Under the pieces are notes generated by a model. It saw only the letters and a list, made by a program, of their open reading frames with translations. It had not been told where the DNA came from and ran no database searches. Of a stretch of 63,774 nt of DNA, positions 1 through 63,774 are shown in pieces. This DNA comes from Galbibacter orientalis DSM 19592 (GTDB lineage Bacteria > Bacteroidota > Bacteroidia > Flavobacteriales > Flavobacteriaceae), in the NCBI RefSeq assembly GCF_000260115.1, contig NZ_JH651379.1, positions 2,968,466 through 3,032,239 of the forward strand. The letters are read 5' to 3'. Position numbers and translations under genes: made by a program. Numbering within the stretch: the first letter of the stretch is position 1; each line of letters opens with the position of its first letter.

Positions 1-91
1 AGTAGACTATAGAGAAAAGAATCTTATTATATAATTGATTGCACGATTGATTATATAAAAAAAATAGAATAGAATAAAAGAGCAAAAAGTA

Positions 92-2928
<2,837 letters not shown>

Positions 2929-2931
2929 GTA

Positions 2932-2962
2932 GTCCTCTTGCTTTTGCAAAGAGCAAGAGGGC
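2932..2962 (+). other. Stem-loop just after 23S, probable rRNA processing element
   Basis: CCTCTTGCTTTTGC is followed almost at once by GCAAAGAGCAAGAGG, a near-perfect hairpin directly behind the 23S 3' end. Its place between 23S and 5S fits a processing stem. It lacks the long T run expected of a terminator, and 5S follows. Confidence 0.5.
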
Positions 2963-3044
2963 GCAAACTCTTTTTACTTCTATCTTTCTTTTTTTTAGAA
3001 TCTATGATCTAGTATTTTTTTATCTCCATATGTTAACTTATTAA

Positions 3045-3132
3045 AAGCCCCACCTAACCTCCCCTTTGGGGAGGGACAATGGGCAACATTAACCTAGCCC
3101 CCTCTTTGGAGGGGGTTGGGGGAGGCTTTAAG
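3045..3132. repeat. Two inverted copies of a CCTCCCC/GGGGAGG palindromic element in the 23S-5S spacer
   Basis: The left arm AAGCCCCACCTAACCTCCCC leads into TTTGGGGAGG. The right part (CCCCCTCTTTGGAGGGGG, then TTGGGGGAGGCTTT) is a diverged copy of the same unit on the opposite strand. Each unit is itself a hairpin and the pair can form a larger cruciform. The G/C-rich block contrasts with the AT-rich surroundings and looks like a short repetitive extragenic element inserted in the rRNA spacer. That it recurs elsewhere in the genome is expected but cannot be seen in this window. Confidence 0.6.
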
Positions 3133-3137
3133 ATTTA

Positions 3138-3244
<107 letters not shown>

Positions 3245-3249
3245 TTTAG

Positions 3250-3283
3250 AATCCTCATCATTTATTTGATGAGGATTTTTTTT
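3250..3283 (+). terminator. Rho-independent terminator of the rRNA operon
   Basis: AATCCTCATCA pairs with TGATGAGGATT across a six-base loop, followed by TTTTTTTT. It sits six bases after 5S. Confidence 0.85.
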
Positions 3284-3304
3284 TGCCTTTTTTTAAGGAA
3301 GTAC

Positions 3305-3799
3305 ATTGAAAATTGAAGGATTGAAAGATTGAAGGATTGAAGGATTTTATCACTTTGCCACTTTGAAAAAAACCGTCTACCGTCTACCGCCTAATGCTTA
3401 CTGCATATAGCTTCTTTGAACCTTTGAACCTTTTGAGTTAAAAAGTTATGCTGTTATGGAGTTACGATGTTACAAAGAAAAAATCGCCTACTGCCTACCG
3501 CATAATGCTTACTGCCCTTTGCCACTTTGATGGATTGAAGAATTCGGAAGTCGGAAGACATAATGCAATGTTCAGTAAGCGTACATTTTCAATCAAGAGT
3601 CAGGAATCAAGAGTCAAGAATGCAAAAAAAAAAAGTATTCTTATTCTTTTGAAAATCTTGTAAACTACAAACCATAAACAATAAACCAAAAACCTACTGC
3701 TTATTGAAGGATTGAAGAAAAAAACTGCCTACCGCCTATAGCCTAATGCTTACTGCCCTTTGAAACTGCTTACTGCATATAGCTTAAAGCATAAAGCCG
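3305..3799. repeat. Patchwork of short tandem words, all with a 7- or 8-nt period
   Basis: Non-coding tract made almost wholly of short arrays. Octamers: ATTGAAGG x4 (3312-3346), CACTTTGC/CACTTTGA (3351-3366), CTTTGAAC x3 (3414-3437), GTTATGCT/GTTATGGA/GTTACGAT/GTTACAAA (3445-3476), and further units at 3518-3541 and 3703-3718. Heptamers: ACCGTCT-type units, ACCGTCT/ACCGCCT/AATGCTT/ACTGCAT/ATAGCTT, at 3372-3413, 3483-3517 and 3724-3799; TCGGAAG x2 (3544-3557); AATCAAG/AGTCAGG/AATCAAG/AGTCAAG (3591-3618); and AAACTAC/AAACCAT/AAACAAT/AAACCAA/AAACCTA (3662-3696). No convincing gene lies here. The origin and role are unknown. Confidence 0.8.
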
Positions 3800-3898
3800 T
3801 TCTGCTCCCCACTAACCCTAAAAACATCAGACAATCTATCAAGCTTTTATCAAATCTGAGGATATTATTTATTAAATTGCTTTTTCAAATTTTAATAC

Positions 3899-5713
3899 AT
3901 GAATATAAAGCATATACTTTCCTTTTTTTTAGCTGTTTTTTCTTTTTATATATTACACGCTCAAGATGAAAATGATTCTGATTCTTCTGCAACTCTTGTA
4001 AAGAATATTAATAATACTATACCTATTAAATCTCTCGATGTAAACAATATAGGGTTTATTAATCTCGATGCTGATAAATCTGAATTTAATACGGATGATT
4101 TTTTATTAAAGCTTAATCAGTACACTAGAATAAGTCGTGTTGAGAATTCTTTAAATGAATCTATTATAGGAGAAGTACAAGAACGCGATATAATTATAGC
4201 TGCTATTTCTTCTAAGAATATACATTGGAATACTTTATATAAACTTTCTAGTTTACTCTCAAAAACTAAATTAATTTTAGTTTCTTTTTTACCTCTTAAA
4301 GAAATTTCCTTTAACAATTATGTATTTAATGCTACTACAATAATTCAATTTCAATCTTACAATACAATAAATTCAGAAAGTGCTGCTGAAATTATATTTG
4401 GTGCTAAAACAACTAATGCTGTTTTAGAGGAGGATGTAAATAATAACTTTAAAAGTGGTTCAGGAATTTTATTAAACAAGACAATAAGAATGGGGTATAC
4501 TTCTCCGTCTCAGGAAGGATTGGATGAGGATTTTATTAATCGGAAAGTAGATTCTATCATGAAAGAAGGGATTGAGCAACATGCTTTTCCTGGAGCTCAA
4601 TTATTGGTTGCTAAAAATAATAATATCATTTACCATAAGTCTTTTGGTTACCATACATATGATAATATACAAAAAGTTTCAAACTATGATTTATATGATT
4701 TAGCTTCCGTTACAAAAGTTACGGGTCCCCTTCCTGTTATCATGCAGTTGGTAGATAAAGGAATTATAGATATTGATGAAAAGTTTAGTACTTATTGGAA
4801 GCCTTGGCGTAATGTTAAAAATAAAAAAGATCTTACTTTTAGGGAGATTCTTGCGCATCAAGCGGGTTTAGAGCCTTATTATATTTTTTTAAACGAAATT
4901 ATAAAGAACAGAAAATTTGTTTCCAGATTTGTAAGTAATACTGAAAGTAATAAGTATTCAGTCAAAATATATAAAGATCTTTACCTAAACAAGCGTTTTG
5001 TGAAAAAGATGTATCGAATTATTAATCGAACAGAGGTTTCAGAGATTAAAAAGTATAAGTACTCTGGGCTTAGTTTTTTAATTTATCCTGAAATGATAAA
5101 ACAGCTTACAGGGATTAATTATGAAAAATATGTAAGAGATAGTATATATAGGCCTTTGGGAGCTACTAATTTAATATTTAATCCAATTGGTAAATATCCT
5201 GAATCTTTAATTGTTCCAACAGAGCTAGATACAATTTATAGAAATGCATATGTAAAAGGATGGGTGCATGATGAGAATGCGAGTTTATTGGGTGGTGTAT
5301 CAGGAAACGCAGGTTTGTTTGGAACGGCAAACGATTTAGCAAAATTGATTAAGATGTATCAAAATTTAGGAGAATATGGAGGGAAAAGATACATCTCTGA
5401 AAAAACAATGAAAGAATTTACACGTGTTCAGTATCCTGAAAATAATAATAAAAGAGGGCTAGGTTTTGATAAACCTTTATTAAATAATGCTACATTAGAT
5501 ATTTCTCATGCCTCTCCAGCTCCTGAAGTAAGTGCTCAAAGTTTTGGTCATGGTGGGTTTACTGGGACTTATGTGTGGGCAGATCCTGTTAATAATTTGA
5601 TGTTTATATTTCTATCCAATAGAGTGTACCCTACTCGTAATAATAGAAATTTATATAATTTAAACATTAGGCCTTCCCTACAGCAGGTATTTTATCAGGC
5701 TAATCTTAACTAA
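3899..5713 (+). CDS. Secreted serine beta-lactamase-fold protein with a GH3 C-terminal domain but no GH3 catalytic barrel
   Basis: 604 residues. A signal peptide (1-21, ending HAQ) sends it to the periplasm. Residues about 40-200 resemble the C-terminal alpha/beta domain of family 3 glycosidases (IPIKSLD near 41). Residues about 205-600 form a class C beta-lactamase/penicillin-binding fold with SVTK (S270-K273, the SxxK nucleophile and base), YSG at 388-390 in the Tyr-motif position, and HGG at 551-553 in place of KTG. In flavobacteria this arrangement is usually the tail of a protein of about 950-1000 residues that begins with a full GH3 N-acetylglucosaminidase barrel; here that barrel is missing while a signal peptide is retained. 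Likely role: hydrolysis or editing of peptidoglycan peptides or a related ester/amide, substrate unknown. murQ 5 kb away is a loose hint of wall recycling. The fold assignment is firm, the activity is not. Confidence 0.8.
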   Translation: MNIKHILSFFLAVFSFYILHAQDENDSDSSATLVKNINNTIPIKSLDVNNIGFINLDADKSEFNTDDFLLKLNQYTRISRVENSLNESIIGEVQERDIIIAAISSKNIHWNTLYKLSSLLSKTKLILVSFLPLKEISFNNYVFNATTIIQFQSYNTINSESAAEIIFGAKTTNAVLEEDVNNNFKSGSGILLNKTIRMGYTSPSQEGLDEDFINRKVDSIMKEGIEQHAFPGAQLLVAKNNNIIYHKSFGYHTYDNIQKVSNYDLYDLASVTKVTGPLPVIMQLVDKGIIDIDEKFSTYWKPWRNVKNKKDLTFREILAHQAGLEPYYIFLNEIIKNRKFVSRFVSNTESNKYSVKIYKDLYLNKRFVKKMYRIINRTEVSEIKKYKYSGLSFLIYPEMIKQLTGINYEKYVRDSIYRPLGATNLIFNPIGKYPESLIVPTELDTIYRNAYVKGWVHDENASLLGGVSGNAGLFGTANDLAKLIKMYQNLGEYGGKRYISEKTMKEFTRVQYPENNNKRGLGFDKPLLNNATLDISHASPAPEVSAQSFGHGGFTGTYVWADPVNNLMFIFLSNRVYPTRNNRNLYNLNIRPSLQQVFYQANLN

Positions 5714-5812
5714 AATACTGTTGTGATTTAATTTAAAGTGATGAAAAGCTTATAAAAGATAGTTTGTTCATTTGTTTTTTTTATTTTAGATGCATATGAT
5801 TTTCCTAAGATT

Positions 5813-7564
5813 ATGAATGCTAAAGTTTTTTTCGTCTTATTGATATTTTTATGTAGCAATATTATTATTGCTCAGGGATATGATATTATGGAGGAAAAAC
5901 ATTCTGTTACTGTAGAGATTGGGGGAAAAGCTTTAGAAGATGTAAAGTGGAAAGAAAACCCTGATCTTATTACAACAGGGGTTTTTGAAACAGGAAGTCT
6001 TAAATTATCTCCTCAAAAAAGAGGCTATAGATTTTCTCCAGATATTTTTAATTTTGATGATTATAACTCGAATACTCCAAAAATTTTTAGAGCATACAAA
6101 TATAATCTCACAGACCGATTAAAGCTTTATTTACCATTTCAGAAGGAATTTATTTCTACAAAAGTCAATAATGAAAAGATAAATCAAATAGAAGTAACCT
6201 ATCAAGAAAGTGGTAAAGGTGAAACTGCTTATTTTAATGGAGTATCTAGTTATATTGATTTTGGTTCCGATAATACTAATTTTAATGAACTAACAGTTGC
6301 AGTATGGTTAAAGCCAGAAAAGGTATCTGGAAGTAACAGTATAATAGGGAAAGGAGAAGTTTTTTCAGCTAAAATTTTTGATGGAAATCTTCAGTTTACA
6401 ACTCCGGGAATAAAAGATCATATAAGTAATGTATTGTATGTGAATCCGAATGAGTGGGTGCATGTTGCTTTTGTTTTTATGCCGAATGATCAATTATTTT
6501 TCTATATGAATGGAACTTTAATAGATCAAATCAAAGCTTCAACCATAGCTAATACTGACCATTCTATTTTGATAGGGAGTAATTTGTGGGGACAATATTA
6601 CAAAGGATTTATGAAAGATTTTGCTCTTTGGAATCGTGCATTGAGTAACGATGAAGTGTTTGAGGTCTATCAAGATGGCGTATTATTAAAAACAGAGAAA
6701 CCAAAAGAGGCTTTTTTATGGTGGTGGCTCTTACTCTTAATTCCATTAGGAGGGATATTTTACTTTTTTTATGGATATAAAAGAGTGCTAAATAAAGTGT
6801 ATGTTTCTGAAAGTTCAAAGTCTGTTGAAATAGTTAAGGATTATAATATTCGCTTTCTAGGCGGTTTTACTTTAATAGATACTGAAGGAAAAGAGTTTAC
6901 CCATTTGCTTTCTCCAAAACGCAGGGAATTATTTTTACTTCTTTTTCTTTATACGATAAAAAATGGCGGAATTTCTTCCAAAAAAATGGGTGATATTCTG
7001 TGGCCTAATTTTAGTTATGAGAGCACTAAAAATAATAGAAGTACACAAATAAAAGAGCTCAGAAAAGTTTTTGAAGGAAGACTCCCTCTAGAAATTAATT
7101 TTATTGAGAAAAAATGGAAATTAAGTATTCCAGAATCAATATATACCGATGTAACACAATTAAATGAGTCAATTCCTCAACTGTTTTCTGGAAAACAAAT
7201 TCACACGGAGAATAAATCGCATATTCAAATAGCGCAAATTGTTAAGAATGGAGCTCTTTTACCTCAAATAGAATTAGAATGGTTGGATAGTTTTAAGTCT
7301 GATTATGGAAATGCTATTTTGGATATTCTTACTCCATGTATAGATAAAGAACAGGAAGAACAATTTTCTAAAGATGAATTAATTTTGATTTGTGATGCAA
7401 TTTTAGAGATAGATCCATTGTATGAGAATGCAGTTAGAACTAAATATTATTTGTTTACAAATGCAGGAAAGCATATGACTGCACAAAAATTAATTGAAAA
7501 TTATAAACGGCTGTATGAGGCATTTTATAAGGAAGGTTATGATATAAATTCACTTCAAGTTTAA
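5813..7564 (+). CDS. Membrane-spanning one-component regulator: periplasmic LamG domain, one TM helix, cytoplasmic SARP-like DNA-binding domain
   Basis: 583 residues. A signal peptide (1-21, cleavage after IIAQ) is followed by a region of unknown fold and a LamG/concanavalin-type jelly roll (about 135-290, with YFNGVSSYIDFG at 140-151, WVHVAF and ALWNRALS). A hydrophobic helix spans about 301-321. The inside part has a winged helix of OmpR/SARP type (about 345-440; the ILWPNF...NNRSTQIKELRKVF stretch is the usual recognition region) and a helical, TPR-like BTAD tail (about 450-583; ELEWLDSFKSDY near 487). This suggests direct transfer of an outside carbohydrate or surface signal to DNA without a phosphorelay. 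It lies directly upstream of, and co-oriented with, an oxidoreductase/DUF1080 operon, its likely target. Domains are read by eye; the ligand is unknown. Confidence 0.75.
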   Translation: MNAKVFFVLLIFLCSNIIIAQGYDIMEEKHSVTVEIGGKALEDVKWKENPDLITTGVFETGSLKLSPQKRGYRFSPDIFNFDDYNSNTPKIFRAYKYNLTDRLKLYLPFQKEFISTKVNNEKINQIEVTYQESGKGETAYFNGVSSYIDFGSDNTNFNELTVAVWLKPEKVSGSNSIIGKGEVFSAKIFDGNLQFTTPGIKDHISNVLYVNPNEWVHVAFVFMPNDQLFFYMNGTLIDQIKASTIANTDHSILIGSNLWGQYYKGFMKDFALWNRALSNDEVFEVYQDGVLLKTEKPKEAFLWWWLLLLIPLGGIFYFFYGYKRVLNKVYVSESSKSVEIVKDYNIRFLGGFTLIDTEGKEFTHLLSPKRRELFLLLFLYTIKNGGISSKKMGDILWPNFSYESTKNNRSTQIKELRKVFEGRLPLEINFIEKKWKLSIPESIYTDVTQLNESIPQLFSGKQIHTENKSHIQIAQIVKNGALLPQIELEWLDSFKSDYGNAILDILTPCIDKEQEEQFSKDELILICDAILEIDPLYENAVRTKYYLFTNAGKHMTAQKLIENYKRLYEAFYKEGYDINSLQV

Positions 7565-7576
7565 TTTTTTTATTCT

Positions 7577-7596
7577 ATTACCCCATTTATTACCCC
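7577..7596 (+). promoter_or_regulatory. Tandem ATTACCCC direct repeat, candidate operator
   Basis: ATTACCCC occurs at 7577-7584 and again at 7589-7596, separated by ATTT, giving a 12-bp period (about one helical turn) in the 92-bp gap between the SARP-like regulator and the oxidoreductase gene. SARP regulators are known to bind short direct repeats spaced by about one turn. No clear TAnnTTTG element could be fixed in this gap, so distance to the promoter is unknown. Binding is an inference. Confidence 0.4.
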
Positions 7597-7656
7597 TCTT
7601 AGTACATCCTAAATACTTAGATTAGAGCTATTAATAAACTAATACTAATTTTATTT

Positions 7657-9003
7657 ATGGAAGAAAATAAAAGGAGAGGTTTCTTAAAGAAATTAGGAGT
7701 AACTGGTGTAGCAGCAGCAGTTTCTCCAATGGTCTTTGCTGAAGAAACTAAATCTCTTCATTACCTAAAAAGAGTTAACCCAACAATTAATTTAAGTACC
7801 ATTAAAATTGCCTTAATCGGTGCAGGAGGAATGGGAACTGCAGATACAGAAACAGCATTACTTAACCCAAATATAGAGTTAGTTGCTGTATGCGATTTAT
7901 ATGATGCAAGAATAGAAAGTGCAAAAGAAAAATGGGGGAGTAATATATATACCACTAAAGACTACACCAAAATTCTTAGTAGAAAAGATGTTGATGCTGT
8001 AATTATAGGAACTCCAGATCATTGGCATAAACAGATAGGGATTGATGCCTTAAATGCAGGGAAGCATGTATATTGTGAAAAACCAATGGTACATTCTGTA
8101 TCAGAGGGGAAAAGCCTAATAGATGCTTGGAAAAAATCTGGAAAGATATTTATGGTAGGTAGTCAAGGTTTATCTTCTTTAGGAAATGAAAAGGCTAAAG
8201 AACTTTTGGCAGCTGGAGCTATTGGAGATATTAATTATGCTGAAGGTTTTTGGGCGAGAAACTCTCCTCTTGGAGCATGGCAGTATCCAATTCCAAATGA
8301 TGCTTCTACTAATACTGTTGATTGGAATCGTTATATAGCGAATACTAAAAAAAGAGATTTTGATCCTCTTCGATTTTTTAGATGGAGAAATTATTTAGAT
8401 TACGGAACAGGAATGTCTGGAGATTTGTTTGTGCATTTATTTTCAAGTCTTCATTTTATAACGAATTCTTATGGTCCTAATAAAGTTTCTGCTACTGGCG
8501 GATTGAGATATTGGAAAGATGAACGTGAAGTTCCTGACGTTTTATTAGGAATGTTTGATTATCCTGAGTCCGATCAGCATCCAGGATTTAATTTATCGCT
8601 TCGTTGCAATTTTGTAGATGGTACCAGTGGAAGTACATATCTTAAAATAGTAGGAAGCAAAGGCTCTATGGATGTTAAATGGGAAGAAGTTGTTCTTAAG
8701 CGCAACGCCAATTCTTTTGATGACGATCCTTTTTTAGCTGAAAAAATGAAAGGGCAAAATGCACAATCTGATAGAAAAAGAATTGTAGCTCCATTAGAAA
8801 CCGTATATACAGCAGAAAAAGGGTATAAAGGGGCTCATTACGACCATTTTGCAAACTTTTTCAATGCTATTAGAACAAATGGTAGCGTTGTAGAAGATCC
8901 TGAATTTGCATTTAGAGCCGCAGCTCCAGCTTTACTATGTAACGATAGCTATCAGCAGAATAAATTTATGGAGTGGGATCCAGTAAACATGAACCTTATT
9001 TAA
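7657..9003 (+). CDS. Tat-exported Gfo/Idh/MocA family oxidoreductase
   Basis: 448 residues. The N-terminus has a twin-arginine signal (RRGFLKKLG at 6-14, then a short hydrophobic stretch ending VFA), so it is probably exported folded with its nicotinamide cofactor. The Rossmann domain shows GAGGMG at 55-60 and the family's CEKP at 140-143; DHWH at 121-124 and the C-terminal alpha/beta domain follow. Family members oxidise or reduce sugar hydroxyls with NAD(P). Just downstream are two DUF1080 lipoproteins, a family now linked to cleavage of 3-keto-glycosides, so the likely job is oxidation of glycosides at C3 before bond breaking. The gap to the next gene is 10 bp, so co-transcription is likely. 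The exact sugar cannot be told. Confidence 0.85.
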   Translation: MEENKRRGFLKKLGVTGVAAAVSPMVFAEETKSLHYLKRVNPTINLSTIKIALIGAGGMGTADTETALLNPNIELVAVCDLYDARIESAKEKWGSNIYTTKDYTKILSRKDVDAVIIGTPDHWHKQIGIDALNAGKHVYCEKPMVHSVSEGKSLIDAWKKSGKIFMVGSQGLSSLGNEKAKELLAAGAIGDINYAEGFWARNSPLGAWQYPIPNDASTNTVDWNRYIANTKKRDFDPLRFFRWRNYLDYGTGMSGDLFVHLFSSLHFITNSYGPNKVSATGGLRYWKDEREVPDVLLGMFDYPESDQHPGFNLSLRCNFVDGTSGSTYLKIVGSKGSMDVKWEEVVLKRNANSFDDDPFLAEKMKGQNAQSDRKRIVAPLETVYTAEKGYKGAHYDHFANFFNAIRTNGSVVEDPEFAFRAAAPALLCNDSYQQNKFMEWDPVNMNLI

Positions 9004-9013
9004 AATAAAGAAA

Positions 9014-9751
9014 ATGAAGAAAATATATTTTTTGGCTACAGCACTATTAATGGTGGTAGCTTGTAAATCTGAAGGGAAAAAGACCGAAACAGAAAAGGTT
9101 GAAAAAGAAGTTGTAATAGCTCAAGAGAAAAGTAACGATTGGATTTATTTATTCGATGGAACTTCTACTGATGGATGGAGAAGTTACAACGGAACTTCTT
9201 TGCCAGATGGATGGGTTTTAGAAGGAGATATGTTGAAATCTCTAGGAAAAGGCGGAGATATAGGTGGTGATATTATTTACAGCGAAGAGAAGTTTGGAGA
9301 ATTTGAGCTTTCTATAGATTGGAAAATTTCTGAGGGAGGTAATAGTGGAGTATTCTACCATGTAGTTGAAGGCGAAAAATATGATGCACCGTATTATAAT
9401 GCTCCAGAATACCAAATGATTGATCAGATAGGGTTTCCTCAAAAGTTAGAGCCTTGGCAGTCTTTAGGAGCAGATTATGGAATGTATAACCCAGATTATG
9501 AAGGAGCTATTAAAAAAGCAGGGGAGTGGAATAATACCCGAATTGTTTTTACAAATGATACTGTTGAATACTGGTTAAATGGAAAGAAAACAGTTTCGTT
9601 TGTTCCATGGAGTGAAGATTGGCAAAAAAGAAAAGAGGAAGGAAAATGGAAGGACTATCCAGATTATGGAGTAGCCAAAACAGGATACATCGGACTTCAA
9701 GATCATGGAAGCTTTATTTGGTTTAAAAATATAAAAGTTAGAAAATTATGA
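9014..9751 (+). CDS. DUF1080 lipoprotein, probable 3-keto-glycoside hydrolase
   Basis: 245 residues. Lipoprotein signal with lipobox VVAC (Cys17), so it is anchored on a membrane facing the periplasm or cell surface. The mature part has the DUF1080 jelly-roll pattern: LFDGTSTDGWRSYNG near the start, ISEGGNSGVFYHV in the middle, EWNNTRIVF and WLNGKKTVSF, and a closing GYIGLQDHGSFIWFKNIKVR. Proteins of this family have been tied to a glycan-breakdown route in which a sugar is first oxidised at C3 and then cleaved. Its position between a Gfo/Idh/MocA enzyme and a second DUF1080 gene fits that. Its stop overlaps the next start by four bases (ATGA). Confidence 0.85.
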   Translation: MKKIYFLATALLMVVACKSEGKKTETEKVEKEVVIAQEKSNDWIYLFDGTSTDGWRSYNGTSLPDGWVLEGDMLKSLGKGGDIGGDIIYSEEKFGEFELSIDWKISEGGNSGVFYHVVEGEKYDAPYYNAPEYQMIDQIGFPQKLEPWQSLGADYGMYNPDYEGAIKKAGEWNNTRIVFTNDTVEYWLNGKKTVSFVPWSEDWQKRKEEGKWKDYPDYGVAKTGYIGLQDHGSFIWFKNIKVRKL

Positions 9752-10344
9752 GATCATTATATTTTGGAATATTAACTGTTTTATTTCTTTGTGTAGGTTG
9801 TGGTTCTTCAACAGCATTATATAATGGGAAAGATCTTACAGGTTGGGATATTTATGGTACCGAAAAATGGTACGTAAATGATAAGGGTTTACTTATATCT
9901 GAAAGTGGGCCTGATGAGCAATATGGATATTTGGCTACAGAAAAGACCTATAAAGATTTTGAATTAACAGTTCAGTTTAAACAAGAAGCTAATGGAAACA
10001 GTGGTATTTTTTTTAGATCTGATATTGAAGGAACAAAAATTAGTGGTTGGCAAGCAGAAGTAGCTCCTCCAGGGCATGATACAGGAGGAATTTATGAGTC
10101 TTACGGCAGAGGGTGGCTTATAAAACCTGAACCAGCAAAAGATGCGTATTTAAAATTTGGAGAATGGAATAAAATGAAGGTACGTGTTGTAGGAAATCAT
10201 GTTACTACTTGGTTAAATGGACAAGAGATGATAAGTTTTACAGACAGTAAAATAGGGGAGGCAACAGGTAAAATAGCTTTGCAAATTCATGACGGAGGCG
10301 GAATTAAAGTCTATTGGAAAAATATAAATATTAAAGAATTATAA
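9748..10344 (+). CDS. Second DUF1080 lipoprotein
   Basis: 198 residues. Lipobox CVGC (Cys18) marks a lipoprotein. The DUF1080 pattern is shorter than in the preceding protein: LYNGKDLTGWDIYGTEKWYV, then QEANGNSGIFFRSDI, EWNKMKVRVVGNHVTTWLNG and IALQIHDGGGIKVYWKNINIKEL. It starts inside the stop of the preceding gene (ATGA), so the two are translationally coupled. Two paralogues of different size may have separate substrates or act in sequence, for example elimination and then hydration; that division is inferred. It is the last gene of the + strand block and faces murQ's partner. Confidence 0.85.
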   Translation: MRSLYFGILTVLFLCVGCGSSTALYNGKDLTGWDIYGTEKWYVNDKGLLISESGPDEQYGYLATEKTYKDFELTVQFKQEANGNSGIFFRSDIEGTKISGWQAEVAPPGHDTGGIYESYGRGWLIKPEPAKDAYLKFGEWNKMKVRVVGNHVTTWLNGQEMISFTDSKIGEATGKIALQIHDGGGIKVYWKNINIKEL

Positions 10345-10398
10345 CCTAGTTTCTGTTTAGAAAGTAGATTGAAAATTCAATTTGTTAATTAATGCGAC

Positions 10399-10438
10399 GG
10401 AGTCGGCTAGAAAGTCCCACACTTTTTATGTCGACTCT
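10399..10438. terminator. Possible shared terminator between convergent genes
   Basis: GAGTCG (10400-10405) pairs with CGACTC (10432-10437), enclosing a smaller AAAGT/ACTTT hairpin. It lies in the 107-bp gap between the DUF1080 gene and the converging - strand gene. T runs are weak, so this is tentative. Confidence 0.35.
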
Positions 10439-10450
10439 TTAGTTTTATAA

Positions 10451-10678
10451 TTAGTTTTCTCCAAAGAAAGACTTCATTAGTACTCTTAGGCTATAAAACC
10501 CCATTATAATGGCGCTAATAGCTAATAAAATTCCAACTATTAAGACTGGCCAATACCAAGGGTGGGTTTGGTTTTTAAAAGCTTGATATATTACTGTGGG
10601 AGCCATAAACATAAGTGCTACTGTAAATGCAAAGTATTTAAGGCTTTTTAGGAGGAGTTCTCTATCCGTTCTTTTCAT
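10451..10678 (-). CDS. Small two-helix membrane protein of the DUF6095 type
   Basis: About 75 residues with two hydrophobic segments (roughly LKYFAFTVALMFMAPTVIY and WPVLIVGILLAISAIIMGFY) and charged ends. It resembles the small DUF6095 proteins found next to murQ in flavobacteria; function unknown. The chosen start (MKRTDRELL) overlaps the murQ stop by 17 bases. An upstream ATG at 10690 would add four residues and lengthen the overlap. Coupled translation with murQ is likely. Confidence 0.7.
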   Translation of the reverse strand: MKRTDRELLLKSLKYFAFTVALMFMAPTVIYQAFKNQTHPWYWPVLIVGILLAISAIIMGFYSLRVLMKSFFGEN

Positions 10679-11486
10679 TATAATAAGCATTTACAGCATT
10701 ACGAACACTTCCGTGTTTTTTTAATAATTCGGAGGCTTTATTATTTTCTACTGGAATTTCATCCATTATCATTCTAATTCCTCTATCAACAAGCTTTACA
10801 TTGCTTAATTGCATGTCTACCATTTTGTTTCCTTGAACCTTTCCTAGGCGAATCATAGTAGCAGTAGAAATCATGTTAAGCACTAGTTTTTGTGCAGTAC
10901 CAGCTTTCATTCTAGAACTTCCAGTAACAAATTCTGGACCTACAACAACTTCAATTGGATATTGTGCTTCTTTGGCAAGTGGACTATTTTTATTACAAGT
11001 AATACAGCCAGTAATGATATTGTTTTTATTACATTCTTTCAATGCGCCAATAACATAAGGTGTAGTTCCAGAAGCAGCAATTCCAATTACAATATCTTTA
11101 TCGGAAATAATATACTCCTGTAAATCTTTCCATCCTTGTTCGGTACTGTCTTCTGCGTATTCAACGGCTTTTCTAATAGCAGTTTCCCCACCAGCAATAA
11201 TACCAACTACTAGGTCGTGTGGAACCCCAAAAGTAGGAGGGCATTCTGAAGCATCTACAACGCCAAGTCTACCGCTTGTTCCGGCTCCCATATAGAAAAG
11301 TCGCCCTCCTTGTTCCAATTTAGGAACAATAACGTTTATTAAAGCCTCTATAGAAGCTATTTCGTTTCCTACGGCAGTTGGAACGGTATTATCTTCTTTA
11401 TTTATATTAGTGAGTAGCTCTTTTACAGTCATCTTTTCAAGATGATTATAGTTAGACGCTTGCTCTGTAGTTCTTGTAAAATCCAT
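10662..11486 (-). CDS. murQ: N-acetylmuramic acid 6-phosphate etherase
   Basis: 274 residues. Cleaves the lactyl ether of MurNAc-6-phosphate to give GlcNAc-6-phosphate and D-lactate, in cytoplasmic recycling of cell-wall sugars. The SIS domain carries the family signature: YMGAGTSGRLGVVDASECPP at 65-84, with the catalytic Glu at 81, and GSSRMKAGTAQKL further on. It is shorter than the E. coli enzyme (298) but within the usual range for the phylum. It is followed, overlapping, by a small membrane protein. An anhMurNAc kinase is not visible in the window. Confidence 0.95.
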   Translation of the reverse strand: MDFTRTTEQASNYNHLEKMTVKELLTNINKEDNTVPTAVGNEIASIEALINVIVPKLEQGGRLFYMGAGTSGRLGVVDASECPPTFGVPHDLVVGIIAGGETAIRKAVEYAEDSTEQGWKDLQEYIISDKDIVIGIAASGTTPYVIGALKECNKNNIITGCITCNKNSPLAKEAQYPIEVVVGPEFVTGSSRMKAGTAQKLVLNMISTATMIRLGKVQGNKMVDMQLSNVKLVDRGIRMIMDEIPVENNKASELLKKHGSVRNAVNAYYNEKNG

Positions 11487-11505
11487 GTGTCAAAAGTAAA
11501 AAATA

Positions 11506-12312
11506 TTACTCAATAGTAAAGGTATAAGTATCGGTTTCTGAGAGTCTAAAATACCCAAAGGCAAAATTCTCTGGATTTGTAGTATTCACTATGTTTCCTC
11601 TAACGGTTGCGGGTTGCGTTTCAAAGGGGCCACCGCTTTCTCCAGTTTGAGAAAGTAAGGTATTTATATAGGTGAAATATCTTTTAGAAACACCATATAA
11701 ATTGATTTCTACTTCATCGCCAGGTTTTAATTCTTCACTATTGAAATAAGCAAACATTTCATTTCCATTCACCAGTCTGTCTTCTTGTACATTTATAGTA
11801 GTATCATTTTCAGCATAAAAAGAATAGAAATAATAGTTCTCTTCCTCTACAGGATCATTAAAATAAGCTTTAATTTCAATATACTCTTCAGAAAAAATCT
11901 CACCGTTTTGCTGACTTACATATTCTAAATCGGAAACGGGAAGTAAAGTCTCTTCGGCAGTGTAGGTTTCTCCTTCAGTAATAACAGTTAAGTAGTAGGT
12001 TTTGTTTAACTGCGGAATAAAATTTTGGGTATAATAAAAACCAGAGTTTCCATCTTCTATAAAATCAAATTGATTTCCTTCGTCATCAGTAATAAAAACT
12101 TCAGCATTATTTACTGGCGGAATTTCTGTATCAAAATAGGGAGCAGTTGTAGAGAGTCTAACGAATTGTGACTGTCCTGAAGTTTCTTTTATCCAATTGA
12201 TAGATGCTTCTATGACTAATCTTGGAGGGGCATCATCCAGATCAACCTCAATAACTTCTTCACAGGAAGTAAAGAAGAAAACAAGCAGACATATATTGAT
12301 AATTTTTTTCAT
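11506..12312 (-). CDS. DUF4249 lipoprotein, partner of the TonB-dependent receptor
   Basis: 268 residues with a lipobox (FFTSC, Cys17) followed by the usual acidic start EEVIEVDLDDAPPRLVIEASI. DUF4249 proteins are beta-rich lipoproteins encoded directly after TonB-dependent receptors in Bacteroidota. They are thought to act as surface partners of the receptor, in the manner of but unrelated to SusD; the substrate is unknown. The gap to the receptor gene is only three bases, so one transcript is nearly certain. Confidence 0.85.
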   Translation of the reverse strand: MKKIINICLLVFFFTSCEEVIEVDLDDAPPRLVIEASINWIKETSGQSQFVRLSTTAPYFDTEIPPVNNAEVFITDDEGNQFDFIEDGNSGFYYTQNFIPQLNKTYYLTVITEGETYTAEETLLPVSDLEYVSQQNGEIFSEEYIEIKAYFNDPVEEENYYFYSFYAENDTTINVQEDRLVNGNEMFAYFNSEELKPGDEVEINLYGVSKRYFTYINTLLSQTGESGGPFETQPATVRGNIVNTTNPENFAFGYFRLSETDTYTFTIE

Positions 12313-12315
12313 TTT

Positions 12316-14688
12316 TTAAAATTTAAAGTTGTACGTAATGGAAGGGATAATGCCATAAATAGATAATTTTACGGCTTCATTTCTCATTTCTTCGGTGTTT
12401 TCTCTAAAGCTTACCGAAGCAGCATTTTTCCGATTGTAAACATTATAGATACTAAAAACCCATTCGCTTTGCCATCCTTTAGTTTTCTTTGGTTTTGGGG
12501 TGTAGGTAGCAGATATATCTAATCGGTTGTAAGAAGGGAGTCTACTGTTATTTCTTTCGCCATAACTAGGAATAGTAATTCCTTCATATTCATATTGTCC
12601 ATCTGGATAAGAGGCGGGTCTCCCAGTTTGGAAGATAAAATTCCCTCCAAAATTCCATTTTGGCGTTAAAGTGTAGGAAGCAGTTACAGAAATATCGTGG
12701 GTTTTATCATAGGGAGTATAATACCATTTTCCGTTATTAATTCCGGGTTCATCAGGAGTTCTTCCAGGGGTACGTTGTTTAGATTCTGATAAGGTATACG
12801 ATAACCAGCCTTGAAGTTTTCCTTCATTTTTTCTGAATAAAACTTCCATTCCATAAGCTTTAGCCTCTCCATTTAAAACAACTTGTTCAATAGCATCATT
12901 GGCAATTAAATCTGCCCCATCGATATAATCAATTCTATTTTTTATGTTTTTGAAGAAGAGTTCTGTTTCTAATGAATACTTATTATCACTAATATTTTTA
13001 AAATAACCCACCGCATATTGATCGAGTAGTTGTGGCTTGATGAACGAACCGCTAGGCGCCCAAACATCTAATGGGGTGGGAGAGCTTGTATTGGTAATGA
13101 GATGTAAATATTGCGACATACGGTTGTAGCTAGCTTTAATAGACTGTGTTTCGTCTAATATATAGGAAGCAGCAATACGTGGCTCTAAGTTTGTATATGA
13201 TTTAATAGACTTGCTTCTGCTGGCGCTAATAGTGTCTATTGGAGTAGCTTTTTCATAAATGCCGAGATCTGGATTGTAAACTACAGGGGTATTGTTTTGA
13301 TAAACGTTAATTTCGTCTTGTCCAAACCTATCAAATCTACTAAGTCGCAAACCGTATTCAATAGCTAATTTGTTGGTAATTTGATGTTCAATATCTATGT
13401 ATGCAGCCGCTTCATTAGCATATTTATCGGTGAGTTTAAAATAATTAATTCCAGAATCATCTCCTTCAGGTTCAATCTCTCCTGGATTAAATTTATAATA
13501 CACATTATTTATTCCGTACTGCAATTTAAATTTATTGGAAATGTAATGTTTAAAATCGTATTTTAAATTGAAGTTGTTTATCCCACTATTCCAGTTAAAG
13601 CCTACAAAATTAAGAGTTAAACCATAGTAATAATCGCTATAAATTAGGGAGAGGTTGGAGAATAATTTATCTGAAAATAAATGATTCCATCTTAAGTTAA
13701 CTACTGAATTTCCGTAGACATTATTAAAGCTATCGTTTATATCGAATACATCACGTCCAAAATATCCTGAAAAGTAAAGGTTGTTATTTTCATTTAACTT
13801 ATAAGAAAGCTTTGTGTTTAAATCGTAAAAATATGCGGAGTTGTCATTATCGGTTAGTTTTAGAAATAAGTGGGCATAGGAGCTTCTACCACCAATAAGA
13901 AAAGAACCTTTGTTTTTAACAATAGGACCTTCAGCCAGAATTCTACTAGAAACAACCCCAATACCCCCCGTCATATGAAAGTTTTTGCTATTACCATCTT
14001 TTTGGTAAATGTCTAATACAGAAGAAATTCTACCTCCATATCTAGAAGGAATTCCTCCTTTATATAATTTTAAGTTTTTAATGGCATCTGGATTAAATAC
14101 AGAAAAGAAACCGAAGAGATGAGAGGAGTTAAAAATAATGGCTTCGTCTAAGAGGATTAAATTTTGATCGGCAGATCCTCCTCGCACATTAAATCCAGAC
14201 GAGGCTTCTCCTGCATTACTAACACCTGGTAATAATAAAATAGATTTTATAACATCGGCCTCTCCTAGAACCACGGGTATTTTTTTTATGGTAGCAGCGC
14301 TCATACTATTCACACTCATTTCGGGCTTTTTGATATTTATTCTCTCTATATCTTGTTCTACCACAACTTCATCAAGTTCTTCTGAGGAAGCTTTTAAACT
14401 GAAATCTTGTTTGGAACTTGTAGAGAGCTCTATCTGTTTGCTAATAGTATTAAATCCCAAATAACTTATTTGAACGGTATAATTTCCTTCTGGGATAGTT
14501 ATTGAATAAAAGCCATATTCGTTGGTAGTTGTTCCAGTTTTAAGTTCAGGAAAGATAACATTTACTCCAATAAGTGTTTCGTTACTAGAAGCGTCTGTTA
14601 TTGTTCCGCTTAAGGTTACTTGTTCTTGGGCAAAGGAAAATGAGATTCCGAAGAGAAGAAATAAGCATAACTTTAAAAAGTTGTTCAT
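12316..14688 (-). CDS. TonB-dependent outer-membrane receptor with N-terminal carboxypeptidase-like domain
   Basis: 790 residues from the chosen start (MNNFLKLCLFLLFG), which gives a proper signal peptide ending SFAQ. An in-frame ATG at 14769 would place 27 odd residues before it and run into a repeat element, so it is rejected. After the signal come a carboxypeptidase-regulatory-like beta domain (VTLSGTITDASSNETLIGVNV), a plug domain (VLGEADVIKSILLLPGVS, GFNVRGGSADQNLILLDEA) and a 22-strand barrel ending in aromatic F (YNFKF). It imports an unknown ligand using TonB-ExbBD energy. No canonical SusD is nearby; the DUF4249 lipoprotein follows directly. Confidence 0.9.
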   Translation of the reverse strand: MNNFLKLCLFLLFGISFSFAQEQVTLSGTITDASSNETLIGVNVIFPELKTGTTTNEYGFYSITIPEGNYTVQISYLGFNTISKQIELSTSSKQDFSLKASSEELDEVVVEQDIERINIKKPEMSVNSMSAATIKKIPVVLGEADVIKSILLLPGVSNAGEASSGFNVRGGSADQNLILLDEAIIFNSSHLFGFFSVFNPDAIKNLKLYKGGIPSRYGGRISSVLDIYQKDGNSKNFHMTGGIGVVSSRILAEGPIVKNKGSFLIGGRSSYAHLFLKLTDNDNSAYFYDLNTKLSYKLNENNNLYFSGYFGRDVFDINDSFNNVYGNSVVNLRWNHLFSDKLFSNLSLIYSDYYYGLTLNFVGFNWNSGINNFNLKYDFKHYISNKFKLQYGINNVYYKFNPGEIEPEGDDSGINYFKLTDKYANEAAAYIDIEHQITNKLAIEYGLRLSRFDRFGQDEINVYQNNTPVVYNPDLGIYEKATPIDTISASRSKSIKSYTNLEPRIAASYILDETQSIKASYNRMSQYLHLITNTSSPTPLDVWAPSGSFIKPQLLDQYAVGYFKNISDNKYSLETELFFKNIKNRIDYIDGADLIANDAIEQVVLNGEAKAYGMEVLFRKNEGKLQGWLSYTLSESKQRTPGRTPDEPGINNGKWYYTPYDKTHDISVTASYTLTPKWNFGGNFIFQTGRPASYPDGQYEYEGITIPSYGERNNSRLPSYNRLDISATYTPKPKKTKGWQSEWVFSIYNVYNRKNAASVSFRENTEEMRNEAVKLSIYGIIPSITYNFKF

Positions 14689-14744
14689 TCTTTTTTTTAT
14701 TAAAAATAAAAGTAATTTTACTGTTATAGATAAAAAAAAGTAAG

Positions 14745-14954
14745 AACTTCTATAAAAATACAAGACCACTTCACAATAAGAACAAAGAACAAAGACTAAA
14801 TATTAACTATCAGAAATAAGTTCTTTAAAGGAGTAACATTACTTAAACCCTCTTTTTATCATTTTTATTAATAGCAAGGGGTCTGTTTTGAAAACCTCAT
14901 TTAAACCTTGGTATAAATTGAATCCAATAAATTCTGTTAACTTTTATTGGACTA
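14745..14954 (-). mobile_element. MITE-like element, diverged inverted copy (copy 5)
   Basis: Read on the - strand this matches the 211-bp element at 25895 and 29414: it begins TCCAATAAAAGTTAACAG with the internal TCCAATAAA/TTTATTGGA dyad, contains CCTTGCTATTAATAAAAATGA and TTTAGTCTTTGTTCTTT, and ends GTGGTCTTGTATTTTTA. The outer CGGACA end is decayed. It lies between the icd terminator and the TonB-receptor start. Boundaries are approximate. Confidence 0.7.
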
Positions 14955-14969
14955 CAATAATAAAAAAAT

Positions 14970-14996
14970 AAAGCCTTCTAAAAAAGAAGGCTTTAT
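14970..14996 (-). terminator. Terminator downstream of icd
   Basis: AAAGCCTTCT pairs with AGAAGGCTTT over an A-rich loop, flanked on the left by an A run that reads as U on the icd strand. It is 25 bases past the icd stop. Confidence 0.8.
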
Positions 14997-15020
14997 ATAT
15001 AAAAAGGTATGGTTGTAAAC

Positions 15021-17246
<2,226 letters not shown>

Positions 17247-17279
17247 TTATTTGAAGAACTATTTTTTAATTAAACTTCG

Positions 17280-17287
17280 CAAATATA
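17280..17287 (-). promoter_or_regulatory. Bacteroidota -7 element (TATATTTG) of icd
   Basis: On the - strand TATATTTG is followed by CGAAGTTTAAT and lies about 35 bases before the icd start codon. It matches the TAnnTTTG consensus of the phylum's primary sigma factor. Confidence 0.65.
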
Positions 17288-17307
17288 CAATTTTAAACAT
17301 TTTTTCG

Positions 17308-17703
17308 GCAATAGAAAGCTAACCATTTAAGAGAAAATAGTTATAAATACTAATGTAGTAATAGTAGTTATGACCATTTTAGGTTTTTTTAATGCCTAAT
17401 AGAGGATTTAATTTCCAAGAGATTGTTCTAAATTTGCCGATGAATTTTGCATCGAAATGAACTAAAATAGTGGATTACATACTATCTGCTCTTTAAGAAA
17501 AGAGAAATTAAATTTAACCGTAGTAGAAACATTCTCTTTGTTGTTAAAATTGATTTAAAATAAACTGAATAAAATTGATTTTACTTGAAAGTTTTATAAG
17601 ACATATAAGACAGAGGTATGTGTTTAATTAAAATTGGATAGGCTAGCACCAATAACTCCTATTAATTCTTTATTTTTATATAATATTTAACAAAGCATTT
17701 CCT
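17308..17703. other. 396-bp AT-rich gap with one candidate promoter and hairpin
   Basis: No gene is visible. TAAATTTG at 17429-17436 fits the TAnnTTTG promoter pattern on the + strand. CGATG...CATCG (about 17439-17454) directly after it could fold at the 5' end of a transcript. This may be a long leader of the HD gene at 17704 or nothing; no further structure was found. Confidence 0.3.
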
Positions 17704-18066
17704 ATGGAAGAGATTATCTTACAACAAGCAGCAACATTTGTTACTGACTTATTTGAAAATAAATTATCTCCAAAAAATTTATATCATAACATAGCACATA
17801 CAGAAAGAGTTTTAGAGAATGTAACAAAGATTTCTAAACATGAAAATTGTAATGCGCATGACATTTTTTTGCTAAAATTGGCTGCATGGTTTCATGATAC
17901 AGGTTATACTGTAGTTGAAGATGTGGGTCATGAATTTAAAAGTGTCGAAATAATAAAGCAGTTTTTTGACCAAATATCAATTTCAGAAGAAGATAAATTA
18001 TTGGTAGAAAAATTAATATTGGTAACACAATCTAACTTACCCCTAAAACACATTTGGAGCAAATAA
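17704..18066 (+). CDS. N-terminal HD-domain half of a frameshifted Pycsar-effector-like protein
   Basis: 120 residues. Carries the first part of an HD metal-phosphohydrolase domain: HNIAHTERV near 28 and AAWFHDTGY near 62, with a further His in VGHEFKS. In related flavobacterial proteins of about 390-400 residues this continues into a second metal Asp (DAD motif) and a C-terminal two-helix membrane domain of the Pycsar-effector family (DUF5706). Here the frame stops at a TAA (18064-18066), while the DAD motif and membrane part continue in the -1 frame. The run TTACCCCTAAAACAC (about 18038-18050) is the likely slip site. Possibilities: a broken gene, a sequencing indel, a programmed -1 shift, or a real split gene re-initiating at the overlapping TAATG. 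Confidence 0.7.
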   Translation: MEEIILQQAATFVTDLFENKLSPKNLYHNIAHTERVLENVTKISKHENCNAHDIFLLKLAAWFHDTGYTVVEDVGHEFKSVEIIKQFFDQISISEEDKLLVEKLILVTQSNLPLKHIWSK

Positions 18067-18875
18067 TGAAAGATGCAGATTGTGCGCATGTTGCTTCAAA
18101 CGATTTTTTTGATATTTCAGAACAACTTCGGTTGGAATTAATTTATAAAAAAGAGGAAGAAATTTTAGAGTTAGACTGGTTTTTAAAAAACAAACAGTTT
18201 CTAGAAAAGCATTCGTTTTATACAACATATGCAATTCAAAAACTTCAACCTCAAAAAGAAATTAATGAGTATCATTTAAATCAAAAGATTACTAAACTAG
18301 AAGAAAAGAGAGCTAATAAAAGTGCCAATAAAAAAACGGGGAGAGGTGTAGAAACGCTCTTTAGAGTTCAGTTAAAAAACCATATCGAGTTAAGTGCAAT
18401 TGCAGATACTAAAGCCAATATTTTATTATCTGTAAACGCAATTATTATTTCGGTGGTGCTATCTAACTTGGTACCTAAGCTTGATAACGAATCGAATTTA
18501 TTTTTAGTCTACCCAACTCTTATCCTATTAACTTTTAGTGTTATTTCTATTGTTTTGTCAGTGATATCTACTAGACCAAACATATCTAATGTTACAGTAA
18601 CAAAAGAAATGATAGTAAATAATAGGACGAATATTCTGTTTTTTGGAAATTTCTATAAGATGAATTTGAAAGATTTTGAGTGGGGAATCGACTATTTAAT
18701 TAGCAATGAAGACACGTTGTATAATTCGCTTACTAAAGATTTATATTATTTAGGACTTGTTTTAGAACGAAAATATAGATTGTTAAGAATTACTTACACA
18801 GTATTTATGATTGGGATAGTAATTTCGGCAATATCTTTTGTGGTAAGCTATAATTTTTTCATTAATATTTTTTAG
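18066..18875 (+). CDS. C-terminal membrane half of the frameshifted Pycsar-effector-like protein
   Basis: About 269 residues if started at the ATG that overlaps the preceding stop (TAATG); the open frame extends upstream to about 18036 and reads KTHLEQIMKDADCAHV, matching the expected continuation of the HD domain. After a charged helical linker (about 30-105) come ELSAIADTKANILLSVNAIIISVVLSN, typical of the Pycsar effector membrane domain, a second helix (YPTLILLTFSVISIVLSVIS), and a final C-terminal hydrophobic helix. In Pycsar defence a cyclic-nucleotide-making cyclase triggers such membrane proteins. No cyclase gene is present here, so this is more likely the stand-alone HD-fused type, of unknown role. 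One base separates it from the next gene. Confidence 0.7.
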   Translation: MKDADCAHVASNDFFDISEQLRLELIYKKEEEILELDWFLKNKQFLEKHSFYTTYAIQKLQPQKEINEYHLNQKITKLEEKRANKSANKKTGRGVETLFRVQLKNHIELSAIADTKANILLSVNAIIISVVLSNLVPKLDNESNLFLVYPTLILLTFSVISIVLSVISTRPNISNVTVTKEMIVNNRTNILFFGNFYKMNLKDFEWGIDYLISNEDTLYNSLTKDLYYLGLVLERKYRLLRITYTVFMIGIVISAISFVVSYNFFINIF

Positions 18876-18876
18876 C

Positions 18877-21222
18877 ATGAAAAGGCATATCCCTACAGGG
18901 CCATTTAAACCTATTATTTCATTTAAAGTTTTGGCAGCAAAGCTTAAAGACTTATTGGCTTCATCTAATAGTATAGAGAGGTTTCAGGCGGAGCAAATCT
19001 TGGCTATTTTGGATAAAACTCCAGATTTAGTTAATGGAATGAGAGATTATAAGGTTTTTAACTCTTATAAAGAAGAAGTAGCACAATTAATGAGTGTTTT
19101 GTTTCCTTCAGCATTAAGTGGAAATGAAATTAAAGCAGCTGTTTTTCCGTTTTCAAATCAGTTTTTTTACGCATCTAAACGGTTTTTAGATATTTCTAAA
19201 CAAACAACTACAGATATTGAAGAAGTTTTTAGAAAGCTATATCAGAAGAATGAAAATGTGGTGAATTTAAATCCATATGCTATTATTCTTAATCAATATT
19301 ATGGGTATAATGTAGATTTTGAAAGACCAAAACATATAAAGTTAGAAGGCGTTAACGGAAAAACAAGAACATATAGAGTAGCTTTTAATGCCGACTTTAT
19401 AGGGATGTATCCAAATGAAAATGCAATAGAGATTACACCTGAAATTCTTGATATTCTGCTTTCAAATGCAGACGATGAAGAGGTATGGCAAAGTTATTTT
19501 CCAAACGATTCTTGGATCATAGAAGGTTTTGGAATTTTAAATATGATAGATGTAACTCTAGACGATCAAATAGATACTTTTAAAACACATTTAATCCAGC
19601 CAAATAATAAGAGTTTTAAATATTTGTTAGAAGATATTCGAGCAATTTTTAATATTCCAAATTTACGCTTAGGGAGCTATAAAGTGGATCATAATAAAAT
19701 TATTCCACCGTACGATAAAAATTTTGAGATGCTTACCTTGTCTTCAGAAGAAATTATTGAGACCTCCAATTATGCTTGTACGGAGATGAATAATCTATTG
19801 TTTGATGAGTGTAAACCAGCCATTATTGCAAATGTAGAAAACTACCATAAAAAAAATAATGGCAATAGATTGAGTAAGGCATTACTAGAACGCGGATTAA
19901 AAAGTGCCGCTTTATTGCCTATTTCTATTGAAGGAAAACTAAGTTTTATTATTGAATTAGCAACTCCTGAAATTAATCAGATCAATGCTATAAACATGGT
20001 AAAACTAGATAGTATTATTCCATTTATACTGAGTTATTCAAAGCGTTCTGTAAATGAATTTCAGAATGAAGTAAGTGCAGTAATTCAGCAGGAATGTACC
20101 TCTATCCATCCATCTGTAGAATGGCGATTTGAAGAAGAAGCTGCTCGGTATATTTATAGACGTAACATGGGGGAATCACCTTCATTTAAAGAAATTGCTT
20201 TTAAAGATGTGTATCCTTTATACGGGCAAGTGGATATTGTGGGGTCTTCTATAGCAAGGAATGAAGCTATTCGTGAAGATTTAACAAATCAATTAATGCA
20301 AAGTAGCGTATTGTTAGAGGCAAGAGTAAAGCATGATAAGCTTCCTTTTTACGAACAATTAATTTTTCAGATAGCTAAATATCTCAAAGAGCTTAATGAG
20401 AATTTTAATGCAAGCACAGAACAAGAGATAACTATCTTTTTTGAAAATCAATTATATCCATTATTTAAACACATACAAGCGTCTAAAAAAGCCTCTAAAG
20501 ATATAGATGCATTTTTAGCACTGTTAGAAGAAGAGAATAAAACTTTCTATATAGCTCGAAAAGCTTATGATACTGCTGTAGATGCTATTAATAAACTCTT
20601 TTCAAATTTTATGGATAAGAAGCAGAAAGAAGCTCAGCAAATGTTTCCACATTATTTTGAAAAGTATAAAACTGATGGGCTAGAGCATAATATGTATGTA
20701 GGACAATCAATTGTGAAGCATTTAACGTATCATGACACTGTATTGTATAACCTACGTTTGTGGCAATTACAGGTTACTTGTGAGATGGAAGCAATGTATT
20801 ATCAGCAACAAAAAGACTTCCCGTTGCCTTTAGAAGTAGCATCTCTTATACTAGCTTATGACATACCAATTACAATACAATATAGAATTGATGAAAAACA
20901 TTTTGATGTAGATGGTGCGTACAATGTACGGTATGAAATGATTAAAAAGCGAATAGATAAAGCGCATATAAAAGGTACAAATGAGCGTTTAACACAACCT
21001 CATAAATTATGTGTAGTATTTTCTAGTACAGCAATAGAACGAGAATATTTGGCTTATTTTGAGTTTTTAAAATCTAAAAATTACATTGGAGAACATATAG
21101 AGATTTTAGAATTAGAGGAACTGCAAGGTGCAAGTGGAATAAAAGCTCTTAGAGCAGAATTAAATCCTAATTTACAAAAGGTTTCAGATGTTTTTACGGT
21201 GAAAGATTTGCAATCCGTTTAA
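18877..21222 (+). CDS. Large cytoplasmic protein of the flavobacterial GAF-domain type, function unknown
   Basis: 781 residues, with no signal peptide or membrane segment. It resembles proteins annotated in flavobacteria as GAF domain-containing; a GAF-like stretch probably spans about 270-390 (SNYACTEMNNLLFDE through LSFIIELATPEI). I see no catalytic motif. The rest is mostly helical and rich in Glu and Lys. It starts one base after the HD/membrane gene and is followed 19 bases on by the phosphoesterase-barrel gene, so all three are probably one operon, perhaps for envelope or nucleotide sensing. That role is inferred from company only. Confidence 0.65.
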   Translation: MKRHIPTGPFKPIISFKVLAAKLKDLLASSNSIERFQAEQILAILDKTPDLVNGMRDYKVFNSYKEEVAQLMSVLFPSALSGNEIKAAVFPFSNQFFYASKRFLDISKQTTTDIEEVFRKLYQKNENVVNLNPYAIILNQYYGYNVDFERPKHIKLEGVNGKTRTYRVAFNADFIGMYPNENAIEITPEILDILLSNADDEEVWQSYFPNDSWIIEGFGILNMIDVTLDDQIDTFKTHLIQPNNKSFKYLLEDIRAIFNIPNLRLGSYKVDHNKIIPPYDKNFEMLTLSSEEIIETSNYACTEMNNLLFDECKPAIIANVENYHKKNNGNRLSKALLERGLKSAALLPISIEGKLSFIIELATPEINQINAINMVKLDSIIPFILSYSKRSVNEFQNEVSAVIQQECTSIHPSVEWRFEEEAARYIYRRNMGESPSFKEIAFKDVYPLYGQVDIVGSSIARNEAIREDLTNQLMQSSVLLEARVKHDKLPFYEQLIFQIAKYLKELNENFNASTEQEITIFFENQLYPLFKHIQASKKASKDIDAFLALLEEENKTFYIARKAYDTAVDAINKLFSNFMDKKQKEAQQMFPHYFEKYKTDGLEHNMYVGQSIVKHLTYHDTVLYNLRLWQLQVTCEMEAMYYQQQKDFPLPLEVASLILAYDIPITIQYRIDEKHFDVDGAYNVRYEMIKKRIDKAHIKGTNERLTQPHKLCVVFSSTAIEREYLAYFEFLKSKNYIGEHIEILELEELQGASGIKALRAELNPNLQKVSDVFTVKDLQSV

Positions 21223-21241
21223 TTGTTTAAAAAAATAATTA

Positions 21242-24200
21242 ATGATAAAAAAACTACCAATTAAATATTTATTCCTTTTAGTTTTCTTTACAGCCTGTGC
21301 TACTTTAGAATATGAAACTAATAAAGAGAATAATGCTGTTTTAAGCGGAATTAATAAAGAGACTATAAATGTTTTTTTAATTGGAGATGCTGGGAAATTA
21401 GGGGTTAATAATACTACTCCCAAAGCATTAGTAGCATTGCAAGAACAATTTAAAGAAGCAGATGCTAATGATATGTTATTTTTTTTAGGAGATAATATTT
21501 ATCCATTAGGATTGCCTTCAGAAAAAAAGAAAGGTTATAAAGCGGCTAAACAAAACTTAGATGCACAATTAAAAGTTGCTAAGTCTTTTCCTGGGAGTGT
21601 TTATGTTATTCCAGGGAATCACGATTGGTATCATGGAATAAAAGGACTCAAGCGCCAAGAAAAATTGGTAGAAGAGGCGCTTGGTAAAAATACTTTTCAG
21701 CCAGAGGATGGATGTGGAATTGAAAAAATTAATATCAATGATGATACCGTATTGTTGCTTGTAGACTCGCAATGGTATATAACCGATTGGGACAAACAAC
21801 CAACTATAAATGATGATTGTGAAATTAAAACCCGAGATCAATTTTTAGAAGAATTTCGTAGTGAAATTAAAAAAGCTAGAGGTAAAACAACACTTGTGGC
21901 TATTCATCATCCAATGTTTAGTAACGGCTCTCATGCTGGGCAATACACCATCAAAAGTAATATGAGTCCGCTGCCAGTTTTAGGAACCATAAAAAATGTT
22001 TTAAGAACTACAAGCGGAGCTTCTAATGCAGATATGTCGAATTGGTATTATAATGATTTAAGAAAAAAATTAATAGCTGCCGCACAAGAAAATAATAATG
22101 TGGTTTTTTTATCAGGGCACGAGCATAATTTACAGTTTATTCAATCAGATAATTTAACTCAAATAATAAGTGGATCAGGCTCTAAAATAACAGGAGTGCG
22201 TAAAAGAAATGGAAACGTTTTTGGAGCAAGTACAAATGGTTTTGCAGTGTTAAACATCAACAAAGACAAAACTTCGGATGTTCAATTTTTTGACGCAGCA
22301 ACCAATAAGGTTATTTTTCGTTCAAAAGTTAATACAGAAAAAGGGAAATCTTTTATCAACTATCCTTCTCAGTTTCCAGATTCTATATCGGCTTCGGTTT
22401 ATACTTTAGACGAAACAACCAAAAGCGGATTTTATAGTTGGTTATGGGGAGCGCGTTATCGAGACTATTTTAGCAAGCCTGTTTTGGCAAAAACCGTTAA
22501 TCTGGACACATTATACGGCGGATTAAAACCTGTAAGAAAGGGGGGAGGAACTCAATCTAGATCTTTGCGTTTAGAAGCCAAAAATGGAGCACAGTATGTT
22601 ATGCGAGCCGTTAAAAAAAGTGCAACGCAATACATACAAGCTTCGTTGTTTGACGATCAATATGTTGACGATCAGTTTGATGAAACTGCAGCCGAAGCTT
22701 TGTTAAAAGATGTTTTTACTGGCTCGCATCCATATGCTCCCTTGGCTATTGGAGAATTGTCTGATGCTGCAGGCGTATATCATTTAAATCCAAAGTTATA
22801 TTACATACCAAAGCAAAATGCTTTGATGGGCTACAATAATGAGTTTGGAAATGAATTGTATTTATTAGAAGAGCATGCCTCAGAAGGACATCCAAGTTTA
22901 GCTGGCAAAAATTTTACAGGAGATATTGTTAGTACGTTAGATGTTATAGAAGAAATTCATTCAGATGAAGATGTAGTAATTGATCAAGAAAATTATGTAC
23001 GTGCTAGATTATTTGATATGCTAATAGGCGATTGGGATCGGCATCAAGATCAATGGCGTTGGTTAGAATTTAAAGAGAACGGAAAAAAAGTATATCGTGC
23101 TTTACCAAGAGACCGAGATCAAGCATTTTCTAAAATGTCTGATGGCGCTATTTTGACTGCTGCAATAAATTTGTTGCCCGCTGCTAGAATTTTAAGACAG
23201 TATGATGAAGATTTGAAAGATGTAAAAGGGATTAATGTAGAGCCCTTTCCTTTGGATAAAACTTTTATTATAGATGTTGATAAATCTGTATGGGATGCAC
23301 AAGTAAGATATATTCAACAGCATGTTACTGACGATGTTATTGATAAAGCTTTTGCTGAAATGCCTAAGGAAGTCCAAGATGAATCTATTGATAGGATAAA
23401 ATATTTATTAAAATCTCGACGCAAAAATTTGCAAGATATTTCCGATCGATACTATAAGGTTGTTAATAAATTAGCTATAGTTACAGGAACCAATAAAGAT
23501 GATTATTTTTCTATAAAAGCCTATAAAGATGGGAGTGTTAAAGTGTCCACTCTTAGAAAGAAAGATGATACTATTAAAGATCAATTTCATCATAGGGTAT
23601 ACAATCCAAAAGAGACGAAAGAGATATGGATTTATGGTTTAGATGATACCGATACTTTTGAGATGTTTAATAAAAGTAGGAAAATAAAAATCAAACTTAT
23701 AGGAGGACAAAATAATGATGAATACATTATACCACATGGTAAGAATGTAGTTATTTATGATTATAAGTCAAAGAAAAACACACTTGATAATGTAAAATCT
23801 GCCAATATTAAGCTCACAGATAGGTATAAAACAAATGTTTACAATTATAAAAAGTTCAAAAATAACACCAATCAGATAATTCCAGTTATAGGAGCAAATC
23901 CAGATGATGGTTTGAAAATAGGCGTTTCAAATACATATACAACTTATGGTTTTGAGAGAAATCCGTTTACAACGCAGCATCATATAAATGCGGCTTATTA
24001 TTTTGCTACCAACGGATATGAGGTATTATATCAAGGAGAGTTTGCCAATGTAATTGGAGGGTTGAACTTTCGTTTGGAAGCAGGGTTTCAAAGTCCAAAT
24101 TACTCTTTAAACTTTTTTGGCTACGGAAATAAAACAGCAAATAATGATGATGATTTAGGTCTTGATTACAATAGAGTAAAAGTTCGAAGTGTTGGTATTG

Positions 24201-24907
24201 CTCCAAGTATGGTATGGAAATCAAGGAGAAGCTCAGTAACTTTTGGAGCTTATTATGAGTCGGTAGAAGTAAATGATACCGATAACAGATTTGTTCAGGA
24301 GAACAATAATATTTTGCCTAGTTATGTTTTTGATGAGGTACAGTTTGCTGGCGTAAAAACGTCGTTTAGTTATTCTAATTACGATAATAAGGCTTATCCA
24401 ACGGTAGGGTTAAGATTTTCTATGCTTGCTGGGTATAGTGCTAATTTAGATATTAATAGTCGCCAATATGGTTATTTTATTCCAGCCTTGGGGATTGCGC
24501 ATAAATTAAATCATTCTGGGCGCTTAGTTTTAGCTTCAAACATAAAAGCCCATTTAAATATAGGAGATGATTATGAATTTTATCAGGCTGCAACAATAGG
24601 AGGGATAGGTGGACTCCGAGGATTTAGAAATCAGCGTTTTACAGGGAAAACTTCTTTCTATCAAAATACAGATCTGCGTTATAGTTTTTCAAATATTAAG
24701 ACACCTTTAATTCCTATAAAATTAGGGTTGTATGGAAGTTTTGATTATGGGCGCGTATGGTTTACAGAAAATGAAGGGAGTAAGTGGCACAACTCTTATG
24801 GAGGAGGAATGTTTATTAATGGCGCTGAATTAATTTCTGCTAATTTGGGAGTTTTTGATTCGGTAGACGGGATACGTGTTGCCTTTGGTTTAGGTTTTGG
24901 ATTTTAA
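21242..24907 (+). CDS. Lipoprotein fusing a calcineurin-like phosphoesterase, a kinase-like segment and a BamA-type outer-membrane barrel
   Basis: 1221 residues. Lipobox FTAC (Cys19). Residues about 42-350 are a metallophosphoesterase: GDAG at 48-51, GDN at 83-85, GNHDW at 125-129, HHP at 222-224 and GHEH at 292-295, the full metal-ligand set. Residues about 430-650 contain GGGTQSRSLRL (435-445), a Lys near 458, GDWDRHQDQWRW (596-607) and PRDRDQAF (622-629). This spacing recalls CotH/FAM20/HipA-type kinases, where DRH..N and D.D/DNG motifs bind metal and ATP. From about 900 a beta-barrel of the BamA/TamA surface-antigen type runs to a terminal Phe (GLGFGF). It should sit in the outer membrane, with the side of the enzyme domains unknown. 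The phosphatase and barrel are clear; the kinase reading is inference. Confidence 0.8.
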   Translation: MIKKLPIKYLFLLVFFTACATLEYETNKENNAVLSGINKETINVFLIGDAGKLGVNNTTPKALVALQEQFKEADANDMLFFLGDNIYPLGLPSEKKKGYKAAKQNLDAQLKVAKSFPGSVYVIPGNHDWYHGIKGLKRQEKLVEEALGKNTFQPEDGCGIEKININDDTVLLLVDSQWYITDWDKQPTINDDCEIKTRDQFLEEFRSEIKKARGKTTLVAIHHPMFSNGSHAGQYTIKSNMSPLPVLGTIKNVLRTTSGASNADMSNWYYNDLRKKLIAAAQENNNVVFLSGHEHNLQFIQSDNLTQIISGSGSKITGVRKRNGNVFGASTNGFAVLNINKDKTSDVQFFDAATNKVIFRSKVNTEKGKSFINYPSQFPDSISASVYTLDETTKSGFYSWLWGARYRDYFSKPVLAKTVNLDTLYGGLKPVRKGGGTQSRSLRLEAKNGAQYVMRAVKKSATQYIQASLFDDQYVDDQFDETAAEALLKDVFTGSHPYAPLAIGELSDAAGVYHLNPKLYYIPKQNALMGYNNEFGNELYLLEEHASEGHPSLAGKNFTGDIVSTLDVIEEIHSDEDVVIDQENYVRARLFDMLIGDWDRHQDQWRWLEFKENGKKVYRALPRDRDQAFSKMSDGAILTAAINLLPAARILRQYDEDLKDVKGINVEPFPLDKTFIIDVDKSVWDAQVRYIQQHVTDDVIDKAFAEMPKEVQDESIDRIKYLLKSRRKNLQDISDRYYKVVNKLAIVTGTNKDDYFSIKAYKDGSVKVSTLRKKDDTIKDQFHHRVYNPKETKEIWIYGLDDTDTFEMFNKSRKIKIKLIGGQNNDEYIIPHGKNVVIYDYKSKKNTLDNVKSANIKLTDRYKTNVYNYKKFKNNTNQIIPVIGANPDDGLKIGVSNTYTTYGFERNPFTTQHHINAAYYFATNGYEVLYQGEFANVIGGLNFRLEAGFQSPNYSLNFFGYGNKTANNDDDLGLDYNRVKVRSVGIAPSMVWKSRRSSVTFGAYYESVEVNDTDNRFVQENNNILPSYVFDEVQFAGVKTSFSYSNYDNKAYPTVGLRFSMLAGYSANLDINSRQYGYFIPALGIAHKLNHSGRLVLASNIKAHLNIGDDYEFYQAATIGGIGGLRGFRNQRFTGKTSFYQNTDLRYSFSNIKTPLIPIKLGLYGSFDYGRVWFTENEGSKWHNSYGGGMFINGAELISANLGVFDSVDGIRVAFGLGFGF

Positions 24908-24929
24908 GAGTAAAAATTCTTTAAAAACA

Positions 24930-24968
24930 AAAGCCATATCAATACATTATATGTTTTGATATGGCTTT
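24930..24968 (+). terminator. Terminator after the phosphoesterase-barrel gene
   Basis: AAAGCCATATCAA (24930-24942) pairs perfectly with TTGATATGGCTTT (24956-24968), a 13-bp stem followed by CTT, 22 bases past the stop codon. Confidence 0.75.
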
Positions 24969-25064
24969 CTTAGAAATAGGTACTTAAATTTTCGTATTTT
25001 CTATAAAAGAACGCTACTACTAATAGTTCGCTATTTCTATGAAACATCTAGTTTTCTCAATAAT

Positions 25065-25203
25065 TTAATCAAGACCTAACTTTAATGCTTCAAATTTGTT
25101 TTTAATTCCTAATTGAATTTCAGTATAAAACTTCCACTCTTTTGGCAATGATTTAGTATGATCTACTAAATTCAAACTTTCTCTTTGATTTAACTTTTTA
25201 AAT
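25065..25203 (-). pseudogene. Short gene remnant without a start codon
   Basis: On the - strand an open stretch of about 45 codons reads well as protein (for example SLPKEWKFYTEIQLGIKNKF, then EALKLGLD and a stop at 25065). It begins directly after an in-frame stop with no ATG. It lies in the otherwise empty 497-bp gap between two terminators. It is probably the last piece of a deleted gene; I do not recognise the family. Confidence 0.3.
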
Positions 25204-25360
25204 TAAATAGTGAAGAGACTCATTAAGAACAAATGTTTTAAGAATTAATCTTTCTTAAAACTCTATTGTAAATATAAGGTAAATGTATGCTGATTACAAT
25301 TTTTTAACACATTATTAATCAACACTTTATAAACATGACTTATTAACAATTGTTCATAAA

Positions 25361-25388
25361 AAAAGCCTGCATATAGCAGGCTTTTTGT
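25361..25388 (-). terminator. Terminator downstream of rplS
   Basis: AAAAGCCTGC pairs with GCAGGCTTTT across a five-base loop, with an A run on the left that reads as U on the rplS strand. It lies just past the rplS stop. Confidence 0.85.
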
Positions 25389-25403
25389 GTTATGGTAAAT
25401 AGG

Positions 25404-25754
25404 TTAAGATCTAACCTCTTTAATTCTTGCTTTTTTACCAGTAAGACCTCTAAAGTAGTATATACGTGATCTACGTACTTTACCTTTTTTGTTGATCTCT
25501 ACTTTTTGTAATGCAGGCATGTTGATTGGGAAAATTCTTTCTACCCCAACAGTTCCAGACATTTTTCTAATAGTAAACGTTTCTGAAGAACCTGTTCCTC
25601 TTCTTTGGATAACTACTCCTCTAAAGAACTGAGTACGTGTTTTTTCTCCCTCTTTAATTTCATAGTATACAGTAATTGTATCTCCTGCTGAAAACTCAGG
25701 GAACTCTTTTCTTTCTACAAACTCGTCTTGTACAAATTTTACTAAAGCTTCCAT
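25404..25754 (-). CDS. rplS: 50S ribosomal protein L19
   Basis: 116 residues, the normal length. Family features: AGDTITVYYEIKEGEKTRTQ, FRGVVIQRRGTGSSETFTIRK and GVERIFPINMP; the C-terminus is basic (GKVRRSRIYYFRGLTGKKARIKEV). L19 sits at the interface of the ribosomal subunits. In many bacteria it follows trmD directly; here 836 bp containing three copies of a mobile-like repeat separate them, and rplS has its own promoter. Confidence 0.97.
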   Translation of the reverse strand: MEALVKFVQDEFVERKEFPEFSAGDTITVYYEIKEGEKTRTQFFRGVVIQRRGTGSSETFTIRKMSGTVGVERIFPINMPALQKVEINKKGKVRRSRIYYFRGLTGKKARIKEVRS

Positions 25755-25796
25755 TGTGCTATATTTATAATGTGTTGATTCAGAGTAACATTCACG

Positions 25797-25818
25797 ATTA
25801 TCGTCAGAGGTTAATCCG
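25797..25818 (-). promoter_or_regulatory. Hairpin in the rplS leader
   Basis: The roughly 68-nt rplS leader contains GGATTA...TAATC, a short stem enclosing ACCTCTGACGA. Leaders that let ribosomal proteins control their own messages are common, and I recall one proposed for L19 in Flavobacteria, but I cannot confirm that this is it. Confidence 0.35.
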
Positions 25819-25828
25819 AATTTGGGTG

Positions 25829-25858
25829 CAAAAATAATTATTATTAATTAAAATACAA
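25829..25858 (-). promoter_or_regulatory. rplS promoter (TTG-N19-TATTTTTG)
   Basis: On the - strand TTG (complement of 25856-25858) is followed after exactly 19 bases by TATTTTTG (complement of 25829-25836), the Bacteroidota sigma-A pattern. Transcription should start near 25822. It lies 21 bases inside the left flank of the repeat array, so rplS does not depend on read-through from trmD. Confidence 0.7.
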
Positions 25859-25894
25859 CCTTTTACAGTTTATTTTTTGTTATAATTATATTAT

Positions 25895-26105
25895 TGTCCG
25901 ATAAAAGCAGACAATGTTTATTGCATTCTACATATATCAAGGGTTAATAGAGTTTTTTAAAATAGCCTCCTTGCTATTAAGAAAAATGAATAAAAAGAGG
26001 AGCTTAGTAATGTTGTTTCTTTAAGCTACTCATGTTGTAATAGTTAAGATTTAGTCTTTGTTCTTTTCTCTTGCAGCGAAGCGGTCTTGTATTTTTACTC
26101 GGACA
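25895..26105 (+). mobile_element. MITE-like element, copy 1
   Basis: 211 bp from TGTCCGATAAAA to TTTTTACTCGGACA, so the ends are inverted repeats (TGTCCGA/TCGGACA, extending imperfectly into TAAAA). It contains no gene. It differs from copy 2 at about four positions. Confidence 0.75.
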
Positions 26106-26126
26106 TAAATGTTATAATTATATTAT

Positions 26127-26337
26127 TGTCCGATAAAAGCAGACAATGTTTATTGCATTCTACATATATCAAGGGTTAATAGAGTTTTTTAAAATAGCCC
26201 CCTTGCTATTAATAAAAATGAATAAAAAGAGGAGCTTAGTAATATTGTTTCTTTAAGCTGCTCATGTTGTAATAGTTAAGATTTAGTCTTTGTTCTTTTC
26301 TCTTGCAGCGAAGCGGTCTTGTATTTTTACTCGGACA
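26127..26337 (+). mobile_element. MITE-like element, copy 2
   Basis: 211 bp, same ends as copy 1, starting exactly 232 bp after it. It carries CCCCCTTGC where the other two have CCTCCTTGC. Confidence 0.75.
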
Positions 26338-26358
26338 TAAATGTTATAATTATATTAT

Positions 26359-26569
26359 TGTCCGATAAAAGCAGACAATGTTTATTGCATTCTACATATA
26401 TCAAGGGTTAATAGAGTTTTTTAAAATAGCCTCCTTGCTATTAATAAAAATGAATAAAAAGAGGAGCTTAGTAATATTGTTTCTTTAAGCTGCTCATGTT
26501 GTAATAGTTAAGATTTAGTCTTTGTTCTTTTCTCTTGCAGCGAAGCGGTCTTGTATTTTTACTCGGACA
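26359..26569 (+). mobile_element. MITE-like element, copy 3
   Basis: 211 bp, same ends, 232 bp after copy 2. The right end is followed by CTAATGTTATAATTAC, which restores the flanking GTTATAATTA, then the trmD stop. Confidence 0.75.
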
Positions 26570-26590
26570 CTAATGTTATAATTACTAGAT

Positions 26591-27268
26591 TTATTCATCT
26601 AATAAATCAGGTCTGCGCTCTTTTGTTCTCTTATAAGCCTGTTCTTCACGCCATTTTTCAATTTTAGGAAAATTACCACTCAATAAAATTTCAGGTACTT
26701 TATGTCCGTTATAATCTGAGGGTCTAGTATAAACTGGTGGCGCCAATAAATCGTCTTGAAAGGAATCGGTTAGGGCAGAGGTTTCATCATTTAAAACACC
26801 TGGAATAAGGCGGATAATAGAATCGCATAGTACAGCGGCTCCCAACTCTCCTCCAGAAAGTACATAATCTCCTATTGATATTTCTTTGGTTACAAAAATA
26901 TCACGTACCCGTTGATCTACTCCTTTATAATGGCCACATAAAATAATAAGATTCCTTTTTAATGAAAGCTGATTTGCAATGCCTTGATTGAGGGTTTCCC
27001 CATCTGGAGTCATATAAATAACTTCATCATAGCTTCTCTCTGCTTTTAATCCGCTAATACATTTATCAATGGGTTCAATCATCATTACCATTCCAGCTCC
27101 GCCACCAAATTGATAATCATCTACAGTTTTGTAATTATTTGTAGTATAATCTCTTAAATTATGTAAATGTATTTCTACATGCCCTTTATCAATTGCTCTT
27201 TTTAAAATAGAAGCTTCAAAAGGACTTGTAAGTAGCTCTGGTAGTACTGTAATTATATCTATCCGCAT
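26591..27268 (-). CDS. trmD: tRNA (guanine-37-N1)-methyltransferase
   Basis: 225 residues. Methylates G37 next to the anticodon of tRNAs reading CNN codons, preventing +1 frameshifts. The SPOUT trefoil-knot motifs are clear: [20 protein letters not shown], and [15 protein letters not shown]. The N-terminal [11 protein letters not shown] is typical. It is slightly shorter at the C-terminus than the 255-residue E. coli protein, which is usual for the phylum. It lies 15 bases after the DUF748-like gene and is probably co-transcribed with it. Confidence 0.97.
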
Positions 27269-27283
27269 TTTATAAATAGAATT

Positions 27284-28357
27284 TTATTCTTCTTTTTTAG
27301 CATCTTTAAACATTACCGACTCATCTATTTCTCCTTTATAGGCTTTTATAAATGCATTTTTAAAGATTCCTGCAATAGTACTAAAAATGTTTGAATCTAC
27401 ATTGTTAAGGTCGCCTTCAATAGGGATTTTAGTAGCTAAAGAGTCTTGTTTTTGATTTTTAAAGATAAATTTAAAAAATCCAACAAATCCTTCCCATGCT
27501 TTTTTAAAGATACTACTGTTTTCTTTGCCAAAAGAATCTACAATTTTTACATCCGTTAAAATAGGCTTAAAATATCCTTTTAAATAACCATTGTTTATTA
27601 CAAGCTCACTAAAAAGGTCAAAATTTCCTTTTTCAAAGTCTATTCCTACATAAGCAAGGGTGAATGAGTTTAGAGCTTTGACAGCTGCTTTTTCAAGTGA
27701 AAAATTAAAATCAACATCTGGAATTTGTTGTACTAAATCCATTTCTCCATCAAGTTTTACATTTCCGCCACCAATGCTAACTCCTGTTAAATGAAGTGAG
27801 GAAGGGAGCTTTTGTTCTTTGTTTTCTACATTTCTTAAATTGGTGGCTACTAACTCTATTTGGTCAATATATAAATCTACATCGGGACTCTTATTAAATT
27901 CAATAAATCCTACTTTTCCTTCAGTAATTGTAAGTTTATTAATGTCTATGGGAACAAGATCTGTTAGTGCTTTACTCCAATCGTTGTTAGAAGTTTTTAC
28001 AGAATCATTTACTTGTTCTTCAAAAATATAAGTGATTTTAGGTCTGTATAAGTCGATTTTGCTTACAATTTCTCCGTCAAAAAGCGATTTCCATTGAATG
28101 GAGATGTCGGATTTCTCAAAATTTAAAAAAGGAATGCTACTTTCTCCATTCATCTTATCTAATTTTAATTGATGAATAACATAAGCACCTCGGTACAAAT
28201 TAATGTCTATATCTTCTACATGTCCCCAATAGCTTGGTATTTCTTGTAAAGTATTGTTTACATATCTCTTTACAATAGTGGGAAGTAATAACCGTACTAT
28301 AACTAATAAAAGTATAATAACTACAACTATGTAAGTTGCTTTTTTTCTTTTTGACAT
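27284..28357 (-). CDS. AsmA/DUF748-like membrane-anchored protein
   Basis: 357 residues. One N-terminal membrane helix (about 8-26: TYIVVVIILLLVIVRLLL) anchors a large periplasmic part. It shows the pattern of AsmA/DUF748 proteins: repeated beta strands with NLYRGAYVIHQLKLDK near the start, ITEGKVGFIEFN, and LTGVSIGGGNVKLDGEMDL. Such proteins relate to a family implicated in lipid transfer between membranes; the role of this one is not known. A hairpin terminator lies just upstream, so it probably begins a transcript that continues into trmD. Confidence 0.7.
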   Translation of the reverse strand: MSKRKKATYIVVVIILLLVIVRLLLPTIVKRYVNNTLQEIPSYWGHVEDIDINLYRGAYVIHQLKLDKMNGESSIPFLNFEKSDISIQWKSLFDGEIVSKIDLYRPKITYIFEEQVNDSVKTSNNDWSKALTDLVPIDINKLTITEGKVGFIEFNKSPDVDLYIDQIELVATNLRNVENKEQKLPSSLHLTGVSIGGGNVKLDGEMDLVQQIPDVDFNFSLEKAAVKALNSFTLAYVGIDFEKGNFDLFSELVINNGYLKGYFKPILTDVKIVDSFGKENSSIFKKAWEGFVGFFKFIFKNQKQDSLATKIPIEGDLNNVDSNIFSTIAGIFKNAFIKAYKGEIDESVMFKDAKKEE

Positions 28358-28384
28358 GGATGGTTTTTAATTGGTAAGATAAAA

Positions 28385-28406
28385 AAACTCCCCTTAAGGG
28401 GAGTTT
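28385..28406 (-). terminator. Terminator of the coiled-coil membrane protein gene
   Basis: AAACTCCCC-TTAA-GGGGAGTTT is a perfect palindrome. On the - strand it is followed by a T run (complement of 28381-28387). It lies between the stop at 28464 and the next start. Confidence 0.85.
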
Positions 28407-28463
28407 AATAGAATCATAATTTATCCCCATAAATGGGATTTATATCTTAAAAAAGTTAAAACC

Positions 28464-29084
28464 TTACTTAGTTTTAGTAAGTTTTTGCTTATTTATTTCG
28501 TCTTGTAATTGTCTTCTAGCTTTCTGCTCTCGCTCTAAAGCTTTTCTGCGGTGTTCTTCATATTCTTCTTCCAATTCCGCTAAAGATTTTTGAGCTTCTT
28601 GAGTTACTGTATTGGCATTTTTAAATTTATAAACAAAGAAACCTAGAATTAAAGCTAGGATAGCAACAATTCCCCACATAATACCTTTGTAGGCAGGTTT
28701 GTTAATAAGGGCTCCAAAAAAAGAAATGCTATCCTTCTCTTCAGTAACTGTTGCAAGTTGTTGATTTGTAGAAGCTAATTCTTTGTTTAAATTATCAATT
28801 TTTGATTTCTGTGTACTCGTTAGTTGCTCCGATGTTGCAAGCTCTTTTTCTAACCTAGCTACAGAATCTAGCGTGTTTTTCTTTAGAAGTAAAAGCCAGT
28901 TTTTCTTTACTACTTTATAATCTTGATAATTGTTGGCCTTTTGAAAGATGTATTCAAACTGATTGTCGATACTCCCTTCTGTTAAAGACAATTCTTTTTT
29001 ATCACTTTCTTGTGCAATGACAGTGAAAATTGAAAATAGAATTAAGGATGTTGCTGTTAATAGGTTCTTTCTCGTCATCTTCAT
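28464..29084 (-). CDS. Signal peptide, coiled coil and one membrane helix; often mislabelled as a tRNA methyltransferase
   Basis: 206 residues. A signal peptide (1-24, ending VIAQ), a helical region with a coiled coil (about 75-118, LEKELATSEQLTSTQKSKI and onward), a membrane helix (about 133-152: GIMWGIVAILALILGFFVYKF) and a basic, Glu-rich C-terminal helix (EEYEEHRRKALEREQKARR). Orthologues in flavobacteria tend to be labelled tRNA (guanine-N1)-methyltransferase, seemingly because they sit beside trmD. Nothing here resembles that enzyme: there is no knot motif and it is exported. Function unknown. An alternative start two codons in (MTRKN) is equally possible. Confidence 0.75.
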   Translation of the reverse strand: MKMTRKNLLTATSLILFSIFTVIAQESDKKELSLTEGSIDNQFEYIFQKANNYQDYKVVKKNWLLLLKKNTLDSVARLEKELATSEQLTSTQKSKIDNLNKELASTNQQLATVTEEKDSISFFGALINKPAYKGIMWGIVAILALILGFFVYKFKNANTVTQEAQKSLAELEEEYEEHRRKALEREQKARRQLQDEINKQKLTKTK

Positions 29085-29131
29085 TCGTTAAAATGTTAAT
29101 TCCACTACGTGGTTTTAATTCCTCGATTCTT

Positions 29132-29173
29132 ACTTCGATTCTTTATCGAAATCCATTTAGCTAGAACCGAAGT
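29132..29173 (-). promoter_or_regulatory. 11-bp stem in the leader of the coiled-coil gene
   Basis: ACTTCGATTCT (29132-29142) pairs with AGAACCGAAGT (29163-29173), one pair being a G-U wobble on the transcript. Inside is a second perfect hairpin, TTCGAT/ATCGAA, and nearer the gene CCAC-TAC-GTGG. Together they cover about 70 bases directly before the start codon, a structured leader or regulatory site. Confidence 0.4.
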
Positions 29174-29413
29174 AGGTTAATTATTCGTTTTAATTTCTCA
29201 TAAAGAGTTTAATCCATTGACAATATATGTCAAAATGAATTAATTTATTCTTTTTGAATATCACATATTTAGGCTTAAAGCAGATGGATGATTCAAAAAA
29301 ATCTATGTAGTAGCAATATTTAGGGTTGCAAAGTTACGTTTTTACTGCAAACGATTACAATATTAAGTTATTGTTTTCATTTAATAAAAAAGTTTTACAT
29401 TTTATTATATTGT

Positions 29414-29624
29414 TGTCCAATAAAAGTTTAACGGAATTTATTGGACTCCATTTATATGATAGTTCAAATGGGGTTTTCAAAATGGAAGCTTTGCTATTAA
29501 TAAGAATGAATGAAAAAAGGATTTTAGTAATGCGTTTTCTTTAAACTACTTATTTTGTGGTATTTAAGATTTAGTTTTGTCCTTTATTCTTATAGCGAAG
29601 CGATCTAGTATTTTTACTCGGACA
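29414..29624 (+). mobile_element. MITE-like element, diverged single copy (copy 4)
   Basis: 211 bp, exactly the length of the tandem copies, from TGTCCAATAAAA to TTTTTACTCGGACA. It shares the blocks TTGCTATTAATAA, TTTAGTAATG, AAGATTTAGT and AGCGAAGCG in order with copies 1-3 but is clearly diverged. The sequence ATTTTATTATA flanks both sides (29399-29409 and 29631-29641), a likely target duplication of 10-11 bp. It ends 12 bases from the stop of the converging DUF2490 gene. A 72-codon open frame crossing it is not a gene. Confidence 0.75.
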
Positions 29625-29636
29625 TTAATAATTTTA

Positions 29637-30437
29637 TTATAATTCATGTGGGTCTTTAACTAAGCGTAAAGGAAATGTTTTGTATACTCTTAATTGAAAG
29701 ATAATATCATTAGTTCGAACTAAGTTTTCAAATTCTTGTTTAGTGTAATGATAACCAATGCTGAATTGTGCTTTAAAACTAGGATTGAATACATAGCCTA
29801 TTCCAGGAGTGATTCTAATAACATCGTTAATTTGTTTAGATTTTTTAATATTGAAGAAAAACTCAACATCAGCAGGGATGTAAAAGCCTTTTGACTTATC
29901 CGCAAATAAGTCTGACAAATTAATAATACCAGATATTTTATATCGTAATCGTAATCCAAAAGAGCTGTTTTCTTCTCTGAAAAGATTGGTAAAACGTTCT
30001 TCTAAACGAAGGTATTGATTAAATTTTGTTCTTTTGGTAAAGTTAAAACCAAGACTATATCCTTGGTATATCCTATATTCAAATGCGTTAACGGCATTAA
30101 AATTATTGATATAAAAATACCCGATACCTCCAGTTACCGCATGGTTAAATTTTAAATTCTTTAGATTGAGTTGTTTTAATTGGTATTGGATTTCAGCTTT
30201 GGAGACAAATCTTTCTCCATTTTTTGGTTCGTTAGTTCTATAGCTAATATCTGTATTTAGACGGGTGCGTTCACTCAATTTCCAAGATGGTTTTAATTCA
30301 AACCATAATTGTCTGGTAAAATCATGATCCGCAATACTGTCATTTTGAGAGTAGCTGAATGAAAAATTCAAAAAAATAAAAATAACAATAACAAGAATTA
30401 CCTTAAAGGAAGCATATTCTTTGTTAGGTATTTCCAT
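29637..30437 (-). CDS. DUF2490 outer-membrane beta-barrel protein
   Basis: 266 residues. Signal anchor and cleavage near FSYSQ (about 30), then alternating strands of the DUF2490 family: FTRQLWFELKPSWKLSERTRLN, YRIYQGYSLGFNF, LRLEERFTNLF, LRLRYKISGIINL, RITPGIGYVFNPSF. These are predicted small outer-membrane barrels of unknown function, similar to phospholipase A barrels in size. It stands alone between a repeat copy and the gap terminator. Confidence 0.75.
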   Translation of the reverse strand: MEIPNKEYASFKVILVIVIFIFLNFSFSYSQNDSIADHDFTRQLWFELKPSWKLSERTRLNTDISYRTNEPKNGERFVSKAEIQYQLKQLNLKNLKFNHAVTGGIGYFYINNFNAVNAFEYRIYQGYSLGFNFTKRTKFNQYLRLEERFTNLFREENSSFGLRLRYKISGIINLSDLFADKSKGFYIPADVEFFFNIKKSKQINDVIRITPGIGYVFNPSFKAQFSIGYHYTKQEFENLVRTNDIIFQLRVYKTFPLRLVKDPHEL

Positions 30438-30492
30438 GAGTTATTTAATATGAGTTAAATAACTAAAATAGTTAATAATTGTGAAATTAAAA

Positions 30493-30529
30493 AAGCCTTA
30501 TTCTTAATTATGAGTCAAGAATAAGGCTT
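30493..30529 (-). terminator. Terminator downstream of gap
   Basis: AAGCCTTATTCTT pairs perfectly with AAGAATAAGGCTT over an 11-base loop, with A-rich sequence on the left giving U on the gap strand. It begins ten bases past the stop. Confidence 0.85.
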
Positions 30530-30538
30530 ATTTTATTA

Positions 30539-31990
30539 TTAATAGTAAGTAAAACGTCTAACTTTAGCAATATACTTTGCAAGTCTCATTACTTGGTGGC
30601 TATAGCCGTACTCATTGTCATACCAAATATATAAAACAACGTTTTTTCCGTCTGGAGAAACAATAGTAGCATTACTATCGTAAATAGAAGGGGCGGAGGT
30701 GCCTATAATGTCCGAGGAAACCAATTCGTTATTTAAGGAATATTTTATTTGCTCTACCAAATCTCCTTCTAATGCATATTTTTTTATAATGGTATTAATG
30801 CCTGCTTTTGTTGTTCCTTTTTCAATATCTAAATTTAAAACAACTAGGGAGCCATTTGGAACAGGAACTCTAATGGCATTGGAGGTTAATTTTCCTTCTA
30901 AATTAGGGAGCGCTTTTGCTACAGCTTTTCCTGCTCCAGTTTCGGTAATAACCATATTTAATGCTGCAGCCCTTCCTCTTCTATATTTTCCATGCATATT
31001 ATCCACCAAATTTTGGTCGTTTGTATAGGCATGAATAGTTTCTAGGTGTCCTTTTATAATCCCTAAAGAGTCTTCAATAGCTTTGAGAATTGGTGTAATA
31101 GCATTTGTGGTGCAGGATGCGGCAGAAAATATAGTTTCTTTATCAGGATTGTATTCTTTGTGGTTTACACCATATACAATATTAGGAATGTTTTTTCCTG
31201 GAGCTGTAAGAAGTACTTTTTTTACACCTTTCGATTTTAAATGACGTGCTAGCTCTTTATCATCTCTATAAACCCCTGTGTTATCTATTACTAACGCATC
31301 TTTAATTCCGTAGGCAGTATAATCAATGTTTTCTGGATTGGATGCATTAATTAAATAAACAGTAGTTCCATTTATTATTAATGCTTTTTTCTCCACATCA
31401 ATAGCAACTGTTCCTGAAAAGAAACCATGAATAGAATCGTTTTCTAATAATGAAGCTCTTTTTTTTAGAACTTCTTCTGTAATTTCACCTCTGGTAACAA
31501 TTGCTCTTAATCTAAGTTGTGATCCAACTCCAGTTTTTGCCATTAATTCTCTAGCTAAGAGCCTACCAATTCTTCCAAACCCGTATAAAATAACGTCTTT
31601 AGGTTTTATCCCATTTGTTTTATTAGCATCTTTTAATTTATTGATAACAAATGAAGCGGTATCTGTATGCTGAGAATCTTCTACATGAAACTCATAGGTA
31701 AGTTTTCCTATGTCGATTTTTGAAGGAGGTAGATTCATATTTTTTATGGCATTTGCAATGTCTACCGAATCGAAAATTGATATTGGTTTCTGTACAAATT
31801 CTCCTGCATATTTGTGTAAGTTCATTATTTCACTAACACTTTTGTCTATCAACTGATTTCTAAAAAGTACTAGTTCAACGGAGTTATCATACCAAAGATC
31901 ACTTACAATTTTAATAAACTCTACGGTTGCTCTTCTTCTGTCTGCCTGAAAAGCAAGTTCTTTCTCATAGGTTTCATTTGTTACTTTCAT
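30539..31990 (-). CDS. gap: Glyceraldehyde-3-phosphate dehydrogenase, long form
   Basis: 483 residues, about 150 more than the classical enzyme. Residues 1-125 are a helical extension seen in a Bacteroidota subgroup; the Rossmann motif GFGRIGR is at 137-143 and the catalytic Cys at 293 in SAASCTTNAITP. The C-terminal YDNEYGYSHQVMRLAKYI is typical. Converts glyceraldehyde-3-phosphate to 1,3-bisphosphoglycerate or the reverse in glycolysis and gluconeogenesis; coenzyme choice cannot be settled by eye. Phylum members often carry a second, short gap elsewhere. Single gene with its own terminator. Confidence 0.93.
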   Translation of the reverse strand: MKVTNETYEKELAFQADRRRATVEFIKIVSDLWYDNSVELVLFRNQLIDKSVSEIMNLHKYAGEFVQKPISIFDSVDIANAIKNMNLPPSKIDIGKLTYEFHVEDSQHTDTASFVINKLKDANKTNGIKPKDVILYGFGRIGRLLARELMAKTGVGSQLRLRAIVTRGEITEEVLKKRASLLENDSIHGFFSGTVAIDVEKKALIINGTTVYLINASNPENIDYTAYGIKDALVIDNTGVYRDDKELARHLKSKGVKKVLLTAPGKNIPNIVYGVNHKEYNPDKETIFSAASCTTNAITPILKAIEDSLGIIKGHLETIHAYTNDQNLVDNMHGKYRRGRAAALNMVITETGAGKAVAKALPNLEGKLTSNAIRVPVPNGSLVVLNLDIEKGTTKAGINTIIKKYALEGDLVEQIKYSLNNELVSSDIIGTSAPSIYDSNATIVSPDGKNVVLYIWYDNEYGYSHQVMRLAKYIAKVRRFTYY

Positions 31991-32164
31991 TCTTGTGTTG
32001 TTTTGTTTGTAGTGCTTTTTTAATCCCCTATTAGGGTTTTGTTTTTTTGAGGCTACCCTCTTTTTTAAAATATTTTTAACTTCTCCTTCATTTATTATCT
32101 ACTGAAGGTTTTTTTTCGCAAAAGTATATATTTCAAACGTTTTCGTGAAGCTTTTTTGATAAAA

Positions 32165-32193
32165 AAAAGAGCTTCATTTCGAAGCTCTTTTAA
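32165..32193 (-). terminator. Terminator downstream of htrA
   Basis: AAAAGAGCTTC pairs with GAAGCTCTTTT across a short ATTTC-centred loop, with an A run on the left. It lies 20 bases past the protease stop. Confidence 0.85.
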
Positions 32194-32210
32194 GTGTGCA
32201 TTATACGCTT

Positions 32211-33623
32211 TTAATTTCTGAAAACTAAACGCTCTCTTTCACCATGTTCATTTAAAATAACAAGACTCATCATTCCATATTCTTTAGCTTTTGCAACGGC
32301 TTTTTTAGCATCATCAATAGTTTCTATTTTATCGTCGTTGATGCCAACTAATAATTTTCCATCTAAACCTAATCTTCTATTGTAGTCGTTAGTACTATAT
32401 ATTACAACACCTTCTTGATTGTTGTATCTATCTTTATCCGACTTTGTTTGTGCTTGGATGGAAATTCCAACTTCTTCAATAGTATATGTGTAGGAGGTAT
32501 TATCTATTAATGTTACAGGAAGTTCCATATTTTCATCATCTCTTAGGATGGTTAAATTAACCAAATCATTAGGTCTTTTACTTCTTAAATAGCCTGTTAA
32601 ATCAGAAAACTTAGATATTTTAATATTATCAATTTTTTTAATGATATCTCCCGATTTTAGTCCAGCTTTATATGCCCCCGATTTTTTAAATACTTCAGCA
32701 ACTAAAACCCCTTCAGATTCGTTAATTCCTTCAACTCGACCATTAAGAACAGCTAAATCTTGACCTTTAATTCCTAAAGTTCCCATTTGTACATTTCCAA
32801 ATTCCATAATATCGTCAACTACTTTTTTTGCAATATTACTTGGTACAGCAAAAGAATATCCAATGTACGACCCAGTTTGAGAGGTAATAGCGGTATTTAT
32901 ACCTATTAACTCTCCATTAGTATTTACTAAGGCACCTCCGCTATTTCCTGGGTTTACGGCAGCATCTGTCTGAATAAAGGATTGAAAAACCCCATCTTGT
33001 TCATTTAAATCTCTAGCTTTAGCACTAATAATTCCCGCAGTAACTGTAGAAGTTAAATTAAAAGGGTTTCCTACAGCTAATACCCATTCGCCAATTTTTG
33101 AATAATCGGAATCTCCAAAAGCTAAATAAGGCAAATCACTCTCAGCATCAATTTTAATAAGAGCAATGTCTGTTTCAGGGTCGGTTCCAATTAATTCGGC
33201 GCTATAGGTTTTATTATTATTAAGAGTTACCTGTAGCCTAGTAGCGTTTGCTATAACATGGTTGTTGGTAACAATATAGCCATCAGGAGAAATAATTACT
33301 CCAGAACCAGTTCCTACTTGAGTTCTTGGCTGACTACTTCCAGATCCATAAAAGTATTCCATTATACTTGTAGGACCTTTGCTTACCGTTAGATTTTTAA
33401 CGTGAACTACCGCATGAACTGTTTTGTCTGCAGCCTCAGTAAAATTGATATTTTCTGCTGCTTCTAAGGTTGATGGATTGTAACTAGCAGTTACAAATTT
33501 AGATTGATTTTCTTGGTTTTCTATTAAAGGAATTTGCTTTTCAAAAGCAAATTTATAAATGCCTAAAGTAATGGCACCCCCTAGTATAGATACGAGTAAA
33601 AGACTTAAAAATTTCTTCATCAC
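32211..33623 (-). CDS. HtrA/DegP-type periplasmic serine protease
   Basis: 470 residues. A membrane anchor or signal (about 4-22) precedes a trypsin-like domain with the full triad: His122 (VTNNHVI), Asp152 (ETDIALIKI), Ser228 (AVNPGNSGGAL). A first PDZ domain follows (about 285-375, KKSGAYKAGLKSGDIIKKID) and a second, weaker one at the end (about 390-470). Degrades or refolds misfolded envelope proteins under stress. Divergent from dapF across a 186-bp promoter region. Degp-like by domain order; whether it is the main DegP cannot be told. Confidence 0.92.
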   Translation of the reverse strand: MMKKFLSLLLVSILGGAITLGIYKFAFEKQIPLIENQENQSKFVTASYNPSTLEAAENINFTEAADKTVHAVVHVKNLTVSKGPTSIMEYFYGSGSSQPRTQVGTGSGVIISPDGYIVTNNHVIANATRLQVTLNNNKTYSAELIGTDPETDIALIKIDAESDLPYLAFGDSDYSKIGEWVLAVGNPFNLTSTVTAGIISAKARDLNEQDGVFQSFIQTDAAVNPGNSGGALVNTNGELIGINTAITSQTGSYIGYSFAVPSNIAKKVVDDIMEFGNVQMGTLGIKGQDLAVLNGRVEGINESEGVLVAEVFKKSGAYKAGLKSGDIIKKIDNIKISKFSDLTGYLRSKRPNDLVNLTILRDDENMELPVTLIDNTSYTYTIEEVGISIQAQTKSDKDRYNNQEGVVIYSTNDYNRRLGLDGKLLVGINDDKIETIDDAKKAVAKAKEYGMMSLVILNEHGERERLVFRN

Positions 33624-33728
33624 TTTTAAACTAATTTATTTTAATTAACACTTAAAATTACTTGATAATTATATTCCATATTTCAATTTTAACGCACTTT
33701 AACAATGAAATAAACGTTTGCTTTATTG

Positions 33729-33736
33729 TATATTTG
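33729..33736 (+). promoter_or_regulatory. -7 element (TATATTTG) of the dapF operon
   Basis: TATATTTG followed by TGAATCGG fits the phylum consensus; transcription should start near 33743. An in-frame ATG at 33726 would lie inside this promoter, which decides for the later dapF start at 33810. Confidence 0.6.
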
Positions 33737-33809
33737 TGAATCGGTTAGAAGACTGTTAATTTTTAACAAAGCCTTCAGAATTCTAATAGATACAAGTATA
33801 AATTTTACT

Positions 33810-34586
33810 ATGGAACTTAATTTTTATAAATACCAAGGTACTGGAAACGATTTCGTTATGATTGATAATCGTCAGGATATCTTTCCCAAAAATGATACCA
33901 AACTCGTTAATTTTTTATGCGATAGAAAATTTGGAATTGGAGCTGATGGATTAATTCTTTTAGAGAATGATGATGCTACAGATTTTAAAATGGTGTATTA
34001 TAATGCAGATGGAAACGAAAGTTCTATGTGTGGTAATGGAGGGAGATGTTTAGTGGCATTTGCAAAATTTCTAAATGTAATAGAAGATAATTGTTCTTTT
34101 ATAGCCGTTGATGGTTTACATACCGCAAGCGTAGCAGATGGAATTGTTAGTTTGGCAATGCAAAATGTAGAAAAAATAGATGTTTTTGATACCTATACTT
34201 TTCTAAATACTGGCTCTCCACACCATGTGCAGTTAGTAGAGAATTTAATGCATTTAGATGTAAAAGAAAATGGAGCCAAGCTACGTTATGGTAAATATGG
34301 GAGTAAAGGGAGTAATATAAATTTTGTAGCTCAAGAGGGAGACACAACTTTTAGTGTACGAACTTATGAGCGTGGAGTGGAAGATGAAACGTTATCATGT
34401 GGTACAGGAGTAACAGCGGTTGCTATTGCTATGTATGAAACAGCAAAGACAACAAGTAATAAAATTACATTAAAAACCCCTGGCGGAGAACTTAAAGTTT
34501 CATTCGAAAAGAATGGAGTGGGGTATAAAAATATTCATTTAGTAGGGCCAGCAACGCAGGTTTTTTCAGGAATAATAAAAGTATAA
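33810..34586 (+). CDS. dapF: Diaminopimelate epimerase
   Basis: 258 residues from MELNFYKYQGTGNDF, the usual start of the family. Interconverts LL- and meso-diaminopimelate for lysine and peptidoglycan. The two catalytic cysteines are visible in SSMCGNGGRC and ETLSCGTGVTA. An upstream ATG (33726) adds 28 residues unlike the family and overlaps the promoter. Its stop overlaps the next start (TAATG), and the acetyltransferase and mltG follow the same way, forming a three-gene operon. Confidence 0.96.
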   Translation: MELNFYKYQGTGNDFVMIDNRQDIFPKNDTKLVNFLCDRKFGIGADGLILLENDDATDFKMVYYNADGNESSMCGNGGRCLVAFAKFLNVIEDNCSFIAVDGLHTASVADGIVSLAMQNVEKIDVFDTYTFLNTGSPHHVQLVENLMHLDVKENGAKLRYGKYGSKGSNINFVAQEGDTTFSVRTYERGVEDETLSCGTGVTAVAIAMYETAKTTSNKITLKTPGGELKVSFEKNGVGYKNIHLVGPATQVFSGIIKV

Positions 34587-35110
34587 TGATAACACTCTCT
34601 GGAAATACAATTTATTTAAGGGCTTTGGAACCAGAAGACCTAGACTTTCTTTACACTTTGGAAAACGATGAGAAAGTTTGGGAGGTAAGTGAAACTTTAG
34701 CACCTTATTCTAAATTTATTTTGAAAGAGTATTTAGCAAATAGTCACAAAGATATTTTTGAAGTTAAGCAACTTAGATTGGCAATTTCCAATTACAATAA
34801 TAAATTACTTGGTTTTATAGATATCTTCGATTTTAATCCTAAAAATAAAAGAGCAGGAGTTGGGATTGTAGTTTTAGAAGAAGCTAATAGAAATAAAGGA
34901 GTAGGGCGTGAAGCGTTGTCTTTATTAATAGATTATGCTTTTAATCATTTAGATCTTCATCAATTATATGCCAATATTTCTGAAAGCAACAAACCTAGTA
35001 TTCATCTCTTTTCAAATTTAGGTTTCGAAAGAATTGGAATTAAAAAAGATTGGAACTATACTTCGGGAAAATTTCAAAACGAAATTCTTTATCAAAAGAT
35101 TAATAAATAA
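34586..35110 (+). CDS. GNAT family N-acetyltransferase (RimJ/RimL type)
   Basis: 174 residues. The acetyl-CoA fold is visible: IYLRALEPEDLDFLYTLEND at the start, GVGIVVLEEANRNKGVGREALSLL with the R/Q-x-x-G-x-G/A loop as NRNKGVG, and INISESNKPSIHLFSNLGFERIG near the end. Such proteins acetylate protein N-termini, amino sugars or small molecules; the substrate here is unknown. It overlaps dapF and mltG by one base each (TAATG), pointing to coupled expression with wall-precursor and wall-processing genes. Confidence 0.85.
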   Translation: MITLSGNTIYLRALEPEDLDFLYTLENDEKVWEVSETLAPYSKFILKEYLANSHKDIFEVKQLRLAISNYNNKLLGFIDIFDFNPKNKRAGVGIVVLEEANRNKGVGREALSLLIDYAFNHLDLHQLYANISESNKPSIHLFSNLGFERIGIKKDWNYTSGKFQNEILYQKINK

Positions 35111-36153
35111 TGTATATAAGAAAAATTTTAGTAGCGATAGCGCTTCTGGGTGCCATTGTAGGCTTTGTATTTGTGTATTATGTTTATAATGCCGTATTCT
35201 CTCCAAACACAGCTTTTCAGAATGAAGAAGCGTATGTTTATATTAAATCGGATGCTGGATTTAATGATGTAAAAGAGCAATTAGATCCTTTGTTGGAAAA
35301 CATGGCTACTTTTGAAAAGGTAGCAACTCAAAAAGGATATACAGCTAACATTAAAGCAGGAAAGTACGCTATTAAAAAAGGAATGAATAATAACGAAATT
35401 ATTAATTCTTTAAGGAGTAAAAACGTACCTATTTCACTTTCTTTTAATAATCAAGAGTCGCTTACTAAACTTGCAGGCAGAATTGCTACACAGATAGAAG
35501 CCGATAGTGTTTCTCTGTATACTAGTTTTACTGATAGTAGTTTTTTAAGCAGTAGTAACTTTAATGAAGATACTGCCTTGGCAATGTATGTGCCAAATAG
35601 TTATGAATTTTTCTGGAATACTTCTGCCGATAGTTTTAGAGATAGAATGCTGAAGGAATACAATCGTTTTTGGAATGAAACTCGTCTAAAAAGAGCAGAA
35701 GCTATTGGTTTGTCGCCATTGGAAGTAGTAACCTTAGCATCTATTGTTCATAAAGAAACAGCTATGGTTGATGAGAGACCAAGAGTAGCAGGTGTTTATA
35801 TGAATAGGTTAAATAGGAATATGCTTTTACAGGCAGATCCAACTATAATTTATGCAATAAGAAAGCATACTGGAGATGAGGATAAAGTAATTAAAAGAGT
35901 TCTTTATAAAGATTTAGAATTGGACTCTCCATATAACACTTATAAGTATGCTGGACTTCCTCCTGGTCCGATAGCAATGCCAGATATTTCTGCTATAGAT
36001 GCAGTGTTAAATTATGAAAAAAATGACTATCTGTATTTTGTAGCAAATGTTAAAGATTTTGGATATCATAAATTTGCCAAAACGCTTTCACAGCATAATG
36101 CAAACAAGCAAGAGTATGTAAAATGGCTTAATTCGCAGGCTATAAAACGTTAA
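35110..36153 (+). CDS. mltG: Endolytic murein transglycosylase
   Basis: 347 residues, YceG/MltG family. One N-terminal membrane helix (about 6-27), a small LysM-like part (about 45-105), then the catalytic domain with VTLASIVHKETA (the Glu in KETA is the catalytic one), RVAGVYMNRLNRNMLLQADPT and SPYNTYKYAGLPPGPIAMP. It cuts nascent glycan strands at the inner membrane and so sets their length. Last gene of the dapF operon. Confidence 0.95.
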   Translation: MYIRKILVAIALLGAIVGFVFVYYVYNAVFSPNTAFQNEEAYVYIKSDAGFNDVKEQLDPLLENMATFEKVATQKGYTANIKAGKYAIKKGMNNNEIINSLRSKNVPISLSFNNQESLTKLAGRIATQIEADSVSLYTSFTDSSFLSSSNFNEDTALAMYVPNSYEFFWNTSADSFRDRMLKEYNRFWNETRLKRAEAIGLSPLEVVTLASIVHKETAMVDERPRVAGVYMNRLNRNMLLQADPTIIYAIRKHTGDEDKVIKRVLYKDLELDSPYNTYKYAGLPPGPIAMPDISAIDAVLNYEKNDYLYFVANVKDFGYHKFAKTLSQHNANKQEYVKWLNSQAIKR

Positions 36154-36207
36154 TTTAAACTTTAAGATTACTTTAACTTACTGATTTTCTGTTTATTAAA
36201 AAAGTTG

Positions 36208-36215
36208 TATATTTG
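36208..36215 (+). promoter_or_regulatory. -7 element (TATATTTG) before the lysozyme-like gene
   Basis: AAGTTGTATATTTGCACGC fits TAnnTTTG, about 58 bases before the start at 36273. It gives the gene its own promoter apart from mltG. Confidence 0.6.
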
Positions 36216-36272
36216 CACGCTCAATTTTAAGTAATCATTTCGATGATGTAAAGCTTAAAGAAATATACTTAT

Positions 36273-36917
36273 ATGAGAAAACAAATATTAAAATTTAATG
36301 TTTTAGTAGCTGTTTTAGTTTTAGTAATCGTGGTAAGTTTAGGTTTTACTTCAACAAAAAAAACCGAAGAAAACGTTCATAACATTAATAGAGTAACGAA
36401 GCCTTTAGCGTATTCGGTTTCTTTAGAAGATGAAGATGTTGAAGACATTATTAGAACACCCTTTTTAGGAAAGTCTTTTAATGGTTTCAAAGAAGCATTA
36501 GCTTTTAAAGAATCAAGAGGGGATTATTTTACTGTAAACCCTTTAGGATATATGGGCAAATATCAATTTGGAGCATCTACTCTTAAAACAATAGGAGTGA
36601 GTTCTAGTTCAGATTTTCTTAATAATCCAGAATTGCAGGAAAGAGCTTTTATAGCCAATCTTGAAAGAAACAAATGGGTTTTAAGGAAAGATATCGAATG
36701 GTATGTTGGTCGTGTATTTAATGGTGTTAAAGTTACAGAGTCGGGAATTTTAGCTGCTGCACATTTAGCAGGCCCTGGTAATGTAAAACGCTATTTACGC
36801 ACCCATGGAGTTTCTGGTTTTGCTGATGCAAATGGAGCTTCTGTCCGTTATTATATGCGTAAATTTTCAGGATACGATGTATCTCATGTAAAGGCTAATA
36901 AAGCTGCTAGAATATAG
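36273..36917 (+). CDS. Exported lysozyme-like transglycosylase-domain protein
   Basis: 214 residues. An N-terminal hydrophobic signal (about 8-26, LVAVLVLVIVVSLGF) is followed, after a linker, by a domain with EALAFKESRGDYFTVNPLGYMGKYQFGASTL. The ES pair near 82 and the Gly-x-x-Gln-Phe pattern recall lytic transglycosylases of the lysozyme fold, as does AAAHLAGPGNVKRYL later on. It probably acts on peptidoglycan in the periplasm. It follows mltG with its own promoter and a strong terminator. The activity is likely but not certain. Confidence 0.7.
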   Translation: MRKQILKFNVLVAVLVLVIVVSLGFTSTKKTEENVHNINRVTKPLAYSVSLEDEDVEDIIRTPFLGKSFNGFKEALAFKESRGDYFTVNPLGYMGKYQFGASTLKTIGVSSSSDFLNNPELQERAFIANLERNKWVLRKDIEWYVGRVFNGVKVTESGILAAAHLAGPGNVKRYLRTHGVSGFADANGASVRYYMRKFSGYDVSHVKANKAARI

Positions 36918-36939
36918 TAGGCTTAAAATGATCTTAATA

Positions 36940-36975
36940 AAAAAGCCCGAAAACATAAATGTTTTCGGGCTTTTT
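36940..36975. terminator. Bidirectional terminator
   Basis: AAAAAGCCCGAAAAC and GTTTTCGGGCTTTTT form a perfect 15-bp stem with a six-base loop between two convergent genes, with A and T runs on both sides so it can serve both strands. Confidence 0.9.
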
Positions 36976-36993
36976 GTGTTTTATAGTTTTGTT

Positions 36994-37719
36994 TTATTGC
37001 GCATGTAAAATAAATATGGTTGGCCTTTTGTGTAAGTCTATATTAGCACCCTTCCATTGAGATACAGATTGTGTTTTAATATATTCCGTATTTAAAGTAA
37101 TATCGGTAGCTACACAAAGCTGAGTATTAGCAGCTAAGATAGTTGTTAAATCGGCTAATAGTTTATCATTTCTGTAGGGAGTTTCCATAAAAATTTGCGA
37201 CTGGTCTAGTTCTTTAGATCTCTTCTCTAAGTCTTTTAAGGCTTTCTTTTTCTCAGCTTTATCGATAGGGAGGTAGCCATTAAATGCAAAACTCTGACCG
37301 TTCATTCCGCTTCCCATTAAAGCGAGTAAAATGGAGGAGGGACCTACTAAAGGAACTACCTGTACGCCTTTGTCGTGTGCAATTGCAACTACATCTGCTC
37401 CTGGGTCTGCAACTCCAGGGCAACCAGCTTCAGAAATAATTCCAACGTCATACCCATTTAAGCAGGGTGTAATAAAAGTTGGAATTTCTTCTGGTAAAGT
37501 GTATTTGTTTAAAACTTGAATTTTTAAACTTGGTTGTGACTTTTTAGGACTTATCCGCTTAATAAAACGACGGACTGTTTTTTCGTTTTCAACAATATAA
37601 AAATCAAGATTTTCAATAACTCTTTTTATGGAAAGTGGGAGTACCTCAAGAGGTTCTACTTCACCTAATGTTGTTGGGATTAAGTATAGTTTTCCCTTAG
37701 TGTTACTTTCTGAAGTCAT
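36994..37719 (-). CDS. RsmI-like SAM-dependent methyltransferase, short form
   Basis: About 241 residues from MTSESNTKGKLYLIPTTLG. A tetrapyrrole-methylase fold with GYDVGIISEAGCPGVADPGADVV, VPLVGPSSILLALMGSGMNGQSF, and METPYRNDKLLADL. These match RsmI, which 2'-O-methylates C1402 of 16S rRNA, though this shorter form lacks the C-terminal domain and is common in the phylum beside a full RsmI elsewhere. An ATG two codons upstream (37725) is equally possible. It lies next to the phosphotyrosine phosphatase and dnaA on the same strand. Confidence 0.85.
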   Translation of the reverse strand: MTSESNTKGKLYLIPTTLGEVEPLEVLPLSIKRVIENLDFYIVENEKTVRRFIKRISPKKSQPSLKIQVLNKYTLPEEIPTFITPCLNGYDVGIISEAGCPGVADPGADVVAIAHDKGVQVVPLVGPSSILLALMGSGMNGQSFAFNGYLPIDKAEKKKALKDLEKRSKELDQSQIFMETPYRNDKLLADLTTILAANTQLCVATDITLNTEYIKTQSVSQWKGANIDLHKRPTIFILHAQ

Positions 37720-37750
37720 GAGCAAATTTTGGCTCTAAGATACAAAGAAA

Positions 37751-38212
37751 CTATAAAATAGAAATTTCTTTTACAATAACATCAGTAGCTTCATCGAGCA
37801 TTTTGTAGACATTTTCAAACCCCATTACTCCGCCATAATATGGATCGGGAACATCTAGGTCTTCTTCTGGAGTTAATTTATTGAGGATAAGATGAACTTT
37901 CTCTTTATCAGTTTCATTTTTTGCTTGCTGGACAATGTTTTTATAATTACTGGTGTCCATGGCAAAGATCAAATCAAAATCCTCAAAATCTTTCTGGGTA
38001 AATTGTCTTCCACGTTGATTGGTAATATCGATATTGTATTTGGCAGCAATTTGAATAGATCTTGGGTCTGGAGAGCTTCCAATATGGTAATTAGAAGTTC
38101 CTGCGGAATCCACAAAAACTTTGTTTGGATCCACTTTAGCTTTTAAAATACCTTCTGCTAATGGAGATCTGCAAATATTCCCTAAGCAAACCATGAGTAC
38201 TTTTACACGCAT
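37751..38212 (-). CDS. Low-molecular-weight protein tyrosine phosphatase
   Basis: 153 residues. The P-loop CLGNICRS at 9-16 (nucleophile Cys9, Arg15) and the acid loop DPYYGG near 122-127 define the family. Dephosphorylates tyrosines, often on capsule or exopolysaccharide kinases, but no such partner is nearby. Its first base overlaps the last of dnaA, so the two are co-transcribed. Confidence 0.92.
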   Translation of the reverse strand: MRVKVLMVCLGNICRSPLAEGILKAKVDPNKVFVDSAGTSNYHIGSSPDPRSIQIAAKYNIDITNQRGRQFTQKDFEDFDLIFAMDTSNYKNIVQQAKNETDKEKVHLILNKLTPEEDLDVPDPYYGGVMGFENVYKMLDEATDVIVKEISIL

Positions 38213-39639
38213 TATTGGGCAAACTTTTTACTTAAGTCGTCTATGTATTTTCTAAATTGTTTATCGGTTTCTGCTAAGTTATCAACAGTTTTACAGGCGT
38301 GTAAAACGGTGGCATGGTCTCTTTTTCCAATTTGAGAACCAATGCTAGCCAAAGAGGCTTTGGTGTATTTCTTAGCAAAAAACATGGCTAATTGTCTAGC
38401 TTGAACAATATGACGCTTTCTAGTTTTAGACTGAAGTGTTTCTACGTCCATTTGGAAATAATCTGAAATTACTTTTTGAATGTAGTCTATAGAAACTTCA
38501 CGTTTGGTGTTTTTAACGAACTTTTCAACAATTTGATTAGCAAGTTCAATTGTTACTTCTTTTTTATTGAAAGAAGACTGAGCTATCAAAGAGATGATGG
38601 CGCCTTCTAATTCTCTAACATTTGTTTTAATATTTCTTGCAACACATTCTATAATCTCCTCTGGCATTTCAACACCATCTCGGTAGAGTCTATTTTTTAG
38701 GATAGAAATACGTGTTTCGAAATCAGGATTTTGTAATTCCGCAGATAATCCCCATTTAAACCTAGATAATAAGCGTTGCTCAATATCTTGCATATCTACA
38801 GGAGCTTTGTCTGAAGTAAGAATTACTTGTTTTCCGTTTTGATGTAAATGGTTGAAAATATGAAAGAATACATCTTGTGTTCCAGATTTTCCTGAGAAAA
38901 ACTGAACATCGTCAATAATTAAAACATCAATAAGTTGATAGAAATGAATAAAATCGTTTCTAGTATTCTTTTTAACAGACTCAATATATTGTTGCGTAAA
39001 CTTTTCAGCAGAAATATATAAAACTGTTTTTTCTGGATATTTGTCTTTTATTTCAACACCAATAGCATGCGCTAAGTGAGTTTTTCCAAGTCCAACCCCT
39101 CCAAATATAAGTAATGGGTTGAAAGAGGTTCCGCCGGGCTTGTTTGCAACTGCTAATCCAGCAGAACGTGCCAATCGGTTAGAATCGCCCTCTAAGAAAT
39201 TGTCAAAACTATAATTTGGATTTAATTGAGATTCTATTTTGATATTTCGAATTCCAGGAATAACAAAAGGATTTTTTAATTCTGGATTCTTGTGTTTTAC
39301 AGGAACGTCAAGTTCTTGTGGTTGCATAGTTGCTCTGTTGGAACTCGGGATACTTTCTGTAAACGGTTGTTTGTTGCCGTAGGTGTTTTCCATTCTAATA
39401 ACATACACCAACTTTGCGTTTTCTCCTAACTCTTTGGTTAAAGCTACTTTAAGGAGTTTTACGTAATGTTCTTCCAACCATTCGTAAAAAAACTTACTCG
39501 GAACCTGGATACTCAAAGCATTATCCGTTAACTTTACAGACTTTATGGGTTCAAACCAAGTTTTATATGCTTGAGGTTGTATGTTGTCTTTTATAAAGTG
39601 TAGACAATTTTCCCATACGGATTCCGCAGTTACGTTCAT
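38212..39639 (-). CDS. dnaA: Chromosomal replication initiator DnaA
   Basis: 475 residues. Domain I (1-80) binds helicase loaders; a short linker follows; the AAA+ domain has Walker A GGVGLGKTH at 180-188 and Walker B VLIIDDVQFF near 236-245; the C-terminal DNA-binding domain has the signature IGKRDHATVLHACK. It binds DnaA boxes and melts the origin. The neighbours here are the phosphatase, an RsmI-like gene and a thioesterase rather than dnaN/recF. No clear DnaA-box cluster was seen in the adjacent 199-bp gap. Confidence 0.97.
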   Translation of the reverse strand: MNVTAESVWENCLHFIKDNIQPQAYKTWFEPIKSVKLTDNALSIQVPSKFFYEWLEEHYVKLLKVALTKELGENAKLVYVIRMENTYGNKQPFTESIPSSNRATMQPQELDVPVKHKNPELKNPFVIPGIRNIKIESQLNPNYSFDNFLEGDSNRLARSAGLAVANKPGGTSFNPLLIFGGVGLGKTHLAHAIGVEIKDKYPEKTVLYISAEKFTQQYIESVKKNTRNDFIHFYQLIDVLIIDDVQFFSGKSGTQDVFFHIFNHLHQNGKQVILTSDKAPVDMQDIEQRLLSRFKWGLSAELQNPDFETRISILKNRLYRDGVEMPEEIIECVARNIKTNVRELEGAIISLIAQSSFNKKEVTIELANQIVEKFVKNTKREVSIDYIQKVISDYFQMDVETLQSKTRKRHIVQARQLAMFFAKKYTKASLASIGSQIGKRDHATVLHACKTVDNLAETDKQFRKYIDDLSKKFAQ

Positions 39640-39838
39640 TCTTTGATATTATTTTAATAGTTAGTCAGGTTTGATAGTGAATAGAATTTTAGAAATCAAC
39701 TATCGTAAAAGATTAAACAAATATGTGAACAAAAAATTGAAAAAAAAAATGAAAGTAGGTTGAATTTATTCTTTTTTTTTCGCATGCTTGTTAACTTTCT
39801 GTTCATAATTTCTTAACACTCGTAAAATACATTTTTAT

Positions 39839-40234
39839 ATGGAGAAAACAAATAAAATTAACATAAGAGTTCGATATAGTGAAACCGATAAAATGGGGGT
39901 GGTATACCATGGTAATTATGCTCAATATCTTGAAATTGCGAGAGTTGAATGGTTGCGAGCACTTGGGGTCTCCTATCGTTGGATGGAGGAAAATGGGGTA
40001 ATGCTCCCTGTAGTGTCTCTACAGCTTAATTATAAGAAATCTGCAAAGTATGACGATTTATTAACAGTAGAAGCTAGATTGAAAAAAACACCTACGGTTA
40101 AGATTGAATTTGATTATACAATTTTTGACGAAGTAGGAGATATTATTGCTGAAGGGAACACAATTTTGGCATTTATTAATAGTGAAACTTTAAGACCTAT
40201 GCGCTGCCCAGATTATATCCTAAATAAATTATGA
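39839..40234 (+). CDS. Acyl-CoA thioesterase, 4HBT/YbgC type
   Basis: 131 residues. A hot-dog fold with the YbgC/4HBT signature RYSETDKMGVVYHGNYAQYLEIARVEWLR at 11-38, where the Asp of TDKMG is catalytic. Hydrolyses acyl-CoA or acyl-ACP thioesters; the chain preference cannot be told. Divergent from dnaA and convergent with the YigZ gene six bases away. Confidence 0.9.
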   Translation: MEKTNKINIRVRYSETDKMGVVYHGNYAQYLEIARVEWLRALGVSYRWMEENGVMLPVVSLQLNYKKSAKYDDLLTVEARLKKTPTVKIEFDYTIFDEVGDIIAEGNTILAFINSETLRPMRCPDYILNKL

Positions 40235-40240
40235 GAAATA

Positions 40241-40849
40241 CTACAACTCGGTTAATTTAATCTCATAAAAAGGTTCGAAGGAAATAGGGACTTGTGCTGC
40301 TTGACTTTCTCTAATACTAACAACGATTTCACAAGATAGATTCATTGTTTGACTTTCAATGTTTAAATTCTTCTCCTTTATAATTCGCATTACTGTGTTC
40401 ATGTGCTTGTATTCAAAGGTAATTTTATAGTGAATATCAATTGTTTTTTCTATAATATCTGCTGCTTCCAAGCACATTTGAGCGGTAGTTTTATAGGCGT
40501 TTATAAGTCCGCCAACACCTAGTTTTACGCCTCCAAAATAACGTACAACAATTATTAATGCATTGGTAATATCAAAAGATTGTAGTTGTCCGTAAATTGG
40601 CATTCCAGCAGTATTGGATGGTTCTCCATCGTCATTGGCTCGGTACTGAATTTTGTCTTTTTCGGTTCCTATTTGCCATGCGTAGCAATGATGGCGTGCA
40701 CTGCTGTGTTTATTTTTTATTTCTTCTAAAAAATATTTTATATCTTCTTCATTCTCAACAGGGAAAGCATATCCAAAAAACTTACTTCCTTTATCTTTAA
40801 AAAGGACTTCACTTGTTGGTTTAACTAGGGTTTTATATAAATCTTCCAA
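40241..40849 (-). CDS. YigZ/IMPACT family protein
   Basis: 202 residues. The N-terminal part carries FKDKGSKFFGYAFPV and SARHHCYAWQIG, and then DDGEPSNTAGMPIYGQL and VVRYFGGVKLGVGGLINAYK, the IMPACT-family hallmark. The C-terminal part is the DUF1949 ferredoxin-like domain. Members are small proteins thought to touch translation; no enzyme activity is established. Confidence 0.9.
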   Translation of the reverse strand: MEDLYKTLVKPTSEVLFKDKGSKFFGYAFPVENEEDIKYFLEEIKNKHSSARHHCYAWQIGTEKDKIQYRANDDGEPSNTAGMPIYGQLQSFDITNALIIVVRYFGGVKLGVGGLINAYKTTAQMCLEAADIIEKTIDIHYKITFEYKHMNTVMRIIKEKNLNIESQTMNLSCEIVVSIRESQAAQVPISFEPFYEIKLTEL

Positions 40850-40918
40850 AGTAATTTGATTTCTTAGGATGCAAACTTATAAAATGTTAACAATTCAAGA
40901 TAGGAGTTACTAACATAA

Positions 40919-41566
40919 TTAATCCTTGAACGGATAATCTTTGCTAAATAATTCTGTTATATCTTCTTTTCCAGGAATTAAATTCCAAGTATGAAATCCC
41001 ATTTGTTTAGCAGTATTGATGTGCTCTAAAGTGTCGTCAATAAAAAGGGTTTCTCCTGGAGTGATATTATTATCGTTTAAAACAAATTCAAAAATATCTC
41101 TATTGGGTTTTCTGAATTTGATTTCATGAGAAAGATAGAATTTATTAAAACAATTTTTAAAACGATGGTAGCTTTTTAAACCGTTATTTTTTATTACTTG
41201 CTCTATATGAAGCTCATTTGTATTGCTAAGCAAAAATAGCTCATAATTGCCTTTTTGCGATAGTTCTTCAATAAAAGCTAATCTATGTGTAGGGATTTTT
41301 AAGATAATAGCATTCCATATTTCTTTTAACCTTTCATCTGAAATATTAGGAAGCGATTTTTTATAAGATTCTATAAAATTTGTTGTGGAGATTATGCCTT
41401 TTTCATACTCATTATTAGTATTAATTATATCCTGATTTAAAGTAAACTCAGGAAATTCTTTATGAATTAATCTCATGGAAGCCAATTTGTCCAAGTCTAT
41501 AAAAATATCGCCAAAATCAAATACAATATTCTTAATGGTATTTTTCTTTGCATTTGTTTCTAGCAT
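40919..41566 (-). CDS. HAD-superfamily hydrolase, YihX-like
   Basis: 215 residues. Motif I is IVFDFGDIFIDLD (nucleophile Asp18); the second position is Gly rather than Asp, as in the YihX/haloacid-dehalogenase subgroup. Motif II is LLSNTNELH, and motif III/IV is KPNRDIFEFVL with LFIDDTLEHINTAKQMG. A helical cap lies between. Probably a small-molecule phosphatase, substrate unknown. It sits two bases after ribD and may supply the unassigned dephosphorylation step of riboflavin synthesis, which HAD enzymes are known to perform; that is inference from position. Confidence 0.85.
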   Translation of the reverse strand: MLETNAKKNTIKNIVFDFGDIFIDLDKLASMRLIHKEFPEFTLNQDIINTNNEYEKGIISTTNFIESYKKSLPNISDERLKEIWNAIILKIPTHRLAFIEELSQKGNYELFLLSNTNELHIEQVIKNNGLKSYHRFKNCFNKFYLSHEIKFRKPNRDIFEFVLNDNNITPGETLFIDDTLEHINTAKQMGFHTWNLIPGKEDITELFSKDYPFKD

Positions 41567-41567
41567 T

Positions 41568-42620
41568 TTAATAGTTTTTATAAATTTTTAAAGAATCAGA
41601 ACCAAGGGTTTTCTTTGTAATTAAGGTAGATGGGGTTAATTTGGGTGCTTTAGTACCTTCTTTAAAAATTGCATTGCCTTCAAAAACACGTGCTTCATCC
41701 CACAAATTAGAATTTATAAATGTTTGTAGGGTTTTACTTCCTCCTTCAATAATAATACTTTGGATATTGTTTTTATAAAGAACAGCTATAATTTCCTCGG
41801 CTAAATTATTTTTAAAGTTAATCGTCTCAAAAGTGGTGTTTTTGTATCCTTTTTTGGGAGCATCTGTGGTATTATCAATAATAAAAATGGTGCTTTGAGA
41901 ATCGTCCCAAACATTAGATTCTCTTTGAATTTTTAATTCTTTATCTATAATGATGCGTGTAGGAGAATTGCCTTTCCAATGGCGAGTATTTAATTTAGGA
42001 TTGTCTTTAATAACTGTGGTTGTTCCCGCTAAAATAGCATGTTCTTCAGCTCGCCACTTATGTACTAATTGCCTTGAAATTTCTTCTGTAATCCATACAG
42101 GTTTTCTTTCATCAGTTTGTATCGGACTTACAAATCCATCGCTGCTTTCTGCCCATTTTAAAATTATATATGGACGCTTCTTTTCATGGAAAGTAAAAAA
42201 ACGTTTATTAATTTCTTTACATTCGTCTTCTAATACACCAATAGTAACATTACACCCTGCTTCTAGAAGCTTTTTTACACCACGACCACAAACTTTTTCA
42301 TTGGTGTCTAGAGTTCCAATAACTACATTTGGAATTTTATTTTCAATAATTAAATCGGCACATGGAGGCGTTTTTCCAAAGTGAGAACATGGTTCTAGCG
42401 TAACATATATAGTTGCTTCTTTTAACAAAGTGGTGTCTTTAACAGCTTGGATAGCATTTACTTCTGCATGGTTTTTCCCAGCAGGACTTGTGTAACCTTC
42501 TCCAATTATTTTTCCGTTAGCAACAATAACACAGCCAACCATGGGGTTTGGGTAGGTGGTTCCTAATCCATTTTTAGCAAGTTCGATGCATCTTTTTATG
42601 TAGAAATCGTGTATATTCAT
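41568..42620 (-). CDS. ribD: Bifunctional riboflavin biosynthesis deaminase/reductase
   Basis: 350 residues from MNIHDFYIKRCIELAKNG; five extra residues from an upstream ATG (42635) are unlike the family. The deaminase half has the zinc site HAEVNAI and PCSHFGKTPPC; the reductase half has RPYIILKWAESSDGF and IIIEGGSKTL. Carries out two successive steps from the GTP-derived pyrimidine to 5-amino-6-ribitylamino-uracil phosphate. The HAD gene follows two bases later. Confidence 0.95.
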   Translation of the reverse strand: MNIHDFYIKRCIELAKNGLGTTYPNPMVGCVIVANGKIIGEGYTSPAGKNHAEVNAIQAVKDTTLLKEATIYVTLEPCSHFGKTPPCADLIIENKIPNVVIGTLDTNEKVCGRGVKKLLEAGCNVTIGVLEDECKEINKRFFTFHEKKRPYIILKWAESSDGFVSPIQTDERKPVWITEEISRQLVHKWRAEEHAILAGTTTVIKDNPKLNTRHWKGNSPTRIIIDKELKIQRESNVWDDSQSTIFIIDNTTDAPKKGYKNTTFETINFKNNLAEEIIAVLYKNNIQSIIIEGGSKTLQTFINSNLWDEARVFEGNAIFKEGTKAPKLTPSTLITKKTLGSDSLKIYKNY

Positions 42621-42668
42621 CCCGAAATTTATCAAGGCAAAAATACTATTAAAACATTGTAATATTTC

Positions 42669-43148
42669 ATGAATATAAGAGAAATTCAGCTAAAAGATAA
42701 TGAAAGAATGGCTGAGATTGTAAGAGAAGTAATTGTAGAGATGGGAGCTCCAAAAGTAGGAACGGCTTATGAAGATAAAGCGCTAGAGAATTTATATGAA
42801 ACTTATAATAAGGAAAGGGCTTGTTATTTTGTAATTGAGGTTGAAGGGGAAGTTGTTGGAGGTGCTGGAATTGCACATTTAGCAAATGAGGCTGAAACAG
42901 TTTGTGAACTTCAAAAAATGTATTTTTTGGGAAGTACACGTGGAAAAGGATTAGGAATGAAAATGATGCATACTTGTTTGAGCAAGGCTCAGGAGTTTAG
43001 GTATGAGCAATGTTATATTGAAACGATGCCTTATATGACAGACGCACAAAAATTATATAAAAAAGCGGGATTTCAATATCTGGACGCTCCAATGGGAAAT
43101 ACGGGTCATTATTCTTGCCCAGTATGGATGTTGAAAAAATTCATTTGA
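42669..43148 (+). CDS. GNAT family N-acetyltransferase
   Basis: 159 residues. Starts MNIREIQLKDNERMAEIVREV; the acetyl-CoA loop is GSTRGKGLGMKMM, preceded by CELQKMYFL, and the end has AQKLYKKAGFQYLDAPMGNTGH. The substrate is unknown. Divergent from ribD with a 48-bp gap; a short gap with no further gene separates it from prmC. Confidence 0.88.
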   Translation: MNIREIQLKDNERMAEIVREVIVEMGAPKVGTAYEDKALENLYETYNKERACYFVIEVEGEVVGGAGIAHLANEAETVCELQKMYFLGSTRGKGLGMKMMHTCLSKAQEFRYEQCYIETMPYMTDAQKLYKKAGFQYLDAPMGNTGHYSCPVWMLKKFI

Positions 43149-43293
43149 TAAGACTCCTTTTTTTTGTTTCGTTTCTTTTGGGCGAGCAAAAAAATAAGGA
43201 GCATGAAGTCACTGGCATTTGGATTGGTATTAAAGCTAACAAATAATCAACGTAATTCTAAACTAGAGCTATTTAAACAATATTTTATTGGTA

Positions 43294-44157
43294 ATGAAGT
43301 TAGGAGAAATAAAAAAGTTATATCAAAACGAATTAGAGGCTTTGTATCCTTTAGAGGAAATAAAAACTTTTTTTAATTGGCTTTGCGAGGCGTATTTACA
43401 ATTAAAACCTTTTCAGATACAGCAGGATTTAGATCTAGTTATAGAAGCTAACAGTTTATTAAAATTTCAGTCAGCTTTAAATGCTTTAAAAGTAGAAAAG
43501 CCAATACAGTATATTCTAGGGAGTGCTCATTTTTATGGTATGGAATTTATGGTAAATGAGCACACCTTAATTCCGCGCCCAGAAACCGAAGAGTTGGTTT
43601 CATGGATTTTAAAAGATGTTTCAAAAAGCGATAATTTAAACATTCTTGACATTGGAACTGGAACGGGCTGTATTCCAATCGCTATTGCTAAAAACTTACC
43701 AAATGCAAGGGTGTATGCGTTGGATGTTTCTGTGGAAGCTCTAAAAATAGCAAAGAGGAATGCTGAAAGTAATAATGTAAAAGTTACATTTTCGGAAGTA
43801 GATATTCTTAAGTGTTCAGATTTGTCAATTATTTTTCCTGAAGTAAGCCGATTTGATGTTATAGTTTCAAATCCACCATATGTTCGGAATCTTGAAAAGA
43901 AGGAAATGAATACGAATGTTTTAGCATACGAGCCTGAAACAGCTTTGTTTGTAGCAGATGATAATGCGCTACTTTTTTATGAAATAATAGCTGTATTAGC
44001 TTCGAGTAATTTAAAAGAAGGTGGGAAGTTGTATTTTGAAATTAATCAATATTTAGGGAAGGAAATGCTGGAACTAATGGAGAAATATAAATTCAGCAAT
44101 AATCAACTTAAAAAGGATCTTTTTGGAAATAACAGGATGATGAAGGGAGAGAAGTAG
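43294..44157 (+). CDS. prmC: Peptide chain release factor N5-glutamine methyltransferase
   Basis: 287 residues from ATG (MKLGEIKKLYQ); a TTG two codons earlier (43288) is also in frame. Methylates the Gln of the GGQ motif in RF1/RF2. The SAM motif is DIGTGTGCIPIAIA (about 119-132) and the catalytic NPPY lies at 193-196 from this start. The N-terminal helical domain binds the release factor (QYILGSAHFYGMEF, LIPRPETEELV). Confidence 0.95.
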   Translation: MKLGEIKKLYQNELEALYPLEEIKTFFNWLCEAYLQLKPFQIQQDLDLVIEANSLLKFQSALNALKVEKPIQYILGSAHFYGMEFMVNEHTLIPRPETEELVSWILKDVSKSDNLNILDIGTGTGCIPIAIAKNLPNARVYALDVSVEALKIAKRNAESNNVKVTFSEVDILKCSDLSIIFPEVSRFDVIVSNPPYVRNLEKKEMNTNVLAYEPETALFVADDNALLFYEIIAVLASSNLKEGGKLYFEINQYLGKEMLELMEKYKFSNNQLKKDLFGNNRMMKGEK

Positions 44158-44205
44158 TAGCCTGTTTTTATCTGTTTTTCATCTTCTATAAGAAAGCTTT
44201 TTTAC

Positions 44206-44213
44206 TATATTTG
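44206..44213 (+). promoter_or_regulatory. -7 element (TATATTTG) of the fluoride-riboswitch transcript
   Basis: TATATTTGCATC fits TAnnTTTG and puts the transcription start near 44220, a few bases before the aptamer. It therefore drives the riboswitch and the CLC gene. Confidence 0.7.
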
Positions 44214-44223
44214 CATCACATTT

Positions 44224-44274
44224 GGCAATGAGGTCTGCCTTTAACCGCTCAAAATGAGCTGATGACTTCTACTG
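44224..44274 (+). promoter_or_regulatory. Fluoride riboswitch aptamer (crcB motif)
   Basis: GGCAATGAGGTCTGCC, then TTTAACCGCTC, then GAGCTGATGACTTCTACTG lines up block for block with the known fluoride aptamer (GGCGAUGAGG..CCGCC, ..CUGAUG.CUUCUAC), with the same two helices and pseudoknot strands. Fluoride binding should turn on the gene downstream, a CLC antiporter. No T-rich intrinsic terminator follows, so control is probably on translation or an alternative fold. Confidence 0.95.
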
Positions 44275-44298
44275 ATAATGGCTTATGCCAGTGTAGAA
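44267..44298 (+). promoter_or_regulatory. Alternative helix that shares the aptamer's 3' strand
   Basis: TTCTAC (44267-44272), which is part of the aptamer, also pairs perfectly with GTAGAA (44293-44298). Inside this a TGGC-TTAT-GCCA hairpin forms (44279-44290). This would compete with the fluoride-bound fold and lies about 20 bases before the start codon, a plausible switching helix. Confidence 0.5.
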
Positions 44299-44317
44299 TC
44301 ATTATATATATGTCAAA

Positions 44318-45622
44318 ATGAATATCAAAACAATCAAAGATTATTTGTTCTCACTAGAGCAAATTCCCACATTATTTTATCTTTTTAAATGGATTTTAAT
44401 TTGTGCTTTAATAGGAAGCATTGTAGGGAGTGTCTCTGCTTTTTTTCTATTAAGTTTAGAATGGGCAACAAATTGGAGAGAAACTCATTTGTGGATTATT
44501 GCGTTACTTCCATTAGGAGGGTTTATTATTGGACTGTCCTATCATTTATATGGAAATAGTGTAGTTAAAGGAAATAATTTGTTGTTGGAAGAGTTTCATA
44601 CCCCAAAAAAGGTAATTCCTTTCCGTATGGCGCCTTTGGTGCTTTTTGGTACTATTGTTACTCATTTATTTGGAGGTTCGGCAGGACGAGAGGGAACTGC
44701 AGTACAAATAGGGGGAGCTATAGCAGATAGGTTTACAAAGTTGTTGAAACTATCTAATCGAGATAGGAGAATTGTTTTAATTGTAGGGATTAGCGCTGGT
44801 TTTGCTTCTGTATTTGGAACGCCCTTGGCAGGAGGGATTTTTGCATTGGAAGTTTTAATATTGGGTAGAATTCGTTTGGATGCTATTATTCCAAGTTTTA
44901 TGGGAGCTGTTTTTGCAAATTATTTTTGTGAAGTTTGGAATGTATCTCATACACATTATCATATTTCTTCTGTGGCAGAGATGAATCCTGTAAACCTTTT
45001 ATGGGCATTATTAGCAGGAATTATTTTCGGATTGGTAGCTATGTTATTTTCAAAATCTACCCATTTTTGGAGTAATTTATTTAAAAAACACATAAAATAT
45101 CCTCCTTTAAGACCTTTTGTAGGAGGGATAGTTTTGGCTATTGCTGTTTATGCAATAGGAACCACAAAATATATAGGATTAGGAATTCCAACAATTGTAG
45201 ATTCTTTTAATGAGAATTTAAATTCTTACGATTTTTTACTAAAACTTTTATTTACTTCCTTCACTTTAGGCGCAGGTTTTAAAGGGGGTGAGGTAACTCC
45301 TTTATTTTACATCGGAGCAGCATTAGGAAATGTGCTAATTTGGTTTATCCCGTTGCCAATGGGGTTATTGGCAGGAATGGGATTTGTAGCTGTTTTTGCT
45401 GGAGCAACAAATACTCCTATAGCATGTACTGTTATGGGGATAGAATTATTTGGAATTGAAGCAGGGGTTTTTATTGCATTGGCTTGTAGTACGGCTTATT
45501 TATTCTCTGGTCATACAGGGGTGTATTCTTCTCAGATAATTGGGAGTCCTAAAAACACTTCTTTTTTAAGGGAAAAAGGCTTGCATCTATCGGATATCAA
45601 AAATAAAAGACAGAAAAAATAA
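44318..45622 (+). CDS. CLC-type fluoride/proton antiporter (CLC-F, EriC)
   Basis: 434 residues, about 10-11 membrane segments. CLC motifs: GGSAGREGTAVQ (GREGT at 123-127, with the gating Glu at 125), SAGFASVFGTPLAGGIFALE, and GAGFKGGEVTPLFYIG. In the usual chloride CLCs the first motif is GSGIP and the last has Tyr in GVFAPSL-like context; the changes here and the fluoride riboswitch in front point to the CLC-F group, which pumps fluoride out in exchange for protons. An upstream start is unlikely because the riboswitch ends about 44 bases before this ATG. Membrane position and the riboswitch make this assignment strong. Confidence 0.93.
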   Translation: MNIKTIKDYLFSLEQIPTLFYLFKWILICALIGSIVGSVSAFFLLSLEWATNWRETHLWIIALLPLGGFIIGLSYHLYGNSVVKGNNLLLEEFHTPKKVIPFRMAPLVLFGTIVTHLFGGSAGREGTAVQIGGAIADRFTKLLKLSNRDRRIVLIVGISAGFASVFGTPLAGGIFALEVLILGRIRLDAIIPSFMGAVFANYFCEVWNVSHTHYHISSVAEMNPVNLLWALLAGIIFGLVAMLFSKSTHFWSNLFKKHIKYPPLRPFVGGIVLAIAVYAIGTTKYIGLGIPTIVDSFNENLNSYDFLLKLLFTSFTLGAGFKGGEVTPLFYIGAALGNVLIWFIPLPMGLLAGMGFVAVFAGATNTPIACTVMGIELFGIEAGVFIALACSTAYLFSGHTGVYSSQIIGSPKNTSFLREKGLHLSDIKNKRQKK

Positions 45623-48573
<2,951 letters not shown>

Positions 48574-48590
<17 letters not shown>

Positions 48591-49479
48591 TTCCATCTGA
48601 AGATTTTTCTTTTTCGTCAAAATAAAAATCGATTCTCCCTAAATAAATTCCATAGCAACCAACTTGGTTAATAAGTACTTTTTGTCCTTTTCTGTTGATT
48701 TCTACTACTGGTTTGTCTAAAAAAGTATGTGTATGCCCACCAATAATTAAATCGATGTTTTCCGTGTTTTGTGCCAAAACAATATCAGAAACAGTGTTAT
48801 CTTGGTATTTAAAACCTAAATGTGATAAACAAATAACAAGGTCGCATTTTTGTTCTTTTTTTAGTTCTCTGGTTAAATCTTGTGCAATTTCAATTGGATC
48901 GAGATATTTGGTTTCTTTATAGAGTCCTTTAGTAACAAGACCTTCCAGCTCAACCCCTAACCCAAAAACTCCAATTTTAAGACCGTCTTTAGTAAAAATT
49001 TTATAGGGCTTTATTTGTCCATCCATAATGGTGTTGGAAAAATCGTAATTACCGTTTATAATTTCGAACTTTGCATTTGGAAGCTGAGAAAGCAAGCCGT
49101 CAATACCATTATCAAAATCGTGATTTCCAAGGGTAGCAGCATCGTATTTTAGCATGCTCATTAACTTAAATTCAATTTCACCTCCGTAGAAATTAAAATA
49201 AGGAGTACCTTGAAAAATATCTCCAGCATCCAATAAAAGTGTATTTGGATTTTCTGTTCTTATTTGTTCAATTAAAGTAGCTCGTCTAGCCACTCCTCCT
49301 TGGTTAGGGTTTCTGGCATCGGTGGCAGGGAATGGGTCTATATGACTGTGCACATCGTTGGTGTGGAGTATTGTAATATGTTTTTTTCTTTCCGTAGAAC
49401 AAGAAGTTAACGAAAGTCCGCCAGCTGTTATGAATGCAGTACTTGCTACTGTATTGTTTATAAATTGTCTTCTTTTCAT
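48574..49479 (-). CDS. 5'-nucleotidase metallophosphoesterase domain protein (N-terminal half, exported)
   Basis: 301 residues. Begins MKRRQFINN, a twin-arginine-like signal ending in a Cys (LSLTSC) that may be lipidated. The metal motifs of UshA-type 5'-nucleotidases are all there: HTNDVHSH, DAGDIFQGT, ATLGNHDFDNG, CLSHLG and GGHTHTF. The C-terminal specificity domain of the family is absent here but is encoded by the next gene upstream, three bases away. Together the two would make one nucleotidase. Likely periplasmic nucleotide scavenging. Confidence 0.88.
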
Positions 49480-49482
49480 TAC

Positions 49483-50247
49483 TTACTTTTTTATAAATCT
49501 GTTATCGGTACTCGCTTTAATAGTGTCTACTTTTTCAAAATAATCTATCAATTCGTTTCGTAATAAATAATTAATATCTATAGTTTGAATTGGATTCTTA
49601 AAAAAGTTCATATGGTCTCCGCCCGTTGCAAGAAAATCTGAAGTTGCTACAAAATAGGTTCTATTGTCTTCAATAGGTTTTCCGTTTATGGTGCTACTTT
49701 TTACAGAGCTATCCCTGTTTAGAATTATTTGTAATTGTTTACTAATGGGGTGAGCAGTTTGCTTTTCAGCTAAAAAAGAAATAAGTTCTTTTACCTTTTC
49801 TGCGGACAATTCTAGCACATAAGTTTCATTTTTAAAAGGCATAATTTCGTATGCTGTTCTTCGGCTAACTTTTCCTTTTGACATTGCTGCGCGAATTCCT
49901 CCGTGATTCAAAAGCACAAAATCTATGTTATTTCCTGTACGTTTATTAAAAATTGGATTAGATTGTTCGTAAGTAATATCTGCCATCAAATTTCCGATAG
50001 AAGAGTTTAATTTACCATCATTTTTAGACAAATTAGTAGGATTATACGCTAATTGTGCGTCTAAAACTTCTTCAATATGCTCGCGATAAGGTGTTATAAA
50101 TTGATCTATACTATCCACGCTAGCTATAGAATCTGTTATATTTATTCTTTTTCCTGTAATACTACTGGGGGCGTTAATCCCTTGATTACAAGAGATGAAA
50201 CCTGTGATTGTTATAAATATAACAAAATGTTTAGTTTTAAGAGGCAT
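49483..50247 (-). CDS. 5'-nucleotidase C-terminal domain lipoprotein
   Basis: 254 residues. A lipoprotein signal (FISC, Cys20) precedes a 5'-nucleotidase C-terminal domain: NLMADITYEQ, DFVLLNHGGIRAAMSKGKV, RTAYEIMPFKNETYVLELS, YFVATSDFLATGGDHMNFF. It holds the substrate-binding half and lacks metal ligands, so it should need the following gene's product. The transcript runs from here into the phosphoesterase gene (three-base gap). Confidence 0.88.
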   Translation of the reverse strand: MPLKTKHFVIFITITGFISCNQGINAPSSITGKRINITDSIASVDSIDQFITPYREHIEEVLDAQLAYNPTNLSKNDGKLNSSIGNLMADITYEQSNPIFNKRTGNNIDFVLLNHGGIRAAMSKGKVSRRTAYEIMPFKNETYVLELSAEKVKELISFLAEKQTAHPISKQLQIILNRDSSVKSSTINGKPIEDNRTYFVATSDFLATGGDHMNFFKNPIQTIDINYLLRNELIDYFEKVDTIKASTDNRFIKK

Positions 50248-50286
50248 AAGATTCTTAATTTTAATATCAGGAACTATTGAAAGTTT

Positions 50287-50294
50287 TACATTTG
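50287..50294 (+). promoter_or_regulatory. -7 element (TACATTTG) of the DUF6913-dapA operon
   Basis: TACATTTG followed by CAAAAATAACG fits TAnnTTTG and lies 20 bases before the first gene of the operon. Confidence 0.55.
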
Positions 50295-50314
50295 CAAAAA
50301 TAACGGAAATGTAA

Positions 50315-50836
50315 ATGATTTTTAAGGGCCTTAAAGAAAAATCAATAAAAAAAGCAATTCAGAAGTCAGTTCTAAACCAAGTTCAGTCTGCTGGAGACAC
50401 TGGTGTTGTGCGTTCGCTTGCTATTGTTATTAATTATGACAAGCTGGTAGATTACAAACCACTTATGGATATAGCAAAAGCTATAAATATAAGTAATGAA
50501 GACGTTTATATTATTGGGTATGTAAATAAGTTTTATAAGAATGTAAATTATTTGATACCTGTTTTTACAGATAATTCCTTCGGTATGAAGGGGAAAATTA
50601 AAAGTGAAGAAGTAAGCGAGTTTTTAAAGCGGGATTATGATATTGTGATTAATTATTATACAGAACCGAATATTTATTTAACGCTAGTTTCAGCTTTAAT
50701 TAAAAGTGAGTTAAAAGTAGGGATTACTAGCGAAGGAGAAGTAATAAACAATTTAGTATTGAAGACAGATGAAAAGGATTTTTCTCAGTTTAATAATGAA
50801 CTAGTTAAATACCTTTCTATTTTAAAAAAGATATGA
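50315..50836 (+). CDS. DUF6913-type protein, function unknown
   Basis: 173 residues, no signal or membrane segment. It resembles the flavobacterial DUF6913 proteins found before dapA ([60 protein letters not shown]). The alternating beta-alpha pattern suggests a Rossmann-like fold. Its stop overlaps dapA's start, so it is expressed with lysine/diaminopimelate synthesis, but no role is known. Confidence 0.7.
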
Positions 50837-51732
50837 TTATGTCAAAGTTTTTAGGAACGGGAGTTGCATTAGTAACACCTTTCAGAGAAGATTTAAGTGT
50901 TGATGTGGATGCATTAATCAACATTGTAAACCATGCAATTAATGGGGGAGTAGAATATTTGGTGGTTTTAGGAACTACTGCAGAATCTGCTACACTTACT
51001 AAGGAGGAAAAAGAACTTGTAAAACATACAATAGTAAAAGCTAATAGTGGACGTGTTCCTTTGGTTGTTGGTGTTGGAGGTAATAATACTGCTGAGGTAG
51101 TAAACGAACTTCAAACAAGCGATCTTAGTGCTTTTGATGCAATTTTATCAGTATCGCCTTACTATAATAAACCTACACAAGAAGGAATTTATCAGCATTT
51201 TAAAGCAATAGCAGAGGTTTCTCCGTTGCCAATAATTTTATACAACGTTCCTGGAAGAACAGGTTCTAATGTATTGCCAAAAACAATTATTCGTCTTGCA
51301 ACCGATTTTAAAAATATTATTGGAGTAAAAGAAGCAGCAGGAGATATTGTTCAAGCTATGCGTTTAATTAAAGACAAACCTAAAGACTTTTTAGTAATTT
51401 CTGGGGATGATATGATTACGTTACCGATGATTCTTGCTGGTGGAGCTGGTGTTATTTCTGTTATTGGGCAAGGGTTGCCAAAAGAATTTTCTTTAATGGT
51501 ACGTTATGCTTTAAGAGGTAATTTGGATGATGCAAATAATATCCATTTCCAATTAATGGATATTATAGATTATATTTTTGAAGAAGGAAATCCAGCTGGA
51601 ATTAAAGCTGTGTTTGAGAATTTAGGATTAAGCACTGGGAAAGTGAGACTTCCTTTAATGGAGGCAACAGCTGCACTAAAACAGAAGATAAATAGTTTTC
51701 CTATTTTAGCCACAAATAAAATTAATGGTTAA
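50833..51732 (+). CDS. dapA: 4-hydroxy-tetrahydrodipicolinate synthase
   Basis: 299 residues (297 if started at the second ATG, 50839, [15 protein letters not shown], the usual family start). Condenses pyruvate and aspartate semialdehyde, the first step of diaminopimelate/lysine synthesis. The Schiff-base Lys is in GVKEAAGD, the Tyr in ILYNVPGRT, and [10 protein letters not shown] binds pyruvate. The final eight bases overlap the channel gene. Confidence 0.96.
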
Positions 51733-52642
51733 AAGACTTAAGGATATTGGGTTTGGATTAAATGCCACTAAAAATGTAAAAAGATTTATTACAGAAGACG
51801 GGCGGTTTAATACAAGCCATATTAATAAAAAAAGCATATTTGAATCCACGTATTCCTATTTAATTAGGATTTCGTGGATTTCTTTTTTTTGTTATGTTTT
51901 ATTAGCATACATTTTAATAAATGTTCTTTTTGCGTTAGGGTATGTTTTTATTGGTGTTAATGATATTTCTGCTTATGAATCGCCTTATTTTATAGATAAC
52001 TTCCTTAATGCTTTTCTATTTTCATCACAAACAATAACAACCGTAGGTTACGGGGTTATGTCGCCTTCTGGAACAGCATCTGGCATTCTGGCAAGCTTTG
52101 AAGCTTTGGTAGGTTTGTTGAGTTTTTCTTTTACAACAGGATTGTTATATGGGCGTTTTTCTAAACCTAAAACTCTTATTTCTTTCAGCAAAAATTTTGT
52201 AGTCCGCCCTTTTAGAAATAAAAGAGCCTTGATGATTAAAGTAATGAATACAAGTAGAAATATTCTTATTAAACCAAAGGTGGATGTTACTTTAATCTTA
52301 CATAAATTGGTTAATGGGTATTTTCAGCCCGAATATTTTAATCTAAAATTAGAGCGTAAAACCATTACATATTTGCCAACAACGTGGACTATTGTGCATG
52401 AAATAGATGAAGAAAGTCCTTTTTTTAATCTAACAAAAGAAAAAATTGAAGAATATAAAGCAGAGATAGTAGTATTATTTTCTTATTATGATGATGCCTT
52501 TAATAATGAAATTTACGATGTAAAATCTTATTTATATAGGGATTTAATTATAGATAAAAAGTTTACGAAGTCCTATGGATATGGAGAAGAAGGGAGGCTT
52601 GTAATAGATCATTCCATGCTTCATGATATTGAAAACTTATAA
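51725..52642 (+). CDS. Inward-rectifier (Kir-like) potassium channel
   Basis: 305 residues. Two membrane helices flank a pore loop with the selectivity filter TTVGYG (105-110), followed by MSPSG. A large cytoplasmic immunoglobulin-like domain (about 150-305) follows, typical of KirBac. Presumably a potassium channel gated from the inside. It overlaps dapA by eight bases; the link to lysine synthesis is only positional. Confidence 0.88.
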
Positions 52643-52758
52643 ATAAAGTGTTGCAACAAGTTAAACTTTTAATAAAAATTAAACGAAGTATTGCCAATTA
52701 CTTTTGAAGTGCTTTTCTTCACACTTTAAAATAGTTTTTTAAATTACATATATTTAAC

Positions 52759-52766
52759 TAATTTTG
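52759..52766 (+). promoter_or_regulatory. -7 element (TAATTTTG) of the bamD operon
   Basis: TAATTTTG followed by CCGGATG fits TAnnTTTG. The start of transcription, about 52773, falls after the first in-frame ATG (52771), so the second ATG at 52783 is chosen for bamD. Confidence 0.5.
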
Positions 52767-52782
52767 CCGGATGATTAAAAAT

Positions 52783-53601
52783 ATGAAGTATACATATTTA
52801 GCAGTTCTTTTAGTTGTATTATTTACAAGTTGTAGTGAATATCAAAAAGTACTAAAAGATAGTGATGTTAAGAAGAAATATGATATGGCCGAAAAGCTTT
52901 ATAATGAAGGAGATTATAAGCGAGCTATTAGACTTTTTGAACAAATAGTTCCTCAATATGTTGGGAAACCACAAGGAGAGCGTTTAATCTATTTTTATGC
53001 GAATTCTTATTATCAAACAGGCGACTATTATTTAGCAGCTTATCAATTTGAGAGATTTTCAAAATCATATCCACGAAGTGATAAAGCTGAAGAAGCTGCT
53101 TTTTTAGGCGCTAAGAGTCAGTATTTAACATCGCCTAGATATAGTTTAGACCAAACGGAAACGGACAAAGCTATTAGTAAGGTTCAGGTGTTTATTAACA
53201 CGCATCCAGAATCGGAATATATGGATGAAGCCAATGAAATGGCAGCAGATTTAAGAGCAAAGAAAGAAAAGAAAGCTTTTGAAATAGCAAAGCAATATAA
53301 TAGAATATCAGATTACCACGCCTCTATAAAGTCTTTTGAGTTATTCTTTAAAGAGTTCCCTGGATCTGTTTATAAAGAGGATGCTTTATATTACGATTAT
53401 TTAGCGAAATACAACCTAGCAGTAAATAGTATTTATTCTAAAAGAGAAGAGCGTATAGGGCAAGCAAAAGAAGCATATACTAAATTGATTAGTGAATTCA
53501 GCGATACTGAATATAAGAATAAAGCCGAAAGAATGAATGCAGATTTGGATACAGAATTGCAAGAATTCAAAGAATTATTAGAGAAATACGAAATACAGTA
53601 A
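52783..53601 (+). CDS. bamD: Outer-membrane assembly factor BamD
   Basis: 272 residues from MKYTYLAVLL; four more if the ATG at 52771 is used. Lipobox FTSC (Cys17) then EYQKVLKDSDVKKKYDMAEKLYNEGDYKRAIRLFEQI, the first of several TPR repeats (YLAAYQFERFSKSYPRSDKAEEAAFL and others). Part of the BAM complex inserting outer-membrane barrels. It heads the bamD-rpoZ-coaBC-porD-recN run typical of flavobacteria. Confidence 0.93.
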   Translation: MKYTYLAVLLVVLFTSCSEYQKVLKDSDVKKKYDMAEKLYNEGDYKRAIRLFEQIVPQYVGKPQGERLIYFYANSYYQTGDYYLAAYQFERFSKSYPRSDKAEEAAFLGAKSQYLTSPRYSLDQTETDKAISKVQVFINTHPESEYMDEANEMAADLRAKKEKKAFEIAKQYNRISDYHASIKSFELFFKEFPGSVYKEDALYYDYLAKYNLAVNSIYSKREERIGQAKEAYTKLISEFSDTEYKNKAERMNADLDTELQEFKELLEKYEIQ

Positions 53602-53613
53602 ATAAGAAAAGTT

Positions 53614-53937
53614 ATGAGCGAATTAAGAAATTCCGAAGCACCAGTTTCTACAGTAACTTACGATAGAAATGAGATAGATGAGCCTACAAACAATATTTAT
53701 GAGGCTATATCTGTTATTGCTAAGCGTGCAAATCAAATTAATGGGGATATTAAGAAGGAGTTGATTGAAAAATTGGAAGAGTTTGCTACTTACACAGATA
53801 GTCTTGAAGAGATTTTCGAAAATAAAGAGCAGATAGAAGTTTCTAAATTTTACGAAAAATTACCTAAACCTCACGCAATTGCTGTAGAAGAGTGGTTGAA
53901 AGATAAGGTTTATTACAGAAACACAGAAAAAGAGTAA
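53614..53937 (+). CDS. rpoZ: RNA polymerase omega subunit, Bacteroidota type
   Basis: 107 residues. The core RNEIDEPTNNIYEAISVIAKRANQIN matches the omega family, and the C-terminal tail (KFYEKLPKPHAIAVEEWL) is specific to the phylum. Helps assemble and stabilise RNA polymerase. Tightly spaced between bamD and coaBC. Confidence 0.9.
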   Translation: MSELRNSEAPVSTVTYDRNEIDEPTNNIYEAISVIAKRANQINGDIKKELIEKLEEFATYTDSLEEIFENKEQIEVSKFYEKLPKPHAIAVEEWLKDKVYYRNTEKE

Positions 53938-53940
53938 GGC

Positions 53941-55152
53941 ATGTCCATACTTAGCGGCAAAAAAGTTTTACTTGGTATTACAGGAGGTATTGCCGCTTAT
54001 AAATCGGCTTTTTTAATACGTTTATTTATTAAAGCTGGAGCAAGCGTTAAAGTTGTAATGACAGAATCTGCTAAAGATTTCGTTACTCCTTTAACGCTTT
54101 CTACGTTGTCTAAAAACAAGGTTTATTCTTCTTTTACAGATGAAGAAGAGGAGAATGAACTTTGGAATAATCATGTAGATTTAGGGTTGTGGGCAGATGT
54201 TATGGTAATTGCTCCTGCAACGGCAAATACCTTGTCTAAAATGGCATCTGGAACCTCAGATAATTTTCTGTTGGCAACCTATCTGTCTGCTAAATGTCCG
54301 GTATATTTTGCGCCAGCAATGGATCTGGATATGTATAAACACCCATCTACAATTGCTACTTTTGAAACTCTAAAATCTTTTGGAAATATAATGATTGCTG
54401 CTGGACATGGAGAATTGGCTAGCGGACTTGTAGGCGAAGGGAGAATGGCAGAACCAGAAGAAATAGTATCTTTTATATCAAAAGATATTCTTTCTAAACT
54501 TCCTTTGAAAGGGAAGAGGGTGTTAATAACTGCCGGGCCTACTTATGAGGCTATAGATCCAGTTCGTTTTATAGGAAATCATTCAAGCGGGAGAATGGGG
54601 TATGCTTTGGCAGAAAAAGCTGCAAATTTAGGAGCAGAAGTTTTCTTGATTTCGGGACCTACACATTTAACTATTTCACATTCTTATATAAAATTGGTCA
54701 GAGTTACCTCCGCAGAAGAAATGTACAATGCTACACATCAGGTTTTTAATCAAGTTGATATAGCCATACTTTCTGCTGCTGTGGCAGATTACCGCCCAGC
54801 TACCATTGCAGATAAGAAAATAAAGAAAAAAATGGCGACAATGAAGATAGATTTGGAGCCAACACAAGATATTCTAGCTTCTTTAGGAAGAAATAAAGAA
54901 AAACAGTTTTTAGTAGGGTTTGCTTTAGAGACTAACAACGAACTAGAAAATGCAAAAAAGAAGCTTTCTGCAAAGAATTTAGATGCTATTGTTTTAAATT
55001 CGTTAAACGATAAAGGTGCAGGTTTTGGAAAAACCACAAATAAAGTTACTTTTATAGATAAGAATCTAAATAGTATTCCGTTTCCATTAAAATCAAAAAC
55101 GGAAGTAGCAAATGATATCTTTAACGAAATCTTGAATCGCCTGAATGATTAA
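53941..55152 (+). CDS. coaBC: Bifunctional phosphopantothenoylcysteine decarboxylase/ligase
   Basis: 403 residues. The CoaC half starts GKKVLLGITGGIAAYKSA, a flavin-binding motif, with HVDLGLWADVMVIAPATANT and FAPAMDLDMYKH; the CoaB half has ITAGPTYEAIDPVRFIGNHSSGRMG and LVGFALETN. Two steps of coenzyme A synthesis; coaE lies 6 kb further on. It overlaps the next gene by eight bases. Confidence 0.96.
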   Translation: MSILSGKKVLLGITGGIAAYKSAFLIRLFIKAGASVKVVMTESAKDFVTPLTLSTLSKNKVYSSFTDEEEENELWNNHVDLGLWADVMVIAPATANTLSKMASGTSDNFLLATYLSAKCPVYFAPAMDLDMYKHPSTIATFETLKSFGNIMIAAGHGELASGLVGEGRMAEPEEIVSFISKDILSKLPLKGKRVLITAGPTYEAIDPVRFIGNHSSGRMGYALAEKAANLGAEVFLISGPTHLTISHSYIKLVRVTSAEEMYNATHQVFNQVDIAILSAAVADYRPATIADKKIKKKMATMKIDLEPTQDILASLGRNKEKQFLVGFALETNNELENAKKKLSAKNLDAIVLNSLNDKGAGFGKTTNKVTFIDKNLNSIPFPLKSKTEVANDIFNEILNRLND

Positions 55153-56035
55153 AAAGCTTTTTTTACTCGTAATTTTATGCTCACTACAAGTTGCAGTTGC
55201 ACAAGAATTGAGCTGTACTGTTATTGTTAATTCCGACCAAGTAAATCAAACAAACAAGCAAATATTTAAAACCCTAGAGAAGTCGCTTAACGATTATGTA
55301 AACCAAACAAAGTGGACAAATCGTACCTTTTCAGTAAAAGAAAGAATAGAATGTAGTATGATGATTACCATTAATAAGTACGAAAACAGTGCTTTTAGTG
55401 GAACAATTCAAGTGCAATCTAATCGTCCAGTTTTTAATTCTACTTACCAATCTCCAGTATTTAATTATCAAGACAAGCGTTTTACATTTAATTATGTGGA
55501 GTTTGCACCTTTATATTTTAACCCTAATGTTTTTGAGTCTAATTTAACTTCGGTTATAACTTACTACGTATATATTATTTTAGGAATAGATGCCGATACT
55601 TTTGTAAAAGAAGGCGGTACGCCATACTTTAAACAGGCGCAAAATATTGTAAACTTGTCGCAAGGAAGCGGGTATGCAGGTTGGCAACAAACAGATGGCA
55701 ATAGAACACGTTGGGAGTTGGTAGATAACCTTTTGTCTAATACCTTTAAGGAATATCGTTTGGCATTGTATAATTACCATCGATTAGGGCTTGATAATTT
55801 AGTTGATAATGCAAGTTTAGCAAAGCAATCGATAGCAGGCTCCATGAAACTTTTTGACAAATTGAATAACGTCCGACCTAATTCTTTTGTGCTTCAGGCG
55901 TTTTTTGATGCAAAATCTGAAGAAATAGCAAATGTTTTTTCAGACGGACCAAAAGTAGATATTGTAAAGCTCAAAGAAACACTAAATGAGATTGCACCAC
56001 TTTATTCCGATACTTGGTCTCGTATAAAATACTAA
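55145..56035 (+). CDS. porD: DUF4835 protein, PorD of the type IX secretion system
   Basis: 296 residues. A signal peptide ends VAVAQ (about 19), and the mature protein starts ELSCTVIVNSDQVNQTNKQIFKTLEKSLNDYVNQTKW, the DUF4835 signature. Motifs NRPVFNSTYQSPVFNYQDK and KSIDMYLFDK-like KQSIAGSMKLFDKLNNVRP are typical. The family is annotated as PorD, linked to the type IX secretion machinery; its exact role is not settled. The position between coaBC and recN is conserved in flavobacteria. Confidence 0.8.
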   Translation: MIKKLFLLVILCSLQVAVAQELSCTVIVNSDQVNQTNKQIFKTLEKSLNDYVNQTKWTNRTFSVKERIECSMMITINKYENSAFSGTIQVQSNRPVFNSTYQSPVFNYQDKRFTFNYVEFAPLYFNPNVFESNLTSVITYYVYIILGIDADTFVKEGGTPYFKQAQNIVNLSQGSGYAGWQQTDGNRTRWELVDNLLSNTFKEYRLALYNYHRLGLDNLVDNASLAKQSIAGSMKLFDKLNNVRPNSFVLQAFFDAKSEEIANVFSDGPKVDIVKLKETLNEIAPLYSDTWSRIKY

Positions 56036-56092
56036 CATTATTTTATTCCGCTTGAAATAACAATTATCTTTGATAAATAAAATTAGATAGCA

Positions 56093-57754
56093 TTGTTAGT
56101 AACACTTACAATTAAAAATTTCGCGTTAATAGATAACCTTCAAGTTTCTTTTAAAGATGGATTAACAGCCATAACTGGAGAAACTGGAGCAGGAAAATCC
56201 ATTCTTTTAGGTGGAATCTCTTTGATATTAGGAAAACGAGCCGATTTAAGTAGTATTAAAAATAGTGATGAAAAATGTGTCATTGAGGCTAGTTTCGCTA
56301 TTAATAATTACAATTTAGAAGGTTTTTTTAAGGCGAATGACCTCGATTTTGAAAAGCAAACCATCATCCGAAGAGAAATACTTCCAAGTGGGAAATCGCG
56401 TGCCTTTATTAATGATACTCCTGTAACCTTAGATGTGTTATCGAGTTTGGGGGTACAACTTATAGATATTCATTCGCAACATCAAACACTGCAACTTACC
56501 GACAATAATTTTCAGTTTCAAGTGGTAGATGCTGTGGCAGGGAATGGTGTTGTTTTAAATGATTATTCTGAAAAACTTTCTAAATATCATCATACAAAAA
56601 AGGAATTAAAAAAGTTAATCGATTTCCAACAAGAAGCAGATAAAGAGTATGATTACAATTCTTTTTTATTGCAAGAATTGCAGTCGGTAAACTTAAAAGA
56701 AGGAATGCTTGAGGAATTGGAAGCTGCTTATGAAAAACTCAATAATGTAGAAGAAATTACCGAAAATGTTTCTCATGCACTTCAGGTTTTAGGAGAAGAG
56801 CAGATAGGGACTTTAAGTGGTTTAAATGAGCTTAAAAATATTTTTAATAAGCTTTCTCATTTTGGAGAATCCTACAAAGAACTATCAACTAGAGTACAAT
56901 CTGTTTTAATTGAGTTGGACGATATTTACGTGGAAATACAGCGGATAGAGGAGAACTTAGAAGCCGATCCACAGCAGTTGGAAGAAGTAAATACTAAGTT
57001 GCAGCTCTTGTACAGTCTTCAGAAAAAGCATAATGTTTTAGAAATAAATGAGCTCTTGCAGGTGCAAGAAGAGCTAGCCGAAAAAGTTTCTAAAACTGAA
57101 AATTTGGAAGCTGAAATAAAAGAGCGTCAGTTAAAATTATTAAAGCAAGAAGAAGAACTAGATGCTCTTGCTACAAAAATTCATCAGCAAAGAGAAAAAT
57201 CAATTCCTGCTTTAAAAACTCATTTAGAGAATGTGCTTTCGGAAGTAGGAATGCCAAATGCACAGTTTAAGCTAGATTTAGTTGCCACCAACAAGTATTT
57301 TGTGAACGGAAAAGACGAACTTCACTTTTTGTTTTCAGCAAATAAAGGAGGCAGTTTTAACGAATTGAAAAAAGTAGCTTCTGGAGGAGAGTTGTCTAGA
57401 ATTATGTTGGCCATAAAATCTCTTTTAGCGCAGTATATGCAATTACCAACCATCATGTTTGACGAGATAGACACAGGAGTTTCTGGAGAAGTATCTACAA
57501 AAATGGGTGGAATTATGCATGAAATGAGTAAAACGATGCAGGTTTTTACAATAACCCATTTACCACAAGTAGCTGCCAAAGGAGATGTACAGTTTAAAGT
57601 ATTTAAAGAAGATAAAGGAGGAATTACAGCTTCTCAGATTAAACAACTCACTGAGGACGAACGTGTTCAAGAAATAGCGGAAATGTTAGGAGGGAAGGAT
57701 GTTTCTAGTTCTGCAATGGCTCATGCTAAAGAATTATTGTTAAAGAAAGTGTAA
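56093..57754 (+). CDS. recN: DNA repair protein RecN
   Basis: 553 residues. SMC-like ATPase for double-strand break repair. N-terminal Walker A GETGAGKS near 30, a long coiled coil (about 155-360, with KELKKLIDFQQEADKEYDYN), and C-terminal ASGGELSRIMLAIKSLL plus Walker B TIMFDEIDTGVSGEV. The start is TTG (MLVTLTIKNFALIDNL fits the family exactly, and no ATG is near it), one of the few non-ATG starts here. Confidence 0.94.
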   Translation: MLVTLTIKNFALIDNLQVSFKDGLTAITGETGAGKSILLGGISLILGKRADLSSIKNSDEKCVIEASFAINNYNLEGFFKANDLDFEKQTIIRREILPSGKSRAFINDTPVTLDVLSSLGVQLIDIHSQHQTLQLTDNNFQFQVVDAVAGNGVVLNDYSEKLSKYHHTKKELKKLIDFQQEADKEYDYNSFLLQELQSVNLKEGMLEELEAAYEKLNNVEEITENVSHALQVLGEEQIGTLSGLNELKNIFNKLSHFGESYKELSTRVQSVLIELDDIYVEIQRIEENLEADPQQLEEVNTKLQLLYSLQKKHNVLEINELLQVQEELAEKVSKTENLEAEIKERQLKLLKQEEELDALATKIHQQREKSIPALKTHLENVLSEVGMPNAQFKLDLVATNKYFVNGKDELHFLFSANKGGSFNELKKVASGGELSRIMLAIKSLLAQYMQLPTIMFDEIDTGVSGEVSTKMGGIMHEMSKTMQVFTITHLPQVAAKGDVQFKVFKEDKGGITASQIKQLTEDERVQEIAEMLGGKDVSSSAMAHAKELLLKKV

Positions 57755-57812
57755 TTGTAACTTAATAGAAGTATCAAAGTAAAAAAATAGACTTTTTTAC
57801 AAATAATTTGAA

Positions 57813-57820
57813 TATTTTTG
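57813..57820 (+). promoter_or_regulatory. -7 element (TATTTTTG) of fabI
   Basis: TATTTTTG followed by AGGCTTC fits TAnnTTTG and lies about 38 bases before the fabI start. Confidence 0.5.
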
Positions 57821-57857
57821 AGGCTTCAAACGAAAATAAGCAATTAACCAAAAGGAT

Positions 57858-58676
57858 ATGTCATATAATTTATTAAAAGGAAAGAAAGGGATAATCTTCG
57901 GAGCGTTAGACGAGAATTCAATAGCATGGAAAACGGCTATTAAAGCGCACGAAGAAGGAGCTACATTTGTTTTAACTAATGCGCCAATTGCCATGAGAAT
58001 GGGACAAATTAAAGAATTGGCAGAAAAAACAGGTTCTGAAATTATTCCTGCGGATGCAACTAATGTAGAAGACTTAGAAAACCTTGTTGAAAAAGCAATG
58101 GAAATTCTAGGAGGAAAAATCGACTTTGTATTGCATTCAATTGGGATGTCTATAAACGTTAGAAAAGGAAGACATTATACAGATCAGAAATACGATTTTA
58201 CCGACAAAGGGTGGGATGTTTCTGCATTATCTTTCCATAAAGTATGTCAGACATTGTATCAAAAAGATGCAATGAACGAATGGGGAAGTATTGTAGCATT
58301 AACTTACATGGCTGCACAACGTGTATTCCCAGACTACAATGATATGGCAGATAATAAGGCATACTTAGAGTCTATTGCTAGAAGTTTTGGATATTTCTAT
58401 GGAAAACAAAAAAATGTACGTGTAAATACTATTTCTCAATCTCCAACCCCAACAACAGCGGGACAAGGAGTAAAAGGTTTTGACGGATTTATTGCTTATG
58501 CAGATAAAATGTCTCCTTTAGGAAATGCTACTGCTCAAGAATGTGCAGATTACACTATTAGTTTGTTTTCGGATCTTACTAAAAAGGTAACAATGCAAAA
58601 CTTATTTCACGACGGAGGTTTCTCTAATACAGGAGTTAGTAATGAAGTGATGGAGAAGTTTATGACTGAAGAATAA
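57858..58676 (+). CDS. fabI: Enoyl-ACP reductase (NADH)
   Basis: 272 residues. Reduces trans-2-enoyl-ACP in the last step of each fatty-acid elongation cycle. Cofactor motif GIIFGALDENSIAWK at the N-terminus, and the catalytic Tyr-x6-Lys is seen in YNDMADNK (about 156-163). The SIGMSINVR block and the C-terminal GFSNTGVS fit the family. It has its own promoter. Confidence 0.95.
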   Translation: MSYNLLKGKKGIIFGALDENSIAWKTAIKAHEEGATFVLTNAPIAMRMGQIKELAEKTGSEIIPADATNVEDLENLVEKAMEILGGKIDFVLHSIGMSINVRKGRHYTDQKYDFTDKGWDVSALSFHKVCQTLYQKDAMNEWGSIVALTYMAAQRVFPDYNDMADNKAYLESIARSFGYFYGKQKNVRVNTISQSPTPTTAGQGVKGFDGFIAYADKMSPLGNATAQECADYTISLFSDLTKKVTMQNLFHDGGFSNTGVSNEVMEKFMTEE

Positions 58677-58774
58677 TTAGTTAATAAAATATATTAAGCT
58701 GTTTGAAAAGTGAAAATGGAATTTTATAAATCGCTTTTTAAACAGCTTTCTTGTTTCTAAAAAGAGTGAAGTAG

Positions 58775-59776
58775 ATGGCGCTTAATTTTTCGTTTATAAT
58801 TCCTGTTTTTAACAGGCCAGAAGAAGTTAAAGAGTTACTTGTAAGTATGAATTTGCTTACAGGGGAGATCCCTTTTGAAATTGTAATTGTAGAAGACGGT
58901 TCTACAATTTCTTCGGAAGAAATTGTAAATGATTTTAAAGACACGCTAAACATCTCTTATTATTTCAAAGAGAATTCTGGGCCTGGAGATTCTCGTAATT
59001 TTGGAATGCAAAAAGCAAAAGGAAACTATTTTATTATTTTAGATTCCGATTGTATTTTACCTCCACAGTACTTAGAGGAAGCTCAAAATGCACTAGCTCA
59101 AAACTATATAGATTGTTATGGAGGTCCAGATGCAGCTCATAAATCGTTTTCCGATCTTCAAAAGGCTATAAATTATAGTATGACTTCCATTCTTACCACA
59201 GGAGGAATACGTGGCGGAAAAAAAGCGGTAAATAAATTTCAGCCTAGAAGTTTTAATATGGGACTTTCTAAAAAGGCTTTTGAAGTAACAGGCGGATTTG
59301 GAAAAATTCACCCAGGAGAAGATCCAGATTTAACAATAAGATTATGGAAAGCAGGGTTTGAAACTGTTTTAATCCCACAAGCATTTGTATATCATAAGCG
59401 GAGGATATCTTGGGAGAAGTTTTACCTACAGGTTCAAAAATTTGGTCTTACTAGGCCTATTTTAAATAAATGGCATCCAGAGACTAAAAAAATAACCTAT
59501 TGGTTTCCTACATTTTTTGTATTCGGACTAGCATTCTCTTTATTGATGTGGTTTGCAGGTGTTTCTATATTTTTAAAAATCTATGGATTGTATTTTCTAG
59601 CTATTTTTATTGATGCACTTTTAAAAAATAAAAGTCTTAAAATTGCGTTTTTAGCTGTTTATGCAGTAATTATACAGTTTTTTGGATATGGATTAGCTTT
59701 TGTGAAATCTACAATTTTGATTACCTTTTCCAATAAAAAACCAGAACAGATTTTTCCAAAACTTTTTTTTAGTTAA
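58775..59776 (+). CDS. Family 2 glycosyltransferase, membrane-linked
   Basis: 333 residues. GT-A fold: FSFIIPVFNRPEEVKELL, ENSGPGDSRNFGMQKAKGNYFIILDSDC (the D-x-D metal site as DSD), and HPGEDPDLTIRLWKAGF. Two hydrophobic helices near the C-terminus (about 245-315) hold it at the membrane. It transfers a sugar to a surface glycan or lipid; donor and acceptor unknown. Shares a TAATG stop-start with the YbbR gene. Confidence 0.88.
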   Translation: MALNFSFIIPVFNRPEEVKELLVSMNLLTGEIPFEIVIVEDGSTISSEEIVNDFKDTLNISYYFKENSGPGDSRNFGMQKAKGNYFIILDSDCILPPQYLEEAQNALAQNYIDCYGGPDAAHKSFSDLQKAINYSMTSILTTGGIRGGKKAVNKFQPRSFNMGLSKKAFEVTGGFGKIHPGEDPDLTIRLWKAGFETVLIPQAFVYHKRRISWEKFYLQVQKFGLTRPILNKWHPETKKITYWFPTFFVFGLAFSLLMWFAGVSIFLKIYGLYFLAIFIDALLKNKSLKIAFLAVYAVIIQFFGYGLAFVKSTILITFSNKKPEQIFPKLFFS

Positions 59777-60738
59777 TGGCAGGAAAATTTTTAGAATATA
59801 TTAAAAGTGTGCTAAAGAAGCCAAAGGCATCAATTTTTTTGATGTTTCTTGTGATTTCTTTTTTTATTTGGTTTCTAATATCCCTTTCAGATACCTACAC
59901 TTCGCATGTAAGTTTTAAGTTGAATTATAGTGGGATTCCTGAGGATAAACTAATTCTTGGAAAACCTAAAACTTCTTTAACTACCAATATTGAAACCTCA
60001 GGATTTAAGATTTTAAATTATCGAATTTTCAGAAGGGATATTTTTTTAAATCTAACAGATTTTAAAAAGGAAGGAAATAAATATTATTTGTTACCAGATG
60101 CTATTGAAGAGGTAATTAATATTCAGCATAAATCGGTGAATATAAGAAGAGTAGCTGTGGATTCTTTAATTTTAAAACTGGGAGTTAACGAAAAAAAATA
60201 TGTCAAGGTAATTCCTAAGATTCATATATCTTATGCAGAAGATTATCAGTTAAGAGATTCTTTAAAAATAACTCCCGATAGTATTTGGGTTAGAGGTCCA
60301 GAAGATGTTGTAAAAACGATTACAGCTATAGAAACAGAAGACATGGAGTATAAGAATGTACGTAGTGATTTTAATTATACTGTACCTTTAAATATTCCTG
60401 ATTCTGTTGAAAACATAGAATTTCAAACTAAAAAAGTTTCTGTAGAAGCAGTAGTAGAGCGCTATTCAGAAAAAATAATTTTAGTTCCAGTACAAGTAGA
60501 GAATTTACCAGAAAACATTAGTTTAAGAATATATCCTGAAAAAATTAAATTGCTTTGTAAAGCTCCGATTTCAGAATTGAAACGAATTAATGAAAACGCT
60601 TTCAAAGTTGTTTGTAATTACAACGAAATTTCGGAGGAAACCACCTACTTAATTCCGCAGTTAATTGAGCAGCCAAAGTTTCTTTCTTCAGTAAAAATAT
60701 TGGACAGAAAAGTTGAGTTCCTCATAAAAAAGCAGTAA
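59776..60738 (+). CDS. YbbR-domain membrane protein (CdaR-like)
   Basis: 320 residues. One N-terminal membrane helix (about 18-38: ASIFLMFLVISFFIWFLISLS), then repeated YbbR beta domains (PDSIWVRGPEDVVKTI; VPVQVENLPENISLRIYPEKIKLLC). YbbR proteins regulate c-di-AMP cyclase in Firmicutes; in Bacteroidota the partner is less clear, and no cyclase is nearby here. It lies in a GT2-YbbR-coaE operon. Confidence 0.85.
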   Translation: MAGKFLEYIKSVLKKPKASIFLMFLVISFFIWFLISLSDTYTSHVSFKLNYSGIPEDKLILGKPKTSLTTNIETSGFKILNYRIFRRDIFLNLTDFKKEGNKYYLLPDAIEEVINIQHKSVNIRRVAVDSLILKLGVNEKKYVKVIPKIHISYAEDYQLRDSLKITPDSIWVRGPEDVVKTITAIETEDMEYKNVRSDFNYTVPLNIPDSVENIEFQTKKVSVEAVVERYSEKIILVPVQVENLPENISLRIYPEKIKLLCKAPISELKRINENAFKVVCNYNEISEETTYLIPQLIEQPKFLSSVKILDRKVEFLIKKQ

Positions 60739-60741
60739 ATT

Positions 60742-61326
60742 ATGATAGTAGGTTTGACAGGAGGTATTGGAAGCGGGAAATCTACAGTAGCTAAATTCTT
60801 TAAAGAATTAGGAGTCCCAGTTTATATTGCAGATTTAGAGGCCAAAAAGCTAATGGAAACTAATGATGATATTAGAAGGGATATCATTAGTATTTTTGGA
60901 GCTGATGCTTATGAAAATAATCTTCCGAATCGTAAGTATCTGGCTGAAATTGTTTTTGAAAACCCCGAAAAGTTAGAACAATTAAATGCAATAATTCACC
61001 CTGCTGTTGGAAAACATTTTGAGGAATGGTATCAGCAGCAAAAAGTTCCTTATGTTATTAAAGAGGTAGCTATTCTTTTTGAAAATGGAGGAGATAAACA
61101 ATGTGATTTAGTAATTACAGTTACAGCTCCAAAAGAAATTAGAATAGAAAGGGTGTTAAAAAGAGATCAAACTACACGTAAAGCCATTGAAGCTAGAATG
61201 CAGAATCAATGGAGCGATAAAGAGAAAATTAAGAAATCTGACTTTGTTATAGAAAACATAGTTATAGATAATACCCACCAAATAGTTGAGGAGTTACACC
61301 GAATGATACTTAAAAAAAGCATTTGA
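60742..61326 (+). CDS. coaE: Dephospho-CoA kinase
   Basis: 194 residues. Last step of coenzyme A synthesis. P-loop GGIGSGKST near 7-15, then the family's VPVYIADLEAKKLM, IHPAVGKHFEEW, and AILFENGGDKQCDLVITVTAPKEIRIERVLKRD. It starts three bases after the YbbR gene. Confidence 0.95.
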   Translation: MIVGLTGGIGSGKSTVAKFFKELGVPVYIADLEAKKLMETNDDIRRDIISIFGADAYENNLPNRKYLAEIVFENPEKLEQLNAIIHPAVGKHFEEWYQQQKVPYVIKEVAILFENGGDKQCDLVITVTAPKEIRIERVLKRDQTTRKAIEARMQNQWSDKEKIKKSDFVIENIVIDNTHQIVEELHRMILKKSI

Positions 61327-61391
61327 AGCAAAAATTTTAACATTTTTGTTAACGTTAGGTTAAATGCTTAACATACCTTATTACAATGTCT

Positions 61392-61399
61392 TAATTTTG
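61392..61399 (+). promoter_or_regulatory. Candidate -7 element (TAATTTTG) of the two-component operon
   Basis: TAATTTTG lies only five bases before the kinase start codon. If used, the transcript would begin at about the ATG itself and be leaderless; if not, the promoter is further up and unrecognised. Confidence 0.35.
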
Positions 61400-61404
61400 A
61401 CAAA

Positions 61405-62976
61405 ATGAGTAGACGCTTATTTGTACTTTTGGTAATATTGATGAGTTTATCCCTGATGGGGATTATATTCGTTCAAGGTTACTGGATTAAAACCGCAGTA
61501 GACGATAAGGAAGAACAATTTTCTAATACAATTTCTCTGGCATTGCATTCTGTTTCAGACAAAATTCAGAAAAGAGAAATGAGAGATTATTTTGACGAGT
61601 ATGCTAACTTAAAAGATAGTGTAGGAGAGTTAAAAGAATCTAATGTAAAAGAGTTTTTCTTTGTTGAAAGGGATAAGAGTAGTAATGAAACATTGATTTA
61701 CTCTCACGGAATTTTAGAAGAAGATTACGGAATCTCTTCCACGTTCTTTGATAATAATAGTACTGATTCTTCAACAATTAAAAATTATACGAGTAAGAGA
61801 ACTACGCAAATTTTTAAAGAAGAATATGGTATTGATGGTAAGGTTTATTCTCCTGTAGAACGGATTGAAAAAATAGGTGGGTTTTCAGCTATGGATAAAG
61901 CACTTTTTGAAGATGTATTTATGGTGTCTGCAAAACGTGTTCCAATTCATAAACGGGTTACCAACCAAGAAATAGAATTATTACTTCAACAAGCTCTAAA
62001 AGACAGAGGGATAAAATTGAACTTTGAATATGGAGTTTATAGTAAAGGATTGGCAACAAAAGTCCGTTCGAGTAATAAAATTCAACTTGCAGAGTCTAGA
62101 TATAAAACTCCATTATTTATAGATAGCGATGGAAAAAGTAATTATGATTTGGTAGTTAGTTTTCCTGAAAAGAAAAAATTCTTGATATCTTCCATAATGG
62201 AAATGGCCATATTATCAATAATATTTACATTGATAATTTTAATAGCCTATTCAAGTGCATTGTATCAATTGATAAAACAAAAACAAATCTCTGAGATTAA
62301 AACAGATTTTATCAATAATATGACGCATGAGTTTAAAACGCCTATTGCTACAATTAATTTGGCATTAGATTCATTAAAAAATCCAAAAGCATTTGATGAT
62401 ACTGATAAAGTAAAAAGGTATTTACAAATGATAAGGGATGAAAATAAGCGAATGCATGCTCAGGTTGAAAATGTACTAAGAATATCTAAATTAGAGAAAA
62501 ATCAGCTTGATATTAGTAAAGATAAGGTTGATGTTCATGAAATTATAGATGAAGCAATAGCACATGTAGAATTGATGGTAGAAAACCGTGGAGGGTATGT
62601 AAAAACACATTTAGATGCCACCAGAAATGAAATTTTAGGAAACGATTTTCACCTTACCAATATATTAGTTAACATTTTGGATAATGCTAATAAGTATTCT
62701 CCAAATGCTCCAGAAATAAATGTTTATACTGAAGTTGTAAAAAACAGTATTGTTATTAAAATAACAGACAATGGAGCAGGAATGAGTAAAGCAGTATTAA
62801 AAAGAATATTTGAAAAATTTTATAGAGAATCTACTGGAAATATACACAATATAAAAGGCCATGGTTTAGGATTGGCATATGTAAAAAGTATAGTAGAGGA
62901 CCATCAAGGCGAAGTATACGCCGAAAGTGAAAAAGATAAAGGAAGTACCTTTTTTGTGAAGTTACCTTTAATATAA
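61405..62976 (+). CDS. Sensor histidine kinase
   Basis: 523 residues. Two membrane helices (about 5-27 and 267-290) frame a periplasmic sensor of about 240 residues with no domain I recognise. The cytoplasmic part has the H-box INNMTHEFKTPIATINLALDSL (His308), N-box ILVNILDNANKYSPN, and G boxes DNGAGM and GHGLGLAYV. It phosphorylates the response regulator encoded four bases on. The signal is unknown. Confidence 0.93.
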   Translation: MSRRLFVLLVILMSLSLMGIIFVQGYWIKTAVDDKEEQFSNTISLALHSVSDKIQKREMRDYFDEYANLKDSVGELKESNVKEFFFVERDKSSNETLIYSHGILEEDYGISSTFFDNNSTDSSTIKNYTSKRTTQIFKEEYGIDGKVYSPVERIEKIGGFSAMDKALFEDVFMVSAKRVPIHKRVTNQEIELLLQQALKDRGIKLNFEYGVYSKGLATKVRSSNKIQLAESRYKTPLFIDSDGKSNYDLVVSFPEKKKFLISSIMEMAILSIIFTLIILIAYSSALYQLIKQKQISEIKTDFINNMTHEFKTPIATINLALDSLKNPKAFDDTDKVKRYLQMIRDENKRMHAQVENVLRISKLEKNQLDISKDKVDVHEIIDEAIAHVELMVENRGGYVKTHLDATRNEILGNDFHLTNILVNILDNANKYSPNAPEINVYTEVVKNSIVIKITDNGAGMSKAVLKRIFEKFYRESTGNIHNIKGHGLGLAYVKSIVEDHQGEVYAESEKDKGSTFFVKLPLI

Positions 62977-62980
62977 AAAC

Positions 62981-63697
62981 ATGGAAACAGTAAATAAAAA
63001 GATTTTATTAGTAGAAGATGATCCTAATTTTGGTATCGTACTGAAAGATTATTTATCAATGAATGATTTTGATGTAACCTTAGCTAAGAATGGGATGGAA
63101 GGGTATGAGAAATTCAGAAAAGATCATTACGATTTATGTATTTTAGATGTAATGATGCCCTATAAAGATGGATTTACTTTGGCTAAAGAAATAAGAGAAA
63201 AGGATGAAAACATTCCGATTATCTTTTTAACTGCCAAAACAATGAAAGAAGATGTATTGAAAGGTTATAAGGTTGGTGCAGATGACTACTTAAACAAGCC
63301 TTTTGATTCTGAAGTTTTATTGTTTAAAATTAAAGCCATCATTCAAAGAAAATCAACAGAATCTTTGGCAGATAGTAAGCAATTTGAATTTGAAATAGGA
63401 AACTTTCATTTAAATTCAAAGCTTAGATTTCTTACTTATAAGGAAGAGGAGCCAATTAAACTCTCTCCAAAAGAGAACGAATTATTACGTTTGTTAGCGC
63501 TTCATGAAAATGATTTGATGCCAAGAGAATTAGCATTGACTAAAATATGGAGAGACGATAATTATTTTACATCGCGTAGTATGGATGTTTACATAGCAAA
63601 GCTTCGTAAATATTTAAAGAAAGATGATGAAGTAGAAATTCTAAATATACACGGAGAAGGCTTTAGATTAGTAGTTAAAAGCGAAGCTAATAATTAG
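62981..63697 (+). CDS. OmpR-family response regulator
   Basis: 238 residues. Receiver domain with acidic pair ED (12-13), phosphorylated Asp56 (CILDVMMPYKDGF), and Lys in LNKPFDSEV. A winged-helix DNA-binding domain follows (about 135-235, IKLSPKENELLRLL, SMDVYIAKLRKYL). Partner of the kinase directly upstream. The target genes are not visible here. Confidence 0.95.
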   Translation: METVNKKILLVEDDPNFGIVLKDYLSMNDFDVTLAKNGMEGYEKFRKDHYDLCILDVMMPYKDGFTLAKEIREKDENIPIIFLTAKTMKEDVLKGYKVGADDYLNKPFDSEVLLFKIKAIIQRKSTESLADSKQFEFEIGNFHLNSKLRFLTYKEEEPIKLSPKENELLRLLALHENDLMPRELALTKIWRDDNYFTSRSMDVYIAKLRKYLKKDDEVEILNIHGEGFRLVVKSEANN

Positions 63698-63732
63698 GCT
63701 GGCTCCAAAATAATATAATTTATATCGATTTT

Positions 63733-63767
63733 AAAAAGGGATAACTGTAATACAGTTATCCCTTTTT
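63733..63767 (+). terminator. Terminator of the two-component operon
   Basis: AAAAAGGGATAACTGTA pairs with TACAGTTATCCCTTTTT as a perfect palindrome ending in a T run, 36 bases past the regulator's stop. Confidence 0.9.
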
Positions 63768-63774
63768 TGTTGCA

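What the first reader, a model, noticed from the sequence alone, without database searches (positions are those of the whole stretch)
3305..3799. A 500-bp quilt of many different short arrays that all keep a 7- or 8-nt period
Nearly every base here falls in a run of related words: octamers ATTGAAGG, CTTTGAAC, GTTATGNN and CACTTTGN; heptamers ACYGCCT, AATCAAG/AGTCAGG, AAACNNN and TCGGAAG. Unrelated word families share the same unit length and follow one another without gaps, and the ACYGCCT family returns three times in the same internal order (ACTGCCT, ACCGC-T, AATGCTT, ACTGC). Ordinary slippage would expand one word; it would not lay different words on a common 7/8 grid. This suggests a process that copies or templates in steps of 7-8 nt, or the remains of a recombination or protein-binding array. 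It lies directly behind an rRNA operon.
Basis: seen in the sequence. Interest (0 to 1): 0.75.

Follow-up and report, generated by a model that had tools for sequence, protein, structure and literature searches.

The report
Seven- and eight-letter DNA word quilts
Behind a ribosomal RNA operon lies a patchwork of short repeated DNA words, one of dozens in this flavobacterial genome, in which each word keeps a fixed core while its other letters change quickly, so the DNA appears to be copied and shuffled in whole 7- or 8-letter units.

Summary
In 3305-3799 self-match at lag 7 is 0.471 (shuffles 0.271, z 10.1) and at lag 8 0.378 (z 5.3), with no excess at 5, 6 or 9-11. The tract is not unique: it matches about 37 places in its own genome. 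Twenty-eight of these, bounded by BLAST, give z 48.7 at lag 7 and 36.2 at lag 8. All three rRNA operons carry it, at about 84, 491 and 916 bp. Two copies differ mainly by 48 nt (six octamers) and 7 nt (one heptamer).
The words are not plain slippage arrays. Units such as CTTTGNNN keep the core while spacers turn over: in 11 paralogous array pairs core mismatch is 1.4%, flank 4.0%, spacer 21.9%. The same core and step are widespread in Flavobacterium; there cores are kept, but spacers diverge more than loops in only 6 of 16 pairs.
Best reading: core-seeded arrays that gain, lose and swap whole 7/8-nt units and duplicate in blocks; selection on the core is the main rival. Function is not shown. 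A new variant of known heptamer repeats.

The parts
93..2926 (+). 23S rRNA gene
   Evidence: Rfam RF02541
3136..3245 (+). 5S rRNA gene
   Evidence: Rfam RF00001
3251..3284 (+). terminator-like hairpin with T-run between 5S and the quilt
   Evidence: read from the sequence
3305..3799 (.). quilt tract of 7- and 8-nt word arrays
   Evidence: lag statistics, TRF, homologous tracts in the genome
3312..3346 (+). octamer array ATTGAANN
   Evidence: TRF period 8, 4.4 copies
3353..3365 (+). octamer CTTTGNNN, 2 cores
   Evidence: sequence
3372..3413 (+). heptamer block ACYGYCT ... ACTGCAT ATAGCTT
   Evidence: TRF 3372-3393; sequence
3395..3413 (+). left copy of the 19-nt direct repeat TGCTTACTGCATATAGCTT
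3414..3433 (+). octamer array CTTTGAAC
   Evidence: TRF
3445..3473 (+). octamer array GTTAYGNN, 4 cores
   Evidence: sequence; the family is tested
3484..3516 (+). second heptamer block (ACYGCCT family)
   Evidence: TRF 3486-3516
3517..3529 (+). octamer CTTTGNNN, 2 cores
   Evidence: sequence
3544..3557 (+). heptamer TCGGAAG x2 (GAAGTNN family)
   Evidence: sequence
3591..3621 (+). heptamer array TCAAGAN
   Evidence: TRF
3661..3694 (+). heptamer array AAACCNN
   Evidence: TRF; one unit more in the copy behind another rRNA operon
3703..3717 (+). octamer ATTGAAGG x2
   Evidence: sequence
3724..3797 (+). later heptamer blocks (ACYGCCT family, then AGCNTAN)
   Evidence: TRF 3775-3797; sequence
3767..3785 (+). 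right copy of the 19-nt direct repeat; the two copies lie 372 bp apart, and the short third-operon copy has the repeat once

Best explanation
The tract is one copy of a dispersed intergenic repeat family of this flavobacterial genome. Each word is an array whose units have a fixed 4-6 nt core and 2-4 free positions at an exact step of 7 or 8 nt. Shown: tracts differ by whole units and whole blocks; copies lie at many intergenic sites in both orientations; among copies in this genome spacers differ several times more than the surrounding tract while cores hardly differ; the same core and step occur in other genera, where arrays at orthologous sites are present, absent, or built on another core. 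Inferred: units are exchanged in register, during replication slippage or recombination, with the shared core as annealing seed. Swapping units then changes only spacers, and a unit with a broken core drops out of the exchange. On this view the common 7/8 step is the step of the copying process, and no cellular function is needed to keep the words.
For: Period 7 and 8 and their multiples in 28 tracts bounded by BLAST. Two rRNA copies differ by 48 nt = 6 octamers, 7 nt = 1 heptamer, T-run length and a few substitutions. Gap lengths in 387 paralogue alignments peak again at 7 (81) with 31 of 8, against 6 of 9, 0 of 10 and 1 of 11. Core versus spacer in own tracts: middle core .99 .99 .79 .99 .96, spacer .46 .45 .45, in 71 distinct 24-mers. 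Paralogues of at least 93% identity (15 alignments): CTYTG core 2/175, spacer 14/69, other tract positions 3.0% mismatch. With matched flanks, 11 array pairs: core 3/215, spacer 21/96, flank 4.0%; 6 of 14 changed spacers equal a neighbouring unit, 2.8 expected. Spacers differ by 0/1/2/3 letters in 140/118/87/12 cases, against 119/158/70/10 if letters changed independently. In three close Flavobacterium species core 40/40, 38/40, 38/40, spacer 17/24, 11/24, 13/24, loop 18/20, 17/20, 19/20; L367 has one arm CTAAG, the other CTTTG. Arrays with one repeated spacer, as plain slippage gives, exist in other bacteria.
Against: No exchange event was seen directly; no two strains of this species were compared. 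In Flavobacterium the spacers are less alike than the loop in only 6 of the 16 pairs printed, and more alike in 10, so fast spacer turnover relative to nearby non-coding DNA is shown in this genome and three close species, not in general; at another site arrays are nearly unchanged between 98%- and 93%-identical genomes. Gaps of 1-6 nt are common too (584, 186, 74, 45, 45, 61). Core positions were defined in one member of each pair and the alignments are not independent; one search accepts only C[AT][AG]AG cores, printed only pairs with core identity above 0.85, and parsed 15 loci. Conditioning on other phases keeps the contrast only in part: the pentamer TTGAA (60 cases) loses it because another word shares it. 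The column test found no unevenness within single short arrays. Why particular cores recur in distant genera is not explained. Cores kept better than loops fit selection as well.
Confidence: 0.45

Rival explanations
1. Ordinary neutral slippage: old heptamer and octamer satellites expanded, decayed and were duplicated in blocks. Nothing beyond known short tandem repeats is needed.
For: Unit-sized and block-sized changes; arrays of one word in the same genome, such as CCTAAAG about 17 times at 947507 and ACTGCCT about 12 times at 3486650; part of the spacer change is unit shift (6 of 14). Heptamers are the commonest long simple repeats in many bacteria, with a polymerase-footprint proposal (Mrazek 2007 as cited in PMC4679880, and PMC4692102).
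Against: Slippage copies core and spacer together, yet neighbouring spacers agree about as often as composition predicts while cores agree, and spacers differ far more than flanks between close copies in this genome. The same cores recur in other genera.
Confidence: 0.25
2. Selected recognition arrays: a protein binding DNA or RNA reads the core at a fixed 7-8 nt step, so cores are kept by selection and spacers are free.
For: Cores are better kept than both spacer and loop in 15 of the 16 Flavobacterium pairs printed (the pairs were filtered on core identity above 0.85); at one site whole arrays are built on CAAAG in some species and CTAAG in others; polarity, 24 forward arrays with a reverse partner upstream and none with only the opposite order; 29 of 45 array ends lie within 20 nt of an ORF edge on the CTTTG side and 0 of 44 on the other (my count). 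A binding role was proposed for TAACTGA repeats (PMC4679880).
Against: In the window's genome the orientation is random relative to codirectional neighbours (6 sense, 8 antisense, 7 unresolved) and the CTYTG, GTTAY and ACTG arrays show next to no inverted pairing. Several unrelated cores share each tract, so several proteins would be needed. Spacers that differ more than flanks are not explained by free drift alone.
Confidence: 0.2
3. Miniature mobile element or hairpin element: arrays are the ends of a small element that inserts between genes.
For: Presence and absence at orthologous sites in Flavobacterium; inverted arms with fold z median -4.7 in 24 pairs and partly matching spacers (0.598 against 0.465 +- 0.033); a 372-bp block between 19-nt direct repeats in the window.
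Against: In the listed hits of one genome (G160) I noticed no long recurring spacer order, by eye; transposases and constant ends were not searched for. The window tract does not fold better than shuffles (z -0.09). The 372-bp difference may as well be a deletion by recombination between the repeats.
Confidence: 0.1

Closest known systems
TAACTGA heptamer direct repeats of Beggiatoaceae, Cyanobacteria and Bacteroidetes (MacGregor 2015, PMC4679880; abstract and sections 3 and 10 seen)
   Same: Intergenic 7-nt arrays, also in Bacteroidetes; indels mostly in 7-nt increments between two Cyanothece; 'larger assemblages of heptamer repeats' noted in Elizabethkingia; G066 here has TAACTGA arrays next to CTTTG octamers.
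   Different: One exact word, mostly just upstream of start codons in the BOGUAY genome; no octamers, no fixed core with turning-over spacer, no core switching or block syntax in the parts I saw.
Heptanucleotide long simple sequence repeats, and tandem heptanucleotides of Calothrix (the name short tandemly repeated repetitive sequences is recalled)
   Same: 7-nt step, tandem, intergenic, length change in units.
   Different: Arrays of one word; here several words of 7 and 8 nt follow one another and spacers are free.
G-rich GGGAATC / GGGGAYT heptamers of Xanthomonas and Nostoc (PMC4692102, passages only)
   Same: Heterogeneous heptamer units, (GGGANTN)n, in which positions 1-4 and 6 are conserved and others vary; nearly 190 copies per Xanthomonas genome; extensive length and sequence variation between close relatives. 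This is the nearest published case that I saw of constant and variable positions in a 7-nt unit.
   Different: A single quadruplex-forming family; no octamers, no mixture of words, no core switching in the passages seen; core against spacer rates not given there.
REP/BIME palindromes (PMC3733652, PMC2817692, PMC3116915; search listing only)
   Same: Many intergenic copies; inverted pairs in Flavobacterium.
   Different: 20-40 bp palindromic units; no 7/8-nt step mentioned in the listing.

Membership tests
Heptanucleotide simple sequence repeats / STRR | tandem units of 7 nt | tested here: met
   lag 7 z 10.1; octamers also present (lag 8 z 5.3)
Heptanucleotide simple sequence repeats / STRR | intergenic location | tested here: met
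   in 42 of 44 tracts no ORF of 100 aa or more is overlapped by more than 80 nt (crude ORF calls)
Heptanucleotide simple sequence repeats / STRR | length change by whole units | tested here: met
   48-nt and 7-nt differences between rRNA copies
Heptanucleotide simple sequence repeats / STRR | array of one word whose copies are alike over the whole unit | tested here: not met
   core .96-.99 (position 3.79), spacer about .45; several words per tract
TAACTGA repeats | word TAACTGA in tandem | tested here: not met
   the word does not occur in 3305-3799 on either strand
CRISPR array | repeats of tens of bases separated by unique spacers of similar length | tested here: not met
   periods 7, 8 and their doubles only
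REP/BIME | short palindromic unit with GTAG/CGTC tag and RAYT enzyme | not tested
   window tract has no unusual fold (z -0.09); tags and RAYT not searched
Miniature transposable element | constant terminal inverted repeats and target duplication | tested here: inconclusive
   19-nt direct repeats bound a 372-bp block, but they are repeat words themselves
Protein-binding array (iteron-like) | a protein that binds the core | not testable with these tools
   sequence only

The most novel reading that the evidence does not exclude
Bacteroidetes and some other phyla carry a distinct class of genetic array: fixed 5-nt core and fast-changing 3-nt spacer at an 8-nt step (and 7-nt counterparts), rewritten in place by a unit-wise templating process with core-specific recognition, so that whole arrays can switch core in concert.
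Probability: 0.2. Interest if true: 0.88.

Novelty: new variant of a known kind. Interest (0 to 1): 0.6.

Why it matters
The 7-nt preference of bacterial repeats has been a statistical remark with a guess attached (polymerase footprint, as cited). These arrays let it be tested: sister copies in one genome and orthologous sites in many Flavobacterium species show unit gain or loss, spacer replacement and core switching, so the step size and the copying process can be measured. If the core is read by a factor, it is an unrecognised sequence-specific system with tens to about two hundred matches per core in many large Flavobacterium genomes. At the least, these tracts are fast-evolving markers and recombination sites.

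Tried and rejected
Unbiased 20-kb samples of five genomes were too sparse in tracts to build a lexicon; the own-genome sample was used as intergenic background. A column test within single arrays gave nothing (mean chi 5.5 against 6.0 in the null): arrays too short and mixed. A plain 3'-UTR role was rejected for this genome because orientation is random. A structured RNA was rejected for the window tract (z -0.09), though another tract folds well (z -3.9). Transfer of the whole composite between species was rejected: outside G000 the matches to a 661-bp composite are at most about 80 nt long, mostly single-word arrays; 13 of 60 genomes, G000 included, have any. The reversed word as control was not neutral: in G061 87 matches against 49, G060 11 against 18, G037 15 against 12, G052 15 against 11; GTTTC seems to be a word itself there. 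Plasmid records gave no match. In the first orthologue table several loci were mis-oriented and were redone; L459 was aligned in the wrong orientation, so that alignment was not used. In one search rows with weak anchors were left unprinted by the script. Viral contigs were fetched but not read. Cold-shock proteins as binders were considered (named as candidates in PMC4679880) but not tested.

Full report
Observation. The interval 3305-3799 matches itself at lags 7 (0.471, z 10.1) and 8 (0.378, z 5.3), with the harmonic at 14 (z 4.6) and no excess at 5, 6 or 9-11. The highest value in 1000 shuffles at any lag from 3 to 30 is 0.358, and 595 windows of the remaining sequence peak at 0.336 and 0.345. 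TRF lists only periods 7, 8, 14 and 16 here. The tract follows 23S (93-2926) and 5S (3136-3245).

A genome-wide family. The tract as a query finds 138 matches in the window's own genome (3.95 Mb and 0.56 Mb contigs), in about 37 places by my grouping. In 33 fetched stretches around those matches plus the window, periodicity gives 54 tract pieces of 23,053 bp in all, merged to 44 tracts; a few may be other short-period repeats. I also took 28 tracts bounded by BLAST matches to the window tract (27 intervals plus the window; places with one short match were left out), 16,337 bases. Here lag 7 gives z 48.7, lag 8 z 36.2, lag 14 z 22.8, lag 16 z 21.4, lag 24 z 19.7, lag 21 z 8.2, lag 17 z 6.6 and lag 15 z 5.9; the other lags from 3 to 13 are at 3.0 or below, several of them negative. 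Similarity to a periodic query is a mild selection for period. In 42 of 44 tracts no ORF of 100 aa or more is overlapped by more than 80 nt. Neighbour context is codirectional 21, convergent 13, divergent 10, against 86, 26 and 32 for background intergenic gaps of 100 bp or more; ORF calls are crude. Orientation by word content is random relative to codirectional neighbours (6 sense, 8 antisense, 7 unresolved). Within tracts the CTYTG, GTTAY and ACTG arrays nearly always repeat in one orientation; only the CTTC family shows inverted order (19 reverse-then-forward, 4 forward-then-reverse).

Three rRNA operons, three sizes. The genome has three matches to the 23S-5S end, and all three continue into the same spacer start. 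By period the third carries about 84 bp of quilt, the window copy 491 and the second 916. The window and third copies share both flanks, to 3372 on the left and 3805-3869 on the right. The window has two copies, 372 bp apart, of a 19-nt repeat (3395-3413 and 3767-3785) that the third copy has once. This may be a gain or a deletion. The second copy differs from the window over 571 aligned columns by 48 nt in the ATTGAANN array (six units), 7 nt in the AAACCNN array (one unit), T-run length and a few substitutions, and has a further block duplication. In same-genus relatives 10 downstream regions of 5S could be read by eye (G005 three, G006 three, G004 three, G002 one). One more of G006 and those of G003 end at the contig edge, and G001 gave no match. 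None of the 10 has this quilt; one (L525, G006) has a short GTTANNNN octamer run at the same place. G005 and G004 keep the same downstream gene beside an rRNA operon, with a short plain spacer. So among the sampled relatives the tract is particular to this lineage.

Fixed core, free spacer. For CTTTG N11 CTTTG, with the middle unit unconstrained, the middle core agrees .99 .99 .79 .99 .96 and the spacer .46 .45 .45 in 71 distinct 24-mers; the pooled-composition expectation for spacers, from 95 cases with duplicates, is .38 .41 .47. Conditioning on other phases keeps the shape for TTTGA (17 cases: 1, 1.71.94, 1 against .29 .53 .47) and, less clearly, for sets of 1 to 18 cases; TTGAA (60 cases) loses it because the word ATTGAANN shares it. 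ACTGNNN (7), GAAGTNN (7), GTTAYGNN (8) and ATTGAANN (8) show the same contrast with their own cores, more weakly, and GTTAY loses it at other phases. In 387 paralogue alignments, mismatch for the CTYTG family is core 4.1%, spacer 31.2%, other tract positions 10.1% at 80-88% identity (317 alignments), and 1.1%, 20.3% and 3.0% at 93% or more (15 alignments); the other four families show core below spacer too, except ATTGA in the smallest class, where both are 0. These alignments overlap, are counted from both sides, and define the core in one member. Eleven array pairs with flanks matched at 88% or better give core 3/215, spacer 21/96 and flank 4.0%; 6 of 14 changed spacers equal a neighbouring unit against 2.8 expected, so part of the turnover is unit shift or shuffle. 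Spacers differ by 0/1/2/3 letters in 140/118/87/12 cases, against 119/158/70/10 if letters changed independently.

Other genera. A pattern with free gaps, CTTTGN{1,6}CTTTGN{1,6}CTTTG, matched 58 of 119 genomes of the order. The window's genome has 109 hits against 2 for the reversed pattern, and all 33 listed of those 109 have gaps 3 and 3; in some other genomes the reversed pattern is as common (G060 11 against 18). In 101 genomes of the genus of G061, 74 have a CTTTG triple and 47 a CTTAG triple at step 8. Many large genomes have tens to about 200 matches of each (G061 118 and 105, G207 57 and 197, G211 176 and 71), but others of 5 Mb or more have few (G060 13 and 16, G210 19 and 12, G218 20 and 42). 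The reversed control is mostly 0 and at most 22. I take the genus as Flavobacterium because its loci match named Flavobacterium contigs at up to 88% over a kilobase. Of 19 listed Flavobacterium loci 18 have two or three different spacers in the array shown; Pantoea, Paraburkholderia, Streptomyces and Reinekea arrays repeat one spacer, as slippage would give; planctomycete, verrucomicrobial, acidobacterial, chlamydial and cyanobacterial loci often carry CTTTGCGY variants.

Flavobacterium arrays are polar. In 79 loci (19 named, 60) 55 forward arrays were found: 24 have a reverse partner upstream within 250 nt, none has only the opposite order, 31 are alone. Paired regions fold better than shuffles (median z -4.7, range -12.2 to -0.7, n 24) and their arms share spacers somewhat more than chance (0.598 against 0.465 +- 0.033). 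In 25 named Flavobacteriales loci, by my count, 29 of 45 arrays with a called ORF on that side end within 20 nt of the ORF edge on the CTTTG side and 0 of 44 on the other; 2 of 50 arrays lie inside a called ORF. At one orthologous site, matched in 47 of 101 genomes, 30 loci were read: by eye 17 carry arrays of CAAAG or CTAAG type or mixtures (L366; L367 has one arm of each), one an ATTGA-type word, and 12 have spacers without arrays. For 15 parsed loci one search printed the 16 pairs with equal unit numbers and core identity above 0.85. Core is higher than both spacer and loop in 15 of 16; spacer is below loop in 6 and above it in 10. In the three closest (L358-L360) cores are 40/40, 38/40, 38/40, spacers 17/24, 11/24, 13/24 and loops 18/20, 17/20, 19/20. 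At a second site arrays are likewise present or absent by species, while between 98%- and 93%-identical genomes they are nearly unchanged.

Mechanism. Shown: difference in whole units and blocks; core constancy; spacer divergence above that of flanks between copies in this genome; replacement of arrays at a fixed site between species. Inferred: the unit is the step of the copying event; the core is the annealing seed; units lacking the core leave the pool. Selection on the core by a binder is the main alternative. The Flavobacterium pairs favour it about as much, since there the core stands out and the spacer mostly behaves like the loop; random orientation and several unrelated cores per tract in this genome speak against it as the whole story. 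Ordinary slippage accounts for the unit-number changes but not easily for spacers that differ where flanks agree.

Known work. Heptamer excess in bacterial repeats, the polymerase-footprint guess, heptamers with constant and variable positions (GGGANTN), and mixed heptamer assemblages in some Bacteroidetes are in print (PMC4679880, abstract and sections 3 and 10; PMC4692102, passages; PMC4060949, passages). The exact strings of five words returned no paper, and six searches on short repeats in bacteria, Bacteroidetes or Flavobacterium listed nothing whose title or abstract start describes core/spacer octamers. The library holds open-licence papers only, and the listings were cut at 12 to 20 rows.

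Noticed in passing
window 25878-26584: Three tandem copies of a 232-bp unit, 98% alike (TRF).
   Followed up: no
window about 3045-3125: The 23S-5S spacer holds CCTCCCCTTTGGGGAGG-type repeats; a similar GGGGAGGG repeat sits in a Flavobacterium intergenic region (L385), so it may be another widespread intergenic repeat.
   Followed up: no
own genome C1:3042504 (L042), C1:947507 (L030), C1:3486650 (L017): Long heptamer arrays of one word: CTTGTCT-like over 312 nt, CCTAAAG about 17 copies, ACTGCCT about 12 copies; probably young slippage expansions.
   Followed up: partly
L229, L257, L259: In Parachlamydiaceae, Chitinophaga and Verrucomicrobiales, CTTTGNNN arrays face CAAAG arrays in inverted repeats, by eye perfect with spacers included in L229 and L257 and near-perfect in L259.
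   Followed up: partly
L525 (G006), just after the 5S terminator: A short GTTANNNN octamer run at the place where the window's genome has its quilt.
   Followed up: no
G066 loci L175, L180, L182: TAACTGA heptamer arrays stand beside CTTTG octamer arrays in the same or neighbouring intergenic regions, linking the MacGregor repeats with these words.
   Followed up: no
Viral-contig scan: 55 viral-contig stretches carry four CTTTG cores at step 8; not examined for host or spacer diversity.
   Followed up: no
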